A DNA stretch of 64,000 nt from Gallionellales bacterium GWA2_54_124 (GTDB lineage: Bacteria; Pseudomonadota; Gammaproteobacteria; Burkholderiales; Gallionellaceae), in contig MGWO01000007.1 in assembly GCA_001801025.1 (NCBI GenBank), positions 992,001 through 1,056,000 of the forward strand, in the 5' to 3' direction. Under the pieces are notes generated by a model. That model did not search any database, was not told the origin of the DNA, and saw only the letters and a program-made list of their open reading frames with translations. Below are positions 1 to 64,000 of this stretch, piece after piece (position 1 is the first letter of the stretch; every line of letters starts with the position of its first letter). A program made the position numbers and the translations under genes.

Positions 1-83
1 TTGACATGAATCAGTTCATTGATGCGATCAAACAACTGGATAATTATTGGTTTACCCTGACCCGGTTACCCAGAAAAAGCTAA
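1..83 (+). CDS. C-terminal end of a probable response regulator (partial)
   Basis: The open frame enters from the left edge and stops at 81-83, leaving about 26 residues. The tail contains QFIDAIKQLDNYWFTLTRLP, which resembles the last helix of CheY-like receivers that pair with PAS-type histidine kinases (pattern: FxxAIxQLxxYW followed by a Pro). The Asp pocket lies outside the window, so the assignment rests on this tail alone. Only 4 bases separate its stop from the next start, so it is probably the preceding gene of the same operon, which also encodes a kinase and a receiver-GGDEF protein. Confidence 0.5.
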   Translation, partial: DMNQFIDAIKQLDNYWFTLTRLPRKS

Positions 84-87
84 CCTT

Positions 88-1683
88 ATGATCGTGGTGC
101 AAAACTCGCAAGGCGAAATATTGCAATCCCTACAGCCTGGCGCTAATTTACGCGAAGTGCTGATCGCGGGTGGATGTGCGGTGCGCTCGTCTTGCGGCGG
201 ACAGGCACGCTGCGGGCAATGTCAGGTCCGCGTGGCTGAAAGTGGGGCAATCCCCTATACCTTTTCTGAACGGGCCAGGCTCTCGGGTGCGCAGTTAGCG
301 GCAGGAATACGACTTGCGTGCCAGCTGAATGCATTGATGGATTTACATGTCGAGGTGATGCAACCTCTGGCGCAGATGAGCTGGCGGATTTTGCGTGAAG
401 ATGAGTGCAGCTGCAGCGCATGGTCTTTTTCTCCACGCGCGCGCACCGTGCGCTACGGGGTTGCGATTGATGTCGGGACCACGCAGGTGCGCCTTGCGCT
501 TTGGGATCTGGTTGCAGGAGTACGCATCAATGCCTGTTCAGGACTCAATCCGCAGGGAAGCTATGGTGCGGATGTGTTGACACGGTTGATGGAGGCCGAT
601 CGCGCTGAAGCGTGCGCGCGTGCGCTGGGCAAACTGATACGGGATCGGATTGCAGACGCACTGGTTAATATGTCATCTCAAAACTCGATTGCGTTGTCAG
701 CCGTCGGGGAGGTTCAGATCGTGGGCAATACGGCGATGCTCAGCCTGCTGGCAGGGCTCAATTACCGGATGCTCTTGGATCCTGAAAACTGGACCCGCCG
801 TATCGCGTGTCAACCAGAGCAAACAAATTTTTTGCGTGCAGCCTGGGGGGTGAGCGAGGCGGCAAACATTCGATTGGTGACGCCCTTAGGTGGTTTTGTC
901 GGTTCCGATTTACTCGCAGGCGTAATCTCTACCGGTTTGATACGGCAGCCGGCAGGCGCGTTGTTGATCGATTTCGGCACCAATTCTGAGATGGCACTGT
1001 GGGATGGTCAGACGCTGCATGTCACGGCGACCGCGGGTGGCCCGGCTTTTGAAGGCGGTGGCATCAGTTGCGGAATGCCGGCTGAAGCCGGTGCGATTTA
1101 TCGTATTGATCAGGCAGGGGGCGAAATTAAGCTGCATGTGCTGGGAGACTCAGCGCCGCGCGGACTGTGCGGATCCGCGCTGGTGGATGCCGCAGCCTAT
1201 CTGTTGCGTACGGGGCGGCTTGATAAAGTTGGACGCTTTACCGACAAGACCTCCGGGGGATGTGCGATATCAGAAGGCCTTGTATTAAAACGCGGCGACA
1301 TCGATGTGCTGCAGCGTGCTAAAGCTGCGATTGGCGCCGGGGTGCAATGGTTATGTCAGCAGGCTGGTATTGAATCTGGCGCTCTGACACAGGTTTACGC
1401 TTGCGGTGCGTTCGGTCAGTTGCTGACTGTCGAAAATGCACAGCAAATCGGTTTGTTGCCGCAAACGGCCTTAGTGCATCTGGAGGGAAATACAGCGCTG
1501 GGCGGTTGCGAGGCGTTACTAATCTCGGATCAGGCAGAGGCTGAGCTGGCGGCTGTTCTGGCGGTGAGCCGGATTTACAATCTTGCCGAGGATGCCGGGT
1601 TCGAGTCACTATTTGTGGAAAATCTTTATCTGCAAGCGATACCGCAAGTTCGAACTATGAAGGGGGTGCGTGATGTTAGATGA
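88..1683 (+). CDS. 2Fe-2S/ASKHA-domain corrinoid activation protein (RamA/RACE-like)
   Basis: Predicted ATP-dependent reductive activator that returns an inactive Co(II) corrinoid protein to Co(I). Residues 1-90 form a plant-type 2Fe-2S ferredoxin domain with Cys36, Cys42, Cys45 and Cys79 in the usual C-x5-C-x2-C...C spacing. After a linker, an ASKHA ATPase fold begins near residue 125 (GVAIDVGTTQVRLALW). It has a second phosphate-loop-like segment (LIDFGTNSEMALW, near 295) and a late adenosine-type motif (YACGAFG, near 440). At 531 aa it is shorter than the roughly 600-residue activators that carry an extra linker domain. The next gene, its likely client, encodes a corrinoid protein and overlaps it by 11 bases. 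The target methyl donor is not known. Confidence 0.85.
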   Translation: MIVVQNSQGEILQSLQPGANLREVLIAGGCAVRSSCGGQARCGQCQVRVAESGAIPYTFSERARLSGAQLAAGIRLACQLNALMDLHVEVMQPLAQMSWRILREDECSCSAWSFSPRARTVRYGVAIDVGTTQVRLALWDLVAGVRINACSGLNPQGSYGADVLTRLMEADRAEACARALGKLIRDRIADALVNMSSQNSIALSAVGEVQIVGNTAMLSLLAGLNYRMLLDPENWTRRIACQPEQTNFLRAAWGVSEAANIRLVTPLGGFVGSDLLAGVISTGLIRQPAGALLIDFGTNSEMALWDGQTLHVTATAGGPAFEGGGISCGMPAEAGAIYRIDQAGGEIKLHVLGDSAPRGLCGSALVDAAAYLLRTGRLDKVGRFTDKTSGGCAISEGLVLKRGDIDVLQRAKAAIGAGVQWLCQQAGIESGALTQVYACGAFGQLLTVENAQQIGLLPQTALVHLEGNTALGGCEALLISDQAEAELAAVLAVSRIYNLAEDAGFESLFVENLYLQAIPQVRTMKGVRDVR

Positions 1684-3364
1684 GGTGATCAGAAGCTACA
1701 ACGAGGCGGTGATGGACACCGATCGCGTGCGTGCGCTGCAAGTGGTGGCTGATGCCGTCGAGCAGGGGCTGACGCCTGAAGATATTGTGTTTAAGGTTGT
1801 GATTCCCGGCATGGACTTGATGGTTAAGGCGCTGAGCGAAGGATTTGATACCAATCTGGCACAGCACTTTATGACATCGCAGATTGCGGCCGATGTGACC
1901 GAAAAAATGCTGCTGTTGTTCAAGGCTCCCCCGGAAATTACCGGTCGTGTCGTGATCGGTACGGCAGCGGGAGATTTGCATACGCTGGGCAAACGCATTG
2001 TGATCGGTTGTTTAAAAGCGCAGATGATCGAGGTGACCGATCTTGGCGTCAATGTGCCGGCAGAGCATTTCGTGGATGAGGCGGTCGCGCGTGGCGCGCA
2101 AGTCATCGGGGTCTCGGCGATGATGGTGCATACGGCGCGCGGCGAGAACGGTGCGCTCAAAGTACGCAAGATACTCAAAGAGCGGGGGCTGGAGCGCAAA
2201 ATCAAGCTGGTGGTGGGGGGCGCGCCGTTTCGCTACGATGCTGATCTGTATAAACTGGTGCAGGCGGATGCCTGGGCTGAAAATGGCGTATCGGCTTTAA
2301 AAGTGATTATGGATTGCATTGCCGAGGTCAAGGCGATCACCAGCATGGACAGATTGCTTGCCGCTGCCGACGGTGAAATACTCGATCATATTCCGGTTTT
2401 CTGCAATTTACTCGATCAGGGCGCACGTGAACTTGGCCTGTCCATCGAGGAATATTTCTCCAAAGGCGAGCATGTTGCCCAAGCGCAGTTGAAAATGCTG
2501 GAAAAATTCGGACACGATAACGTCTGGAGTCTGTTTTATGTGGGGCGGGAAGCCGAACTGTTCGGTTGCAAGAAGATCCGCTATGCAACGGACGGCCCGC
2601 CCAATGTTGAGGATTACATCATCCAATCGTACGAGGATATCGCCAATTTGCAGGTGCCTGACGACATCAGTACACACCCTGCATTTGCCGAGACGGCTAA
2701 GTGTCTGGAAATTTTAAAGCGCGAAGTCGGCGGTAAGGTGCCGATCTGCGCCTATCTGACCGCTTCGATGTCGCTTCCCGCCATTTTGATGAGCATGGAG
2801 AAATGGATGGAGTTGCTGATGATAGGCGACCCTGCCGTGCGCGACATGCTGCTGGAAAAATGTTCCGATTTTTTCCGTAAGGAAATCGAAGCTTATCGCC
2901 GTGCGGGTGCCAATGTGTTGGTGTATGCCGACCCTTATGGTTCGACTGACATCATCCCGATGAAGCTGTTCAAGGAACTCTCGCTCAAATGGATCAAGCG
3001 GGATCTGGAACCCGGCGGCTTGGATGGCGTGGTGTATTACGTGGGGGGCGCGCGGTTAAATTCCGTGGTTGATGAAGTCATTCGCGAGGTCGGTATCACG
3101 ACTTATTATCCCGGTCCTCTGGATAATATTACCGATTCGATGCGTCTGATCGGTGACCGGGCACTTTGCGCCAGCGTGATCAATGATATCAAGTTGCTGG
3201 ACTGGACGCCGGACGAGGTGCGAAGCGAGGTAAAGCGCATTGTGCAGGGCGGACTGGCAGAGGGGAAAAAATTATTCTTCGGTACAGTGGTGATGCCCTA
3301 TGGTATCCCTGAGGAAAATATTAAAGCCATGATCGCGGCTGCCAAGGAATACGGGCGGATGTGA
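1673..3364 (+). CDS. corrinoid protein fused to URO-D-type methyltransferase
   Basis: Predicted methyl-transfer protein with two modules. Residues 1-215 are a cobalamin-binding protein of the MtaC/MtbC type: a helical cap, then the signature Asp101-x-His103-x-x-Gly106 (His being the lower cobalt ligand) and a downstream GG turn near 182. Residues 226-563 match the uroporphyrinogen decarboxylase/MtaA-CmuA superfamily. Start chosen at the ATG at 1673, with a purine-rich AGGGGG about 7 bases upstream, rather than the GTG one codon earlier. The domain order (corrinoid first) is the reverse of CmuA. By eye, the His-x-Cys...Cys zinc site of MtaA is not conserved: YYV stands in place of HIC, and PYG in place of the late CysGly. 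A CoM-like thiol acceptor is therefore doubtful. It overlaps the activator upstream and touches the DUF1638 gene downstream. Confidence 0.85.
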   Translation: MLDEVIRSYNEAVMDTDRVRALQVVADAVEQGLTPEDIVFKVVIPGMDLMVKALSEGFDTNLAQHFMTSQIAADVTEKMLLLFKAPPEITGRVVIGTAAGDLHTLGKRIVIGCLKAQMIEVTDLGVNVPAEHFVDEAVARGAQVIGVSAMMVHTARGENGALKVRKILKERGLERKIKLVVGGAPFRYDADLYKLVQADAWAENGVSALKVIMDCIAEVKAITSMDRLLAAADGEILDHIPVFCNLLDQGARELGLSIEEYFSKGEHVAQAQLKMLEKFGHDNVWSLFYVGREAELFGCKKIRYATDGPPNVEDYIIQSYEDIANLQVPDDISTHPAFAETAKCLEILKREVGGKVPICAYLTASMSLPAILMSMEKWMELLMIGDPAVRDMLLEKCSDFFRKEIEAYRRAGANVLVYADPYGSTDIIPMKLFKELSLKWIKRDLEPGGLDGVVYYVGGARLNSVVDEVIREVGITTYYPGPLDNITDSMRLIGDRALCASVINDIKLLDWTPDEVRSEVKRIVQGGLAEGKKLFFGTVVMPYGIPEENIKAMIAAAKEYGRM

Positions 3365-3987
3365 TGTCGGATAAAGCTACGCCCTATTGCGTGCTGCTGG
3401 GTTGTGGCATTTTGCAGGCTGAAGTGAGGTGGTTGATTGAGAAAAATGGCTGGCAGCTGGACACGGATTTTCTGGATTCCTCCCTGCATGTCAATTTCGA
3501 AAAATTAGCGCATGCTTTGCAAAGCGGTATTTTGCGCAACAGAGGCCGCGATGTGATTGTTTTTTACGGATGTTGCCATCCCCGTATGGAAAAAATACTT
3601 GAAACTGCGCATATTTTTAGAACCGAAGGACAAAACTGTGTGGAGATGTTACTGGGGCCGGAGCGATTTATGGCAGAACTGAGCGACGGCGCTTTTTTTC
3701 TGCTCGAAGACTGGGCCTTGCGTTGGGATGAGGCGATAGGCAAAACGTTCGGGGATAACCCCGATGTGACACGCGAGATATTTCAGTTGTCTAATAAATC
3801 GCTGCTGTGTCTGCGCACCCCCTGTTCGGGTGATTTTGAAGCCGAAGCAATCGCCATTGGCGAAAAAATCGGCTTGCCACTTCGCTGGATGGACGTAGAC
3901 TTGCTTCATCTGGAGGCCGTGTTGCGCGAAGCGATGTCGCATCTGCAACTGATTGAAGATAGTGAAAATCAAGGGATGACAGCATGA
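3364..3987 (+). CDS. DUF1638 family protein
   Basis: A 207-residue soluble protein of the DUF1638 type, a family often found beside corrinoid methyltransferase genes and of unknown activity. Conserved-looking cysteines occur near the N-terminus (LGCGIL), in the middle (YGCCHPRMEKI) and late (RTPCSGDFEAEA), which suggests metal or cofactor binding. This is inference. The start is the ATG at 3364, whose A is the last base of the preceding TGA stop; the upstream GTG at 3361 is less likely. Its end overlaps the next start by 4 bases (ATGA). It probably serves the corrinoid or methyl transfer cycle. Confidence 0.75.
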   Translation: MSDKATPYCVLLGCGILQAEVRWLIEKNGWQLDTDFLDSSLHVNFEKLAHALQSGILRNRGRDVIVFYGCCHPRMEKILETAHIFRTEGQNCVEMLLGPERFMAELSDGAFFLLEDWALRWDEAIGKTFGDNPDVTREIFQLSNKSLLCLRTPCSGDFEAEAIAIGEKIGLPLRWMDVDLLHLEAVLREAMSHLQLIEDSENQGMTA

Positions 3988-5876
3988 TCGACAATTTAAC
4001 GCCGGCAGTTTCGATTGCACACGGTTATTGGATATCGTGGCAGCCTGAATTGGCCACGGTGCTGATCATTGGTAATCTTCTGATCGCACTGTCTTGTTTT
4101 ACTGTTCCTCTGATAATTCTAAAATTTATACGCGATCGCACCGATATCGATTTTAAATATCTGCATTTGCTGTTTGCCGGTTTTATTGTGACGTGCGGGT
4201 TCACGCATCTGTTGCATGTCATTGAGTTGTGGTATCCGGTGCACTACCTCGAAGTGTTGATGGATATGCTGACGGCATGTATCACGATGCTGGCGTTTTT
4301 TTGGTTGTGGAAATTACAGCCTCTTGTCGTGAGTCTGCCGAGCCGAGCTCAGTTGCGTGCAGCCAGTGAGGCGCTTAAAAAACTTACCGATGACATCAAG
4401 GACAGGGAAATACAGTTGCTGAATCTGGGGAATAGTTTACCTGACAGCTTTTTGTATCAGTACACCTTAAATGAGGGGCATCCCGTATTTTTGTATCTGA
4501 GTTCAGGGGTTGAGCGCACCAATGGCGTTAAGGTTGATTGTGTATTGCAGGATGCAATGGTTCTGCTGGCACAGATTGCGCCTGCACAACGTGAGACTTA
4601 CGCTGCGGCACAGGCGGCAAGTTTACAGTGTTTGAACAATTTTTCGATGGAATTACAAATGCAGCGACCTGATGGCGAGTGGCGCTGGCTGCAGTTTAAG
4701 TCTCATCCGCGCAAGAATAACGAAGGGCAAGTTGTTTGGGATGGTATTGCGACAGATATTACGGATCGGCACTTGTTCGAGATGGAAATCAATCGTCTGG
4801 CGCAGGCGATTGAGCAAAATCCGACCGGTGTTGTGATCACCGATACAAACGGTGTGCTCGAATATATGAATGCAGCGTGCAGTCGTATCAGCGGATATCA
4901 GTTTGCAGATTTTTATATCGAGCATCGTACGCCGCGTGAAATTATTTCTTCGGAGTTGACAGAGGCTGAGTATGAAGATGTGCAGAGCCAATTGATGGCA
5001 GGCAAGTTGTGGAGTGGCGTTATCCGCAATCGGCATAAGAGCGGTAAATTGTACTGGGAGCAGATCAACGTTTCTCCTATTTACAACAATGAGGGGCAGG
5101 TGGCCAGCTATTTGTATCTGAGATCCGATGTTACGGAGCAGATAAATGCAGACGCTGATCTCAAGTTGCGTAGCGCAGAGCTGGAGCGCGCGAATGCCGA
5201 CCTGACGAGATTTTCCGATGTTTCCGCCCACCATTTTATGGAGCCGACGCGCCGACTGATCAGTTATGCGCAGAAATTGCGTACGCGGGTAAACGAAATG
5301 CCAGATACATGTCAGGATCATGAAGTTATGGAATCGCTGAACTATATCGAACGCGATGCCTTTCGTTTGCGTACCTTGATACGCGATGTGCAGCTCTACC
5401 TTGCAGCAGGAATCCCGCGCGGTGAAATTAAGCTGGAGGATCCGAATGAGCTGCTCGCTTCCCAGCTGCAAAAAATGCCACCTAATATGAAGGTGAAAAT
5501 GACGACGTTGCCGCACGTGATGCTCGATCACGCGCGACTTAACGATTTGTTCAGTGTGTTGCTCGATAATGCGCTCAAGCACGGTCAGCCGGAAGATTCT
5601 GATGTGTTATTTGAGCTTTCCATTGCCGGGGAGCGTGAAGGGGGGCTAAGCCGATTTCGTATCAGCGATAACGGGCGCGGTATCCCAACCGAATATCTGG
5701 AGCGCGTCTTTGAAATCTTCGAGCGTTTAAGTCATGGAAGCGATGGGGGCGCGGGTATCGGTTTGTCTATCGCGCGCCGCATCGTCGAGAGCCGGCACGG
5801 GAAAATATGGATCGAGAATCTTCCCGCCGGGGGGGCGATGGTTGTATTTGAATTACCCGATGGAGTCGCGTCATGA
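3984..5876 (+). CDS. histidine kinase with ethylene-receptor-like (ETR1-type) membrane domain
   Basis: Predicted membrane sensor kinase. Residues 1-110 contain three membrane helices resembling the ethylene-binding domain of plant ETR1 and its bacterial homologues. Cys71-Gly-Phe-Thr-His75 corresponds to the copper-binding Cys65/His69 pair, with Pro42 and Ile68 at the ETR1 Pro36 and Ile62 positions. Asn31 and Cys38 stand where ETR1 has Asp25 and Tyr32. Two PAS domains follow (about 150-255 and 265-385). A phytochrome-type H box comes next, with predicted phospho-acceptor His416 (AHHFMEP), and a complete HATPase domain (about 505-625; DNGRGIP, GAGIGLSIARRIV). It is ATGA-coupled to genes on both sides, including a receiver-GGDEF partner. 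The ligand could be ethylene, another small alkene or gas, or none. Confidence 0.85.
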   Translation: MIDNLTPAVSIAHGYWISWQPELATVLIIGNLLIALSCFTVPLIILKFIRDRTDIDFKYLHLLFAGFIVTCGFTHLLHVIELWYPVHYLEVLMDMLTACITMLAFFWLWKLQPLVVSLPSRAQLRAASEALKKLTDDIKDREIQLLNLGNSLPDSFLYQYTLNEGHPVFLYLSSGVERTNGVKVDCVLQDAMVLLAQIAPAQRETYAAAQAASLQCLNNFSMELQMQRPDGEWRWLQFKSHPRKNNEGQVVWDGIATDITDRHLFEMEINRLAQAIEQNPTGVVITDTNGVLEYMNAACSRISGYQFADFYIEHRTPREIISSELTEAEYEDVQSQLMAGKLWSGVIRNRHKSGKLYWEQINVSPIYNNEGQVASYLYLRSDVTEQINADADLKLRSAELERANADLTRFSDVSAHHFMEPTRRLISYAQKLRTRVNEMPDTCQDHEVMESLNYIERDAFRLRTLIRDVQLYLAAGIPRGEIKLEDPNELLASQLQKMPPNMKVKMTTLPHVMLDHARLNDLFSVLLDNALKHGQPEDSDVLFELSIAGEREGGLSRFRISDNGRGIPTEYLERVFEIFERLSHGSDGGAGIGLSIARRIVESRHGKIWIENLPAGGAMVVFELPDGVAS

Positions 5877-7555
5877 TGAACAATGCACCGTGCCGGATTT
5901 TACTGGTGGAAGATGAGGAGAGCGATGCGAGCCTGTTGCGCCAGTCTATGAAGAGTGCGCCAACGTTCACGTTTGACTGGGTGACCAGTATGGCGCAGGC
6001 ACAGCAGTATTTGCAGAAAAATGTACCCGATGTGGTGCTGCTTGATCTGACCCTGCCTGATTCGAGTGGTCTTCAGACCGTGCAGGACGGACGGCGTGCG
6101 GCGGTGAGCTTGCCGTTGATCGTGCTGACCGGACACAACGATCCGGAATTTGCCTTGCAGACGCTGGAGTCAGGCGCGCAGGACTATCTGGTTAAAGGAG
6201 AATTTTGTGCCGACGATCTGATCCGTTCGATACGCTATGCGATGAGTCGCGCCAAACTTGAGCAGCGCCTGATTGAAGCCGAGGAGCGCTGGCGTTTTGC
6301 GCTGGAAGGTGCCGGGGATGGTGTCTGGGACTGGAATGTTCAGACCAATGAGGTTAAATTTTCAGTGCGTCTTAAAGAAATGCTGGGATATGCCGACGAC
6401 GAGATAGCGGATCATCTGGATGAATGGATGCGCCGTATTCATCCGGAAGATTTGCCAAAAGTGCAGGCAGATGTAGCGGCCTATTTTGCCGGTGCGTTGC
6501 CAGCCTATTTCAACGAGCATCGCTTGCTGTGTAAAGATGGCCGGTGGAAGTGGATACTCGATCGGGGGCGTGTGGTGAGTTTTGATGCGGCAGGCGAGCC
6601 GTTGCGCATGATAGGGACACACACCGATATCGATATGCTCAAACAGGCGGAAGAAATGCTCAGCCTGTCCAGTACAGTGTTCAACACGGTAGATGAGGCC
6701 ATACTGGTGTGCGATGCAGATAATCGTATTGTCATGGTCAATCCCGCGTTCACCCGGGTGACGGGGTATCAGGCTAAAGAGGTGATGGGGAAAAATCCTC
6801 AGCTATTGTCGAGCGGGAAGCATAACGCGGATTTTTACCGGCAGCTGTGGGCGCAATTAACCTGTGCGGGAAGCTGGTGCGGTGAGCTGTGGAATCGCCG
6901 GCAAAGTGGTGAACTTTACGTCGAGTGGTCGACCATCAAGCAGGTGCGCGACCCGCATGGAAAGCTGACGCATTACGTTGCCGCCTTTTCTGATATTACG
7001 CTGCGTAAGGCGGATGAGGAAAATATCCGTCATCAGGCACAGCACGATGCACTGACTGATTTGCCCAATCGCGTGTTGTTAATCGACCGTCTGCGTCAGG
7101 CGTTGTCTTTGGCAAAACGCGACAAAATGCACTTGGCGCTGATGTATCTGGATCTTGATCAGTTTAAACCTGTTAACGATACTCTGGGGCATGCGGTGGG
7201 AGATTTGCTGTTGCAGGAAGTTGCCGCCCGTATCAGGTCTTGTGTGCGTGAAGCCGATACGGTGGCACGAATGGGCGGTGATGAATTTGTCGTGTTATTG
7301 ACCAGCAGTGAGGATCAGCGCGATGCATTGACCGTTGCTGAGAAAATACGTGTAGCGCTCGAGCAGGTTTTTCATATTAGCGGTGCAAGTTTGCAAATTT
7401 CCAGCAGCCTCGGCATTGCCGTTTATCCTGAGCACGGTGCGAGTGAGCATGAATTACTCGAGCATGCTGATATTGCGATGTACTACGCTAAGCAGAGCGG
7501 ACGTAATCAGGTTCGTTTATATGAACCCGAGATGATCCCCGGGCAGGATAAATGA
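5873..7555 (+). CDS. response regulator with two PAS domains and GGDEF diguanylate cyclase
   Basis: Predicted c-di-GMP synthase controlled by phosphorylation. A receiver occupies residues 7-125, with an acidic pocket (VEDEESD), phospho-acceptor Asp58 in LLDLTLPD, and a LVKGEF switch lysine. Two PAS domains with PAC-like tails follow (about 145-260 and 265-385), then a GGDEF domain to the C-terminus. The active-site GGDEF is intact, and an RxxD inhibitory site (READ) sits five residues before it, suggesting product inhibition. There is no EAL domain. It overlaps the kinase gene by 4 bases (ATGATG start), so it is most likely the kinase's cognate output. Start 5873 or 5876 cannot be distinguished. 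Confidence 0.9.
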   Translation: MMNNAPCRILLVEDEESDASLLRQSMKSAPTFTFDWVTSMAQAQQYLQKNVPDVVLLDLTLPDSSGLQTVQDGRRAAVSLPLIVLTGHNDPEFALQTLESGAQDYLVKGEFCADDLIRSIRYAMSRAKLEQRLIEAEERWRFALEGAGDGVWDWNVQTNEVKFSVRLKEMLGYADDEIADHLDEWMRRIHPEDLPKVQADVAAYFAGALPAYFNEHRLLCKDGRWKWILDRGRVVSFDAAGEPLRMIGTHTDIDMLKQAEEMLSLSSTVFNTVDEAILVCDADNRIVMVNPAFTRVTGYQAKEVMGKNPQLLSSGKHNADFYRQLWAQLTCAGSWCGELWNRRQSGELYVEWSTIKQVRDPHGKLTHYVAAFSDITLRKADEENIRHQAQHDALTDLPNRVLLIDRLRQALSLAKRDKMHLALMYLDLDQFKPVNDTLGHAVGDLLLQEVAARIRSCVREADTVARMGGDEFVVLLTSSEDQRDALTVAEKIRVALEQVFHISGASLQISSSLGIAVYPEHGASEHELLEHADIAMYYAKQSGRNQVRLYEPEMIPGQDK

Positions 7556-7587
7556 AAGTTAAGTCAGGCGGGGGATCTGTTTCTATT

Positions 7588-7672
7588 TGGTGCGAAAGGA
7601 GAGACTCGAACTCTCACGCCGTAAGGCGCTGGAACCTAAATCCAGTGCGTCTACCAATTCCGCCACTTTCGC
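7588..7672 (-). tRNA. tRNA-Leu(UAG)
   Basis: An 85-base class II tRNA read on the minus strand. Its acceptor stem GCGAAAG/CTTTCGC is perfect, the anticodon loop TTTAGGT gives anticodon UAG, and there is a long variable arm, a T-loop GTTCGAGTC and an encoded CCA (complement of 7588-7590). It lies alone between the signalling operon and tig. Confidence 0.96.
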
Positions 7673-7682
7673 ATAGCGCAAG

Positions 7683-7712
7683 ATTATAGCATTGCTCAGC
7701 CCGGTATGTAGA
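7683..7712 (-). promoter_or_regulatory. sigma70-type promoter for tRNA-Leu
   Basis: On the minus strand a perfect -10 TATAAT (7683-7688) lies 10 bases before the tRNA 5' end. A weak -35 (TCTACA, 7707-7712) lies 18 bases upstream of it. Confidence 0.6.
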
Positions 7713-7921
7713 ATAATAATCTCGTGCGTCGAGAGGGAGCGTGCTGTGCCGGGGCGCTGGTATTCTGTTACAATCTGCCGGATGCGAGCAATGGACAGGT
7801 GCGATATCCGCAGCATTTAATCGTGTTGTTGCCCATTTTTAATAGATTCAATTGCTTATAAATTGGCTTTGGCTTTCACATTGACCAGCATCCCATTTAA
7901 ATTATTTCTAAGGAACACAGT

Positions 7922-9220
7922 ATGCCAAGCGTAGAAACCGTGAGCGCGTTAGAGCGTCGCCTGAACGCAACTATTCCCCAGCAAGCATTGCGCACTCAGG
8001 TGGCCAATCGCTTGAAGCACATCGGTCGTACGGCGAAGATCGCCGGCTTCCGTCCAGGCAAGATTCCTGCCAAAGTGCTCGAGCAGCATTATGGTATGGA
8101 AGCGCGTCAGGAAGCACTGGGACACGCCTTGCAGCAGTCATTTGCCGATGCGATTGCTGCGGAAGCGCTGCGCGTTGCGGGCGATCCTGAATTTACCGTT
8201 AAAACCAGCGACTGGAATGCAGAAGAAATCGAATACAGCGCAACCTTTGAGGTTTACCCCGAGGTTGTGTTGGGCGATGTGGCGGCCGAATCGGTCGAGC
8301 GCGCAACGTACGAACTGAGTCAGGCTGACGTGGATAACACCATTGCAACGTTGCGTAAACAGCGCGCGACGTTCTCGGCCGTTGATCGTGCCGCTGCCAG
8401 TGATGATAAGGTCGTCATCGATTTCGTTGGTACCTTGGATGGCGTTGTGTTTCAAGGCGGCGAGGCGAAGGAATATCCTGTTGAATTAGGTTCCGGCCGT
8501 ATGTTGCCAGAATTTGAAGCTGCCATCGCCGGGATGAAAGTCGGTGAAACGAAGTCTTTCGATATGACTTTTCCGGAAAATTACCACGGCAAGGATGTCG
8601 CAGGTAAGCAGGTTACTTTTGCCATTACGCTAAATAGCGTTGAAGGCCGTGTCTTGCCGGAAGTGAACGCTGAATTCGCGATGTCGGTCGGCATCGTCGA
8701 TGGTGATGTTGCGAAACTGGCGGATGAAATTCGCAGCAATCTCGATCGCGAAGTGACGCGTCGCCTGAAAGGTCGCAACAAGGATGCGGCGATGGATGTG
8801 CTGGTGAAGGTCGCTCAGTTTGAACTGCCGGTTGCACTCGTGCAGTGGGAATCGCAGCGCTTGATGGAACAAACCGTGCAGGACATGGAAAAGCGCGGCA
8901 TGGCGATGAAGGGCATGCAACTGCCGGCAGAATTATTCAAGGAGCGCGCTGAAAAGCGCGTCAAGCTGGGGTTAATTCTTGCGGATCTGGTTGAGAAATT
9001 CGAACTGAAGGCGCAGCCTGAAAAAGTGCGTGTTCTGATTGAGGATTATGCGCAGAGCTTTGAGCATCCTGAAGAAGTCGTGCGCTGGTACTATGCCGAT
9101 CCAGCCCGCTTTCAGGAAATTGAAAATCTGGTTCTGGAAGAAAACGTGGTCGAGTGGGTCTTGTCCCGCGCCAAGGTATCTGACAAAGCGATCGCGTTCG
9201 CTGAATTGATGGGGAACTAA
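7922..9220 (+). CDS. tig: trigger factor, ribosome-associated chaperone/prolyl isomerase
   Basis: Ribosome-bound chaperone that shelters nascent chains. It is 432 residues long, the usual size. The N-terminal ribosome-binding domain carries the family signature loop ([15 protein letters not shown], near residues 41-55). An FKBP-like isomerase domain covers about 150-245 ([16 protein letters not shown] ... FPENYH), and the rest is the helical C-terminal arm. An AAGGA ribosome site precedes the ATG. It is followed one base later by clpP, giving the classical tig-clpP-clpX-lon order. Confidence 0.97.
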
Positions 9221-9221
9221 G

Positions 9222-9830
9222 ATGTTTACCCTGGAACCGCAAAATATCGGCATGATTCCGATGGTTGTTGAAACCAGCGGGCGCGGTGAGCGGGCCTATG
9301 ATATTTACTCTCGCCTGCTCAAGGAACGCGTCGTGTTCCTGGTAGGTGAGGTGAACGATCACAGTGCGAATCTGATCGTCGCGCAAATGCTGTTTCTGGA
9401 ATCTGAAAATCCTGATAAGGATATTCATTTTTACATCAACTCGCCCGGTGGTTCGGTGACGGCCGGTATGGCGATCTACGACACCATGCAGTTCATCAAG
9501 CCTGCCGTGAGCACACTGTGTATCGGTCAGGCGGCCAGCATGGGGGCATTTTTGTTGACGGCCGGCGAAAAGGGCAAGCGTTTCGCTTTGCCTAACTCTC
9601 GCGTGATGATCCATCAGCCCTTGGGCGGCTTCCGCGGTCAGGCGTCCGATATCGAAATTCATGCCCGCGAAATACTGTATTTGAAGCAAAAGTTGAATCA
9701 AATGCTGGCGGATCATACAGGGCAAACCGTTGAGGCGATTGAGCGCGACACCGATCGCGACAACTTCCTGAGCGCTGCTGACGCGGTCGCTTACGGGCTG
9801 GTTGATCAGGTGCTGGAAAAGCGTGTTTAA
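9222..9830 (+). CDS. clpP: ATP-dependent Clp protease proteolytic subunit
   Basis: Serine peptidase that forms the double-heptamer ClpP barrel and works with ClpX, the next gene, to degrade unfolded and tagged proteins. It is 202 residues. Oxyanion and nucleophile Ser are in [11 protein letters not shown], the catalytic His is in MIHQPLGG, and the Asp lies in the ERDTDRDNF segment. It starts one base after the trigger factor stop. No defect is visible. Confidence 0.98.
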
Positions 9831-9851
9831 CGATAACAAAGGTTGCTAAAA

Positions 9852-11102
9852 ATGGCTATCGATAAAAAGACAGGCGAAAAGTTGTTGTATTGTTCTTTTT
9901 GCGGCAAGAGTCAGCATGAAGTGAAAAAGCTGATCGCAGGACCTTCCGTGTTCGTGTGCGATGAGTGTATTACTTTGTGCAATGACATCATGCGTGAAGA
10001 GATTCAAGGCGAAGCGGCTAAAGGTGATAAGACCGAACTGCCTGTGCCGAAGGATATTTGCGCGACGCTGGATGAATATGTAATCGGTCAGGAGCGCGCC
10101 AAGCGTATTTTGTCGGTCGCGGTATACAACCACTACAAGCGGCTCAAGTGCAATACCGATGACGGGGTGGAGCTGGCTAAGAGCAATATTTTGCTGGTGG
10201 GCCCGACCGGTTCCGGTAAAACGCTGCTGGCTCAAACGCTCGCTCGCATGCTGGATGTGCCGTTTGTGATGGCGGATGCAACGACACTCACTGAAGCCGG
10301 TTACGTGGGCGAGGACGTCGAGAACATCATCCAGAAGCTGTTGCAGGCCTGTGACTACAACGTCGAAAAGGCGCAGCGCGGCATTATCTATGTGGATGAA
10401 ATCGACAAAATTTCCAGAAAATCGGACAATCCGTCGATTACCCGCGATGTCTCCGGTGAAGGCGTGCAGCAGGCGTTGTTGAAACTGATTGAGGGCACCA
10501 AAGCCTCGATTCCGCCGCAAGGCGGCCGCAAGCATCCGAATACGGAGTTCTTGCAAGTCGATACGACGAACATCCTGTTCATCTGTGGCGGTGCGTTTGA
10601 CGGGTTGGAAAAGGTCATCCGTAATCGTTCCTCTAAAGCCAGTATCGGCTTTGGCGCGACCATCCGTTCAGTGGATGAGCGCAAGACCGGTGAGACTTTA
10701 AGGGATGTGGAACCGGAAGATCTGGTGAAATTCGGTTTGATTCCTGAATTCGTTGGTCGTTTGCCTGTCATTGCCACGCTAGAAGAGCTGGATGAGGCCG
10801 CGATGAAGCAGATTCTCACTGAGCCTAAGAATGCACTGACCAAGCAGTATAAAAAACTGTTTGAGATGGAAGGCGTTGAGCTTGAGTTCCGTGAAGATGC
10901 GTTGCTTGCGATCGCTAAAAAGGCTTTGGCACGCAAGACCGGGGCTCGCGGTTTGCGCTCGATTCTGGAGCAGGCGCTGCTGGACGTGATGTTTGATCTT
11001 CCCTCAATGGATAATGTCAGCAAGGTTGTGCTGGATGATTCGGGTGTCGAGGGTGAAATTAAACCTATTATTGTTTACGCCGATACACCAATCGCGGCAT
11101 AA
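9852..11102 (+). CDS. clpX: ATP-dependent Clp protease ATP-binding subunit
   Basis: AAA+ unfoldase that feeds substrates to ClpP. The N-terminal zinc-binding domain has CSFC and CDEC pairs ([12 protein letters not shown]...FVCDECI). It also has Walker A GPTGSGKT, Walker [10 protein letters not shown], and the [11 protein letters not shown] region. The start is the ATG at 9852 (MAIDKKTG), preceded by AAAGG with 9 bases spacing; a TTG nine bases earlier would add an unneeded MLK. 416 aa is normal for the family. A strong hairpin terminator follows. Confidence 0.98.
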
Positions 11103-11127
11103 ACGCTTTTTGCTTATGCCCGTCGAC

Positions 11128-11164
11128 TCAAAAAACCGGTTTTTCCCGGTTTTTTGAGTTTTTC
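11128..11164 (+). terminator. rho-independent terminator after clpX
   Basis: A 13-bp perfect inverted repeat (11128-11140 with 11147-11159, loop 11141-11146) with A-rich and T-rich flanks and a run of T after the 3' arm. It separates clpX from lon. Confidence 0.9.
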
Positions 11165-11179
11165 TTGTCCCTATAGGGA

Positions 11180-11206
11180 TTGTATTCGCGTAAGCTATCC
11201 CCATTT
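11180..11206 (+). promoter_or_regulatory. putative heat-shock (sigma32-type) promoter of lon
   Basis: TTGTAT at 11180-11185, 13 bases, then CCCCATTT at 11199-11206, resembling the sigma32 pattern TTGAAA-N13-CCCCATnT. It lies 31 bases before the lon ATG, after the clpX terminator. lon is a classical heat-shock gene, which fits. The -35 match is partial. Confidence 0.55.
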
Positions 11207-11236
11207 AGCAATCCTGACAACGAATAGGTAATTGCC

Positions 11237-13642
11237 ATGTCTGCACAAGATACCCCGATTGAACTTTACCCGCTATTGCCGCTACGAGACGTAGTGGTGT
11301 TTCCGCATATGGTGATTCCGCTGTTTGTCGGCCGTGCCAAGTCGATCAAAGCGCTGGAACTGGCCATGGAAGCCGGACGTCCTATCGTGCTGGTCGCACA
11401 GAAAGCGGCGTCTAAGGATGACCCGGGTACTGACGATCTGTTTTCGATAGGAAGCCTGGCGAATGTGCTGCAAATGCTCAAACTGCCGGATGGTACCGTC
11501 AAAGTACTGGTGGAAGGAACTCAGCGCGTTAATGTGTTGAGCGTTCAAGATATCGATAGTCATTTTGTGGCGGAAGTCGATATTTTGCCGTCCGTTGAAG
11601 GCGAGGGGAGCGAGACTGAGGCGATGCGTCGCGCACTGATCGCACAGTTTGAGCAGTTCGTTAAACTGAACAAAAAAATTCCGCCTGAAATTTTGTCTTC
11701 TCTGGCTGGCATAGATGATGCAGGCCGGCTGGCCGATATCGTCGCGGCCCATTTGCCGCTCAAGCTTGAACAGAAGCAGGAGGTGCTGGAAATTGAGGCC
11801 GTCAGACGGCGTCTGGAGCATTTGCTGGGATTGCTCGAAGGTGAGATCGACATTCTTCAAGTTGAAAAGCGCATCCGCGGCCGCGTCAAGCGGCAGATGG
11901 AGAAGAGCCAGCGCGAGTACTATCTGAACGAGCAGGTTAAAGCGATTCAGAAGGAATTGGGCGAAGAAGAAGACGGTGCTGATTTTGACGGGCTGGACAA
12001 AAAGATCAAGGCTGCCAGCATGCCTAAAGAGGCGCGCGTTAAGGCTGAAGCTGAATTGAAGAAGCTGCGCATGATGTCGCCGATGTCAGCGGAAGCGACC
12101 GTGGTGCGTAACTATATCGATGTGTTGATCGGACTGCCCTGGAAGAAGAAGACCAAGATTAGTGCTGATCTCAAACAGGCTGAAGTTGTGCTCGAAGAGG
12201 ATCATTACGGTCTGGACAAAGTTAAAGAGCGCATTTTGGAATATCTGGCTGTGCAGCAGCGTGTCGACAAGCTCAAAGCGCCTATCCTTTGTCTGGTCGG
12301 GCCGCCGGGTGTAGGTAAGACGTCGCTCGGTCAGTCCATTGCGCGCGCCACGAATCGCAAGTTCGTGCGCATGTCGCTGGGCGGCGTACGCGATGAATCT
12401 GAGATTCGCGGTCACCGGCGCACCTACATCGGCTCCATGCCGGGTAAAATCCTGCAGAATATGAGCAAGGTGGCCGTAAAGAATCCGCTATTTTTGCTCG
12501 ATGAGGTCGATAAAATGGGGCAGGATATGCGGGGGGATCCGTCAGCCGCATTGCTTGAAGTGCTCGATCCTGAACAAAACGCCACCTTCGTCGATCACTA
12601 TGTTGAGGTGGAGTACGATTTGTCTGACGTGATGTTCGTGGCCACTGCGAACACGCTGAACATCCCTGATGCGCTGCTCGACCGTATGGAGATCATACAC
12701 GTCTCAAGTTACATGGAAGACGAGAAGATCAATATTGCGAATCGCTATCTGGTGCCTAAGGCGATCAAAAATAACGGTCTGAAGCCGGATGAAATCAGCA
12801 TTGCTGAAACGGCGTTGCGCGATATCGTGCGTTATTACGTTCGGGAAGCCGGTGTGCGCGGTTTGGAACGGGAAATTTCCAAAATTTGCCGCAAAGTCGT
12901 CAAGGCGTTGCTGCTTAAAACGCGCGACAGTAAAGTGACGGTGAATTCCCGCAATCTGGATAAATATCTGGGTGTGCGTCGCTATTCGTACGGCGTGGCC
13001 GAAAAACATAATCAGGTGGGACAGGTGACAGGTCTTGCCTGGACGGAAGTCGGCGGCGAATTGCTGACGATAGAAACTGTGGTGTTGCCGGGCAAAGGCA
13101 AGACGACGACGACCGGTAAGCTGGGTGAGGTCATGCAAGAGTCCATTCAGGCAGCCTTGAGTGTGGTACGCAGCCGCACCAAGCGTCTGGGGATTGATGA
13201 TGATTTTTATCAGAAGACGGATTTGCACATTCACTTGCCCGAAGGTGCGATCCCCAAGGATGGTCCGAGTGCGGGCGTCGGGATGTGTACTGCGATGGTG
13301 TCGGCGCTCACGGGTATTCCCGTGCGAGCGGATGTCGCGATGACGGGCGAGATTACGTTGCGCGGCGAGGTGTTGCCGATCGGCGGTCTGAAGGAAAAAT
13401 TGATAGCTGCTCAGCGTGGCGGTATTAAGACGGTGTTGATCCCTGAAGAAAACGTTAAGGATCTGGCCGAGATTTCAGATAATGTAAAAAACAAGCTCGA
13501 TATTCATCCTGTGAAATGGATAGAACAGGTGCTGGACATGGCGCTGGAACGCAAGCCTGTACCCCGTGTGGATGAAGTGCCGGCTGTCGAATTGGTGGCT
13601 GACACTGTACTGACAAAACCGGTTGCTGCGACTAAGCATTAA
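11237..13642 (+). CDS. lon: ATP-dependent protease Lon
   Basis: Cytoplasmic AAA+ protease that degrades damaged and regulatory proteins. At 801 residues it has an N-terminal LON substrate domain (about 10-205), a coiled helical region (205-300), an AAA+ domain with Walker [11 protein letters not shown] and Walker [10 protein letters not shown], and a C-terminal peptidase domain. The catalytic Ser is in [10 protein letters not shown] and the Lys in [14 protein letters not shown]. It is transcribed separately from clpX, behind a terminator and a heat-shock-like promoter. Confidence 0.98.
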
Positions 13643-13669
13643 ATTTTATTCGCTGTTGTGCATAATCTC

Positions 13670-13699
13670 TTGACCTGTGTATCGCGGGTTTGATATAAA
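13670..13699 (+). promoter_or_regulatory. sigma70-type promoter of hupB
   Basis: TTGACC (13670-13675), an 18-base spacer, then TATAAA (13694-13699), about 50 bases before the HU start. It would drive hupB and, since no terminator intervenes, the tRNA-Val/tRNA-Asp pair behind it. Confidence 0.65.
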
Positions 13700-13749
13700 G
13701 CGCAACTTAGTGGCTGTCAAAAATTTAACTACAATAACAGGGGATTAAC

Positions 13750-14022
13750 GTGAACAAATCTGACTTGGTTGATGCAATTGCAACATCGGCTGATATTTCA
13801 AAGGCTGCTGCCGGACGCGCGCTTGACGGAGCGATCAGCGCGATTAAGAATGCACTGAAAAATGGTGAGGAAGTCAGTTTGGTGGGTTTTGGCGCTTTTT
13901 CTGTGGGCGAACGTGCGGGGCGTGTGGGGCGCAATCCGCAAACAGGTGCAGCGATTACGATTAAAGCAGCGAAAGTTCCTAAATTTCGTGCTGGTAAAGG
14001 TTTGAAAGATGCTGTAAACTAG
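13750..14022 (+). CDS. hupB: DNA-binding protein HU
   Basis: A 90-residue histone-like protein that bends DNA and helps compact the nucleoid. The whole sequence matches the HU/IHF fold: it starts [11 protein letters not shown], has the GFGAFSV turn, the arm motif [11 protein letters not shown] with the DNA-intercalating proline, and an [12 protein letters not shown] tail. The lon-hupB-tRNA-ppiD order is common in betaproteobacteria. The tRNA-Val begins 11 bases after its stop. Confidence 0.97.
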
Positions 14023-14033
14023 CAATCTTTGTC

Positions 14034-14109
14034 GGGTGCTTAGCTCAGCTGGTAGAGCACCGCCCTTACAAGGCGATTGTCGGCGGTTCGAACCCGTCAG
14101 CACCCACCA
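14034..14109 (+). tRNA. tRNA-Val(UAC), copy 1
   Basis: A 76-base tRNA with acceptor GGGTGCT/AGCACCC, anticodon loop CTTACAA (UAC), T-loop GTTCGAACC and an encoded CCA. It is identical to the copy at 16218-16293. Confidence 0.97.
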
Positions 14110-14165
14110 ATTTGCAGTAAGTAACAATCAGTAGCGAGTGGTAAGTGACCTGTAGTACAAGTTTT

Positions 14166-14242
14166 GGAGTGGTAGTTCAGTTGGTTAGAATACCGGCCTG
14201 TCACGCCGGGGGTCGCGGGTTCGAGTCCCGTCCACTCCGCCA
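14166..14242 (+). tRNA. tRNA-Asp(GUC), copy 1
   Basis: A 77-base tRNA with acceptor GGAGTGG/CCACTCC, discriminator G, anticodon loop CTGTCAC (GUC) and an encoded CCA. It is identical to the copy at 16338-16414. Confidence 0.97.
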
Positions 14243-14246
14243 AATT

Positions 14247-14273
14247 AAGGCGAACGTAAAGTTCGCCTTTTTT
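14247..14273 (+). terminator. rho-independent terminator after tRNA-Asp copy 1
   Basis: A 9-bp stem (14247-14255 with 14261-14269), 5-base loop GTAAA, then a T run. It ends the hupB-tRNA transcript just before ppiD. Confidence 0.85.
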
Positions 14274-14309
14274 CATATCTGTCGTTCATAAATTTCGCCT
14301 GGGGTTGCT

Positions 14310-16199
14310 ATGTTTGATTTTGTTCATGAAAAAAGAAGGTTTGTGCAAATCGTCCTGCTGTTGATCATTTTGCCATTTGCATTCTTTGGTGTGGATTCAT
14401 ACCGTCATTCAGGCGACACGGATGCGCCGGCTACGGTTAACGGTGAAAAAATCACTAAACAGGAATTCGATACTGCCATGCGGCAGCAGCAAGACAAGAT
14501 GCGTCAGGTGCTGGGGGAAAATTTCGATCCCGCTCTGTTTGAAAAGGCGGAGATGAAGAGCGCGATTCTGGATAATCTAGTTGCGCAGCGCTTGCTGCTT
14601 GAGCGCGCTAAGGCGGCGGGACTCACGGTGACGGACGAGCAGATCGCACAGGTGATCGGCGGGATTGATGCCTTTAAGGACGGCGGTAAATTCGACAAGG
14701 CGCGTTACACGAGCGCGTTGGCAGCGCAAAACATGACGCCTGCGATATTCGAGGCGCGTGTCAAGGATGAGTTAACCGGTCAGCAGATGCGCGATGCGTA
14801 TACTCAGAATGGTTACGTATCGAACGCCGTTGCAGATAACATTATTGCAATCAATGAGCAGCAGCGCATTGTGAGTATCGCTCCGATTTCGCGCCGTTCA
14901 TTTTTGGCTCAGGCTAAGGTGGACGATGCAGCGATCAAGTCGTATTTTGACGCTAATCAAAAAGAGTTTCAGGTGCCGGAACAGGTTAAAGTTGAATACG
15001 TTAAATTTTCGATCGCTGATCTGATTGCGAAAGCGGATATCAAGGCTGAAGAAGTCCGTCAATATTATGACGAACATCAGTCAGAATTTGCCAGTCCCGA
15101 GCAGCGTCAGGCCTCGCATATTCTGCTGGTGGTCGCAGCTACCGCACCGCAGGCTGAACAGGATGCGGTAAAAGCGCGTGCTGAAAAGCTGCTGGCGCAG
15201 GTGAAGCAGGATCCCGCTAAATTTGCCGAGCTGGCACGTCAGAATTCTCAGGATCCGGGGTCGGCGGTTAACGGCGGCGATCTGGGAATGTTCGGTCGCG
15301 GCATGATGGTTAAGCCGTTCGACGAGGCGGTATTTTCCCTTAAGGCAGGTGAGATCAGCGGGCTGGTGAAATCCGATTTTGGTTATCACATTATTAAACT
15401 CACGGGGATCAAAGTGTCCCGCGCCACACCGTTCAATGAAGTGCAGGCAGAAATTGCGGGCAAGCTGCGTCAGCAAAAGGCGGCAGATTCGTTTGCAGAG
15501 CTGGCTGATAAGTTCAGTAATACGGTGTATGAGCAAAGTGATACCTTAAAGCCTGCGGCAGTGCTGGCAGGGGTTAAAGTAGCGCAGAGCGGGTGGCTGT
15601 CCAAAGGCGTTGTGGCGGACGAGATCTGGACGACTAAGATGCTGCAGGCGATTTTCAGCGATGACGTGATCAAGAATCATCGCAATACAGCTGCCGTCGA
15701 AGTTGCAGGCAGTACTTTGGTCGCGGCGCGCCTGTTAGAGCACAAGCCAGCGGCCGTTCGCGGGCTGGCAGAAGTGGCTGATTCGATCAAACAGAAATTA
15801 TTATTGAAAATAGCACTGGACATGTCTGTAAAACAAGGTACAATGCTGCTCGGTCAAATGCAGCAGGGTAATAAAGCCGCTGTGGATTGGTCGGTTGCGC
15901 AGGCGGTGACTCATGGTCAGCATGCCACACTGGATGCCGCAATTGTACGTAAGTTGTTTCAGGCGGATGGATCTAAGCTGCCTCAGTATGTGGGTTCTGA
16001 AACCCCGGATGGTTACACGATCGTTCGTATTGATGCGGTAAAAGAGGGTGCTAAACCCGATGATGTCAAACGTAGCAGATATGCGCAGCAGTTGCGTCAG
16101 ATGACAGGTGATGAGTTGTTTCAGGCATACATCGCTGATGCAAAAAAGAATGCGAAGATTAAGTTGAAGTTGCCGGAAGCGGCAACAGAAAAGCCTTAG
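14310..16199 (+). CDS. ppiD: membrane-anchored periplasmic chaperone/peptidyl-prolyl isomerase PpiD
   Basis: Inner-membrane-anchored folding helper for proteins leaving the Sec translocon. An N-terminal membrane helix (residues about 12-32, [15 protein letters not shown]) is followed by a SurA-N-like chaperone region with [10 protein letters not shown] (about 35-200). A parvulin rotamase domain follows (about 265-360; QRQASHILL ... [15 protein letters not shown] ... [10 protein letters not shown]), then a C-terminal helical region. 629 aa is typical. It sits between two identical tRNA-Val/tRNA-Asp pairs. Confidence 0.93.
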
Positions 16200-16217
16200 T
16201 GCTTTTGTAGTAGATAC

Positions 16218-16293
16218 GGGTGCTTAGCTCAGCTGGTAGAGCACCGCCCTTACAAGGCGATTGTCGGCGGTTCGAACCCGTCAGCACCCACCA
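16218..16293 (+). tRNA. tRNA-Val(UAC), copy 2
   Basis: Identical in all 76 bases to the copy at 14034-14109, including the CCA. It begins 18 bases after the ppiD stop and was probably transcribed with it. Confidence 0.97.
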
Positions 16294-16337
16294 AATAGCT
16301 GCTGAAAAGCGGCAAGAAGTAAGTAGTCTGTCGTATT

Positions 16338-16414
16338 GGAGTGGTAGTTCAGTTGGTTAGAATACCGGCCTGTCACGCCGGGGGTCGCGGGTTCGAGTCC
16401 CGTCCACTCCGCCA
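16338..16414 (+). tRNA. tRNA-Asp(GUC), copy 2
   Basis: Identical in all 77 bases to the copy at 14166-14242. The spacer to tRNA-Val is 44 bases here and 56 in copy 1, and the spacers differ in sequence. Confidence 0.97.
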
Positions 16415-16420
16415 ACATTA

Positions 16421-16450
16421 AAAAGCCGCTGAGCAATCAGCGGCTTTTTT
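16421..16450 (+). terminator. rho-independent terminator after tRNA-Asp copy 2
   Basis: A 12-bp stem (16421-16432 with 16437-16448, loop GCAA) containing AGCCGCTGA/TCAGCGGCT and followed by T residues. Confidence 0.9.
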
Positions 16451-16522
16451 CATGCGTCATGCAACCATCACGGAAATAGAGCGCTTCGCCTGCATCGAAG
16501 CGCCAAATGACTGCGCAGCAGC

Positions 16523-17065
16523 TCAGAGCAGATTTATTTCGGATGCTAAGGAGGTCGTGGTGATTTTGAAGTCGCCCATGATTGTCTGCCAGTCGTAGCC
16601 GTGATGGGTTCCTATGTAGTCGAGGAATGATGCGTCAGGATCGTTGAGCAGGATAGCGATTGCGCAACCGTCAATATTGTCCTGAAGTTTCATCAGGACA
16701 TCATATTTAGTGCTGCTCGCCAAAATATCGTCAACGACAACGGGCGCGTCATCAAAAAACAGGCGGGGAATTTCATGGCGCAGGCTTACGGTAAAATCTG
16801 ACGGGATGGCTGATTTGGCTTCAGTGAACGTACGTAAATTTGAAAAATATCCGCAGGGCTGAATTTCGAAGAACTGCTGTACGGGGGGCATTTTCTCCTG
16901 TTCGAAGGTTAATTCGAAGGCGGTTTCAATTTCTGTTCGACTGCCCGCTTTTTTGCGTATCTGAATAATGAAGGCTTCGGTGATGCCGGCAAAGCCGTTC
17001 GCCTGGAAATGTTGAACAATGCGTTCGGCAGCCGCGTCAGCCTGAAGTGAGGATCTGTTTTTCAT
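16523..17065 (-). CDS. hypothetical protein with a PRPP-site-like motif
   Basis: A 180-residue soluble protein that I do not recognise. It has no signal peptide or membrane helix. The segment VVVDDILASSTKYDVL (about 110-125) resembles the PRPP-binding loop of type I phosphoribosyltransferases (hydrophobic stretch, two Asp, then small residues), and a phosphoribosyltransferase-like fold is possible. The rest does not obviously fit that family. It reads away from the CaCA-type gene, with a 31-bp tandem duplication lying between the two starts. Confidence 0.65.
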   Translation of the reverse strand: MKNRSSLQADAAAERIVQHFQANGFAGITEAFIIQIRKKAGSRTEIETAFELTFEQEKMPPVQQFFEIQPCGYFSNLRTFTEAKSAIPSDFTVSLRHEIPRLFFDDAPVVVDDILASSTKYDVLMKLQDNIDGCAIAILLNDPDASFLDYIGTHHGYDWQTIMGDFKITTTSLASEINLL

Positions 17066-17139
17066 TGCAACTTGCTTTCGAAAAATGGCGTAGTTTACCC
17101 AAACGGGGAGGGCTGTGCACCGCCTCTTTGCTCCACTAC

Positions 17140-17201
17140 TGTGTATTCATCACTTGACGGCAAAATAACGTGTGTATTCATCACTTGACGGCAAAATAAC
17201 G
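17140..17201. repeat. perfect 31-bp tandem duplication
   Basis: Two adjacent identical 31-base units, 17140-17170 and 17171-17201, each beginning TGTGTATTCATCACTTGACG. The unit is not a multiple of three, so the duplication shifts the frame of any start codon it carries. It lies at the start of the downstream membrane protein gene and upstream of the divergent hypothetical gene. Confidence 0.95.
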
Positions 17202-18230
17202 GATGAGTTCTACTCACAATTTTCGATAAAACAGTTTCATTTAACGGTGCAAAGCGATATCGATACCATTCAAATTTATCTGACCCATCCTCTGGGATTG
17301 CTCATTGTGTTTGTTGCGGCAAGCTTCATGATGATTTGGCGTCTGCACGCGATGGAGAGCAAGGGCTTTGAAGGCACGGTGCTGGGCACGCTCATCATGC
17401 CTTACTGCTCTGGATTTGCAAATCTGGTGTTCGCCTATGTGATGAGCAAGTCGGCCGGCAATGGCGGGCTGGTCATCGAGAATTGCCTGGTCAACAATGC
17501 CACTAACCTTACTTTGCTGCTCGGCCTTTCCGCCCTGTTTGGCTCTGCTGCGGTGGTCAAAAAAAGTGCTGCAAAACGACACGCTGAATTTTTCCGTATC
17601 AACCGGCTGAATTTGCTGTTTACCCTGATCGCACTATTCCTGTTTACCGGCACGTTATGGGCATTAGCCAAGGATGGTGTACTCGATTTTTATGACGGAC
17701 TGGTATTGATTGCACTTTTTCTGTTCTGGCAGATCTTGCATGTCTTTGAAGTGCTCAAAGATAAAATCCGAAAAAATCAGGCGTTTCACTGGTCTATCGC
17801 AACCGATGTCATGCTGCTCGCCGCCAGCGCCTATTGCATCTATTTTGCAGTCGATCACCTTGTGACATGGGTGAGCCATACAGAAAATCCGCTGTTCAGC
17901 TTTGCCAGACTCGGTTGGTTCAGCGGCTTATTGATGGTGGTGCCTAATGCATTTCTTGCCTTGTACTATACGCGTATCGGCCGGCAGGACATCGTCATGA
18001 GTTCGCAAATCGGTGACGGGCACATTTGCATTCCCATGTGTATCGGTCTGTTCTCGGTGTTCAACACCATACAGGTGCCGGATTTTTTGTCGATGGGGGT
18101 CTATGTGATCCTGAGTGCCGGGGTGATCCACTTTCTGTCTATCGCGATCTTCGGTCGTGTTCAGCGTGCATTGGGCGTTGTCCTGATCGGCGGTTATGCC
18201 TTTTTCCTGTATCAGGGGCTTATTCCGTGA
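17172..18230 (+). CDS. sodium/calcium exchanger-like (CaCA superfamily) membrane protein
   Basis: A polytopic inner-membrane protein of about 352 residues with some ten hydrophobic segments. The two halves each carry an alpha-repeat-like segment: NCLVNNATNLTLLLG (near residue 110), and VPNAFLALYYTRIGR with MSSQIGDGHICIP (near 255-285). Polar Asn, Ser and Gly lie inside membrane spans, as in cation/Ca exchangers. The canonical GTSxPE signature is absent, so the transported ion is uncertain. The only upstream start is a GTG at 17172, inside the second copy of the 31-bp repeat and without a clear ribosome site; GTG 17247 is an alternative. Its 3' end overlaps the convergent GGDEF gene by 11 bases. 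Confidence 0.65.
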   Translation: MYSSLDGKITDEFYSQFSIKQFHLTVQSDIDTIQIYLTHPLGLLIVFVAASFMMIWRLHAMESKGFEGTVLGTLIMPYCSGFANLVFAYVMSKSAGNGGLVIENCLVNNATNLTLLLGLSALFGSAAVVKKSAAKRHAEFFRINRLNLLFTLIALFLFTGTLWALAKDGVLDFYDGLVLIALFLFWQILHVFEVLKDKIRKNQAFHWSIATDVMLLAASAYCIYFAVDHLVTWVSHTENPLFSFARLGWFSGLLMVVPNAFLALYYTRIGRQDIVMSSQIGDGHICIPMCIGLFSVFNTIQVPDFLSMGVYVILSAGVIHFLSIAIFGRVQRALGVVLIGGYAFFLYQGLIP

Positions 18231-19281
18231 TGTCGTGCTCGCTGAGCGTGATTCGATTGCGGCCGGCGGCTTTGGACTGGTATAGCGCAGCGTCTGCCAT
18301 TGATAAGATCGCTTTGCCGTTTTTAAGGGGATTTTGGTTCAGCCTTGCAACGCCAAAAGACAGGGTCACCTGTAACCATTCATCCTCCAGCGCATGACCT
18401 GTCGGCCCGATTTTTGCAAATCGATGCCCGGCAACGGTGAGTCTTAGGCGCTCAACGATCGCTAGCACCTGATTGATTTCGGTATCTTCGTAAATCAGCA
18501 AAAATTCTTCACCGCCGTAGCGGCCTGCGACATCTAAATGCTTGCGTATCGCAGTTTTAAAGAGTGTACCCACTTCTTGCAGCACCGAATCCCCCTGAAT
18601 ATGCCCGTATTCATCGTTGATTTTTTTGAAAAAATCGATGTCCGCGAGCACCACCGCACCGGGGGCATGGTTTTTGCGCAGCTGGCGTTGGACGGACTTT
18701 TCCAGCTCTTCCCGGATGGCGCGGCTGTTCATCAGACCGGTTAAGCTGTCATAGCTCGCCAGCGCTTCAAATTGGGTTTTCATCAGCACGGCGCTCAGCA
18801 TATTGCACATGATTTCACACATGCGTACTTCATGCTCTTTGATGTCGGATTCATCGCCGAAAAAATCCCCCGCCAGCAAATAACCGTAGCCTAAGTTTTC
18901 CGGCAGATAAATGCTGCCCACCATATCGCACCCCCAGCCGGGGATATTGATGGCCGAGACATTCCGGTGCTTGAAGGCCATGACTTCATTGGTAAATTCC
19001 AGCGGCGGGTGCTCAATATTCAGGCACAGCTTACTGCCTTCGAGCAAATCGGGCCTGATGTGATCAGGATTGCAAACGGTCATTACCTCTAAAATCAGAT
19101 CTTGTTCAATCACATTGGTGATTTTGTACAGCACCCCGATATGAAATCCCAGTGTGTTATTGATGATTTGCAGCGGTTTCTCAAAATAACTACGATCACG
19201 ATGAGGAACATTGGTTAGGTGATAACTTAATTCGCCCAGCTGATTCAGTAGATATTCAGCCGAATTTGCAACTTTGCTCAT
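18220..19281 (-). CDS. GAF-like sensor diguanylate cyclase
   Basis: Predicted soluble c-di-GMP synthase. Residues about 1-170 look like a GAF-type sensor; no membrane helix is seen. A GGDEF domain follows (about 180-345) with active-site variant GGEEF, which is competent in known cyclases. The usual RxxD inhibitory site is replaced by KHLD. The start at 19281 (MSKVANSAEYLL) is chosen because an AAGGA site lies 9 bases upstream; longer starts at 19290 and 19320 place that site inside or against the coding region. It converges on the CaCA-type gene. Confidence 0.88.
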   Translation of the reverse strand: MSKVANSAEYLLNQLGELSYHLTNVPHRDRSYFEKPLQIINNTLGFHIGVLYKITNVIEQDLILEVMTVCNPDHIRPDLLEGSKLCLNIEHPPLEFTNEVMAFKHRNVSAINIPGWGCDMVGSIYLPENLGYGYLLAGDFFGDESDIKEHEVRMCEIMCNMLSAVLMKTQFEALASYDSLTGLMNSRAIREELEKSVQRQLRKNHAPGAVVLADIDFFKKINDEYGHIQGDSVLQEVGTLFKTAIRKHLDVAGRYGGEEFLLIYEDTEINQVLAIVERLRLTVAGHRFAKIGPTGHALEDEWLQVTLSFGVARLNQNPLKNGKAILSMADAALYQSKAAGRNRITLSEHDITE

Positions 19282-19335
19282 ACTAAACATCCTTAAAAGA
19301 TACTCAAGTGCAGGCGGCATTACTAAAAAGACGCG

Positions 19336-20964
19336 CTACTTCACCGGCTGGTGAAAGCGGTGGCAGCTGTCGCAACCGCTGGTTACCATCCCCTTTGCCG
19401 GTCGGTTACCGCTATGGCATTCGCGGCATTTTGTGATCGCAGGTATCGCGATGTCTGCGCTGAGCTTTGAATTTAGCTTGTCGTGGCAATCTGTACACTT
19501 CATCGTTTCGTGTTTGGCATGGTTAAATACAGCCCCGGGTTGCCAGTCACGATTGATGCGTACGGGAGTGACTTTCCACGGGACATCCTTTTCGCCGCTG
19601 GGTTTGATTTCATGACATTCGCCGCATTCAAGCCGGTCTTTTTTGGAGAGGGGGCGGGTTCTGAACAGGGTTGCGGCTGCATTTTTATCAGCCAGTTCAT
19701 TTGCACAGGCCAGCATCGAGGGTGTGTCGGCGTTATTCTGACACGCATTTTCAGGTGCGCTGGTCAGCCAGTTGATATAAAACTCGCGTAACCTGTCCAT
19801 GACGGCATGTTCAGAACCGTGCGGTGCCAATCCTTCCACAGGCTCTGTGAAGTCAAGCGCATGACAACCCGATTGCTGGCAGGTATTTTTCATCGTCATC
19901 GCCTCAAAATGTCGTCCGGACTCTTCCAGTTTGTGGCAATCCTGACAGCGCATCACAGTATCTCCCTGCGGTGTCGAGATGCCTTCCTTCGCCAGATGAA
20001 CCTGATGCGAATATTTCAATCCGGAGTTTTCGACCAATCCGGCTTTATCATCCTGACGCAGGCGGATGAGCTGGTCTCCTTTGAATAAAGACAGTCGAAA
20101 GGGCGGATGACCCGTTGCAAAATCACTGACGTTGCCAAGTTGTGAGTCGGCAAGCGTATGTTTGATCTCAGCATGACAGCTGACGCATTTTGACGAGTCA
20201 TGCAGCAGCAGCTGTTCAGCACCTTTGTGGTCGATATGGCAATTGGTACAACGCATCGTATGAAAGGTTTTATCCTGCAACGCTTCCTTCGTAAGGTGGC
20301 GCCCCACCTGTTTGTGGCAGCCGGTACAAATCTCATCAGAAATCGCAGTGAACGGCTTTTGATGGCAGGACGAACATTTCGCATCCAGCATGCGGTGTCC
20401 GCCAGCCAGCGGTTCGGGGCTCCAGGCACCCGTTAAGGTGAGGGGCAGGCTGGCCTGCCACTTGTTCAATGCGCCCGAAAAATGCGGCAGCATCGGTAAA
20501 AACAGGAAAAAAAACAGAATGACGGCTGCAAGGCTAAACCCGAACTTTCGTTTGCTCAATCCGAGTGCTGCAACGGTGAGCGGGATGTCCGGCTTTGCTG
20601 CATCGGTATGATTGAGCGGATGAATCAGTTCGATGGATAAAATCAGGTCATACCCGCCGGCTAGAGGTTCGACGATCAGTAGATAGGGGCCGATTTCGAT
20701 CTGAGTTCCGGGTATTAATGCTGCGTGCTGAGCGATATAACCATTGATTTTTAGCGTGACATTTTTCTCGCCGTTGATGAACAGCGCGCCGTTTTCAGAT
20801 CTGACGATCAAAGCATGCAGCTGGCTGACGCGGTGATCGAGCAGGTGGATTTTGCATGCGGCTCCGCGGCCAATTTCGATCGTTGCACCTGAAATGAGGC
20901 TGTCTTTGCAAACGGGCAGTCCCTGCGGGCTGCGCGAGACATGAATTAACAGGCAGGAGATCAT
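19336..20964 (-). CDS. FHA domain-decaheme c-type cytochrome fusion
   Basis: A 542-residue protein joining signalling and electron-transfer modules. Residues about 20-100 form a forkhead-associated (phosphothreonine-binding) domain (IEIGRG, then VSQLHALI). A single membrane helix lies at about 141-160. The C-terminal part (197 onward) carries ten haem-binding sites: nine CXXCH (CSSCH, CTGCH, CTNCH, CVSCH, CQDCH, CGECH, CTDCH, CRECH, CDSCH) and one CX4CH (CQQSGCH). The expected topology is cytoplasmic FHA and periplasmic cytochrome. The start is the ATG at 20964, five bases after the stop of the membrane b-type gene; a frame extending back to 21057 would overlap that gene. Likely partners are the two upstream redox genes. 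Confidence 0.85.
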   Translation of the reverse strand: MISCLLIHVSRSPQGLPVCKDSLISGATIEIGRGAACKIHLLDHRVSQLHALIVRSENGALFINGEKNVTLKINGYIAQHAALIPGTQIEIGPYLLIVEPLAGGYDLILSIELIHPLNHTDAAKPDIPLTVAALGLSKRKFGFSLAAVILFFFLFLPMLPHFSGALNKWQASLPLTLTGAWSPEPLAGGHRMLDAKCSSCHQKPFTAISDEICTGCHKQVGRHLTKEALQDKTFHTMRCTNCHIDHKGAEQLLLHDSSKCVSCHAEIKHTLADSQLGNVSDFATGHPPFRLSLFKGDQLIRLRQDDKAGLVENSGLKYSHQVHLAKEGISTPQGDTVMRCQDCHKLEESGRHFEAMTMKNTCQQSGCHALDFTEPVEGLAPHGSEHAVMDRLREFYINWLTSAPENACQNNADTPSMLACANELADKNAAATLFRTRPLSKKDRLECGECHEIKPSGEKDVPWKVTPVRINRDWQPGAVFNHAKHETMKCTDCHDKLNSKLSADIAIPAITKCRECHSGNRPAKGMVTSGCDSCHRFHQPVK

Positions 20965-20969
20965 TCTGG

Positions 20970-21902
20970 TTACCAGTAAAAAAAGATCGAGACGATGTGT
21001 GCTGTCAGTGCGGCCAGCAGGGCAATACCTAACGGTGCGTGCAGGTAGAGCCAGCATTCCATGCGCGCTTTGAGCATGACTTCCGTTCTTGCACGCAAGA
21101 CCAATTTTTCTTTACGCAGCAGCAGGGAGTAGAGATCCCGCATGATTTTTGGCTGCTCACCCCGATTGTATTTTTCGCTCAATATGCGCAGTTGTTCGAC
21201 GCCGAAACTCGTCGGGCAATTATATTGCTTGCCGCTCAATTGCTGTAAAAGCGTGCCGCCTATACGCGTTTCATTGCGCACTTTTGCAATCAGGGAATTG
21301 ATTTCATCGGGCAAACCCAGTGCGCGGGTGCGGGCCAATTCATCCAGTTCATTGATTTTTAGCATCAGATCTTCCAGCGTTTCCTCCCCCATATTGAGGG
21401 TGATCAATCGGGGGTAATTCAGGTAGACGCTCAGCCCGTACAAACCGCTGGTGATGACGAGCAGCATCAGCGCATAGGCCAGCGTATGTACATTCAGGCC
21501 GAAATGAAATCCGGTATGCAGTGTGACCAGCACGACAAGCGATGCGCCTAGATAGACATGCGCTGAGAGCCATTCCTGCAGCGTGGCGCCGTTCATCCCG
21601 CGCGATTTTGTATGCGGCTTGCGGCGCTCCTGACCTGCAGGCGCGGATTGCCTGCGAGCGTCGCGTCTGTCCGGGGCTCCCGTGATGCGTCGTTTGGTCA
21701 CGCCATACCACATCAAGAGCAGCATGATCAGGGTGGAGAGGGTTCCTAACGTGTAGCCTAACCAGGTGCCGCCGTAGGATTCTCCACCGGCGGGATTGAT
21801 CAGTGCATAGGCTGTGATGGCGACCAGTATCAATGCACTGGTGGCTTTGAGATAACGGAAATTCTTGTATTTGAGCAGCGTAGCGCCTTGCATCTTGTTC
21901 AT
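20970..21902 (-). CDS. membrane protein, probable b-type cytochrome
   Basis: A 310-residue inner-membrane protein with about five hydrophobic helices: near 17-37, 42-68, 113-135, 138-160 and 285-309. Histidines sit in or near the central and last helices (SAHVYLG, LHTGFHFGL, VHTLAY, YLHAPLG, LTAHIV), a pattern expected for haem b ligation. The long loop between helices 4 and 5 is charged and probably cytoplasmic. A GGAG ribosome site precedes the ATG. Position between the FAD/ferredoxin fusion and the FHA-multihaem cytochrome suggests it passes electrons across the membrane. The family is not recognised with certainty. Confidence 0.7.
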   Translation of the reverse strand: MNKMQGATLLKYKNFRYLKATSALILVAITAYALINPAGGESYGGTWLGYTLGTLSTLIMLLLMWYGVTKRRITGAPDRRDARRQSAPAGQERRKPHTKSRGMNGATLQEWLSAHVYLGASLVVLVTLHTGFHFGLNVHTLAYALMLLVITSGLYGLSVYLNYPRLITLNMGEETLEDLMLKINELDELARTRALGLPDEINSLIAKVRNETRIGGTLLQQLSGKQYNCPTSFGVEQLRILSEKYNRGEQPKIMRDLYSLLLRKEKLVLRARTEVMLKARMECWLYLHAPLGIALLAALTAHIVSIFFYW

Positions 21903-21929
21903 TCTCGACTCCGGTAGTGTGCAGGCGAT

Positions 21930-24323
21930 CTACTTGACATATTCCATGAAATTTTCCGGGCTGACGCGGAACGCCGCACCCGTTGGACAGGCCCGTACGC
22001 AGACGGGGCCGCCGATGATGTCTTTGCACATATCGCATTTGACGGCGATTTTCGGTAATTCAGGCGCGTCCGCTGCGGCAGGTTTTGCCGCAGGATTGAG
22101 GCCCAGCATGACTTGCCAGATGCTGCGCTTTTGATAATCCTGTTTGACCGCCATTTGAATCACGCCGTAGGGGCAATTGGTCTGGCAGTTTCCGCAGCCG
22201 ATACAATTGTCGCTGATGAACACCTCGCCGTTGACCGAGCGGTGTATTGCGTCGGGCGGGCAGTCCTTCATGCAATGGGGATGTTCGCAGTGTCGGCATG
22301 AAGTGGGAACGTGAATCTGCGCAAAGGTCGAGCCGGCTTCCCGGTCGAGACGCGAGGTGCCGTCATGGGCATCCGCACAGGAGGTTTCGCAGTTGTTGCA
22401 GCGTATGCAGCGTGCATAGTCGATCAGCAGCACATCGGTGGCTTCACCAACGCCCTGACCCATCAGGAAATTGATCAGCTCGCTCGATTCGCTCGACAGC
22501 GCGTGCTCATCGGAGCGTACCTGTTCCAGATAACGACTGTCGACTTTGCGGCGCATCGAGGTGTTTCTGCCCAGCACTTCGGCGACCCGAACCGATTCTA
22601 ATAAGACGACTTCAGTCGGGGAGGCTGCCCGTACGGTAGCTGAACGGGGCTGACTCGACATCAGCGCCATTTCTCCCACGTAATTTCCCGCCGATACATA
22701 GGCTAGCACCACTTCCTTGCCGGCTACGATGCGCGATACGGTGACCGAGCCGCGCCGTATCATATAAAGGCCGTCCGCCTTGTCACCCTCGCTAAACAGC
22801 ACATCCCCTACCGCATAGCGCCTGGGTTGTGCCCCCTGAACTAGATAGCTGAGCTCGCTTTCAGGCAGCGAGGTGTCAAGACAGCCGCTCACGGCGCGTT
22901 TGAGAGAGACTTCGTCGAGTTTGCGCTGAACACCGGCCGCAGAGTAGAGCAGTTTGAGCATCGAACGGCGGGGTGTTTCGACCAGTATGCAGTTTTCGCT
23001 GGCGACGACGGTGCCTGAGCGGCGGCGGCCCGATAGCAGTCCCATCTCACCAAAAAAGTTGCCGGCTCCCAGAGCGAAAACGGCTTCATTGCCGTTTTGA
23101 TCTTCCGTTTGCACCGCCACGCGGCCTTCCAGAATCGAAAAGAAGCTGTTGCTGTAATCATTGCGGCTGAAAATAATTTCGCCGCGTGATGGGATGCGTA
23201 CACTGCTGTCGAGCATGAATTCGCGTAATTGCAAGGTCGTGAGCGGGGCAAGCAGGGGTTGGTTGATGCGCAGCAGCGCGATTCCCTCGCTGACTGAGTG
23301 TATGTCCGGTACGCCGGCAAATTTTTGTTTCAGCAGCGCTTCGTCGGCCGGTTCGACCGGATTGCCCAGGATGTATTCGATGACCTCGTAGCCTTGATTC
23401 ATCGCCTGCTTGATGAGCGGGTAACCTGCCAGCGCACCAACGATATATAAACCCGGCAGGTTTGATTCGTATTGTTCGGTCAGCTGGGGAACGGACGTCG
23501 AGTCGCCGTTCGGGAAGGCGACACCGAAACTTTCCACCAGTTGGCGCGGTGGCTTTGCCCCCAGACGTGCGATGACGCGGTGACATTCGATCTGCTCGTG
23601 ACCTTCAGGCGTTTGCGCGAGATAGCTCAGCTTGAAATTGCCTGTGTTGGACGCTTCAATGCGTTCTGTGAGCGTGCTGACACGGGTTTCGATTTTTCCC
23701 TGTGAAATTGCCGCCATCAGCTGGTCAAAGTTGGCCTCCTTGCAGTTGCTGAATTCTTCCTGACGGTTAATCAAAATCACGCGGTTTTGCGCAGAAAGTG
23801 CCAGTGCGTTTTCTACGCCGGCATCGCCGCCGCCAACGACGACAATGGTTTCATCGCGGAACGCTTCCGGATCGTCTAGATGGTACTGAACCCCGGGCAG
23901 GTCTTCACCCGGTACGGCCAGTTTGCGAATATTGCCCTGCACGCCGATGGCAAGCACGACAAACTCCGCGCTGACGGATACGCCCGATGCCAGTGTGATT
24001 TCGAATGCGCCCGCTTCCCCTGTAATGGCGGTAACGGCCGAACTGACACGAAAATTGACCCCAAGCCCGCCGAGTTCATTGTGCCAGGTATTCAGAATGT
24101 GTTCGCGTATGCCGGCGCCGAAGCTGATTGAGCTCCTCAGCGGTAGCACGGAGGGTTCCGCCATTACCGACTTTCCTTTTTGAAAGTGGTGGATGGTATT
24201 GGCCAGCTGTGGTGCGGCTTCGAGCAGCAGGTGGCTGATGCCATGTTCCGCTGCGCGTGCTGCTGCTGACAGGCCGCCGGGCCCGGATCCAACGATTACT
24301 ATTTTGAACTTTTCACTTGTCAT
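21930..24323 (-). CDS. FAD/NAD(P) oxidoreductase fused to two cyclic-nucleotide domains and a ferredoxin module
   Basis: A 797-residue cytoplasmic fusion. The N-terminal 315 residues are a thioredoxin-reductase-like flavoprotein with two dinucleotide folds (IVGSGPGGLSAAA and VVVGGGDAGVENA) but no redox-active CxxC pair. Two CRP-type cyclic-nucleotide-binding domains follow (about 355-470 and 490-600), both with phosphate-binding cassettes (FGEMGLLSGRRRSGTV and VGEMALMSSQPRSATV). Residues 635-797 are a four-cluster ferredoxin module with CIRCNNCETSC, CRHCEHPHCMKDCP, CIGCGNCQTNCP and CDMC...CVRACP. The ATG at 24323 is preferred over a TTG at 24338. It is first in a three-gene set with the membrane b-type protein and the FHA-decaheme cytochrome, so NAD(P)H-to-cytochrome electron flow gated by a nucleotide is plausible. 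Confidence 0.88.
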   Translation of the reverse strand: MTSEKFKIVIVGSGPGGLSAAARAAEHGISHLLLEAAPQLANTIHHFQKGKSVMAEPSVLPLRSSISFGAGIREHILNTWHNELGGLGVNFRVSSAVTAITGEAGAFEITLASGVSVSAEFVVLAIGVQGNIRKLAVPGEDLPGVQYHLDDPEAFRDETIVVVGGGDAGVENALALSAQNRVILINRQEEFSNCKEANFDQLMAAISQGKIETRVSTLTERIEASNTGNFKLSYLAQTPEGHEQIECHRVIARLGAKPPRQLVESFGVAFPNGDSTSVPQLTEQYESNLPGLYIVGALAGYPLIKQAMNQGYEVIEYILGNPVEPADEALLKQKFAGVPDIHSVSEGIALLRINQPLLAPLTTLQLREFMLDSSVRIPSRGEIIFSRNDYSNSFFSILEGRVAVQTEDQNGNEAVFALGAGNFFGEMGLLSGRRRSGTVVASENCILVETPRRSMLKLLYSAAGVQRKLDEVSLKRAVSGCLDTSLPESELSYLVQGAQPRRYAVGDVLFSEGDKADGLYMIRRGSVTVSRIVAGKEVVLAYVSAGNYVGEMALMSSQPRSATVRAASPTEVVLLESVRVAEVLGRNTSMRRKVDSRYLEQVRSDEHALSSESSELINFLMGQGVGEATDVLLIDYARCIRCNNCETSCADAHDGTSRLDREAGSTFAQIHVPTSCRHCEHPHCMKDCPPDAIHRSVNGEVFISDNCIGCGNCQTNCPYGVIQMAVKQDYQKRSIWQVMLGLNPAAKPAAADAPELPKIAVKCDMCKDIIGGPVCVRACPTGAAFRVSPENFMEYVK

Positions 24324-24481
24324 TAGGGCTGTGCTCAAAACCGGTCAGTGGGCGCTTATGGAATCCCTTATTTTACACAGCAGGCTGCGGCCTTTGCTAT
24401 CAGTTCGGAGCATAACACTGCTCAGTGCTTTGGCGGTTATTTTATAAGCAGATCGTTCGCCAATTTAAGCTTTGAACCGGA

Positions 24482-25363
24482 TTAAACTTCGCTGTTAACA
24501 ACGGATTCCGCCTCAGAATACAGCGTGTTCAGCTGCACCTCATCAAGTTCTAAAATACGCAGGCTGACATCCCCCAGCTTGCTCCATTCATGCGTCATGC
24601 TGAGGCCGAGCTGCTTTTGCACGATGTGCTCGGCCAGTTGTGCGGTGGCAATCAGTCTGCGGCTGAGTAACGGGAGTTGAGAACTGAGCGATTCTAATGC
24701 CATCAGGTCATGGTGATTGCGTATCGCCAGGCAAATCTCCTCAGGCAGCCACCAGCTTTGCGCAAGTATGCAGCCGATCATCGCGTGGTTGGTGGACAGG
24801 CCGTTATTTTCGATTTCGGTAAAGCTGTGTTCGGTGCTTGAATTGGCTTCATTCAGAATTTTTTCATATTGCGGGAAGCGTCCGAGCAAGACCGGAATCC
24901 CGCAGTCGCGGAACAGACCGAAGGTATAAGTGTCTTCAGCACGCAGGCCGTGAATATTTAAGTGTTGGGCCAGCCAGCCTGACAAATGTGCAATACGGGC
25001 GGAGGCGTCCCAGAAACGCTCCATATTTGGCACGTTAGGAAATGCCTTGCGCAGAATGATGCCAGCTACCGCACGACTGGCTGGTTTGAGTCCCAGTATG
25101 CTGAGTGCTTCATTGACTGATCGCACGCGTTGACGCAAACCAAAGTAAGGCGAGTTGGCTGTTTTGATCAGTCCGGCTGACAGACCGACATCGCTGCCGA
25201 TAATACTGGCCAGCCGGTTGAAGTCAGGTTCGTCCAGGCGCGCTTCATTCATGAAACGATCGAGGATAAGCGGGCAGGGCGGAATGCCGACATCGAGGAT
25301 GGAACGTTCGATCAGGTTGTCAACGGCGGACGGGTTTGCGGCATCTTGTATGTTTTGCGTCAT
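24482..25363 (-). CDS. HDOD domain protein
   Basis: A 293-residue protein of the HDOD family, whose members usually act in signalling without proven hydrolase activity. The HDOD core spans about 25-225 (PPCPLILDRFM ... DVGLSAGLIKTANSPYFG ... SVNEALSILGL). The position of the HD pair of HD-GYP enzymes reads RD (GLFRDCG), so catalysis is unlikely. Its start overlaps the GGDEF-EAL gene by 4 bases (ATGA), so the two products are made together. The same pairing recurs at 59491-62933. Confidence 0.88.
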   Translation of the reverse strand: MTQNIQDAANPSAVDNLIERSILDVGIPPCPLILDRFMNEARLDEPDFNRLASIIGSDVGLSAGLIKTANSPYFGLRQRVRSVNEALSILGLKPASRAVAGIILRKAFPNVPNMERFWDASARIAHLSGWLAQHLNIHGLRAEDTYTFGLFRDCGIPVLLGRFPQYEKILNEANSSTEHSFTEIENNGLSTNHAMIGCILAQSWWLPEEICLAIRNHHDLMALESLSSQLPLLSRRLIATAQLAEHIVQKQLGLSMTHEWSKLGDVSLRILELDEVQLNTLYSEAESVVNSEV

Positions 25364-26649
25364 TGTGTATTCCTGTTCTGAAGCCAGTGAAGCAGCGCTT
25401 CTTCGGGCATCGGTTTTGCGTAGAAAAAGCCCTGAATTGCATCGACGCCGGCATCGAATAATGCGTCGATTTCCTTCTGGTGTTCACACCCTTCGGCAAC
25501 TACCGTCATGCCCAGTTCGTGTCCCAGTTGTGTCATCGCACGGACCACGGCAAGGGCGCGGCGATCTTCCGGCAGTACCGTCACGAAAGCGCGATCGAGT
25601 TTGAGTTTTTTTGCTGGAATGTCTTTAAGGTTAGCCAGGCATGAATAGCCTGTGCCAAAATCGTCGATCGATAAACTCACGCCCGCAGCGATGGCATTTT
25701 TAAGATTGTTCTGCACGGTATCGGAGATGTCCATGAACAGCGACTCGGTCAGTTCCAGTTCGATTAATTCCGGTTTTACGTTGGAGCAGATCAGTGCTGC
25801 ATGCAGCGCCTGTGTGAACTTGGAAGAAACGAGTTGAGCGCGCGAGACGTTGATGGCCACTTTAGTGTGATATCCGGCATCCTGAAGCTGGCGCGCTTGC
25901 AATGCGCCTTGCAATAAACTCCATTCGCCGAGTCTGACGATCAGTCCGGTCTTTTCGGCAACCGGGATAAATTTGCCAGGCGGCAGATTGATGCCGTTAA
26001 CGGTGCAACGCATCAAGGCTTCGACGGCTTCAATTTTTCCATTGGCAAGAATGATAGGCTGGTAGTGTAAGCAGAGTCCGCCTGTCTCCAGCGCATCGTG
26101 CAGCATGCTTTCAATTGAAATTTCTTCTCGCGCGAGCGTGATGCCCAGCCTGCCCGGAATGGGTTCGTCGCCGGAAAAAACGATGCAGTTTCCCCCTTTG
26201 TCCTTGGCCGCATACATGGCACGGTCCGCACGCTCGAGTAAGGCGAGGGAGCTTTCATCCGTGTCGCAAATTGCGATGCCGATACTGGCGGTAGGGCAGA
26301 GTGTCAGATTGCCGATATTGATGATTTCACTGATGGTGCTGGCAAGTTCACGGGCAAAATTTTCTGCGCTTGCACGGTTGCAGCGTGGCACGAGAAAGAC
26401 GAACTCATCTCCTCCCATGCGGGCAATTTCGGCGCGGCCGCTCGCACGATTGCGCAGGCGGACAGCGAGATCCTTGATCACTTCGTCGCCTCCGGGGTGG
26501 CCGAACGATTCATTGATGCGTTTGAAACGGTCCAGATCAATCCAGATGGCCGCGTAAGGCTGGTATTGCGCTATTGCGGCAAATCGTCCTGCCGCCGCTA
26601 AGCAGCCGAAGCGTCCCAGAAGTCCGGTGAGTGGGTCTGTGCTATTCAT
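25360..26649 (-). CDS. GGDEF-EAL c-di-GMP turnover protein without a sensor domain
   Basis: A 429-residue soluble protein made only of a GGDEF domain (about 1-165) and an EAL phosphodiesterase domain (about 175-425). The GGDEF motif is intact but lacks an RxxD inhibitory site. The EAL domain keeps EALMR, ELTES and DDFGTGYS, the metal and substrate residues of active phosphodiesterases. The protein begins MNSTDPLTG, directly at the cyclase fold, so any input must come from a partner, for instance the ATGA-coupled HDOD protein. Confidence 0.9.
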   Translation of the reverse strand: MNSTDPLTGLLGRFGCLAAAGRFAAIAQYQPYAAIWIDLDRFKRINESFGHPGGDEVIKDLAVRLRNRASGRAEIARMGGDEFVFLVPRCNRASAENFARELASTISEIINIGNLTLCPTASIGIAICDTDESSLALLERADRAMYAAKDKGGNCIVFSGDEPIPGRLGITLAREEISIESMLHDALETGGLCLHYQPIILANGKIEAVEALMRCTVNGINLPPGKFIPVAEKTGLIVRLGEWSLLQGALQARQLQDAGYHTKVAINVSRAQLVSSKFTQALHAALICSNVKPELIELELTESLFMDISDTVQNNLKNAIAAGVSLSIDDFGTGYSCLANLKDIPAKKLKLDRAFVTVLPEDRRALAVVRAMTQLGHELGMTVVAEGCEHQKEIDALFDAGVDAIQGFFYAKPMPEEALLHWLQNRNTQ

Positions 26650-27097
26650 AGGCTTAGCTGCTGTCGGTTACAAAGACCATGTTTATCAAGGGCGGATAGA
26701 TTGTCTGTGTAATTTTCTGTCACGCCTTTGCTCCCCTGAGTTATTTGTTGATAATTTGACATCTATACGTGCCATTTTCCGACCGCAAATTTACGCGCAA
26801 CGGGGTTTAAACTCAAGTCCGTTCGGACATAATTAGACTAATTGCCTCAGCGGTGCGCTAGCCATGATGAGCGGTATTAATTTGGGTATGAACGGTATTT
26901 TTTGACCTCGTTGCATAAAGCCTGTCTGTGCACGTGTATGAAATGCGCAGAGCATATTGATCAAAATCGCGGCTTTAGCCGTGCTGCCGCGCCGGTTTGT
27001 ATCGCATACATTAAATCATGCGGGCATCAATTTACTTAAGCAGGGCGCATGCAAAGCTCGTAAAATGTGCCCCCATTTGTTTAATTGTTAGGCCGTT
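26650..27097. other. 448-bp intergenic region, no gene seen
   Basis: This lies between the divergent GGDEF-EAL gene and gltX and should hold both promoters. No convincing ORF, tRNA, hairpin terminator or consensus promoter pair was found. Weak -10/-35-like sequences occur (for example TTGACC near 26900), but none is good enough to call. Confidence 0.6.
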
Positions 27098-28489
27098 ATG
27101 ACGACTCGTACCCGATTTGCTCCCAGTCCAACCGGTTATCTGCATATAGGCGGCGCGCGAACCGCGCTGTTTTCATGGGCCTATGCCAGAAAGCTCGGCG
27201 GTACCTTTATTTTGCGCATTGAAGACACGGATCTTGAGCGTTCGAGCCAGGCTTCGGTGCAGGCAATTCTGGACGGGATGGCGTGGTTGAACCTGGATTA
27301 TGATGAAGGTCCTTTTTATCAGATGCAGCGCATGGACCGTTACAAGGAAGTGCTCGCCGGGCTGATCGCACAAGGCCATGCTTATTATTGTTACACCACG
27401 CCCGAGGAACTTGAAGCCATGCGTGAAGCCATGCGTGTTCGCGGCGAGAAGCCACGCTATGACGGATGCTGGCGACCCGAAGCTGGCAAGGTGCTGCCGG
27501 TCCCGCCTGCGGGTGTGAAGCCCGTGGTGCGCTTTAAAAATCCGTTGACGGGCGTTGCTGCCTGGGACGACATGGTCAAGGGGCGGATTGTTTTCGAAAA
27601 CAGCGAACTGGACGATCTGATCATTGCCCGTCCGGATGGCACGCCGACCTATAATTTCTGCGTGGTGGTGGATGATCTGGACATGGGGATCACGCAGGTG
27701 ATACGCGGCGACGATCACGTTAATAACACGCCGCGTCAGATCAATATCTTGAAGGCGCTGGGCGCGACCTTGCCGCAGTATGCGCACGTGCCGATGATAC
27801 TGGGCAGCGACGGCGAACGGCTGTCGAAGCGCCACGGGGCGGTGAGTGTGATGCAATATGCCGAAGACGGCTTTTTGCCTGAGGCGCTGATCAATTACCT
27901 GACCCGTCTGGGCTGGTCGCATGGCGATGAAGAAGTATTTTCAGTCGGGCAATTCGTCGAATGGTTTGATCTGGAGCACATCAGCAAATCGGCGGCACAG
28001 TTCAATCCGGAAAAGCTGCGCTGGCTTAATCAGCATTACATCAAGCTGGCGGACAACGCCAGATTGGCCGAACTGGTAGACGGACATTTGCAGGCACGCG
28101 GTGTTGTGGTGAGCAATGCGCCGAAACTGGAAGACGTGATCGCACTCTACAAGGGGCGTGTTGCGACGCTGCTCGAACTGGCGGATGAGGCTGAAGTGTT
28201 TTATGCCGATGTGCATCCTGATCAGGCCTTGCTCGATGAGCAGTTGGTCGAGGAAGTCAAACCTGCGTTGCGTGAACTGGCCGGGCGGTTTGCCGATGTA
28301 GAGTGGCAGGCGCCGGCGCTTGCGGCACTGATCAAGGAATTACTGGCTAAGCATAATCTTAAGATGCCTAAGCTTGCGATGCCTTTGCGCGTGATGCTGG
28401 TAGGTCAGACGCATACGCCATCGGTTGACGCCGTGCTGGCTTTGTTTTCACGCGAGACCGTCTTGGCGCGTATGGCCCGTTATTTATAG
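27098..28489 (+). CDS. gltX: glutamate--tRNA ligase
   Basis: Class I aminoacyl-tRNA synthetase that charges tRNA-Glu. It is 463 residues, with the HIGH-type motif near the N-terminus ([15 protein letters not shown]) and the KMSKS-type motif ([10 protein letters not shown], near 250). The C-terminal half forms the anticodon-binding helical domain. Two tRNA-Glu genes and one tRNA-Ala lie immediately downstream behind their own promoter. Confidence 0.97.
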
Positions 28490-28505
28490 AAAATAGAGAA
28501 AAGAC

Positions 28506-28534
28506 TTTACAGATTCTGGGCATATCCCTATAAT
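28506..28534 (+). promoter_or_regulatory. strong sigma70 promoter of the tRNA-Ala/Glu/Glu operon
   Basis: TTTACA (28506-28511), a 17-base spacer, then a perfect TATAAT (28529-28534). A GCGCGC discriminator follows, typical of stringently controlled stable-RNA promoters. It starts 17 bases after the gltX stop. Confidence 0.85.
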
Positions 28535-28550
28535 GCGCGCTCTTCGAAAC

Positions 28551-28626
<76 letters not shown>

Positions 28627-28648
28627 AAGAAGAAAAGTTTTAGATTAC

Positions 28649-28724
28649 GTCCCTATCGTCTAGAGGCCTAGGACATCGCCCTTTCACGGCGGTAACACGA
28701 GTTCGAATCTCGTTGGGGACGCCA
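28649..28724 (+). tRNA. tRNA-Glu(UUC), copy 1
   Basis: 76 bases, acceptor GTCCCTA with a matching 3' strand, anticodon TTC in loop CTTTCAC, and an encoded GCCA end. It is identical to copy 2, 29 bases downstream. Confidence 0.96.
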
Positions 28725-28752
28725 GATTTGCAGTAGAAGTAAAAGTTTCAAC

Positions 28753-28828
28753 GTCCCTATCGTCTAGAGGCCTAGGACATCGCCCTTTCACGGCGGTAAC
28801 ACGAGTTCGAATCTCGTTGGGGACGCCA
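28753..28828 (+). tRNA. tRNA-Glu(UUC), copy 2
   Basis: Identical in all 76 bases to the copy at 28649-28724. The tandem arrangement implies a local duplication. Confidence 0.96.
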
Positions 28829-28836
28829 GATTTTTT

Positions 28837-28870
28837 AAAAGGCAGCTTGAATAATCAAGCTGCCTTTTTT
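28837..28870 (+). terminator. rho-independent terminator of the tRNA operon
   Basis: A 14-bp perfect stem (28837-28850 with 28855-28868) with loop ATAA and a T run. It ends the tRNA-Ala/Glu/Glu transcript. Confidence 0.92.
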
Positions 28871-29084
28871 GCATTCTGTCTGCCAAAGCCAGCTAGCTGC
28901 CGCTCGCCGATTTATCCTACAGCACGATTTCACTCACCCGTGCGCTCAGATAACTTTTTGCCATTGGTGAATCTTTGGCCAGCAGCTTGTTGTTCAGTAT
29001 CTTGCCGAATAGGTTAGGAATTCAGCTCCCTGCGCAGATGTGTCACAACGCACCCCAGTCAGCTCTATGAGCTGTTGGGCGGGA

Positions 29085-30161
29085 TTAGGCAAAGCAGGTC
29101 ACGCGGTTTCTACCCTCTTGTTTTGCGTGATACATCGCCTGATCTGCATCGCGCTGGATGTCCTCGATTGCATGATGGTGCGGCAAATTAGGTGCGACGC
29201 CTATGCTGGCGGTAATTTTCAGTTGCGTTTCGCCGGTTGTGGGCATCAGGCTTTCAATGTCCAGACGCAGCTTTTCCGCCAGCGTCAATGCGCCTTGCAA
29301 ATCCGTGTTGGGGAGGAACATGGAAAATTCCTCTCCGCCGATACGCCCCAGCGCGTCGCTTAGACGGGTATTGCGCAGCAGGCATGCGGCGGTGTCACGC
29401 AATACCGTATCCCCGGCTTCGTGTCCGTAGGTGTCATTCACGCGTTTGAAGTGGTCCAGGTCGATAAACAGCACGGCAAACGGCGCACCCGTGCGCAATG
29501 CGCCGCTGATCAGTTGCTCGCACGTAGCATAATAAGCGCGGGCATTCATCAGTCCCGTGAGTGGATCGGTTGCCGCCAGTTCACGCAACTGTCGGTTGGC
29601 TTCGGTCATGCGTTTAAAAAAAGAAACGAAACGCTTGCTGTAGGCAAAGAAGAAAATGCTTGAATAAGTAAAGGTCAGCACAACGGTGGTGAGCGCGTTG
29701 TCCGAATAGGGCGCGGAAATATAGCGGTTGGCAGCAAAAATGCAGGCGAATGAAATCAGCGTAACGCACACTCCTGCGATCTGTCCGAGCAGAATGTAGA
29801 CTGCGGGCAGATTGATAAAGTACCAGAGGATGCGCATCGGATCGTCCGGCACCAGAATCAGTGCGGAAAGGTAGATCAGCAGGCTGGCCGTTTCGGTGAG
29901 TATCGCGATGACTAAAAAGCGCTCCTTGTGTCCGTATAGTGCCGCGGTCAGCACAATGCACGTGGCAAAATAGGCAATGTTGTTGCGCACATGCAGGCCG
30001 GAGAGGTGGTTCACTTGCAGACGGTCAGCCAGAATGAACAGGCCTGAAAAGAAAATTCCCATCAGCAGCAGCGCATACAACAGGCGGAACTGGAAGCGCT
30101 GATATTCTTCGTCTTCCGGAAAATTGACGCCGCCAAAGAGGAGGGATTCGATTTTAGTCAT
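29085..30161 (-). CDS. membrane-bound diguanylate cyclase
   Basis: A 358-residue c-di-GMP synthase. The first 185 residues contain about six hydrophobic helices (for example LLMGIFFSGLFILAD, AILTETASLLIYLSAL and TYSSIFFFAYS), an integral-membrane sensor whose ligand is unknown. The GGDEF domain follows (about 195-355) with active GGEEF and an RxxD inhibitory site (RLSD) five residues before it. It stands alone between a tRNA operon and the cyanophycin locus. Confidence 0.9.
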   Translation of the reverse strand: MTKIESLLFGGVNFPEDEEYQRFQFRLLYALLLMGIFFSGLFILADRLQVNHLSGLHVRNNIAYFATCIVLTAALYGHKERFLVIAILTETASLLIYLSALILVPDDPMRILWYFINLPAVYILLGQIAGVCVTLISFACIFAANRYISAPYSDNALTTVVLTFTYSSIFFFAYSKRFVSFFKRMTEANRQLRELAATDPLTGLMNARAYYATCEQLISGALRTGAPFAVLFIDLDHFKRVNDTYGHEAGDTVLRDTAACLLRNTRLSDALGRIGGEEFSMFLPNTDLQGALTLAEKLRLDIESLMPTTGETQLKITASIGVAPNLPHHHAIEDIQRDADQAMYHAKQEGRNRVTCFA

Positions 30162-30354
30162 CAGCAGCTTCGCATTATTGAATGTCCTGAAGCCTATGAC
30201 GATCGCCGGATTATTGCAAGCAATCCCTTGTACAACTCTGATCGACGTTACCCTGCGCCCACGCTCTTAATTCATGTCTCATGGTGCGTTTATCAAAAAG
30301 CACTACGAGCAAACGGAAGTTGCTTTGCAGTGCGGGAGCACGATAGATCCTGCG

Positions 30355-30816
30355 CTACAGAAATCTGTCCAGCAGCTTTCGGCTATGCGCATCCAGATTT
30401 TCGGTATTGCGGATCAGAAATGACACGCCGTGACCATCGGTGATCAGCAGTGCGCTGGCGGATAGCCGGCGGATATGATCTTCGGCCTTGAGCAACAGTT
30501 CCGTGTCGCCGCGATCCGTTTCAACCTGCCAGCTGCTTGGGGTGGCAAAGCTCGATACGCTGCGGATGCGGCCTATTTCGGGCGTGAATTCACGGTGCGC
30601 CAATTCCTCCAGAATCAAGGTTTGGATGTCGTCTGATACATCGCTGAGTTTTTCTATCCAGACGTGTTCATGGCCGTCTATGCCCATCAGCGAGATGCAC
30701 TCGTCGGGGGCGGCGATGGGAAAGGCGCGGACGGGCACGATGCCTGCATGACTTTCGCCGTTCCGGGTGAGCACCAGCTGACCTGCTGCGTTGCGTATTA
30801 ACTGGAAGCTGTTCAT
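30355..30816 (-). CDS. DUF1854 family protein of the cyanophycin locus
   Basis: A 153-residue soluble protein resembling DUF1854, a small family found with cyanophycin synthetase genes in betaproteobacteria. No catalytic motif can be recognised. Characteristic stretches are CISLMGIDGHEHVWIE (residues about 40-55) and FTPEIGRIRSVSSF (about 77-90). It overlaps the ABC transporter stop by 4 bases (ATGA), so the two are translationally coupled and probably act together. A role in export, import or regulation of cyanophycin or its dipeptides is inference. Confidence 0.75.
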   Translation of the reverse strand: MNSFQLIRNAAGQLVLTRNGESHAGIVPVRAFPIAAPDECISLMGIDGHEHVWIEKLSDVSDDIQTLILEELAHREFTPEIGRIRSVSSFATPSSWQVETDRGDTELLLKAEDHIRRLSASALLITDGHGVSFLIRNTENLDAHSRKLLDRFL

Positions 30817-33059
30817 GCGCTCACCTTGTTGTCTGTCTGGATGGCGGGGACATCGTTTAAGTCCGTATCGACGTTGCGGGCCTGTGCCTGATACAGGCGG
30901 TAATAAGCCCCTTGAGTTGCCATTAGTTCGTCGTGGCTGCCGATTTCAACGACTTCGCCCTTGTCCAGTACCACAAGCCGGTTCGCCTTGTGCAGGGTGG
31001 AGAGGCGATGGGCGATGGCGATCGTGGTGCGGCCGTGTACCAGATTATCCAGCGCCTTCTGGATTTCTTTTTCGGTTTCAGTATCCACCGATGCAGTCGC
31101 TTCGTCGAGGATCAGAATGCGCGGGTCGATCAATAGCGCGCGGGCAATCGAGATGCGCTGGCGCTCACCGCCGGACAAGCCGTGACCGCGCTCGCCGACC
31201 AGCGAGTCGTAGCCGTGCGGCAGGCGCAGTATGAATTCATGCGCATGGGCCGCGTGGGCTGCGGCAACGATTTCGGCACGGGTTGCATCCGGTTTTCCGT
31301 AGGCGATGTTTTCGGCAATGGAGCCGAAGAACAGGAACGGGTCTTGCAATACCAGCCCGATATGGCGGCGATATTCGGAAACGGGCAGCGATTTGATGTT
31401 AACGCCGTCGATGCTGATGGAACCTTCCGAGACATCGTAGAAGCGGCACATCAGATTGACCAGCGTGCTCTTGCCCGAGCCGCTGTGGCCGACAAGCCCG
31501 ATCATCTCTCCAGGTTGTATGGTCAGATTCAGGTCCTTGATCACGGCGCGGTTGCCATAGCGGAATCCGGCACCCTTGAGATCAATGCGGCCTTCAATCT
31601 GGCCCAGATGAACCGGATTCGCTGGTTCGGGCACGCTAGAGACATGGTCGAGGATGTCGAAGATGCGCTTGGCACCCGCTGCGGCCTTTTGCGTCACCGA
31701 GACGATGCGGCTCATCGAATCCAGTCGCGCATAAAAACGGCTGATGTAGGCTAAAAAGGCCGTCAGTACACCGACGGTGATTTCGTTGTTGGAGACCTGC
31801 CAGATGCCGAATGCCCAGACGACCAGCAGGCCGATTTCGGTCAGCAGCGAGACGCTCGGGGTAAACAGCGACCAGATTTTGTTGATGCGGTCGTTGACTT
31901 GCAGGTTGTGCGCGTTGGCGACGTGAAAGTGCTCGGCCTCGCGCCTTTCCTGAGCGAAGGCCTTGACCACGCGGATGCCGGGGATGGTGTCGGCCAGTAC
32001 GTTGCTCACTTCAGACCAGACGCGATCAATTTTTTCAAAGCCGGTACGCAACCTGTCGCGCACGTTGTGGATCATCCAGGCGATGAAGGGCAGCGGTACC
32101 AGCGTGACCAGTGCCAGCCATGGATTGATCGAGAACAGGATAGCCGCGGTCATTACGATCATCAGCACATCGGTTGCAAAGTCGAGCAGATGCAGCGATA
32201 AAAATACGCAGATACGATCCGATTCCGAACCGATGCGCGACATCAGATCCCCGGTGCGTTTGCCGCCGAAATATTCAAGTGAGAGGCGCAGCAGGTGTTC
32301 GTAGGTGATGGTGCGCAGATCGGCGCCGATGCGCTCGCTCACCAGCGCCAGTATATAGGTCTTTGCCCAGCCCAGCCCCCATGCCAGCAAGGCCGAGCCT
32401 AAAAGCCCCGCCAGCAGCCAGCTGACGATGACGAAATCGATGGGCTTGCCGTTCTGATACGGAATCAGCACCTTGTCCATCAGCGGCATGGTGAGATAAG
32501 GCGGCACCAGTGTGGCAGCGGTCGAGGCGAGCATCAGCAGAAAGCCTGACAGCAGTTGCCACTGATAAGGTCTGGCAAAGCGCCACAGGCGCAGCAGCGT
32601 CCATGCCCGTGGCGGCGCATTGAGGGTGATGCTGCAATGCGGGCATTCGCCCTGATCAAGCGGGGTCAGGCAGTCCGGACAGAGTTCGGGTGCGTCAGGC
32701 GCGGCGGGCAGGCCTGTGCGCGCGCAGGCTTGTTGCTGATTGAACTGTTTGATGAAGCGGGTCGCCGCTGCATTGTGCGCCAGTGTGTAAAACCAGCAGG
32801 TTAAACGGCTGGCGCCGTCGAACAATTCGATGCGTCCGACGCCGCCGTGATCCCGATGCTGCAGGGTCAGTGTGTCGCGATACGGATAATCGCAATCTGA
32901 ACCCAGATCGATCAGCCGACAATCGGTGATGAGCAGCAGGTTGTGGGTAAAATTAAGCTGCGCATCGAGGTTGAGTTCCAGATGGCCGGTGATTGTTTCG
33001 CCGTCAGTCAGTCGTGACTGGGCTTTGATGCGCCATGCATCGGGTATAGATAGGGTCAC
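30813..33059 (-). CDS. ABC transporter (fused permease/ATPase) with zinc-ribbon insert, cyanophycin locus
   Basis: A 748-residue half-transporter of the exporter type. Residues 1-115 form a soluble domain of unknown fold. A putative zinc ribbon follows (Cys127, Cys130, Cys139, Cys142), then six membrane helices (about 160-460) and a nucleotide-binding domain (about 490-735). That domain has Walker A VGHSGSGKST, signature LSGGERQRISIARAL and Walker B ILILDEATA. The N-terminal ribbon is unusual for this class. The start is a GTG at 33059 with no clear ribosome site. It is divergent from cphA' and coupled to the DUF1854 gene. The substrate is unknown. Confidence 0.85.
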   Translation of the reverse strand: MTLSIPDAWRIKAQSRLTDGETITGHLELNLDAQLNFTHNLLLITDCRLIDLGSDCDYPYRDTLTLQHRDHGGVGRIELFDGASRLTCWFYTLAHNAAATRFIKQFNQQQACARTGLPAAPDAPELCPDCLTPLDQGECPHCSITLNAPPRAWTLLRLWRFARPYQWQLLSGFLLMLASTAATLVPPYLTMPLMDKVLIPYQNGKPIDFVIVSWLLAGLLGSALLAWGLGWAKTYILALVSERIGADLRTITYEHLLRLSLEYFGGKRTGDLMSRIGSESDRICVFLSLHLLDFATDVLMIVMTAAILFSINPWLALVTLVPLPFIAWMIHNVRDRLRTGFEKIDRVWSEVSNVLADTIPGIRVVKAFAQERREAEHFHVANAHNLQVNDRINKIWSLFTPSVSLLTEIGLLVVWAFGIWQVSNNEITVGVLTAFLAYISRFYARLDSMSRIVSVTQKAAAGAKRIFDILDHVSSVPEPANPVHLGQIEGRIDLKGAGFRYGNRAVIKDLNLTIQPGEMIGLVGHSGSGKSTLVNLMCRFYDVSEGSISIDGVNIKSLPVSEYRRHIGLVLQDPFLFFGSIAENIAYGKPDATRAEIVAAAHAAHAHEFILRLPHGYDSLVGERGHGLSGGERQRISIARALLIDPRILILDEATASVDTETEKEIQKALDNLVHGRTTIAIAHRLSTLHKANRLVVLDKGEVVEIGSHDELMATQGAYYRLYQAQARNVDTDLNDVPAIQTDNKVSA

Positions 33060-33090
33060 GGGAAGGGCGTCTGAGTATTCACTGGCTGCG

Positions 33091-33118
33091 ATATTACTAC
33101 AATAAAACGCACGGACAA
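33091..33118 (-). promoter_or_regulatory. putative sigma70 promoter of the ABC transporter-DUF1854 operon
   Basis: On the minus strand TTGTCC (33113-33118), a 16-base spacer and TAATAT (33091-33096) lie about 32 bases before the GTG start. The same 170-bp gap must also hold the cphA' promoter, which I could not place. Confidence 0.45.
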
Positions 33119-33229
33119 ACAGTTTTGCCGCGCCCTCTGGTAAACTTGTATCGCGGTCAGGTAAACCGATGTGGAGTGGTCTGCGTTAACCGCTTCGTGC
33201 CCTAATTTTAAATTCGCCAGGAAAGTCTG

Positions 33230-35392
33230 ATGGAGTTTCTCAAAATATTGTCTCTGCGTGGCCCGAACATCTGGACTTATCGCCCCGTACTTGAGGTGTG
33301 GCTGGATATCGGTGTACTGGAGGATTCCCCTTCCAATACCATTCCCGGTTTTTACGAAAGACTGACAGCCTGGTTGCCGACGCTGATCGAGCACCGTTGC
33401 GGCATCGGTGAGCGAGGCGGTTTTCTGCAGCGTTTGCGTGAAGGTACCTGGCCCGGCCACATACTCGAACACGTCACCCTCGAATTGCAGAATCTGGCCG
33501 GTATGCAAAGCGGTTTTGGCAAGGCGCGCGAAACCTCCGTGCGAGGCGTCTACAAGGTCGTCGTGCGTTCGCGCAATGAGGCCGTTACACGTGCAGCGCT
33601 GGCAGCCGCCCGCGATCTGATTCTGGCCGCGATGCAGGACAAGCCCTTTGACGTGGCCGCCGCCGTCGCAAAACTCAACGACATGGTCGATTCCTTGTGT
33701 CTCGGCCCCAGCACCGCCTGTATCGTCGATGCGGCAAGCGATCGGGGTATTCCGTCTATCCGTCTGACGGAAGGAAATCTGGTGCAGCTGGGTTACGGCG
33801 TGAGCCAGCACCGCATCTGGACTGCCGAGACCGATCAGACCAGCGCGATCGCCGAGAGTATTTCACGCGATAAGGATCTGACCAAGACCTTGTTATCCGC
33901 CTGCGGCGTACCCGTTCCTGAAGGGCGCATTGTCGATAGTCCGGCCGATGCATGGGAAGCTGCGGAAGATATCGGTTTGCCGGTGGTGGTAAAACCCACC
34001 GATGGCAATCACGGGCGTGGCGTGTCCACTGAACTGATGACGCAGGAAGAAGTCGAGGCCGCCTTTGTGCTGGCCGATGCCCAGGGCAGCGAAGTGATCG
34101 TCGAACGCTATATTCGCGGCAATGAGCACAGACTGCTGGTGGTCGGCGGCCGACTGGCGGCGGCGGCACGCGGTGAAACGGTTTCGCTGGTTGCGGACGG
34201 AAAATCCACGATTAGAAGCCTGATCGCCGAACAGATCAATACCGACCCGCGACGCGGGGAAGCCGAAGAATTTCCGATGGATAGGGTCGAGATCGATACC
34301 GATGCCGCCGCGCAGTTTGAACTCAAACGGCAGGGATATGCCGCTGATTCGGTGCCCGCAGCGGGCACTGAAGTGCTGATCCAGCGCAACGGCAATGTTG
34401 CCTTCGATGTCACGGATCTCGTGCATCCCGAGGTGGCTGCGACGGTTTCGCTTGCCGCGCGCATCGTGGGGCTTGATATCGCCGGCATCGATCTGGTCGC
34501 CGAAGATATTTCCCGGCCGCTTGCAGAACAGGGCGGGGCGATCGTCGAAATTAATGCAGGTCCGGGGCTTTTGATGCATTTGAAACCTGCCTCAGGCGAG
34601 CCGCGTCCTGTCGGGCGCGCAATCGTCGATAGTCTGTTTTCAGAGGAGGAGACCGGGCGCATTCCGGTGGTGGGTGTGTGCGGCACGCAAGGCAAGGCGC
34701 AGGTTGCCCGCATTGTGACCCGGTTGCTAAAACTTGCAGGCTATTACGTCGGGCTGGCAAGCCGGGACGGGCTGTCGTTTGATAAGCGAATTGTGGATAA
34801 ACGGGATAGTTCAAACTGGGCATCGGCGCAGAAAGTGCTGCTGAATCGTTCGGTTAACGCCGCTGTCATTGAAAACAGCATCGAAACGATTTTGTCCGAA
34901 GGTCTAGGCTATGACCGCTGTCAGGTGGGTATTATCACCAACCTGGAACCGGCGAAGCATTTCGGTGCGTATTACATCGAAACCGATGAGCAGGTCTGTA
35001 ATGTCGTGCGCACTCAGATCGATGTTGTGCTCTCCAACGGTGTGGCGGTGCTCAATGGCGCCGATCCGCTGGTGGCCGCGATGGCTGGCTATTGCGACGG
35101 TGAAGTGATTTATTTCGCACGCGAGGGCGAATTGCCGGCTGTGAATGAACATTTGCAGGCGGGCGGGCGGGCTGTGCTGGTCAGAGGCGATAAAATTGTG
35201 TTTTGCACCGGATCGGAAGAGGTCTTGCTGCTGACGCTGTCTGCTGTGCCGATGTCCGCTGATGAATGTAATCTGTCGCAACTGGAAAATGTGCTGGCCG
35301 CCGTCGCTGCAGCCTGGGCGTTGGGCGTTTCGCCTAGCCTGATTCGTGCCGGCATTGCTTCGTTTGAAGTGGCTGAAATTTCAGCCCGTTAA
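33230..35392 (+). CDS. cphA': cyanophycin synthetase-like protein CphA' (truncated, degenerate ligase site)
   Basis: A 720-residue paralogue of cyanophycin synthetase. It keeps the N-terminal domain and an ATP-grasp domain (about 215-470; VVVKPTDGNHGRGV, IVEINAGPGL). The central Mur-ligase-like domain, however, has GTQGKAQ where the neighbour has GTNGKTT, so the P-loop lacks its Thr. The protein stops where the C-terminal Mur domain should begin, about 135 residues early. Only 16 bases separate it from cphA, so this is a natural end. A second cphA-like gene is known beside cphA in some betaproteobacteria. A single-ligase activity, or a role as a CphA partner, is inference. AGGAAA precedes the ATG. 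Confidence 0.85.
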   Translation: MEFLKILSLRGPNIWTYRPVLEVWLDIGVLEDSPSNTIPGFYERLTAWLPTLIEHRCGIGERGGFLQRLREGTWPGHILEHVTLELQNLAGMQSGFGKARETSVRGVYKVVVRSRNEAVTRAALAAARDLILAAMQDKPFDVAAAVAKLNDMVDSLCLGPSTACIVDAASDRGIPSIRLTEGNLVQLGYGVSQHRIWTAETDQTSAIAESISRDKDLTKTLLSACGVPVPEGRIVDSPADAWEAAEDIGLPVVVKPTDGNHGRGVSTELMTQEEVEAAFVLADAQGSEVIVERYIRGNEHRLLVVGGRLAAAARGETVSLVADGKSTIRSLIAEQINTDPRRGEAEEFPMDRVEIDTDAAAQFELKRQGYAADSVPAAGTEVLIQRNGNVAFDVTDLVHPEVAATVSLAARIVGLDIAGIDLVAEDISRPLAEQGGAIVEINAGPGLLMHLKPASGEPRPVGRAIVDSLFSEEETGRIPVVGVCGTQGKAQVARIVTRLLKLAGYYVGLASRDGLSFDKRIVDKRDSSNWASAQKVLLNRSVNAAVIENSIETILSEGLGYDRCQVGIITNLEPAKHFGAYYIETDEQVCNVVRTQIDVVLSNGVAVLNGADPLVAAMAGYCDGEVIYFAREGELPAVNEHLQAGGRAVLVRGDKIVFCTGSEEVLLLTLSAVPMSADECNLSQLENVLAAVAAAWALGVSPSLIRAGIASFEVAEISAR

Positions 35393-35408
35393 ATAAAGGG
35401 AAGTTTTA

Positions 35409-37979
35409 ATGGAAGTGTCACGCATACGCGCACTGCGCGGACCTAATCTCTGGAGTCGGCATACCGCCATTGAAGCCATTGTGTCCTGTACGGACACCGA
35501 GTGCGACATTGCTAAAATGAGTGGTTTCGAGGGGCGGCTTCGTGCACGCTTCCCGGAAATCGGCCTGTTGCGATTGCCGGGGCATGCCGAGGCGGTCACC
35601 ATCGCTCATGTGCTCGAAGTCGCGGCCTTAGGATTGCAAGCGCAGGCCGGTTGCCCGGTGACGTTTTGCCGGACCTCTGCGACGATGGAGGCGGGCGTCT
35701 ATCAGGTGGTGTTCGAGTACAGCGAAGAGGCGGTGGGGCGTTTAGCGTTTAAACTGGCGCGCGACCTGTGTGCCTCCGCACTGGAGGACACGCCGTTTGA
35801 TCTGACAGGTGCACTCGCGCAATTGCGTGAACTCGATGAGGATGTGCGATTAGGCCCCAGTACGGGTTCGATCGTAGAGGCCGCCGTCAAACGTAACATC
35901 CCCTATCGTCGCCTGACTGAGGGTAGTCTGGTTCAATTCGGCTGGGGCAGTCGCCAGCGCCGCATTCAGGCAGCTGAAACGGATTTGTCCAGCGCAATCG
36001 GTGAAGCGATTGCACAGGATAAGGAGCTGACTAAAAAGCTGCTTGAAGCTGCCGGTGTGCCGGTGCCTCAAGGGCGACCTGTTTCGGATATCGAAGATGC
36101 GTGGGCGGCGATGTGCGAAATCGCAGGGCCGGTGGTGGTCAAACCACTCGATGGCAATCAGGGAAAAGGCGTGACGGTCAATATTGTGACACGCGAGCAT
36201 CTGGAAATCGCCTATGCTGCTGCGGCAAAAATCAGTTCTGAAGTGTTACTCGAGCGCTTCATTCCCGGCAGCGATTTTCGTATGCTGGTGGTCGGTGACC
36301 AGCTGGTGGCGGCGGCACGCCGTGAACCGCCGATGGTGATTGGCGATGGCGTGCACTCGGTGCGTGAACTGGTCGATCAGGTCAATAGCGATCCCAAGCG
36401 CGGCGACGGACATGCAACCTCACTGACGAAGATGCGTATCGACAGCATTGCGCTGGCGCGTCTCGAAGTGCAGGGCCTGACGGTGGATTCGATTCCCGAT
36501 AAAGGGCGTTATGTGATCTTGCGCAACAATGCCAATCTGAGTACCGGCGGGACGGCTACCGATGTCACCGATGACGTGCATCCTGAAATGGCAGCCAGCG
36601 CGGTTGCTGCCGCGCAAATGGTGGGGCTCGATATCTGCGGCGTGGACGTGGTGTGCGATTCTGTTTTGCGTCCGCTGGACGAGCAGGGCGGCGGCGTGGT
36701 CGAAGTGAATGCAGCACCCGGTTTGCGCATGCATTTGCAGCCTTCGTTCGGCAAGGGGCGTGCGGTGGGAGACGCCATCGTATCGATGATGTTTGAGGCG
36801 GGCAACGACGGACGCATCCCGCTGGTCGCGGTGGCAGGAACCAATGGCAAAACCACCACGGTGCGGCTGATTTCTCATATTCTCGGTTGTCAGGGGTTGC
36901 GGGTCGGGATGACGAATTCCGATGGCGTGTATATTCAGGGCAAACGCATTGATACCGGTGATTGCAGCGGGCCTAAGAGTGCTCGAAATGTGTTGCTGCA
37001 TCCTGATGTCGACGCGGCGGTATTCGAGACCGCGCGGGGCGGCGTACTGCGTGAAGGGCTGGCCTTTGACCGCTGCAACGTGGCGGTCGTCACCAACATC
37101 GGCATGGGGGATCATCTGGGGCTCAATTACATCAGTACGGTCGAGGATTTGAGCGTCGTTAAACGCGTCGTGGTGCAGAATGTCGCGTTAAGCGGTGTCG
37201 CGGTGCTCAATGCGGCCGATCCGATGTCTGCTGCGATGGCCGATATCTGTCCGGGTTCAGTGACCTTTTTTGCACAAGATCGCTCCCATCCGGTGATGGC
37301 GGCGCATCGCGCGCAGGGCAAACGGGTGGTGTATGTCGAGGGTAATCAAGTCGTGGCCTGCGAGAACAAGTTCGAGCAGCGCGTCGACTTGAGCCATATT
37401 CCTATTACCCGTAACGGCGTCATCGGGTTTCAGATCGAAAATGCGATGGCATCCATCGCGGCAGTCTGGGCGCTCGGTGTCGACTGGGATACCATACGTC
37501 GCGGGTTGGCATCCTTTGTCAACGATGCGGCAACGGCACCGGGGCGTTTCAACTTCTTTGACTATCGCGGTGCATCGGTGATTGCCGATTACGGCCATAA
37601 CCCTGACGCGATTCTGGCGCTCATTTCAGCCGTGCAAAGTATGCCCGCCAAAAAGCGCATGGTGGTGATCAGCGGGGCCGGTGATCGCCGTGACGAAGAC
37701 ATTCGCCTGCAGACTGAAATACTGGGCGATGTTTTTGATGAGGTCATTCTGTATCAGGATCAGTGTCAGCGAGGCCGTGCGGACGGTGAAGTGTTGAGCC
37801 TGTTAAGAGCGGGACTGATCAATGCTAAGCGCGCGAAAATCACCGATGAGATCAACGGAGAGTTTCTCGCCATCGATACAGCCTTGGCGCGCCTGATGCC
37901 GGGTGATTTATGTCTGATACTGATCGATCAGGTTGATGAAGCGCTGGCTCATATCGAAAAAACGATAGCGCAATCCTGA
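35409..37979 (+). CDS. cphA: cyanophycin synthetase
   Basis: Makes the storage polymer cyanophycin (poly-Asp backbone with Arg side chains) from Asp, Arg and ATP. At 856 residues it is full length. It has the N-terminal domain (1-160), an ATP-grasp domain that adds Asp (about 215-470; VVVKPLDGNQGKGV, VVEVNAAPGLRMH) and a Mur-ligase domain that adds Arg. The latter has an intact P-loop AGTNGKTTT (near 477) and a C-terminal subdomain with DYGHNPDA and SGAGDRRDEDI. It is preceded by GGGAAG, 16 bases after cphA', so the two are co-transcribed. No cyanophycinase gene lies in the window. Confidence 0.95.
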   Translation: MEVSRIRALRGPNLWSRHTAIEAIVSCTDTECDIAKMSGFEGRLRARFPEIGLLRLPGHAEAVTIAHVLEVAALGLQAQAGCPVTFCRTSATMEAGVYQVVFEYSEEAVGRLAFKLARDLCASALEDTPFDLTGALAQLRELDEDVRLGPSTGSIVEAAVKRNIPYRRLTEGSLVQFGWGSRQRRIQAAETDLSSAIGEAIAQDKELTKKLLEAAGVPVPQGRPVSDIEDAWAAMCEIAGPVVVKPLDGNQGKGVTVNIVTREHLEIAYAAAAKISSEVLLERFIPGSDFRMLVVGDQLVAAARREPPMVIGDGVHSVRELVDQVNSDPKRGDGHATSLTKMRIDSIALARLEVQGLTVDSIPDKGRYVILRNNANLSTGGTATDVTDDVHPEMAASAVAAAQMVGLDICGVDVVCDSVLRPLDEQGGGVVEVNAAPGLRMHLQPSFGKGRAVGDAIVSMMFEAGNDGRIPLVAVAGTNGKTTTVRLISHILGCQGLRVGMTNSDGVYIQGKRIDTGDCSGPKSARNVLLHPDVDAAVFETARGGVLREGLAFDRCNVAVVTNIGMGDHLGLNYISTVEDLSVVKRVVVQNVALSGVAVLNAADPMSAAMADICPGSVTFFAQDRSHPVMAAHRAQGKRVVYVEGNQVVACENKFEQRVDLSHIPITRNGVIGFQIENAMASIAAVWALGVDWDTIRRGLASFVNDAATAPGRFNFFDYRGASVIADYGHNPDAILALISAVQSMPAKKRMVVISGAGDRRDEDIRLQTEILGDVFDEVILYQDQCQRGRADGEVLSLLRAGLINAKRAKITDEINGEFLAIDTALARLMPGDLCLILIDQVDEALAHIEKTIAQS

Positions 37980-38132
37980 TTGCGCCTTAAAACGGGATAA
38001 GGTCTGCGTGACACAGGTGCATTCAGACCTTTTTAAGTTTAGCGTTAAACACCACGCAATGTCGACTGAGTTGCACGCCGTGCGGCAATCTCCGTCAATC
38101 GCTATCCACCTTAAATTTTGCGCGGAACACAC

Positions 38133-39065
38133 ATGAGCTTTATCAGGGGCGCAGTGGATGCAGGCGGTCACGCGGAGAAAATCATCTCAGGCATCGGCGG
38201 CTTTGTGGGCATCTTGCTGGCAATGTGGGTCAGTCAGCATTATTTGGGCACACAAGGCGCGGCGCTGCTGGTCGCGTCCATGGGCGCTTCCGCCGTACTG
38301 CTGTTTGCCGTGCCCAATGGCGCATTGTCGCAACCCTGGCCGCTGATGGGCGGACATGTGTTTTCCGCGTTGATCGGTGTTTCTTGTGCACAACTTGTTC
38401 CGGATATGCTGATTGCGGCGCCTCTGGCAGTCGCACTGGCGATCGCGTTGATGTATTACCTGCGCTGCATTCATCCGCCCGGCGGTGCAACGGCCATTAC
38501 CGCGGTGATTGGCGGTGCACAGGTGCATGATCTGGGGTTTCAGTTTGTTCTCACGCCAGTGCTGATCAATGCGCTCATCCTGTTGCTTGCCGCCATTGCG
38601 GTGAATTATGCATTTCCGTGGCGTCGCTATCCTGCACGCTTGCAAAAGACCGTTAAAGCGGTGCAGAGCAGCAGCAATGATAATCCGTTAGGGCAGGCCG
38701 ATTTTAGGTATGCGCTCGATGAGATCGGCACTTATGTCGATATTCGCGAAGAAGATTTGCTCAGACTATACCGGTTAGCCTGCAAGCATGCGTGGCAGTT
38801 GTCTGACCTGCCGGACGTGATTACGTCGGGTTTTTATTACAGTAACGGTGAGACGGGCGATAGTTTGTCTGTGCGTCGTGTCATCGAATGTTCAGGCGCC
38901 GGCACTGACGCCCTCATCACTTTTACCGTGGTGGCAGGAGTGGGTGTGGGGGCGGTAAATACGATGACCCTTGCAGAATTCACTGGCTGGCAGCGCTATG
39001 AAGTGATCTTCAAAAATGGCGATTGGCACCGGATTAGGCAGGCATCAACGCCTAATCAGCATTAG
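38133..39065 (+). CDS. HPP family membrane protein with C-terminal extension
   Basis: A 310-residue protein. The first 175 residues hold several membrane helices and the family signature HPPGGATA (IHPPGGATAITAVIGG), as in HPP proteins linked to nitrite uptake in plastids and cyanobacteria. After the last helix, about 130 soluble residues follow (DEIGTYVDIREEDLLRL ... WHRIRQ) that I cannot assign. The ATG at 38133 is preferred over an upstream TTG at 38118. It lies alone after cphA, and a nitrogen-related role would fit but is not shown. Confidence 0.8.
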   Translation: MSFIRGAVDAGGHAEKIISGIGGFVGILLAMWVSQHYLGTQGAALLVASMGASAVLLFAVPNGALSQPWPLMGGHVFSALIGVSCAQLVPDMLIAAPLAVALAIALMYYLRCIHPPGGATAITAVIGGAQVHDLGFQFVLTPVLINALILLLAAIAVNYAFPWRRYPARLQKTVKAVQSSSNDNPLGQADFRYALDEIGTYVDIREEDLLRLYRLACKHAWQLSDLPDVITSGFYYSNGETGDSLSVRRVIECSGAGTDALITFTVVAGVGVGAVNTMTLAEFTGWQRYEVIFKNGDWHRIRQASTPNQH

Positions 39066-39216
39066 CCGGTGTTGATGAAACTGACTCACTATTCACTCTG
39101 CATTTGAGGTTAAGGTGCTGCGCTGGCCGAACGGGTTGTAAGTGGTGACACGTGCTGGCCCGGTTAAGATCGCATCATTCAACCACTAATCAATAAGCGT
39201 TTTGCAAAGGTTTTAG

Positions 39217-40581
39217 ATGGATTTTCTCCCTGTTTTTATGAAGGTTAAAGGGCGCGCCTGTCTGGTTGTCGGCGCAGGTGAGGTCGCGCTGCGCAAGGCG
39301 TCGGTCCTGCTAAGCGCCGGTGCATCCGTCAGGGTCGTGGCGCCGGCGTTCTGCGCTGAATTCGCCGCTCTGACGGGTGTTGAATGTATCCACGCGCGTT
39401 TTGCAGCCGTGCACCTTGACGGTGTCGTGCTGGTGATTGCGGCGACCAACGACCGCGCGGTCAATTTTGATGTCTCGCAACAGGCACGCCTGTTGAATAT
39501 TCCGGTGAATGTGGTCGATAGTCCGGAGCTGTGCAGTTTTATCATGCCTTCGATACTGGATCGCTCGCCGCTGGTGGTCGCTTTTTCCAGCGGCGGGGCA
39601 TCCCCGGTGCTGGCCCGCATGTTGCGCGCGACGCTTGAGACGATGATCCCGGCGCGTTATGGACATCTGGCTCAATTTTGCGCCGATATGCGCGACACCG
39701 TTAAGGCGCGTATTTCCACCGCTGCCCGTCGGCGTATCTTTTGGGAAAACGCGCTGGACGGCGTGATCGCTGAAAAGGTGCTGGCAGGCGATGCGGCCGG
39801 TGCAAAGGCTCAGTTAATGGCTCAACTGGATGATGCGGGGTTGCGGCCGCAAGGTGAGGTCTATCTGGTGGGGGCCGGGCCGGGCGATCCTGATTTATTG
39901 ACATTTCGCGCGCTGCGCCTGATGCAAAAGGCCGATGTGGTGGTGTACGACAATCTGGTGTCTGCGCAGATTCTGGATATGACGCGCCGCGATGCTGCGC
40001 GAATTTTTGTCGGCAAGCAGCGTGACAATCACACGCTGCCTCAGCAGGAGATCAATGCGCTGCTGGTTAAATTGGCCATGGAGGGCCGTCGCGTCGTGCG
40101 ACTGAAGGGCGGCGATCCGTTTATCTTCGGGCGCGGTGGCGAAGAAATCGAAACACTCTCAGAACACGGCATTCCTTTTCAGGTGGTGCCCGGGATTACC
40201 GCCGCATCCGGTGTTTCAGCGTATGCCGGCATTCCGCTCACCCATCGAGACTATGCGCAGTCGGTAATTTTTACCACCGGACACCTCAAGGAAGGCGTGC
40301 TTGATCTGGACTGGGAGGCCTTGTGCAGGCCGGGACAGACGGTCGTTATCTACATGGGCTTGGGTGCGCTGGCCGGGATTTTCCGTCAATTGATGGCTTA
40401 CGGACTGATACCCGACTGGCCTGCGGCGGTCGTCATGAACGGCACCCAGCCCGATCAGGTTGTGGTGGTTGGCACTTTGCAGACGCTGGCAGACAAGGTC
40501 GCAGGCGCCGGGCTGAAATCTCCGTGCCTGATCATTATCGGCGAAGTGGTTAAGCTGCGTGACACGCTGTCGTGGTGCTAG
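39217..40581 (+). CDS. cysG: sirohaem synthase (multifunctional CysG)
   Basis: Converts uroporphyrinogen III to sirohaem, the cofactor of sulfite and nitrite reductases. The 454 residues join an N-terminal precorrin-2 dehydrogenase/ferrochelatase (1-205; NAD fold CLVVGAGEVALRKA, FSSGGASPVLARML) and a C-terminal uroporphyrinogen methyltransferase (about 210-454). The latter has VYLVGAGPGDPDLLTFRAL, LKGGDPFIFGRGGEE and GITAASG. An AAAGG site precedes the ATG. It is convergent with msrA. Precorrin-2 also feeds corrinoid synthesis, relevant to the corrinoid system at 88-3987. Confidence 0.95.
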   Translation: MDFLPVFMKVKGRACLVVGAGEVALRKASVLLSAGASVRVVAPAFCAEFAALTGVECIHARFAAVHLDGVVLVIAATNDRAVNFDVSQQARLLNIPVNVVDSPELCSFIMPSILDRSPLVVAFSSGGASPVLARMLRATLETMIPARYGHLAQFCADMRDTVKARISTAARRRIFWENALDGVIAEKVLAGDAAGAKAQLMAQLDDAGLRPQGEVYLVGAGPGDPDLLTFRALRLMQKADVVVYDNLVSAQILDMTRRDAARIFVGKQRDNHTLPQQEINALLVKLAMEGRRVVRLKGGDPFIFGRGGEEIETLSEHGIPFQVVPGITAASGVSAYAGIPLTHRDYAQSVIFTTGHLKEGVLDLDWEALCRPGQTVVIYMGLGALAGIFRQLMAYGLIPDWPAAVVMNGTQPDQVVVVGTLQTLADKVAGAGLKSPCLIIIGEVVKLRDTLSWC

Positions 40582-40620
40582 CGCTGCGTATCCGTGTTGT
40601 TGCTGCACGAACCCGGTGTA

Positions 40621-41190
40621 TTACTCTCCTAGATTCAGGCGTCTGATGTAGTGGCAGGTATAGCCGCCGGGGTGTTTGATCAGATATTGCTGGTGGTATT
40701 CCTCTGCCCGGTAAAATTCGCGGAACTGCGCCACTTCGGTGACGATTTTGCTCTTTAATTCGCCAGAAGCCTCTGCGATTTTGATGACCTCCATCGCGGT
40801 ATGCTGCTGCGCCTCATCCAGATAAAAAATGGCCGATCTGTACTGGCTGCCGATGTCGTTTCCCTGCTGGTTGCGCGTGGTCGGGTTGTGCATGCGGAAA
40901 AACTCGAACAAAAGGTGCCGGTAGCTGAGCTTTTCGGGGTTAAAAATAATTTTGAGTGATTCGGCATGTCCGGTGCGTCCGGTTTTGACCTGTTCATACA
41001 CGGCATTGGGCGTTGTGCCGCCGGTGTAGCCAACCTCTGTTGCGATAACGCCTGGAATTTTTCGCACCAGTTCTTCCATTCCCCAGAAGCATCCGCCGGC
41101 AAGATAAGCTGTTTGTGATGGTGTAGTGTGAGTCATGGTAAATCCAGTCAGGGGGAGCAGGGTGGCAAGTATAAAAATGATTCGTTTCAT
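40621..41190 (-). CDS. msrA: peptide methionine sulfoxide reductase MsrA, probably exported
   Basis: Reduces methionine-S-sulfoxide in oxidised proteins. The catalytic motif GCFWGMEE lies at about 33-40. The core motifs VGYTGG and GSQYRSAIFY and a C-terminal segment complete the family. The first 18-24 residues (KRIIFILATLLPLTGF) look like a signal peptide, suggesting periplasmic action. It lies downstream of smpB on the same strand. Confidence 0.93.
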   Translation of the reverse strand: MKRIIFILATLLPLTGFTMTHTTPSQTAYLAGGCFWGMEELVRKIPGVIATEVGYTGGTTPNAVYEQVKTGRTGHAESLKIIFNPEKLSYRHLLFEFFRMHNPTTRNQQGNDIGSQYRSAIFYLDEAQQHTAMEVIKIAEASGELKSKIVTEVAQFREFYRAEEYHQQYLIKHPGGYTCHYIRRLNLGE

Positions 41191-41211
41191 CCGGCATGCT
41201 CCGAAAATTCG

Positions 41212-41661
41212 TTAGCGCCGCTCTTTTTTCATGGCTTGAGCAACTTCGCGTTTAGAATCCTTTTCTTTTTCCGTGGCACGTTTGTCATGGAGCTTCTTGC
41301 CTTTTGCAAGGCCGATGGCGAGTTTGACGCGTCCGCCCTTGTAATGCATGTCCAGCGGCATCACGGTATAACCTGCACGCTGCACCTTGATCAGGATTTT
41401 TGAAATTTCAGCCGCATGCAGCAGCAGCTTTCGGGTGCGCACAGGATCGGGGTGGATGTGTGTAGAGGCATTGAGCAACGGGCTGATATGCGAGCCGAAC
41501 AGGTACAGCGCGCCGTCCTTTGCGGTGACGTAGGCTTCCTTCAACTGGGCGCGCCCGGCACGAATGGCTTTGACTTCCCATCCTTCCAGCATCAGACCCG
41601 CCTCGTATTTGTCTTCGACGAAGTATTCGTGAAATGCTTTTTTATTCTGGATAATGCTCAT
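41212..41661 (-). CDS. smpB: SsrA-binding protein SmpB
   Basis: Binds tmRNA and brings it to stalled ribosomes. At 149 residues it has the family N-terminal segment [17 protein letters not shown], the core [10 protein letters not shown] and the basic C-terminal tail ([17 protein letters not shown]). Divergent from ratA, as in many proteobacteria. The tmRNA gene itself was not found in this window. Confidence 0.96.
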
Positions 41662-41726
41662 GGTAGGTGAATTTTGCTGTGTGTTCGGCTATTCTACCAG
41701 CCTTTGGAATTGTATCTAGATTGCTA

Positions 41727-42164
41727 ATGGCGACGGTTGAGAAAACAGTATTGGTTGCACACAGTGCGGAACAGATGTTTCAGCTGGTGGATTGCGTTGA
41801 AGATTACCCGGCTTTTCTGCCCTGGTGCGGCGGGTCGAGCGTAGTCGATAAGTCTGAAAATGTCGTTCATGCAACGGTGCATATTAATTATCACCATATA
41901 AAACAAAGCTTTACGACTGAGAATAACCGTACGCCGCCCAGTCAGATCGACATTACCTTGCAGGACGGGCCGTTCCGGCATTTGGACGGTTGCTGGCGAT
42001 TTATTCCGCTTAGCGATTGTGCCTGTAAAATAGAATTCCGTTTGCATTACGAATTTTCCAGTAAATTGCTGGAAAAGCTGGTGGGACCGGTGTTTCATTA
42101 CATCGCTAACAGCTTCGTAGATGCGTTTATTTACCGGGCCGAGAAAGTTTATCCGAACACATGA
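41727..42164 (+). CDS. ratA: RatA/Coq10 family START-like protein
   Basis: A 145-residue START-domain protein of the family that includes E. coli RatA and mitochondrial Coq10, linked either to ribosome association or to ubiquinone binding. Signature segments are MFQLVDCVEDYPAFLPWCGG (residues about 17-36) and the amphipathic C-terminal helix. The start is the ATG at 41727 (MATVEKTV); an upstream frame back to 41667 overlaps the smpB promoter region. The stop overlaps rnfH by 4 bases. Confidence 0.9.
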   Translation: MATVEKTVLVAHSAEQMFQLVDCVEDYPAFLPWCGGSSVVDKSENVVHATVHINYHHIKQSFTTENNRTPPSQIDITLQDGPFRHLDGCWRFIPLSDCACKIEFRLHYEFSSKLLEKLVGPVFHYIANSFVDAFIYRAEKVYPNT

Positions 42165-42472
42165 CTGACAAAATTAACATCGAAGTAGTGTATGCCCTGC
42201 CGGGCGAGCAGACGTTGCTCAAAAAAGCGGTGCCGGCGGGTTCCACGGTGATGGAGGGAATACAGGCCAGCGGTCTGCTGGAAAAGTATCCGGAACTGGA
42301 TCTGGCCGCTCACAAACTGGGTATTTTCGGCAAACTGACGAAAGCCGATGCAGTGCTGCGGGAAATGGATCGCATCGAGATTTATCGTCCGCTGATCGCA
42401 GACCCTAAAGAAGTGCGCCGTCGCCGTGCCGAAGAAGGCAAGGTCATGAAAAAAGGCGGTGGCGACGCGTGA
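42161..42472 (+). CDS. rnfH: RnfH family ubiquitin-like protein
   Basis: A 103-residue protein of the RnfH (UPF0125) family with a beta-grasp fold and unclear function, almost always beside ratA. It has INIEVVYALPGEQTLL at the start, GIFGKLTKADAVLREMDRIEIYRPL in two short adjacent segments, and a basic tail (PKEVRRRRAEEGK). ATGA overlap with ratA. Confidence 0.9.
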   Translation: MTDKINIEVVYALPGEQTLLKKAVPAGSTVMEGIQASGLLEKYPELDLAAHKLGIFGKLTKADAVLREMDRIEIYRPLIADPKEVRRRRAEEGKVMKKGGGDA

Positions 42473-42502
42473 GCGGTTTTGCTGAACGCTGGAGGCGTGT
42501 GT

Positions 42503-43351
42503 ATGCTTGATTACGACCTGCATTGCCATTCCAATATTTCCGACGGGACCTTGACGCCAACCGAAGTGGTTGAGCGCGCGTTCGGGCGCGGTGTCAAAAT
42601 GTTGGCGCTGACAGATCACGATGATACGGATGGACTCGATGAGGCGCGCGCGGCGGCCACGGTTCATGGCATGATCTTTATCAACGGTGTCGAGATTTCG
42701 GTTTCCTGGCGTAAGCACACCTTACACATCGTGGGTCTTGCCATCGATCCCGCTTTTCCGCCCTTGCAGGAAGGATTGCGCAGCGTACGCAGCGGACGGG
42801 GCGAGCGTGCCCGTAAGATGGGCGATGAACTGGCACGCGCGGGCATCGGCGGGGTTTATCATGGTGCACTTAAATTTGCCAGCAATCCGAACATGATAGG
42901 CCGCACGCATTTCGCCCGTTATCTGGTCGAGGCGGGGCATTGCAAGGATGTTAAAAGCGTCTTCAACCGTTACCTTGCCACCGGAAAACCCGGTTACGTG
43001 CCGCACCAATGGGCTGAGCTTGGCGATGCGATTGCATGGATTAAGGGCAGCGGCGGTATTGCGGTGCTCGCGCACCCGGGCCGCTATATGGTCGGTCGCC
43101 ACAGTATGGGGCGTCAAACCATGCATACGCTGCTCACCGAGTTTGCGCAGCTTGGCGGCGAGGCGCTCGAAGTCGTCACCGGCAGCCATACGCCCGAGCA
43201 ATATGCCGAATTTTCACGTTATGCCGATGAATTCAAATTGATGTCTTCATGCGGTTCCGATTTTCACGGGCCGGCTGAGAGTTATCGCGATTTGGGACGT
43301 CTGCCTGATCTGCCGATGATCTGCCGTCCGGTCTGGGAAGCATTCCAGTAA
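42503..43351 (+). CDS. PHP domain phosphoesterase (RNase AM/YciV-like)
   Basis: A 282-residue metal-dependent phosphoesterase of the PHP family that includes 3',5'-nucleoside bisphosphate phosphatase and RNase AM. Metal-binding motifs are DLHCHSNISDG (residues about 5-15), LTDHDDTDG (about 41) and a late SCGSDFHGP. The ATG at 42503 is chosen because GGAGG lies 7 bases upstream; a start at 42479 would place that site inside the coding region. It is followed by the YciO-like gene. Confidence 0.88.
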   Translation: MLDYDLHCHSNISDGTLTPTEVVERAFGRGVKMLALTDHDDTDGLDEARAAATVHGMIFINGVEISVSWRKHTLHIVGLAIDPAFPPLQEGLRSVRSGRGERARKMGDELARAGIGGVYHGALKFASNPNMIGRTHFARYLVEAGHCKDVKSVFNRYLATGKPGYVPHQWAELGDAIAWIKGSGGIAVLAHPGRYMVGRHSMGRQTMHTLLTEFAQLGGEALEVVTGSHTPEQYAEFSRYADEFKLMSSCGSDFHGPAESYRDLGRLPDLPMICRPVWEAFQ

Positions 43352-43356
43352 TTTAA

Positions 43357-43998
43357 ATGGACACGACTATGTCACAATTTTTTACCATCTATCCGAACAA
43401 CATCAACATGCGCCTGATCAAGCAGGCCGTGTCGATTCTTAAAGACGGCGGTATCGTGGTGTATCCGACCGATTCCTGCTACGCATTAGGATGTCTGCTG
43501 GACGACAAGAACGCGGTAAGCCGTATTCGCGAGATCCGTCAGCTCGATGATGAACATTACCTGACGCTGATGTGCCGGGATTTGTCGGAAATTTCCAACT
43601 ATGCCCGGGTAGATAACGCGCAATTTAGACTGCTCAAAGCCAATACGCCGGGCAGTTACACGTTTATTTTGGAGGCGACCCGCGAGGTGCCCAAGCGGCT
43701 GCAACATCCCAAACGCAGCACTATCGGCATCCGTATCCCTGATCATCCGGTGGCGCTGGCCTTGCTCGAAGAACTGGGCGAACCCATGTCCAGTTCCACG
43801 TTGATTTTGCCTGACGAAGTCTGGCCTTTGAACGACGCCGAGCGGATACGCGAATTGCTGGAAAAGAAGGTGGATGCGGTGATCGATGGCGGCGCTGCCG
43901 GTGTGGATTTCACCACGGTGATTGACCTGACCGGCGAGCAGCCTGTGCTGTTGCGGCAGGGGATAGGCGACATCGCGCCGTTCGGAATTACGCAATGA
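43357..43998 (+). CDS. YciO/YrdC/Sua5 family protein
   Basis: A 213-residue single-domain protein of the Sua5/YrdC/YciO family, related to the enzyme that makes threonylcarbamoyl-adenylate for tRNA t6A. The core is GGIVVYPTDSCYALGC (about 29-44), then IGIRIPDHPVALALL and a final LLRQGIGDIAPFGI. Its sequence is closer in style to YciO than to TsaC, so enzyme activity is uncertain. It overlaps the next gene by 4 bases. Confidence 0.88.
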   Translation: MDTTMSQFFTIYPNNINMRLIKQAVSILKDGGIVVYPTDSCYALGCLLDDKNAVSRIREIRQLDDEHYLTLMCRDLSEISNYARVDNAQFRLLKANTPGSYTFILEATREVPKRLQHPKRSTIGIRIPDHPVALALLEELGEPMSSSTLILPDEVWPLNDAERIRELLEKKVDAVIDGGAAGVDFTTVIDLTGEQPVLLRQGIGDIAPFGITQ

Positions 43999-44645
43999 TG
44001 CAAATCGATCAGCTAGTCCAGACGATCACGCTCGCCGCGATCCCAATTTTATTCGCGATCACGCTGCACGAGGCGGCACACGGCTATGCGGCGCGACATT
44101 TTGGCGATAATACCGCCTATTTGCAGGGGCGCATCAGCCTCAATCCGCTGCGTCATATTGATCCGGTCGGGACGATTTTATTGCCGCTGCTGACGCTGGT
44201 GCTGGGCGGCGTGCTATTCGGCTGGGCTAAACCCGTACCGGTGAATTTTGGCGCGCTGCGTCATCCGAAAAAGGACATGCTGTGGGTGGCGCTTGCAGGC
44301 CCTCTATCTAATCTGGTCATGGCACTCGGCTGGGCGCTGCTGTTCAAGTTCTCAGCGGCCTTCCCTGAAAACTACTTTGCCGAGCCGCTGATGGGTATGG
44401 CCGGAATAGGTATCAAGTTCAATGTCGTGCTGCTGGTGTTGAATTTGTTGCCGCTGCCCCCGCTCGACGGCGGGCGCGTTGCGGTCAGCCTGCTGCCGCA
44501 TCGTGAAGCGTATCAGTTGAGCCGGATTGAGCCTTATGGCATGTTTATCCTGATTTTTATGGCAATGACGCCGGTGCTGGGCTGGGTGCTGTTTCCTCTG
44601 GTCAAGTTTGTTGAGAAATTTATTTTTATTATGGTTGGAATTTGA
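43995..44645 (+). CDS. site-2 protease family membrane protein (M50)
   Basis: A 216-residue integral-membrane metalloprotease homologue. The zinc motif HEAAH is in LFAITLHEAAHGYAARHFG (residues 19-37), and the second ligand motif is LPLPPLDGGRV (about 155). No PDZ domain is present, typical of the short M50B group. Substrate unknown. It starts by ATGA overlap with the YciO-like gene and touches trpS, its stop being immediately followed by the trpS ATG. Confidence 0.9.
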   Translation: MMQIDQLVQTITLAAIPILFAITLHEAAHGYAARHFGDNTAYLQGRISLNPLRHIDPVGTILLPLLTLVLGGVLFGWAKPVPVNFGALRHPKKDMLWVALAGPLSNLVMALGWALLFKFSAAFPENYFAEPLMGMAGIGIKFNVVLLVLNLLPLPPLDGGRVAVSLLPHREAYQLSRIEPYGMFILIFMAMTPVLGWVLFPLVKFVEKFIFIMVGI

Positions 44646-45848
44646 ATGTTTGCTGATCGCATCGTATCGGGAATGCGTCCCACGGGAAGTTTGCATCTGG
44701 GCCACTATCATGGCGTGTTAAAAAACTGGGTCAAAATGCAGCATGAGTTTGAGTGCCTGTTCTTTGTCGCCGACTGGCATGCACTGACGACGCATTATGA
44801 ATCACCGCAAGTGATCGAACAGAGCGTCTGGGATATGGTGGTCGACTGGCTGGCGGCCGGTATCGATCCGGCTCATGCGACGCTGTTCATTCAGTCTAAA
44901 GTTCCGGAACACGCCGAGTTGCATCTGCTGTTGTCGATGATTACCCCGTTAGGCTGGCTCGAACGTATGCCGACCTATAAGGATCAGCAATTGCATCTTG
45001 CCGACAAGGATCTTTCAACCTATGGCTTTTTGGGCTATCCGCTGTTGATGAGCTCCGACATCTTGATTTACCGCGCCACGCAAGTGCCGGTCGGCGAAGA
45101 TCAGGTGCCGCATGTCGAATTTACACGCGAAATCGCACGCCGTTTTAATCACTTGTACGGGCGCGATCCGGGCTTTGCCGAAAAGGCTGAATCGGCCATC
45201 AAAAAACTGGGCAGCAAAAAAGCACGTTTATACAACGAGCTGCGCAATCGTTTTCAGGAGCAGGGCGATGGAGACGCGCTTGAATCGGCCAAGGCGCTGC
45301 TCGATGAGCAACAGAGCCTGAGTCTGGGTGATCGTGAACGCCTGTTCGGCTATCTTGAGGGGGGTGGCAAGATGATTTTGTCTGAGCCTCAGGCGATGCT
45401 GACAGTTGCCTCGAAAATGCCGGGGCTGGACGGGCGAAAAATGTCCAAATCGTACAACAACACGATCACCTTGCGCGAGGATGAGGCGACGGTCGCTAAA
45501 AAAATTCGTACCATGCCGACGGATCCGGCGCGTGCGCGGCGCACGGATCCGGGCGATCCTGAAAAATGTCCGGTCTGGCAATTGCATCAGGTGTATTCCA
45601 GCGAACAAACAAAGCAGGGCGTAATTCAGGGCTGCAAGAGTGCGGGCGTCGGTTGTATCGAATGCAAGCAACCTGTGATCGATGCCGTGCTTTTAGAGCA
45701 ACGCCCGATGAGGGAGCGCGCACAGCTGTACCTTGATGATCCGTCACTGGTGCGCAACATCATCGCTGACGGCAACGAAAAGGCCCGCAAACTGGCTGGT
45801 GAAACGCTGCGCGATGTGCGTGAGGCAATGGGATTGAGCTATTCCTGA
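44646..45848 (+). CDS. trpS: tryptophan--tRNA ligase
   Basis: Class I synthetase that charges tRNA-Trp. The HIGH-type motif is TGSLHLGHYHG (near residue 13) and the KMSKS motif is GRKMSKSYNN. At 400 residues it exceeds the usual 330. The extra residues form a charged insert of about 60-70 residues (around 178-245; KKLGSKKARLYNEL ... LGDRERLFGYL) in the middle of the chain. Longer forms of this kind occur in betaproteobacteria. It starts immediately after the protease stop and is followed by scpA. Confidence 0.95.
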   Translation: MFADRIVSGMRPTGSLHLGHYHGVLKNWVKMQHEFECLFFVADWHALTTHYESPQVIEQSVWDMVVDWLAAGIDPAHATLFIQSKVPEHAELHLLLSMITPLGWLERMPTYKDQQLHLADKDLSTYGFLGYPLLMSSDILIYRATQVPVGEDQVPHVEFTREIARRFNHLYGRDPGFAEKAESAIKKLGSKKARLYNELRNRFQEQGDGDALESAKALLDEQQSLSLGDRERLFGYLEGGGKMILSEPQAMLTVASKMPGLDGRKMSKSYNNTITLREDEATVAKKIRTMPTDPARARRTDPGDPEKCPVWQLHQVYSSEQTKQGVIQGCKSAGVGCIECKQPVIDAVLLEQRPMRERAQLYLDDPSLVRNIIADGNEKARKLAGETLRDVREAMGLSYS

Positions 45849-45851
45849 TCT

Positions 45852-46640
45852 ATGGTTGAAGTTCAAATCCTGCCGGTAGCACGTCTGCACGGCGAGCCGA
45901 TGCTGCAGATGCCGCTGGATTTGTACATTCCGCCAGACGCGTTGGAGCTGGTGCTGGAAAATTTCCAGGGGCCGCTGGATTTGCTGCTGTATTTGATACG
46001 AAAGCATAATTTAGATGTGCTGGATATTCCAATGGCGGAATTGACCCGGCAATATTTAAGTTATATCGCGTTATTGAAGCAGCATAAGCTTGAACTTGCC
46101 GCCGAATATCTGTTGATGGCGGCGGTGCTGATCGAAATCAAATCGCGTCTTTTACTGCCGAAATCTGTCAATGTGGCCGATGACAACGATGAAGATCCCC
46201 GCGTTGAACTGATGCGTCGCCTCAAAGAATACGAGCAAATGAAACTGGCCGCGCAAAAGCTAGATGAATTGCCGCAGGCCGGGCGGGATTTTGAGGTGGT
46301 TGCTGTGCTCATCGAGCGGACGGTGGAGGCGTGTCAGCCGGGAATCAGTGTGGAAGATCTGAAGCTGGCATGGATCGGCTTGCTGGCACGCGCCAGAGTG
46401 AATACGCATCATACCGTGCGTCGCGAACAGCTCTCGGTCAGAGAACAAATGGCGCATATTCTGCGCTGTCTGAAAGGCGGCGAGTATGTCGCTTTCGACA
46501 GCTTGTTCGATCTGTCGGAGGGTCGCGCAAGACTCGTGGTTACGTTTATCGCCATGCTGGAACTTGCTAAAGAATATCTGATTGAAATACAGCAGGTTGC
46601 AACGTTTGGAGTCATCTATGTCCGCAGCGCTCAAGCCTGA
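45852..46640 (+). CDS. scpA: segregation and condensation protein A
   Basis: Kleisin subunit that bridges the SMC heads in the Smc-ScpAB complex. At 262 residues it has the characteristic [20 protein letters not shown] (about 36-55), a middle helical region ([17 protein letters not shown]) and a C-terminal winged-helix part ([16 protein letters not shown]). It overlaps scpB by 23 bases. No smc gene is in the window. Confidence 0.95.
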
Positions 46641-47214
46641 AAAAAAACGGGTTGAAAATATTTACAGCGAGCAAGGCGCAGTGTCGTTAAAACTCATCTT
46701 CGAAACGGTGCTCTTGACCAGTACTGAGCCTTTGCCGTTGAGTGAGTTGAAACGGCTTGCAGATGTGCCGCTGAGTAATGCTCAGATTGAGGCGATTTTA
46801 GAGGAGTTGGTGCAGGACTGGCAGGGGCGGGGTATTGAGTTGACCCGGGTGGCCAGTGGCTGGCGTTTTCGTGCCCGGCCTTCGATGCAGGTTTATCTGG
46901 ATCGGCTCAATCCGCAAAAGCCGCCGCGTTATTCGCGTGCCGTGCTCGAGACGCTGGCGATCATCGCTTATCATCAGCCGGTAACCCGCGGCGACATCGA
47001 GGAGATCCGCGGGGTTTCGGTCGCATCGGCTATCTTAAAAACGCTGGAGGCGCGCGGCTGGATCGAAGTGGTGGGGACGCGCGATACACCGGGCCGCCCT
47101 GAATTATTTGCCACAACCCGTCAGTTGCTGGATGACTTGAACCTGCGCACGTTGCAGGAATTGCCATCGCTGCAGGAAATGGGGACGATCCTGGATCAGG
47201 ATGCTGGCAGATAA
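46618..47214 (+). CDS. scpB: segregation and condensation protein B
   Basis: Winged-helix partner of ScpA. The start at 46618 ([10 protein letters not shown]) follows a GGAG site. It is 198 residues, with two winged-helix domains. The second carries the family signature [20 protein letters not shown] (about 100-119) and [20 protein letters not shown]. Confidence 0.95.
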
Positions 47215-47227
47215 TTCGCTGATTATA

Positions 47228-47256
47228 TTGACATGGTTTATGTATCGGCGTAGGTT
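47228..47256 (+). promoter_or_regulatory. possible sigma70 promoter of the collagen-like gene
   Basis: A perfect -35 TTGACA (47228-47233), 17-base spacer, and a weak -10 TAGGTT (47251-47256), 54 bases before the ATG. The poor -10 suggests an activator may be needed, if this is the promoter at all. Confidence 0.4.
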
Positions 47257-47309
47257 GGTACGGAATTCTCGTTGAGTTACGAGAGGGTGCTGTTACAGGT
47301 ATCTGGGCC

Positions 47310-48686
47310 ATGGAAATTTCTGCCGTCACATCGTCAATCAATCCGGTCAATAGCATTTTTGCCACGACCCGTTCGCAGCGCGTTGAATTTTCAATTGTTA
47401 CCCCCGTTGCGACAAGTTCGGTCAGCGTCGATATCTCCGCACTGGGGCAGCTCCTTTCTGCCACTTCGATTCTGAATAATGCGCTAGGCGAAACTGGTTC
47501 AACCGCCAGTTTTGGTAGGGTGGTGGCGGTCACGCAGCAGCTTGTCGATGCCTTCAATGCTTTTTTGCAAAGTCAGCAAAATACTTCAGGCGTTTCCATC
47601 GGCAGCCTGTTTGAGCAGATGCTCAATATGTCAGGGAGCGCAGGGACATCCATTTTCAGCAATCTGTCAGCTGTAGGCGTTAATTTTCAGCCTGCAACAA
47701 GTCAGGATGTGCCAGCGCAGATAACGATTGATTTTCAGCAGCTGCAAGCTGCTTACACGACCGATCAGGCGGGGACCGTTGCAACCTTACTGGCCGCGAG
47801 CCAGTCTATCGGGCAGTTTGCTGCACAGTTGGCGGGGGCGGTCGCTCAGGCGGATATGCTGACGGAAACCGGCACCTTGCTGACTGGGGCGATAAGTGCA
47901 ACGGCATCAGGAACAACAGGAACAACAGGAACAACAGGAACAACAGGAACAACAGGTACAACAGGTACAACAGGTACAACAGGTACAACAGGTACAACAG
48001 GTACAACAGGTACAACAGGTACAACAGGTACAACAGGAACAACAGGAACAACAGGTGCAACAGGTGCAACAGGTGCAACAGGTACAGCAGGTACAGCAGG
48101 TACAACAGGTACAACAGGTGCAACAGGTACAACAGGTGCAACAGGTGCAACAGGTACAACAGGTGCAACAGGTGCAACAGGTGCAACAGGTGCAACAGGT
48201 GCAACAGGTACAACAGTGTCAGATAACACCGTGTCAGGTATAGCTGAATCTGGCGCAGCGGTGGCTGGCAGCATTGTTTTGAGTGCTGTTTCCGGTACGG
48301 CGGAAACTGCTACAAGCGCGACAATTGATACAGGGCTGGCTGCTGAGGTGACAGCCCAAACGGTTGCAGCACCTGTTTTGATGACTTTCCCATCGTTGAC
48401 TCAATCGACCGGACTTATGACGGGGATATCCACTGATCTGCCTGCAGCGCAGACCGAGCTAGCTCAGTTGTCCGTTGCGAATATTGCATTGTCTTCTACC
48501 TTGATCAACCCGTTGATCGATTCGAGCAATCCGGCCATTGCCGCCGCCATTGCTGCTTATCATATGATCGATGGCATTTTCGATACGGCCTGGCCGCACG
48601 ATGGCGGTGCGCCTCCTGTTATTGACTACACAGAAATTCGAGCTATTTCCGGAATTGGGCATATCAAGCTGGATTTAACCGCCTAA
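47310..48686 (+). CDS. collagen-like Gly-Xaa-Yaa repeat protein
   Basis: A 458-residue protein with a non-repeat N-terminal part (1-200, Ser/Thr/Ala rich). It has 34 consecutive Gly-Xaa-Yaa triplets (residues 201-302) in which Xaa and Yaa are only Thr or Ala, and a C-terminal part (303-458). No proline occurs in the repeat; Thr-rich collagen-like tracts occur in other bacterial repeat proteins. The start ATG at 47310 gives no obvious Sec signal peptide, so export would need another route. It might be a surface filament, adhesin or phage-tail-like fibre component. Function unknown. Confidence 0.8.
47910..48215 (+). repeat. 9-bp coding minisatellite, 34 units
   Basis: An uninterrupted tandem array of 34 nine-base units (GGa/t-ACA or GCA-ACA or GCA). 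Runs of near-identical units mean slippage can change copy number by whole triplets without breaking the frame. It is inside the collagen-like gene. Confidence 0.97.
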
Positions 48687-48831
48687 GAATTTCACTACTT
48701 TTACATCAGTGGGGTCAGAGCGATCGTGTATCATACCGCTCGGGATTTTCTGAATTTCATTGCGAATCAGATATCCTTTAAATTCGGTCGGGCTCCAGCG
48801 TTGAGCACACCACATAGACTCAGGGAATAAG

Positions 48832-50889
48832 ATGTTACACACGCGCAAGCTATTAACAACGTTGTTTTTTTGTTTGTTTTCGCAAACGCTTTACGCGGAA
48901 GATTCTGCCAGTGAAACTGATTATTTTCAGGATTTTCCGGTGGTTTTGAGCGCCTCCCGCCTGTCGCAGCCTTTATCTGAAGCACCCAATGCGATGACGG
49001 TGATCGACCGTAAAATGATCACGGCATCCGGATTCAGAAATATTCCTGATTTGTTTAAGCTGGTGCCCGGTATGTATGTCAGCTACTACAAAGGCGGCCA
49101 GGCCATTGTTTCTTATCGCGGTTCGTCTGACCAGTATGCACGACGCATGCAGGTGTTGATCGATGGTCGCAGTATCTATATGGCGCCGGCCAGCACGGTG
49201 GACTGGGCTAATTTGCCCATCACCATTGATGATATCGAACGTATCGAAGTAATCCGCGGGCCGGCCGCCGCATCGCATGGTGCGAATTCAACGCAGGGCG
49301 TGATCAGTATCGCCACACGCGACGCAGGTGCGATTCACGGTCGTCAGGTTTCCATTACTCGCGGTGAAAAAGGCATCAATGACGTTGCCGCTCGTTTTGG
49401 ACATCAAGGCGAGACGCTCGATTACCGCATGACCGTGGCGTACAGCGCGGACAACGGTTACGATAATCTCACCGCGCCGCCAAATAATATGACGCTCGCT
49501 AATGCTGTCAGAGGCGGACTGCTCAATAACAGCAATGACAGCAACCAGGCCCGTATGCTCAATTACCGCGCGGATTTTCATCCTGACGGTATTGATCGCT
49601 TCGATATTCAATTCGGTTTCAATCGCGATGTGCAGATCGTAGGCTGGACGGATTCGCCGAATTCAAATCCAAACCACAATCTGATCTCAAACTCAAATTA
49701 TGCGCATCTGGGATGGATACGTGTGCTCGACAATAACGATGAATTCAGCGCGCGCTACTATCATATGGGGCAGCAGCAATCAGAGGCCTTTGTCATTTTT
49801 AGCACACAAAACGTTATGCAGAGTGTGCAAACTGCCCGGGATGAACTTGAGTTGCAACATACGGTGCATCTGACGGAATCGAATCGTCTGGTGTATGGTG
49901 GTGCATGGCGACGAGATCAGGTGGCAGGGCAAGGTTATGTGCAGGCTTTGTTGACTTTTTACGGCAGACCCCCTAACTATTCTTCTTCGTTAAGTACCAA
50001 TGAATATCGATTTTTTGCTCATGACGAGTGGCGTATTACACCGCAGTTGTTGCTCAATACCGGTGTGATGCTGGAGCGCGATGGCTTAGGACATGAGAAT
50101 TTGTCGCCGCGCATGGCTGTCAATTACCATGTCACTCCGCAACACACCGTACGCATGGGTGCCTCGGTCGCCTACCGTACTCCCGCGCTGGCTGAGCTCA
50201 ATTATAGAATCTTAGTGCCACCCGCTACGGGAACGCCTGGCGCTTTGCTGGTGCCGAATCAAACAATTTCTTCTCTTGGGTTAATGCCGGAAAAAATGTT
50301 TTCCCGGGAAATCGGTTATCTGGGTGAATTCCCGACGCTTGCGACATCACTCGATCTGCGTATGTTCAGTGATCAGTTGGGGCAGGGGATATATGCCGAT
50401 CTGGCTGCAAGACATTTTGTCAATGGATTTACTGCAGCCTATCAGGGTATCGAGGCGACCATCAAACATTCGATGGGCGATGCCAGTGATCTGACCGTTA
50501 ATTTTGCGCACGAACTAGCGCGCAGTAATGCGGTAGCGGTGGGACTCGGGGGGGGGGATTTTGCAACGGCGGATACGCTGGCGATCAGTACACCGTTAAA
50601 CAGTGCGAGTCTGTTGTATTCGAGGCGTTTTTCGCACGATGTGAGTTTTAGCACCGCTTATTATTATCAGGATGCCTTGCAGCCCTTTGCGCGTACAGGT
50701 TCGTTCGATCGTCAGCTGATGCAGCGCCGGACCGATATGCGTCTGGCAAAAGCCTTTAATCAGGGGAATGGCGTTAAAGGGGAGATCGCTTTCGTGCTGC
50801 AAAATGTGTTCGATATGAAGTATTCCGAATATGTCGCCAATAATGTTTTTAACCGCCGCAGCTATGTCACGCTGACGCTGAACTGGTAA
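48832..50889 (+). CDS. TonB-dependent outer-membrane receptor
   Basis: A 685-residue outer-membrane receptor for uptake of a metal chelate or other ligand. A signal peptide ends near residue 22 (LFSQTLYA). A plug domain follows (about 35-160; [40 protein letters not shown]), then a barrel of about 520 residues ending in Trp (SYVTLTLNW, a normal outer-membrane C-terminus). No ExbB/ExbD/TonB or biosynthesis gene is next to it, so the ligand cannot be assigned. AGGGAATAAG precedes the ATG. It is followed two bases later by the YecA-like gene. Confidence 0.9.
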
Positions 50890-50891
50890 TT

Positions 50892-51626
50892 ATGTCTACT
50901 ATTAAACCACCGCTTACACCGCCATATCTTACCGATGAAGAAATGGATGAGTTGGGCAACTTCCTGATTTCCGATGCAACTTCGGATGAAACCATGATGC
51001 TCGATCGTCTGGACGGTTTTTTGACCGCGCTCGCCAGCGGCCCCTTCATGCCGGCAAACAACGTCTGGTTGCCGCAAGTCTGGGGGCCCACTGTGCAGGA
51101 TGAACCAACATTCGCGAGTTATGCGCAGCTGGAGCGGATCACCTCGCTGATCATGAAAAACCGCAGCAGTATCGTGCTGCGTCTGCGCGAGAGTCTGGAT
51201 ACGTTTGATCCTGTCTTCGACAGTGCGGTCTATCCTGACAGCGAGCGCGAATTTGTCGATGGCGAAATGTGGGCCTACGGCTACATGACGGGTATCGATT
51301 TGCAGCGCGAGGCCTGGCAGCGGTTTTTTGATGACTCCCAAAGCGCCGAATTGCTGCGTCCGATTTATCTGCTGGGAACAGAGGAGTTAGACGAGGAAGC
51401 CGAAGCGCTGGTTGAATCGCCCTCTCAGCGCGAAGTATTATCCATGCAAATTCCCGAGAGCATCGCGGCAATCTACCGGTTCTGGCAGCCTTATCGCGTT
51501 GCAACCGCTGTTCCTGTCAGCCATTTTCAACGCGAACAACCTAAAATTGGCCGCAATGAAAAGTGTCCCTGCGGCAGCGGGAGAAAATTTAAAAAATGTT
51601 GCGGTGTCACTAGCGAGTCTGAATAA
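50892..51626 (+). CDS. YecA/UPF0149 family protein with SEC-C zinc motif
   Basis: A 244-residue soluble protein of the YecA family. An N-terminal UPF0149 domain (about 10-185; [27 protein letters not shown]) is followed by a C-terminal SEC-C zinc-binding motif ([19 protein letters not shown], about 218-238), as in the SecA tail and ribosome-linked YecA. It starts two bases after the receptor stop and may be co-transcribed. Its partner is unknown. Confidence 0.88.
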
Positions 51627-51679
51627 CGCGATGCATCCAGATCGCCTGTAGTTAACCGTAATCGCCGGGAGAAGTCATT

Positions 51680-53062
51680 TTGCGCCGAATATTTTTATTT
51701 TTTTTGCTGGCAGGTGCTGCGCAGGCCGATGAAATGGCGGCCCCGCCGCCCGTTGCGGCTCAGGATATGCAAATAAAGGTTCAGGCCCCAGCATATCCTC
51801 CCGCGTCCTTGTTTGAAGCGGACACCTTGCGCAAACAACGTGCGCCGCTGGAAATAGATCTGTTGCGCACGATGGTGCGTGACGCGAAGAGCGAAAAGGG
51901 TTTTTTTAGCAGCCTGTTTACTTCCAAAATTAATCAGTCGGATATCGATTTGCTGGCCGAGATGGACAGTTTTATAGATCGGTTTGCAGAGCTTGCCGAG
52001 ACGGCGGAAATTTATCAGATGAAGGCGCAGGTCAATTTGCGCGTGAATGCTTATCCGCAAGCCGCCATAAACTGGCTGATGCTGCAGGCCGCCTACCCTG
52101 ATTCTTCCTTTGTTCTTGAGTCTCAAAAAGGGCTCAAGGCTCTCTCCGATGACAAGCTGAAAAAACATGAGTTGATACTCAAAGTAATGAGCGATACCGC
52201 AAAGTCACTCAGCGGTGATCAGGAGCAGCGGGTCGCGACCTTTCTGATTTTTATGGGCAGTTTGCGCGAAGCGGATTTCGCCGCAGCGATTGCGGCTGAA
52301 TGCGCGTTGTTTTTGGCGCGCAATCAGACTTTTCTCGATGAAGATAAGATCGAACATGCGCTGGCGCATCAGAAGATGTTGTACAGCCCTGAAATGGCTG
52401 TCTTTCATTTTAAAAAATTACTGGCACTTTATCCGGCCAGCCCCCTTCGGGCTGACAGCCAGTTGTCTGTCGGGCTGATCGAGCGAGAATCTCTGAAGCG
52501 TTACGTAGAGGCCGTTGCGAGTTTTAAAACGGTGATAGCGGATTATCCAGATTCAGAGGAAGCGAGACAGGCTTATGAGTCGCTTGCGAACACTTATGAT
52601 GAAAATTTGCGCGATTACGTCAACGCGATCGCGGCCTATGAAGCGATTGCCGCACGCTACAAAAATGACGCCGTGGTGCTGCGCGGTTTGCAATCGCTCG
52701 CGCGCCTCTATCAGGACAAGACGCATCAGCCAGCACAGGCTTTAGCAACCTGCCGTCGTGTGTATGATATTTTCAAAGGGCGCGAAGGATTGGCTGCACT
52801 GGTCAAGGCGCAAAAGATCGCGGTCAGCAATTTGAACGACTGGAATCAAGCCATTGAGATCAACGATCTGATCATGCGCATTTATCCTGACAGCGATGAA
52901 TCGGTCGCGGCGCTATACGGCAATGGTGTCATTTATGAAGAGAACAAAAAAGAGAGCGAGCATGCCACGCGGCTCTATCAGGATCTCGTTAACCGTTACC
53001 CGCAACATGAACTGAGCAAGGAAGCAAAGCGGCGTATCAGCGCGTTGACGCAAAAAAAGTAA
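51680..53062 (+). CDS. exported TPR-repeat protein
   Basis: A 460-residue protein with a signal peptide ([13 protein letters not shown], residues 4-16). A long tetratricopeptide region has at least five repeats (for example [34 protein letters not shown] and [16 protein letters not shown]), a scaffold for periplasmic protein contacts as in YbgF-like proteins. It starts at TTG 51680, with GGGAGA about 8 bases upstream and no in-frame ATG nearby. It is convergent with the hydrogenase protease gene. Confidence 0.75.
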
Positions 53063-53083
53063 GGGTCGTGGCGGGTTAGAATT

Positions 53084-53551
53084 TTATGTGACAAGGCTGT
53101 CCCAGAAGGTTGCGTCTGGATTTGCCAGCAATCTGCGGGTGAATTCAAGTGCTGCTGCCAGATTGCCAAGAGACTCAGCGGTGGGGGCTTCGCCAAGTTC
53201 AAAGGCGTGGCCGCGTACGCACAAGATGAATGACGGGGGGGGCGCTTCGTTGTAGAACTGCCGGTAGACGTTGAGCAACGCTTCGGGCACCAGTGCGTGG
53301 CTATAGAGTACCGCCTCACTATTTTCACACGCACGGCTAAAGCGGAAGGGCGCTGGCGTATCCATGCCGGCATCGATAAACAGCACGATTTCCCGGTCCT
53401 TCATATCCATCACGTGTTCGATCTGCAACTGAAAGTCTTCCAGCCGTTCGATCTGGTCAGTATTCTGCAGTTGACGCAACAGCAACGGGCCTAAGGCATC
53501 GTCGCCGCGCGATTCGTTGCCGACGGCGAAAATCAGAACGGGCGCGGTCAT
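53084..53551 (-). CDS. hoxW: hydrogenase maturation protease (HoxW-like)
   Basis: Predicted endopeptidase that clips the C-terminus of the hydrogenase large subunit after nickel insertion. At 155 residues it matches the HycI/HoxW fold: GNESRGDDALGPLLL (metal Asp), LFIDAGMDTPAPF (second ligand region) and SHALVPEALL (third ligand His). The ATG at 53551 overlaps the hoxH stop by one base (TAATG); a TTG nine bases earlier is unlikely. Its position directly after hoxH makes HoxH the expected substrate. Confidence 0.9.
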   Translation of the reverse strand: MTAPVLIFAVGNESRGDDALGPLLLRQLQNTDQIERLEDFQLQIEHVMDMKDREIVLFIDAGMDTPAPFRFSRACENSEAVLYSHALVPEALLNVYRQFYNEAPPPSFILCVRGHAFELGEAPTAESLGNLAAALEFTRRLLANPDATFWDSLVT

Positions 53552-55032
53552 TATGCGCAAAAGCTCCCGTCGCCTGAACGCGACAGATAGGACAGTCGCG
53601 CCCCCGATTCATCGAGCACTTCGATTTCCAGCGGCATCTTGCCCAGCGCGTGGGTTGCACAGGACAGGCAAGGATCGAACGCGCGAATGGCCACTTCGAT
53701 GTGATTGAGCAATCCTTCGGTGATTTCGTGTCCGTGCAGATACTGCTGTGCTACGCGGCGCACCGCCTCGTTCATCGCCTGATTGTTGTGGGTGGTGGAG
53801 ACGATCAGGTTGCACATGGTGACCAGATCGTTTTCATCGACCCGGTAGTGATGGATCAGCGTGCCGCGCGGTGCTTCGATCACGCCCACGCCCTCGAAGC
53901 CGCGTTCGCCGGTGGCCATAAGTTCGCTGCCGGTGATGTCATCGTCGTGCAGCAAATCCTTGATCATTTCAGCAGCATGCAGCATTTCGATCATGCGCGC
54001 CCAGTGGTAGCCTAACGGCGCATGCATCGGCATCACGCCGCTATAGGCCATGAATTCACGACGCTCAATTTCAGCCAGCGGCGTTGAAATAAAGTCGCAG
54101 TTTTGTACGCGCGACAGCGGACCTACCCGGTACCAGCCCTTTTCAGCGCCCAGAGATTTTAAGTAGGGGAACTTCATGTAGCTCCAGTTTTTCACCTCTT
54201 CGGCAATCAACTCGCTGTAGTTATTGTAGTCGACGCCGTCAAACAAAATATTGCCGTTGTCGTCCCGCGCGCGCAGTCTGCCGTGATACAAATCCAGCGA
54301 TCCGTCCATTCCGACCATAGACATATAGTTGGCGCGAAACGCTCCGAAACTGTTGTAGAGCTCGGGGTTTTTATGGTGCAACTCCTTGACCAGATGAACC
54401 GCTTCGCGGCTCCATGACACCATCTGGTAGATGTCTTTGAGTAACTCGTCCCGTTCGGCAACCGACAGCGATTTATTGACCCCGCCCGGCACTGAGCCCG
54501 TCCCGTGGATGCGTTTTCCCGCCGCGTGACGAATCACCTCCTGACCGAATTTGCGCAGCAGGATGCCGCGTTTCGCGGTCTCAGGATATTTTTCGGCAAT
54601 GCCGACGATATTGCGTTTGGAAATATTGCTGTCAAAGCCGAACAAAAGATCGGGTGAGCACAGATGGAAGAAGTGCAGGGCGTGAGATTGCAGTATCTGG
54701 CCGTAGTGCATCAGGCGGCGCATTTTTTCGGCTGTTGGTGTCGGATGTTTTGCGCCGACAATGGCATCCAGCGCCTTGCTCGCGGCCAGTTGGTGGCTGA
54801 CCGGGCAGATGCCGCACAGCCTCTGTACCATCACAGGTACTTCCCAGTAGGGCCTCCCTTGAATGAATTTTTCGAAGCCGCGAAACTCGACGATGTGCAG
54901 GCGAACCTGATGAATCTTGTTCTTGTCGTCGAGCAGGATGGTCACCTTGCCGTGACCTTCGACGCGTGAGACAGGATCGATGGCGATGCGGCGCAGATTT
55001 TCCGGATTTGCAGCAGTTTCTAATGAAGTCAT
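53551..55032 (-). CDS. hoxH: NAD-coupled [NiFe] hydrogenase large subunit
   Basis: Catalytic subunit of a soluble, NAD+-reducing (Hox, group 3d-type) hydrogenase. At 493 residues the nickel-binding motifs are complete: RLCGICPVSHQLAASKALD near residue 65, and DPCLSCATH at the C-terminus. The latter is followed by a 30-residue tail that the next gene's protease should remove after His. The order hoxF-hoxU-hoxY-hoxH-hoxW is that of known Hox operons. Confidence 0.96.
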   Translation of the reverse strand: MTSLETAANPENLRRIAIDPVSRVEGHGKVTILLDDKNKIHQVRLHIVEFRGFEKFIQGRPYWEVPVMVQRLCGICPVSHQLAASKALDAIVGAKHPTPTAEKMRRLMHYGQILQSHALHFFHLCSPDLLFGFDSNISKRNIVGIAEKYPETAKRGILLRKFGQEVIRHAAGKRIHGTGSVPGGVNKSLSVAERDELLKDIYQMVSWSREAVHLVKELHHKNPELYNSFGAFRANYMSMVGMDGSLDLYHGRLRARDDNGNILFDGVDYNNYSELIAEEVKNWSYMKFPYLKSLGAEKGWYRVGPLSRVQNCDFISTPLAEIERREFMAYSGVMPMHAPLGYHWARMIEMLHAAEMIKDLLHDDDITGSELMATGERGFEGVGVIEAPRGTLIHHYRVDENDLVTMCNLIVSTTHNNQAMNEAVRRVAQQYLHGHEITEGLLNHIEVAIRAFDPCLSCATHALGKMPLEIEVLDESGARLSYLSRSGDGSFCA

Positions 55033-55042
55033 CGTGATTCCC

Positions 55043-55591
55043 TTAATCGTAATGAATCAGGCCGTGGCCCAGTTCAGGCTCACGCCCTGCCAGCAGGTCG
55101 GTCAGCACTTTCCAGATTGCATCGGCGGAGGGCGGGCAGCCGGGAATGAAATAATCGATCTTGACTACTTCATGTATCGGATGCACCTGATTGAGCGGCA
55201 GCGGAAGTTCCGGGTCGTTTGGGATGAATCCGTCCACCAGACCGTGCTGCGCGTGATAGACCTCTTCGAGGATGGTTGTGAGGGCAAGATGATTGCGCTG
55301 TGCGGGCAGTCCGCCGTTAATGGCGCAGGCGCCAAGTGCAATCAGGGTGGTGCAGTTGGCGCGAAATTCGCGCAGCACATGAACGTTTTCCGCATTGCAC
55401 AGGCCGCCTTCGATAATGCCGATGTCGCATGGGCCGCAGGTCTTGATGTCGGTCAGAGGTGAGCGGTCAAATTCAATCAGCTCTACCAGAGCCAGCAGGC
55501 GCTCGTCGATATCCAGAAAGGACATATGGCAGCCGAAGCAGCCCGCTAAGGAAGTTGTGGCGACCCTTAACTTTTTTACGGGTGTGTTCAT
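55043..55591 (-). CDS. hoxY: NAD-coupled hydrogenase small subunit
   Basis: Small subunit (182 residues) carrying the proximal [4Fe-4S] cluster that takes electrons from the nickel site. Cysteine motifs are GCFGCHMS, CGPCDIG, ALGACAING and PGCPPSAD. The ATG at 55591 is chosen, with AAAGGTG upstream, over a GTG at 55600. It begins one base after the hoxU stop. Confidence 0.95.
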   Translation of the reverse strand: MNTPVKKLRVATTSLAGCFGCHMSFLDIDERLLALVELIEFDRSPLTDIKTCGPCDIGIIEGGLCNAENVHVLREFRANCTTLIALGACAINGGLPAQRNHLALTTILEEVYHAQHGLVDGFIPNDPELPLPLNQVHPIHEVVKIDYFIPGCPPSADAIWKVLTDLLAGREPELGHGLIHYD

Positions 55592-55592
55592 C

Positions 55593-56309
55593 TCAGGCAC
55601 CTTTCACAGTGGGATGTGGCGTTGCACTGATCGGCTTTTCGTCAAAACTGCGCTCGCCGATCGGGATTGCGAATCCCACCCTTTTTTTAAGGATGACGCC
55701 CACCGGACAGACCTGAGCCGCTTTGTCATTAGCGCTAAAGCCGGTGTCTGCCAAGTCGCCGGATTTCGAATTTACGACTAGGTGACTGTTGATGCCGCGT
55801 CCTGCCAGAGCGAATACATTCTTGCCATCCACATCGCGACTGGCGCTCACGCAAATCGAGCACAGGATGCAGCGGTTGAAGTCGAGCAGATAGTCAGGGT
55901 GTGAGGCGTCAACCGGCCGGTCCGGGTAGAAATGATCGAAGTGCGGCGACATCATATCAAGCTCGTAGGCGGTGGCCTGCAACTGACAGTCGCCGCTCTT
56001 CTCGCAGGACGGGCAAAAGTGATTGCCTTCGACGAACAGCATTTGCAGCAGGTTGCGTCGCTCATCGTTCAATTCTTTGGTATTGCTTTCAACCACCATG
56101 CCCGCTTGCGGTTTTTCGGTACAGGATGCCACTTGCCGGCCCTTTATCTTGACTGTGCATAGTTTGCACGAGCCGTGCGGCTTGAATTCAGGGTTGTAGC
56201 ACAGGTGAGGGATATAGACGCCGGCGGCCATCGCGGCCTGAATGATGGTTTGTTCATTCGTGTAGGGTATCGTTGCGCCGTCTAAGATAAAGCTATTACT
56301 TTGAGTCAT
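55593..56309 (-). CDS. hoxU: diaphorase gamma subunit, ferredoxin-like
   Basis: Electron-transfer subunit of the diaphorase (238 residues), homologous to the N-terminal part of complex I NuoG. It has a 2Fe-2S domain with HLCYNPEFKPHGSCKLC, a His-cysteine cluster region (HFCPSCEKSGDCQLQ) and a later 4Fe-4S motif (CILCSICVSASRDV ... CPVGV). It starts at 56309 after GGAGA, overlapping hoxF by 14 bases. Confidence 0.94.
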   Translation of the reverse strand: MTQSNSFILDGATIPYTNEQTIIQAAMAAGVYIPHLCYNPEFKPHGSCKLCTVKIKGRQVASCTEKPQAGMVVESNTKELNDERRNLLQMLFVEGNHFCPSCEKSGDCQLQATAYELDMMSPHFDHFYPDRPVDASHPDYLLDFNRCILCSICVSASRDVDGKNVFALAGRGINSHLVVNSKSGDLADTGFSANDKAAQVCPVGVILKKRVGFAIPIGERSFDEKPISATPHPTVKGA

Positions 56310-58176
56310 GATTTTTCTCCAGATGAGCGCCTGCATCGTCGCGTCCGGTCATCCGGCGCGCCTGAGACAGGGCTGTGTCCAGATCGAAAGCCGGCACAAA
56401 TTCCTTATGGCTCAAACGACACTCGTAAGCCGGGCGGAATTTGGCAAGTGTGTGCAGTACAGGATTGCATGCGGTGCGACCTAAGCCGCAATGACTCATC
56501 GATTGCAACAGCGAGTCGAGTTTTTCGATTTCGGCCAGGTCATAGGGCGAGCCCTGTCCTTCATTGAGTTTGTCCATCATGTTGGAGAGCAAGGCCGTGC
56601 CAACGCGGCAGGGCGTGCAGAAGCCGCAACTCTCATGAGCGAAAAAGTGCACGAAATTGCGCGCCACTTCAAACATGTCGCGGCGCTGATCAAATACCAT
56701 AAAAGCGCCTGCCGTCGGAATGTCGTCAAACGAGATGCGCCTATCAAACTCATGGGCTGCGATGCACATTCCGGACGGCCCGCTGATTTGCACTGCCTGT
56801 GTGTTTTTTGCCCCGCAATCTGCCAGCACTTGTGCGACGGTTACGCCAAAGGGATATTCGTAAATGCCCGGATAGTCGCAGTCACCTGACACCGAGAATA
56901 GCTTGCTGCCGCTGGAATTTTCCGTGCCTATACTCGCGTACCAGGCGCCGCCGTGCAGCGAGATCAGACTGGTCGACGCAAACGTCTCAACGTTGCTCAC
57001 CACCGTCGGCTGGTTCAGGTAGCCTGCGGTGACCGGGTAAGGAGGCCGGTTGCGCGGCGTGCCGCGTTTGCCCTCCAGAGACTCGATCAGCGCGGATTCT
57101 TCGCCGCAGATATAGGCGCCGGCACCCAGATGAATCTCGATATCAAACTCGAATTCGGCTTGGCCTAAGATGCCGCGACCCAACAGATTTTGTTCGCGCC
57201 GCCGTTGCAACACCGCCTGCAAAGGTTCTAGCAGGTAGCGGTACTCACCGCGCAAATACAGGAAACCCTTTTTCGCGCCGATGACGTAGGCGCACAGCGT
57301 CATGCCTTCAAACACCAGGTCGGCATAACTGTTCAGCAATACCCGATCCTTGAAGGTGCCGGGCTCGCCTTCATCGGCATTGCACACGACATAATGCGCA
57401 TCCCCGTTTGCATTGCGGCAAAACTCCCACTTCATGCCGGTGGAAAAACCGGCACCGCCGCGCCCGCGCAATTTTGAGATTTTAATTTCCTGTAACGTGG
57501 CATCGGCCGCGCGATCAAGGCCTGCCGGATCAATCATGTGTGCAACATAGCCTTGAGAGGCTTGTGCGGTTGCCGCTTCTGCGCGAATAAACGCGGCTTT
57601 TAACGCTGAGCCTGCCTGAAAATGGCTGTTCAGCAAAATGTCGCGGCGGCGGATGTTGTCTTCGATGGCAAAAAATTCTGCCGGCCAGTCTGATACGGGT
57701 ACATGCTCGCGTATCAATTCGCAGATTCGATCAATTCGGTCCTGTGTCAGGCGGTTGATGGCGATATTGTTGACCAGCATCGCCGGCCCCTGATCGCACA
57801 TGCCGGTGCAAGACGTGGTATTGACCCAGAGCAGCCCGTCTTCGGAGGCTTTACCGGGTTCTACCCACAGCTGGTTGCACAGGCTCTGCATCAGATCCTG
57901 ATTTCCCTGCATGCGGTCGGTGATGTTGTCTGAGAACAGTACGCGGTATTCACCGTGCGGGCTCAGATACAAAAATGAGTAGAAGCTGGCAACGCCTTCA
58001 ATCATCGCGCGCGGCAATCCGAGTGCTGAACTTAGGTAGTCGATGGCGTCCGAATGAATAAAACCATAGATTTCCTGAGCGCCGATCAGTATTTGCAGCA
58101 GGCTGTTCGGGTTGTGACTGCGGTGTCGTAGTATAGGGTCAAGATACTGTTTATGCATATTGAGTGAGCTGACCAT
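56296..58176 (-). CDS. hoxF: diaphorase alpha subunit (NAD/FMN binding)
   Basis: NAD+-binding diaphorase subunit, a fusion of NuoE-like and NuoF-like modules (626 residues). The N-terminal part holds the thioredoxin-like 2Fe-2S domain (TTSCTGMCDQGPAM, near 118). The FMN site is GRGGAGFSTGMKWEFC, the NAD site region is GAYICGEESALIES, and the 4Fe-4S motif is SCGFCTPCRVGT. The ATG at 58176 is chosen, with AGGAA seven bases upstream; a longer frame to 58224 lacks such a site. It is the first gene of the operon, divergent from hupE. Confidence 0.95.
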   Translation of the reverse strand: MVSSLNMHKQYLDPILRHRSHNPNSLLQILIGAQEIYGFIHSDAIDYLSSALGLPRAMIEGVASFYSFLYLSPHGEYRVLFSDNITDRMQGNQDLMQSLCNQLWVEPGKASEDGLLWVNTTSCTGMCDQGPAMLVNNIAINRLTQDRIDRICELIREHVPVSDWPAEFFAIEDNIRRRDILLNSHFQAGSALKAAFIRAEAATAQASQGYVAHMIDPAGLDRAADATLQEIKISKLRGRGGAGFSTGMKWEFCRNANGDAHYVVCNADEGEPGTFKDRVLLNSYADLVFEGMTLCAYVIGAKKGFLYLRGEYRYLLEPLQAVLQRRREQNLLGRGILGQAEFEFDIEIHLGAGAYICGEESALIESLEGKRGTPRNRPPYPVTAGYLNQPTVVSNVETFASTSLISLHGGAWYASIGTENSSGSKLFSVSGDCDYPGIYEYPFGVTVAQVLADCGAKNTQAVQISGPSGMCIAAHEFDRRISFDDIPTAGAFMVFDQRRDMFEVARNFVHFFAHESCGFCTPCRVGTALLSNMMDKLNEGQGSPYDLAEIEKLDSLLQSMSHCGLGRTACNPVLHTLAKFRPAYECRLSHKEFVPAFDLDTALSQARRMTGRDDAGAHLEKNHDSK

Positions 58177-58252
58177 GAGTTTGTTTCCTATGGTGACTAG
58201 CGGGTGAAAAATATTTTTCAGCACGGGCGATTTTACGCGCTTGAAAACTGAT

Positions 58253-58281
58253 TTGATAGTGTCGATTTATCATCATACAAT
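58253..58281 (+). promoter_or_regulatory. sigma70 promoter of hupE-hypA
   Basis: TTGATA (58253-58258), a 17-base spacer and TACAAT (58276-58281), 36 bases before the hupE ATG. It lies in the shared gap with the divergent hoxF, whose promoter I could not place. Confidence 0.75.
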
Positions 58282-58316
58282 CGCACGCTTCTGTCACCTC
58301 ATTTTAAGGAACTGCC

Positions 58317-58904
58317 ATGACACTATCGTTGCGTACGCAATCGATTATTTTTTTGCCTGTTCTGTTGGTGATGCCTGAGTTTGCACAGGCTCATACGGGT
58401 ATTGGTGAATTTTCCGGTCTGGCACATGGCATGCTCCATCCTTTTTCAGGACTGGATCACCTCGTAGCGATGATAGCGGTCGGATTGTGGGCCGCTCAGT
58501 CAGGTGGTCGTGCGCTCTGGTTAGCACCGACTGTTTTTGTGCTTGTGATGGCTATGGGCGGACAACTTGGTATGTCAGTCAATCCGCTATACTTGAACGA
58601 GGCTGGCATACTTGCCTCTTTACTTGTGCTGGGGACGCTGATCGCCGCCTCGATCCGTTTGCCTTTGTTCCTTAGCCTGGCGTTAGTTGGTTTGTTTGCG
58701 TTATTTCACGGTTATGCGCATGGTGCTGAATTACCGCATAGCGTATCAGCGCTGAGTTATATGCTGGGTTTTATGCTGTCTACCGCGATGCTCCATTTTG
58801 CAGGTGTTTTGATGGCAACTTTGCTGGCGAAAAACGGAGGTTCATACGTGTTGCGTCTTGCCGGTTTATTGATTGCAGTATTTGGCTTGTGCATTGCGGG
58901 TTGA
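58317..58904 (+). CDS. hupE: HupE/UreJ family nickel-binding membrane protein
   Basis: A 195-residue probable nickel permease for hydrogenase assembly. A signal peptide ends before AHTGIGEF, followed by the family motif HPFSGLDHLVAMI (about 41-53) whose His and Asp bind nickel, and about six membrane helices with further His (LFHGYAHGAE). It is divergent from hoxF and co-directional with hypA, one base apart. Confidence 0.92.
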   Translation: MTLSLRTQSIIFLPVLLVMPEFAQAHTGIGEFSGLAHGMLHPFSGLDHLVAMIAVGLWAAQSGGRALWLAPTVFVLVMAMGGQLGMSVNPLYLNEAGILASLLVLGTLIAASIRLPLFLSLALVGLFALFHGYAHGAELPHSVSALSYMLGFMLSTAMLHFAGVLMATLLAKNGGSYVLRLAGLLIAVFGLCIAG

Positions 58905-58905
58905 T

Positions 58906-59247
58906 ATGCACGAAATGTCGCTGGCAGAAAATGTGTTGCGACTGATTGAAGATTCTGCACGCACCCAGCAATTTAAACGCGTCCGTTCTGTGGTGCTTGA
59001 AATCGGAAAATTATCGTCTGTCGAACCCGACGCGATGCGCTTTTGTTTCGATGCGGTGGTGGCTGACAGTATCGCACAGGGTGCAAGGCTGGATATTATT
59101 GAAACCTGCGGGCAGGGGTGGTGCGCATCGTGCCAGTGCAATGTGCCGGTGGCGGCGCGCTACGATCCCTGTCCGCTGTGCGGCGCCTATCAAATCAGCA
59201 TCACCCAGGGCGATGCGATGCGGGTTAAGGAACTTGAAGTCGAATAG
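58906..59247 (+). CDS. hypA: hydrogenase nickel incorporation protein HypA
   Basis: Nickel-carrying chaperone that works with HypB. At 113 residues it has the N-terminal nickel site Met-His-Glu (MHEMSLAENVL), LEIGKLSSVEPDAMRFCF, and a zinc loop with CASCQC and CPLC. The start ATG at 58906 exposes the essential His2; an upstream frame to 58873 would bury it. It follows hupE by one base. Confidence 0.95.
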   Translation: MHEMSLAENVLRLIEDSARTQQFKRVRSVVLEIGKLSSVEPDAMRFCFDAVVADSIAQGARLDIIETCGQGWCASCQCNVPVAARYDPCPLCGAYQISITQGDAMRVKELEVE

Positions 59248-59490
59248 GATCGATCAGAAACTATACGGTGTACGGGAGAATCCCGGGAAATCAGGCAATT
59301 CCTGCGGGAACCTATAGCGATTCGATCATCGTGACGCTGACGTATTGAATTGATGGACCGCGTTGGCGTGAGTCATTTTTGCCCGGATTGTTGCGTGCAA
59401 TTCTGAGACGGTAAAAAATCATGCCGGAATCGTTTGCGAGTGGGCGTCCTTAGCGTACACTCGGCTGTGCTCTCCTAATGCAATAATGCC

Positions 59491-62085
59491 ATGTCCATGT
59501 CCCGCTCGCCTGACAACACGCCGAATCATCGGGTCGCATTCCTCAATAGCGTGTTCCTGTTTGCAGGGATCGTGGCTTTAGGTATGGGATTTTACCGCTG
59601 GCAGAGCAATCATCTGATGGGGTTGATCGATAGCGGATTTGCGATCGGAAATTTTTCACTGGTCTATTATCTCAATCGCCGTCCGGCGCGCGCAGCGCTG
59701 GTCAGTTCGATCGCACTGGTGATGTCTTATCTTCTGTTTACTGCGCTGTATTTGCTAGCCAGCTATAACACAACTCGCATTTCACTTTTTTTTCTGCTGT
59801 CGGCTTCGGCATTTTTTCTTAAAGGAAGAAGGAGCGGCTATCAATGGTTGATCTTAATACTCGCAACCATCGTCGTCGGACATTTTCTGCCCGGTTTTAA
59901 TACTGGCTACAGCCATGTCGATATTGTCACGTCTGTCTTGTATCTGACGGGACTGTATTTTGTCATTCGGAACTACGAAATTTTCAACGAGCAACGCTAT
60001 GAACAGGATCGCGAACAGGAAGTGTTGCGCCTGAGCGAAGAGCGATTTCGTACTCTGGTGGAAGGAGGCGAAGATATTATCGCCATTATTTCAGGCGCGG
60101 GGCGGCTCATCTTTGTGTCGCCTTCCATCGAACGGGTGTTGGGTTATAAGCCTGGCGAAATTGCCGACGTGTTTATCAATGAGCTGATACACGATGAGGA
60201 ACAGGAAAAGATCCAGGATGCACTGGTTCATTTTAATATCCGTGCTGATGGCGGTATGCTGGCTCCGATCGGGTTTAGTATGAAGCACAAGGCGGGCGGC
60301 TATCGCAACATCGAGTTGATGGGACGAAATTTGATCAATAATCCGGTGATTTCCGGCATTGTGTTGAATGGCCGTGATATTACCGAACGAAAGCGTGCCG
60401 AGGAACATTTGCGCCTGACGGCTAAAGTTTTTTCTAATACGCTCGAAGGGATCATCATCACCGATGCGGCAGTGAATATCATCGAGGTCAATGAAGCGTA
60501 TTGTCTGATTTCCGGCTATTCGCGTGAGGCGCTTATTGGAAAAAATCCTCGCATGCTGCAATCGGGTCAACAGAGCCGGCTGTTTTACGAAACGATGTGG
60601 CAATCGATCGTGCATACCGGTCATTGGGCGGGTGAAGTCTGGAATCAAAAAAAAGATGGTGAGCACTATGCAGAATGGTTGAGCATTTCAGCTATCGTTA
60701 ATGAAACCGGCGACGTTACCCACTATGCCGGTATTTCTTCCGATATCACGTTGCTCAAACACCACGAGAATCAATTGGAGCGCATCGCTCATTACGATGC
60801 GTTGACGGGCATTCCGAACCGCACTCTGCTGGGCGATCGCATGAAACAGGCGATTTTGCGCACGGGACGCGAACAAAACATGATGGCGGTTTGTTATCTG
60901 GATCTGGATGGGTTCAAACCGATCAATGACACCTTAGGCCATGAGGCGGGTGATCGTGTTTTGATTGAGATTTCTAAACGTATTCAGGAAGCGGTACGCG
61001 GGGACGATACGGTCGCCCGTTTGGGGGGAGATGAGTTTGTCATCTTGTTGCTGGGATTGGAACGGGGTGAAGAGTGCAGTATGACTCTCTCGCGTCTGCT
61101 CACTGTGATTGCCGAGCCAATCATGTTGATGGACCAGTCTATCTGTGTGAGCGCCAGTATTGGCGTGAGTGTTTATCCGCTCGATGATGAAGATTCGGAT
61201 ACGTTGTTGCGCCATGCCGATCAGGCGATGTATCAGGCCAAACAATCCGGTAAAAATCGCTTCCATATCTACGATCCTGCACTCGATCAGCGGGCGCGCA
61301 GTCAGCAGGAGCTATTAAAATGTATCCGGGATGGACTGCTTAATCATCAGTTTGAGCTTTACTACCAGCCTAAGATCGATATGCAAACGCGAGAGTTGAT
61401 CGGTGCCGAAGCCTTAATACGTTGGCATCATCCTGAAATGGGGGAGCTCTCGCCAGCCAGATTTCTGCCTGCAATTGAAAACACCGAACTTGATATTCTG
61501 CTTGGCGAATGGGTGATTAACAGCGCGCTGCAACAAATGGATCTCTGGCGTGAAGCAGGATTGTCAATCGAAATCAGTGTAAATATATCTGCCTATCATC
61601 TGGAGTCGGCACATTTTGTCGATAAATTGCAGGCGCAACTATCAGCGCACCCTGATGTTCAAGCCGCTCATTTTCAGATTGAGGTGCTCGAAACCGCAGC
61701 GCTTGAGGATATCGGTGAAGTGTCGATGATTATCGAAGCGTGTAAAAATCTGGGCGTGAGCTTTGCGCTGGATGATTTTGGTACCGGTTATTCTTCACTG
61801 GCTTATCTGAGCCGATTGCCGGTTGATGTGCTCAAAATCGATCAGTCGTTCATGCGTAACCTGACGGTGAGTAAAGGCGATCACGCAATCGTGCTGGGGG
61901 TTATCGCGCTCTCGCGTGCATTTGATCTTGCAACGGTAGGGGAAGGGATTGAAACTCAGGCGCAATTTGATCTGCTGCGCGAGATGGGCTGCGATATCGG
62001 TCAGGGCTATTTAATCGCGCGCCCGATGCCCGCAGTTCAACTCGCCGACTGGAATATGGAGAATCAAGTGAAAGTTATAGTATGA
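59491..62085 (+). CDS. membrane PAS-PAS-GGDEF-EAL c-di-GMP turnover protein
   Basis: An 864-residue signalling protein. The N-terminal 165 residues contain about five membrane helices. Two PAS domains follow (about 185-305 and 310-425), then GGDEF (about 435-600) and EAL (about 610-860). The cyclase site GGDEF is intact with an RxxD inhibitory site (RGDD) five residues before. The phosphodiesterase keeps EALIRWHHPE and DDFGTGYSSL. Both activities are therefore possible. It lies between hypA and hypB, and its stop overlaps the following HDOD gene. Confidence 0.92.
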   Translation: MSMSRSPDNTPNHRVAFLNSVFLFAGIVALGMGFYRWQSNHLMGLIDSGFAIGNFSLVYYLNRRPARAALVSSIALVMSYLLFTALYLLASYNTTRISLFFLLSASAFFLKGRRSGYQWLILILATIVVGHFLPGFNTGYSHVDIVTSVLYLTGLYFVIRNYEIFNEQRYEQDREQEVLRLSEERFRTLVEGGEDIIAIISGAGRLIFVSPSIERVLGYKPGEIADVFINELIHDEEQEKIQDALVHFNIRADGGMLAPIGFSMKHKAGGYRNIELMGRNLINNPVISGIVLNGRDITERKRAEEHLRLTAKVFSNTLEGIIITDAAVNIIEVNEAYCLISGYSREALIGKNPRMLQSGQQSRLFYETMWQSIVHTGHWAGEVWNQKKDGEHYAEWLSISAIVNETGDVTHYAGISSDITLLKHHENQLERIAHYDALTGIPNRTLLGDRMKQAILRTGREQNMMAVCYLDLDGFKPINDTLGHEAGDRVLIEISKRIQEAVRGDDTVARLGGDEFVILLLGLERGEECSMTLSRLLTVIAEPIMLMDQSICVSASIGVSVYPLDDEDSDTLLRHADQAMYQAKQSGKNRFHIYDPALDQRARSQQELLKCIRDGLLNHQFELYYQPKIDMQTRELIGAEALIRWHHPEMGELSPARFLPAIENTELDILLGEWVINSALQQMDLWREAGLSIEISVNISAYHLESAHFVDKLQAQLSAHPDVQAAHFQIEVLETAALEDIGEVSMIIEACKNLGVSFALDDFGTGYSSLAYLSRLPVDVLKIDQSFMRNLTVSKGDHAIVLGVIALSRAFDLATVGEGIETQAQFDLLREMGCDIGQGYLIARPMPAVQLADWNMENQVKVIV

Positions 62086-62933
62086 CCCCAGCCATGCACA
62101 ATACTGTTTTGTCCTTGCAATCATTGCCCGCGATGCCTGAAACTGCCCGAAAAATATTGTCGATTGAACTGGCAACGGACAGGGGGAATGAGTTGTTGCT
62201 GAGGCTGATCGAAAAGGATCTGGCCATTTCAGCACGGGTCATTGGTTTGGCTAATTCCCCTTTGTTTGGATCATCACGAAAAATCATGACGATCGGTGAT
62301 GCGGCAACGGTGTTGGGCATTAAACGCGTTAAGATGGTTGCGCTGGGTTTTGCAATGATGTCGTCTGTGACTCGCAATCCCCCGGGTTTGTTGAATGTGC
62401 TGCAATTGTGGCAGCACAGTATGGCGGTCGCGCTGGCAATGGATGCCTTGTCCGCTGCGATGCCACAGAAGATGCGTCCGCCTAATGAGGAAATTTATCT
62501 GGCGGGGCTCTTGCACGATATCGGTTTTCTGGTGCTCGAATATGTCGACCCTGACTTGAGCAACCGGTTTCACGCAAGCCTTGCGAATGTGGGTTCGCTG
62601 CACGATACAGAACTTGAAGCGCAGATGCTCGAAATCAATCACTGTGAGTTAGGTGCACTACTCGCAGAACAATGGAATCTGGCTGAGAGCATCGTCGCTG
62701 TGTTGCGTTACCATCACGCGAATTTTACAGCGCAAAATTTGGCATCCCATACACTCGTTGCCATGACGAATCTGGCTGAGAAGTTGTTGCCTACCTTTGG
62801 TATGAGTGAGGATGATTCGCTTGAAATTTCGGCTGATGAATGGCTGTCTCTGGGTATCATGGAGGCGCAGATCGCGTCGGTAGAAGCGGCCATGCGTTTG
62901 CGTGCCAGCGAGATAGGATCGGCTTTTTTATGA
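62082..62933 (+). CDS. HDOD domain protein
   Basis: A 283-residue HDOD-family protein (core about 10-215; LPAMPETARKIL, DLAISARVIGLANSPLFG, GLLHDIGFLVLEY). Unlike the homologue at 24482-25363 it retains an HD pair (LLHDIG), so metal binding is possible. It overlaps the GGDEF-EAL gene by 4 bases (ATGA), repeating the pairing seen at 24482-26649. Its place before hypB could tie hydrogenase maturation to signalling, or be coincidental. Confidence 0.9.
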   Translation: MTPAMHNTVLSLQSLPAMPETARKILSIELATDRGNELLLRLIEKDLAISARVIGLANSPLFGSSRKIMTIGDAATVLGIKRVKMVALGFAMMSSVTRNPPGLLNVLQLWQHSMAVALAMDALSAAMPQKMRPPNEEIYLAGLLHDIGFLVLEYVDPDLSNRFHASLANVGSLHDTELEAQMLEINHCELGALLAEQWNLAESIVAVLRYHHANFTAQNLASHTLVAMTNLAEKLLPTFGMSEDDSLEISADEWLSLGIMEAQIASVEAAMRLRASEIGSAFL

Positions 62934-62966
62934 GCATTTGATGATAGGGTTGCAGGAGGAGTTCTC

Positions 62967-63782
62967 ATGTGTGTTACATGTGGTTGTGGCGTAGGTCAGA
63001 CGTTGATTGGCGGTCATGCGCTTCGTCAGTCTAAACGGGCGGGCGGGACATTAAAATTTCGCGCACCTCAGGCAATTGAACCTTTGCCGGCAGTTGAACC
63101 CGCAGAGATTCAACCCTCGCGCATGATTAAAATCGAGCGCGATATTCTTGCCAAGAACAACGATTATGCCGCTGAGAATCGCAGGATGCTGGTCGATCAT
63201 GGCGTCTTCGCACTCAATCTGGTTTCTAGTCCCGGATCCGGCAAAACGACACTGCTGGTTAAAACCATCACGGCGCTCAATGGCGAGCTCCCCCTTGCTG
63301 TGATCGAGGGCGATCAGCAGACAGAAAATGACGCCGAGCGGATTCGTGCAGCCGGGGCGCCTGCGATTCAGATCAATACCGGACGAGGCTGTCATCTGGA
63401 GGCCCTGATGGTAGGGCAGGCGATGCATCGGCTGAATTTGTCTGATGACAGTCTGCTGTTGATCGAAAATGTCGGTAACCTGGTGTGCCCTGCCAGTTTC
63501 GATCTGGGCGAGGCGCACAAGGTGGTGATACTCTCGGTGACCGAAGGGGAGGATAAGCCGCTCAAGTATCCTGACATGTTTCGCGCTGCAGATCTGATGA
63601 TCTTGAACAAATGCGATTTGCTGCCTTATCTTGAGTTTGATGCCGATCTGGCCATCGAATATGCGCGCCGCATCAATCCTGACCTGCAGGTGATACGGCT
63701 GTCTGCGACTTCTGGTGTGGGGATGGCTGAGTGGCTCGAGTGGATCACGGCCGGATGCCAAAGGATGAGCCGGCAGGCATGA
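62967..63782 (+). CDS. hypB: hydrogenase nickel incorporation GTPase HypB
   Basis: GTPase that drives nickel insertion with HypA. The N-terminus is [11 protein letters not shown], the high-affinity metal-binding cysteine motif. The G domain has P-loop [10 protein letters not shown] (near 90), a DxxG-like [13 protein letters not shown] segment and NKCD for guanine. It is 271 residues. It overlaps the hypF ATG (ATGA). Confidence 0.95.
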
Positions 63783-64000
63783 CGGTCTGCGCTAAAATTA
63801 GTGTGTCAGGTCAGGTGCAGGGTGTGGGTTTTCGCCCCTTTGTCTACCGTCTGGCGCATGAGTTGGATTTGGCCGGCTGGGTGCGCAATGACAGTTGCGG
63901 GGTTGAAATTAGCGTTGAGGGTGAACGGGAATCCATTTTAAGCCTGATCGCGCGCCTGAAAAGTGAGCCACCGTCGCTTGCCCGCATTGAACAGGTCAGC
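63779..64000 (+). CDS. hypF: carbamoyltransferase HypF (5' part only)
   Basis: Start of HypF, which makes the cyanide ligands of the hydrogenase iron. The 74 visible residues form the N-terminal acylphosphatase-like domain with [18 protein letters not shown] (residues about 11-28). The rest lies beyond the window. An in-frame ATG at 63755 is an alternative start; the ATGA overlap with hypB favours 63779. Confidence 0.93.

Follow-up and report, generated by a model that had tools for sequence, protein, structure and literature searches.

A conserved gene trio of flavoprotein, putative haem b membrane protein and decahaem cytochrome c as a candidate electron-export module in Gallionellaceae

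The window, a stretch of 64,000 nucleotides from Gallionellales bacterium GWA2_54_124, contains a set of three genes that is real and conserved across classes far beyond chance. The genes encode a flavoprotein (FLAV), an inner-membrane protein (IMP) and a decahaem cytochrome c (FHA10). As judged from the sequences, the trio probably constitutes a transmembrane electron-export module, in which electrons would pass from NAD(P)H through FAD, Fe-S clusters and haem b to ten c haems, with a cyclic nucleotide tuning the flow. The host is probably an iron-oxidising bacterium.

The locus and its three proteins

All three genes are present on the minus strand in the order FLAV, IMP, FHA10, as the earlier note described (Table 1). 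The domains assigned to FLAV and FHA10 in that note are confirmed by the Pfam scores, the ferredoxin-type cysteines of FLAV and the haem motifs of FHA10, given below. The neighbouring genes in the window encode GGDEF, HDOD and GGDEF-EAL proteins and an exchanger (Pfam), and no porin, tetrahaem or pentahaem gene stands beside the trio. The C554 profile has zero matches in the host's own genome, and the sole haem gene at the trio is the ten-haem one.

Table 1. Coordinates of the three genes and their features in the window
Feature	Position	Strand	Description or basis
FLAV (gene 1)	21930..24323	(-)	FAD/NAD(P)-binding + 2 x cNMP-binding + 4 x [4Fe-4S], 797 aa
FLAV Rossmann FAD + NAD(P) domain, YpdA/TrxR-like	23391..24308	(-)	residues 6-311
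FLAV tandem cyclic-nucleotide-binding domains	22512..23231	(-)	about residues 365-460 and 487-604
FLAV four-[4Fe-4S]-site domain, HycB/HydN-like	21972..22430	(-)	residues 632-784
IMP (gene 2)	20970..21902	(-)	five-TM putative di-haem b membrane protein, 310 aa
IMP motifs and loop			two WX3HX13H, SGxxG; large cytosolic loop joining TM4 and TM5
FHA10 (gene 3)	19336..20964	(-)	cytosolic FHA-like domain + one TM + periplasmic decahaem cytochrome c, 542 aa
FHA10 FHA-like domain	20668..20901	(-)	Pfam FHA 26.8 bits, cut-off 20.7
FHA10 single TM helix	20488..20544	(-)	residues 141-159, hydropathy
FHA10 ten c-haem motifs	19360..20376	(-)	9 CXXCH + 1 CX4CH

The FLAV product starts at the ATG at 24323. 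Its flavin domain matches Pyr_redox_2 (Pfam, 98 bits) and, among PDB structures, the bacillithiol reductase Bdr (7a7b, E 2.3e-21); the cysteine table of the alignment contains no invariant Cys in this domain. The cyclic-nucleotide-binding domains match PF00027 in two stretches (139.7 bits, cut-off 27.5) and also PKA-R/PKG and CRP structures. In the first pocket E426 and R433-435 are kept in 82/82 rows, and in the second E551 is kept in 82/82 and R560 in 81/82, positions which we take to be the pocket Glu and Arg by assignment from CRP/PKA. By these residues, both nucleotide pockets are intact. The C-terminal part matches several 4Fe-4S families (Pfam), including PF13247 at 6.3e-8, and the structure of HycB3 (PDB 7qv7, E 9.9e-23), and its 16 ferredoxin-type cysteines, between residues 639 and 779, are invariant (82/82 rows). 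The cyclase family PF00211 has five matches in the host's own genome, and in several relatives cyclases adjoin or stand near the trio cluster. Together with the intact pockets, these cyclases support the cyclic-nucleotide input that had been suggested earlier.

The five hydrophobic segments of IMP and its positive-inside loops place the N-terminus inside and the C-terminus outside. The protein has four His in two HX13H motifs, the WX3HX13H motifs being located on TM3 and TM5 and SGxxG on TM4, which is the full motif set of PCC3/PCC4-type inner-membrane proteins. Of the ORFs with a strong match and a length of 240 aa or more, 84 are distinct; both WX3HX13H motifs are present in 81 of them and SGxxG in 78. 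This motif and the topology make IMP a putative di-haem b protein. In Pfam, only sub-threshold matches occur, the best being Ni_hydr_CYTB (20.1 bits, cut-off 30.1), and the ferric reductase / NOX transmembrane family gives no match up to E 0.1. The best matches of the IMP profile to PDB sequences reach only E about 0.5, and a Foldseek comparison of the IMP model with the PDB returns nothing at E<=0.001 (best E 0.53). The VIA-align rows for the model comprise sensor bundles, TTYH and ABC transporters with Z up to 10.7, a height which is common for helix bundles according to the tool's warning and which excludes no family.

For FHA10, the ATG at 20964 is preferred over the start at 21057, because the latter would overlap gene 2. 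Ten haem motifs are found in each of the 44 complete genes that follow IMP among the 80 loci described below; 28 have ten CXXCH and 16 have nine and one longer motif. FHA10 is not a member of the DmsE/MtrA family (TIGR03508, 26.4 bits, cut-off 192.2), and, by the family scores, we reject a plain sequence kinship of FHA10 with MtrA and of IMP with the NOX/FRD family. The FHA region also matches Yop-YscD_cpl, below the cut-off (Pfam). In FHA domains that bind phosphothreonine, the contacts are a conserved Arg, Ser and Asn. The Arg is found in 49/53 rows of the FHA10 alignment, the Ser (position 47) in 6/53 only, and the presumed Asn position is Ala in 32/53; the window copy has the Ser. The region is absent altogether from 4/53 rows. 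Phosphothreonine binding, the second regulatory input of the earlier proposal, is rejected for the family on the Ser and Asn positions and the missing regions.

Conservation and distribution of the trio

The earlier note made its proposal depend on the three genes being conserved together, and they are. Among 80 loci collected by a FLAV search, FLAV stands directly 5' of IMP in 47, and FHA10 comes next after IMP in 44 of these, the remaining three stopping at contig ends. IMP is also present in the other 33 genomes and so occurs in the genomes of all 80 loci, in one case as a contig-end fragment. Two Magnetococcales records carry FLAV and IMP as one ORF. In a class sample of 274 genomes, the 13 with FLAV (E<=1e-150) all fall within the 15 with IMP, a nesting with P about 2e-20 if the genomes are independent; in the two extra IMP genomes, FLAV adjoins IMP on the same contig. 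Partial sets occur as well. One complete relative (G027) has IMP-FHA10 without full-length FLAV, the Thiomargarita genome has no FHA10 after IMP, and 6 of 11 loci with a weakly matching IMP, drawn from the phylum, have no FLAV-like gene in view.

The trio is also found in Duganella, Lysobacter, Tahibacter, Limnobacter, Alcanivorax and Sphingobium, and at least 64 of the 80 FLAV records are named other than Gallionella-type iron bacteria. The specific tie to iron that had been suggested is therefore rejected as a general account, the spread of carriers, judged from their names, being too wide.

In many relatives the trio lies within a cluster of six to seven genes, which adds an HbpS-like protein, an AlgE-like barrel, a very conserved large decahaem and a C554-type protein. 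The large decahaem has a mean pairwise identity of 70.6%, against 38-59% for six other members in the same five genomes, and its profile finds nothing among PDB sequences at E<=0.1. The barrel model is of moderate quality (mean pLDDT 69.9) and its best PDB match is the alginate exporter AlgE (E about 1e-16, query TM about 0.5, rmsd about 8); at this quality, a role of the barrel as the sheath of a decahaem is no more than conceivable. The HbpS-like protein is assigned from family matches, and the idea that it is a lipoprotein was dropped after a crude motif check fitted 13/33. The window's genus has neither the barrel nor the large decahaem, and the profile of this barrel has zero matches in the host's genome.

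The proposed electron route and its alternatives

In the proposed route, NAD(P)H would reduce FAD on the cytosolic FLAV, whose four [4Fe-4S] clusters would pass the electrons to two b haems of IMP. These haems may be held by the HX13H pairs, one near each face of the membrane. The ten c haems of FHA10, a protein predicted to be tethered to the inner membrane through a single helix, would then receive the electrons from IMP on the outer side of the membrane. Binding of a cyclic nucleotide to the two CRP/PKA-type domains, placed between the flavin and Fe-S domains, may switch or tune the flow. The conserved association, the fused genes, the topology and the motifs support such a path from NAD(P)H through the membrane to a periplasmic decahaem, much as the earlier note had drawn it. 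The partial sets described above, and the failure of the fold searches to give a match that would confirm IMP as a di-haem b protein, count against it. We prefer the outward direction on general bioenergetic grounds, since both the redox potential and the membrane potential drive electrons that way; electrons entering from the periplasm to reduce NAD(P) would have to work against both. In many relatives FHA10 probably feeds the outer-envelope set of HbpS-like protein, barrel, large decahaem and C554-type protein. Since the barrel and the large decahaem are lacking in the window's genus, FHA10 must there feed another periplasmic acceptor. The host's genome encodes, away from the trio, a DmsE-family decahaem with an MtrB/PioB porin, and this MtoAB-like conduit could serve.

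An alternative, which we regard as unlikely, is that IMP exchanges electrons with the quinone pool and that they run inward from a donor such as Fe(II), FLAV being a side branch or a maker of NAD(P)H. In a pure quinone route there would be no call for the fusion, adjacency and co-occurrence of FLAV and IMP, nor for the NAD(P)H-flavin modules that accompany IMPs of this type in three arrangements. In the first, as in the window, Pyr_redox is fused with cNMP and Fe-S domains. In the second, Fe-S-Pyr_redox forms a gene of its own (two PCC3-like loci scanned). The third, an NAD/2Fe-2S protein of the FNR type, comes from two scanned PCC4-like loci, one of which gives a FAD domain match. The uphill inward reduction of NAD(P) and the names of the carriers also speak against the quinone alternative, while the probably iron-oxidising host and its MtoAB-like genes favour it. 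It is the model of He et al. 2017 for the same IMP motif class, in whose text the membrane protein of PCC3/PCC4 is proposed to exchange electrons with quinones (PMC5566968). Reports on expression point both ways: the membrane protein of PCC3 copy 2 rose in iron-oxidising cells of Sideroxydans CL21 (PMC12442390), whereas PCC3 of Sideroxydans ES-1 is described as decreasing on Fe(II) rather than increasing (PMC8788666).

It is also conceivable, at a still lower probability, that the large decahaem is a surface reductase of a specific extracellular target, for example releasing iron from haem or chelates with the HbpS-like protein. The enzyme-like conservation of this decahaem, the highest in the cluster, and the HbpS-like family matches are in its favour. 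The window would then hold a core left without its large-decahaem end, and because that end is missing in the genus, surface reduction cannot be the function there. This reading is compatible with electron export and does not exclude it.

Least probable is a redox sensor without metabolic flux, which would report the periplasmic redox state via the FHA and cNMP domains to the adjacent GGDEF and GGDEF-EAL proteins, an idea that draws on the signalling-type domains in two of the proteins, the c-di-GMP genes adjoining the trio in the window and the cyclases beside some clusters, and that is opposed by the retention of all 16 Fe-S cysteines and ten haem motifs and by the poorly conserved, sometimes missing FHA region.

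Relation to known conduits and oxidases

The suggestion that no described pathway has this combination stands in part. Inner-membrane proteins with such motifs paired with multihaem cytochromes are known as the putative conduits PCC3 and PCC4, and He et al. state that 'another redox protein' is present in most of the additional MHC-IMP clusters (PMC5566968), while the terms 'FHA', 'cyclic nucleotide' and 'FAD' are absent from that main text and 'flavin' is used 4 times, apparently for extracellular shuttles. The text of PMC13264449 merely likens its clusters to PCC4. The literature search found no description or test of the trio; Supplementary Table 6/Figure 4 of He et al., outside that search, may list some of its genes.

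PCC4 resembles the trio in its IMP with two WX3HX13H and SGxxG, its Fe-S (PF13247) protein upstream and its decahaem cytochrome. Gene 1 is the PF13247 gene upstream of IMP that characterises PCC4 subgroup II, and the porin of PCC4 has no counterpart beside the window trio. Four loci equated with PCC4 by gene content only (L202, L206, L208, L209) share with the trio a gene before IMP that encodes both cNMP domains and Fe-S, and have a C554-type gene upstream and a 10-haem gene after IMP. Unlike FLAV, their cNMP-Fe-S protein has no flavin domain, the FNR-type gene being separate in the two scanned, and their decahaems, in the three scanned, have no FHA match.

PCC3 combines an IMP of the same motif class and a porin with periplasmic cytochromes of 21-27 haems and extracellular ones of 10-35 haems (He et al. 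2017, PMC5566968; PMC10734462). It differs from the trio in carrying the domains on separate genes, and neither a porin nor many-haem cytochrome genes stand beside the trio. In the PCC3-like loci L127-L132, a FLAV-like gene adjoins a weakly matching IMP (6/6), and in L152, which was scanned, this gene combines Fe-S and Pyr_redox, and a Crp-type gene separates it from IMP. PCC3-type IMPs of the same genus match the trio's IMP weakly (E 1e-16 to 3e-6). The trio and the PCC3-type IMP occur in 10 and 8 of 37 genomes of the genus with zero overlap, which is not significant (P about 0.06).

MtrCAB/MtoAB share with the trio decahaem electron transfer in the periplasm; they differ in that FHA10 scores below the DmsE cut-off and has no MtrB-type porin beside it. 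NADPH oxidases and ferric reductases provide an analogy, leading from NAD(P)H through flavin and two haem b, on HX13H pairs of TM3 and TM5, outward. The NOX transmembrane domain has six helices, against five in IMP, and the trio differs further in placing four Fe-S sites on the way from flavin to haem and in lacking a Pfam match to that domain.

PCC3, PCC4 and the trio cluster can tentatively be viewed as one class of NAD(P)H-driven exporters under cyclic-nucleotide control, built round a five-helix haem b protein that has recruited NAD(P)H-flavin modules of different folds. They would be bacterial functional analogues of NADPH oxidase that feed multihaem proteins in place of oxygen, PCC3 and PCC4 would work mainly outward, and the large decahaem would act as a new type of reductase in the envelope or at the surface. 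In the literature, PCC3 and PCC4 figure as candidates for iron oxidation, with quinones as the proposed partner of the membrane protein. The NAD(P)H-flavin modules point to another partner and, on energetic grounds, to electrons running the other way. A redox enzyme under the control of tandem PKA/CRP-type domains would be unusual. The module is present in about 5% of the sampled class genomes (15/274), and aerobic heterotroph genera are among the carriers with a name. This putative route of NAD(P)H electron export may therefore be common.

The trio and its co-occurrence

The three genes lie end to end on the minus strand of the window (see the table of coordinates). In the first, FLAV, there are matches to a pyridine-nucleotide oxidoreductase, a pair of cyclic-nucleotide domains and 4Fe-4S families. 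In profile searches against solved structures its parts resemble the bacillithiol reductase Bdr (7a7b), the PKA/PKG and CRP proteins, and the HycB component of hydrogen-dependent CO2 reductase. The second, IMP, encodes a membrane protein for which a Pfam search gave no family above the cut-off. The third, FHA10, combines an FHA-like domain, one transmembrane helix and ten haem motifs (nine CXXCH, one CX4CH). Ten motifs are found in all 44 complete genes visible among the best 80 loci of at least 486, as ten CXXCH in 28 and as nine plus one longer motif in 16. The cysteines are kept at all ten haem positions in 53/53 rows of an alignment limited to sequences with at least nine CXXCH and below 700 aa. 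GGDEF, HDOD and GGDEF-EAL genes flank the trio and a further GGDEF-like gene was recognized by eye; c-di-GMP genes are dense in the region. Elsewhere, a tRNA-Val/tRNA-Asp pair is present twice, on both sides of a gene which we take by eye to be PpiD-like.

Coordinates of the trio and of other features in the window and in fetched loci
Feature	Sequence	Positions	Strand	Remark
FLAV	window	24323-21930	-	797 aa
IMP	window	21902-20970	-	310 aa
FHA10	window	20964-19336	-	542 aa; begins 5 bases past IMP stop
tRNA-Val/tRNA-Asp, twice	window	14034-16414
PpiD-like gene (by eye)	window	14310-16199
GGDEF, HDOD, GGDEF-EAL genes	window	18220-19320, 24482-26649
GGDEF-like gene (by eye)	window	29085-30161
FLAV-IMP single ORF	L037	3052-6423
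FLAV-IMP single ORF	L041	8995-12351
Second IMP-FLAV pair	L103	15059-18493		opposite strand
MHC10L	L084	3873-7634		~1250 aa
MHC10L	L104	17600-20361		~1250 aa form, cut
Secretion, CHAT and cyclase genes	L112	2841-16950		Sphingobium pMSHV
ShlB-like gene	L008	1-1464		flanks FLAV
Eight-haem gene, MtoAB-like pair	L170	9217-15138		own genome (G000:C7)

The earlier note was right in observing the trio and partly right in interpreting it, and its members are kept together. The alignment of FLAV (A1) represents 80 named loci, the best 80 of at least 486 relatives, and IMP directly follows FLAV or is fused with it in 47 of them. FHA10 then adjoins IMP in 44 of those, and in the remaining three the contig ends there. 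A whole-genome profile search of the other 33 genomes finds IMP in 33/33; in 32 the match has E no higher than 1e-81, and in one it is a fragment cut by a contig end. Among 274 genomes drawn evenly from the class, with the own genome counted, IMP is present in 15 (E<=1e-40), FLAV in 13 (E<=1e-150) and the AlgE-like barrel gene BARREL in 11 (E<=1e-40); all FLAV and all BARREL genomes fall among the IMP genomes (P ~2e-20 for FLAV, assuming an independence of genomes which holds only in part). The two IMP genomes outside the FLAV count (G102, G307) do have FLAV next to IMP on the same contig, the G307 copy being cut by the contig end. There are two counter-cases: G027 has IMP-FHA10 and a piece of the HbpS-like gene HBPS without full-length FLAV or BARREL, and in a Thiomargarita genome other genes come after IMP.

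In two Magnetococcales records FLAV and IMP form a single continuous ORF. One of them (L037) shares 66% identity with the window protein and two same-genus copies share only 62%, which hints at lateral transfer. One Gallionella record carries a second IMP-FLAV pair near the trio.

The membrane protein and the PCC3 and PCC4 clusters

For the inner-membrane protein of the putative porin-cytochrome clusters PCC3 and PCC4, He et al. 2017 (PMC5566968) describe five transmembrane helices, the third and fifth carrying WX3HX13H and the fourth SGxxG, and propose two b haems and quinone exchange. The window IMP shows every described motif. Both WX3HX13H motifs occur in 81/84 distinct strong IMP ORFs (>=240 aa) and in 14/17 weak ones. 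Loop charges place the N terminus inside, the C terminus outside and the helix 4-5 loop (mean 129 residues) in the cytosol, a topology which would bring His115/His288 close to the cytosolic side of the membrane and His129/His302 close to its periplasmic side. The AlphaFold model is of good quality (pLDDT 85.5), and structure searches with it matched nothing informative.

Loci were assigned to PCC3 or PCC4 by the description in the paper, not by accession. Seven weak IMP matches among relatives (L126-L132) come from six same-genus genomes and one of another family (G059); a FLAV-like gene adjoins IMP in 6/6 of L127-L132, and a cytochrome with at least 14 CXXCH is present in 5/7 within the short view. 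In G007 (L152), the order from left to right is a 743-aa gene, called porin-like by position alone, a 12-haem and a 27-haem gene, IMP, a Crp-type gene and a divergent Fe-S/Pyr_redox gene; domain scans of these PCC3-like loci cover L152 and L203. The phylum draw gave IMP (E<=1e-6) in 32/398 genomes, of which 15 matches are strong (E<1e-40) and the other 17 weak, and 11 weak loci were fetched (L202-L212). Four are PCC4-like by gene content (C554-type gene, cyclic-nucleotide and Fe-S domains without flavin, IMP, 10-haem gene), three carry PCC3-like cytochromes of at least 19 haems, one of them (L203) with a FLAV-like gene ~4 kb away, and four show IMP and a multihaem gene only; thus, no FLAV-like gene is in view in 6/11. 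In two scanned PCC4-like loci, the ~420-aa gene before C554 encodes an FNR-type NAD/2Fe-2S protein, and one of the two also gave a FAD domain match.

The scanned loci therefore indicate that the IMP-type protein is accompanied, although not visibly everywhere, by NAD(P)H-flavin modules that fall into two fold families and three arrangements. The combination in the trio is a novel form of an already described, putative machinery. The most useful outcome is the testable claim that the PCC3/PCC4-type membrane protein would draw its electrons from NAD(P)H-flavin modules.

Direction of electron flow and proposed regulatory inputs

The earlier note had proposed a route from NAD(P)H to the periplasm with cyclic-nucleotide and phosphothreonine inputs. 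By established bioenergetics, both the redox potential and the membrane potential favour transfer from NAD(P)H to a periplasmic cytochrome and oppose the reverse. In Sideroxydans ES-1, PCC3 clusters are reported at lower levels with Fe(II) than with thiosulfate (PMC8788666), which is more in keeping with an outward or unrelated use than with iron oxidation, whereas in Sideroxydans CL21 the PCC3 copy 2 membrane protein is reported to rise in iron-oxidizing cells (PMC12442390). As these data point in opposite ways, the direction of flow through the trio is one that we infer.

The cyclic-nucleotide half of the regulatory proposal finds support in the sequences: the pocket residues of FLAV are nearly invariant (82 rows). 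Cyclase matches (PF00211) number five in the own genome, with at least one in 34/37 genomes searched, own included. Next to the cluster or not far from it, L074, L082 (= L147), L085, L092, L112, L157, L159 and L164 carry a cyclase-like gene, which Pfam confirms in L074, L092, L147 and L112. The phosphothreonine half, in contrast, is not borne out. Arg33 of the FHA domain is kept in 49/53 rows, but the Ser position, which we take to be part of the phosphothreonine contact set, is Ser in just 6/53, and four of the 53 lack the FHA region while retaining a short cytosolic tail and the transmembrane helix. A role in docking or assembly is more likely for this domain.

Larger cluster in relatives and an apparent bare core in the genus

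Outside the genus of the window, the trio often sits in a longer cluster, with the gamma- and alphaproteobacterial order FLAV-IMP-FHA10-HBPS-BARREL-MHC10L (MHC10L being a large decahaem gene); IMP beside FLAV plus at least one of the last three is in view in 27 of the best 80 loci of at least 486. An alternative order, IMP-FHA10-HBPS-BARREL-MHC10L-C554-FLAV, is found in seven fetched loci (L145-L150, L154), FLAV being cut by the locus edge in L149 and L150. C554 is upstream of FLAV in 28/33 loci without adjacent IMP, and five of those, when extended, all have the rotated order. Partial clusters are C554-FLAV-IMP-FHA10 (L157, L158) and those without BARREL (G121, G184). The three HBPS proteins scanned gave matches to HbpS-like haem-degrading proteins, C554 matches cytochrome c554, and BARREL is a predicted beta barrel (mean pLDDT 69.9, pTM 0.71) closest to AlgE. 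In Sphingobium herbicidovorans the system is borne on plasmid pMSHV, where ShlB/FhaC, a 2092-aa protein (two-partner secretion), a CHAT protein and a CHASE2 cyclase adjoin its outer half; L008 likewise has an ShlB-like gene next to FLAV.

MHC10L is present in further relatives besides the two tabulated. Complete copies carry ten haem motifs, and the sole 1253-aa form scanned (L084) has LVIVD repeats; a profile search against solved structures found no relative. Its mean pairwise identity, measured between distant genomes, is the highest of the cluster (70.6%, five genomes), followed in the same genomes by FLAV (58.8%), BARREL (56.2%), HBPS (51.8%), C554 (49.2%), IMP (43.6%) and FHA10 (37.9%). 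Since it is the most conserved member, MHC10L looks, from its sequence, like an envelope or surface enzyme more than a wire.

Strong IMP occurs in 10/37 same-genus genomes searched, with FLAV and FHA10 adjoining in all ten. Profile searches of the 37 found neither BARREL nor MHC10L, and C554 only as one weak partial match (G005), with none in the own genome; the trio in this genus therefore seems to stand as a bare core. As the near relatives with names belong to Gallionella, Sideroxydans and Ferrigenium, the most probable host is an iron oxidizer of the Gallionellaceae. Its genome also encodes a DmsE-family decahaem protein and an MtrB/PioB porin, a possible electron partner of the trio. At L170, an eight-haem protein precedes an MtoAB-like pair; its C-terminal part has a weak match to formate dehydrogenase gamma, below the cut-off, and it is possibly a haem c/haem b fusion.
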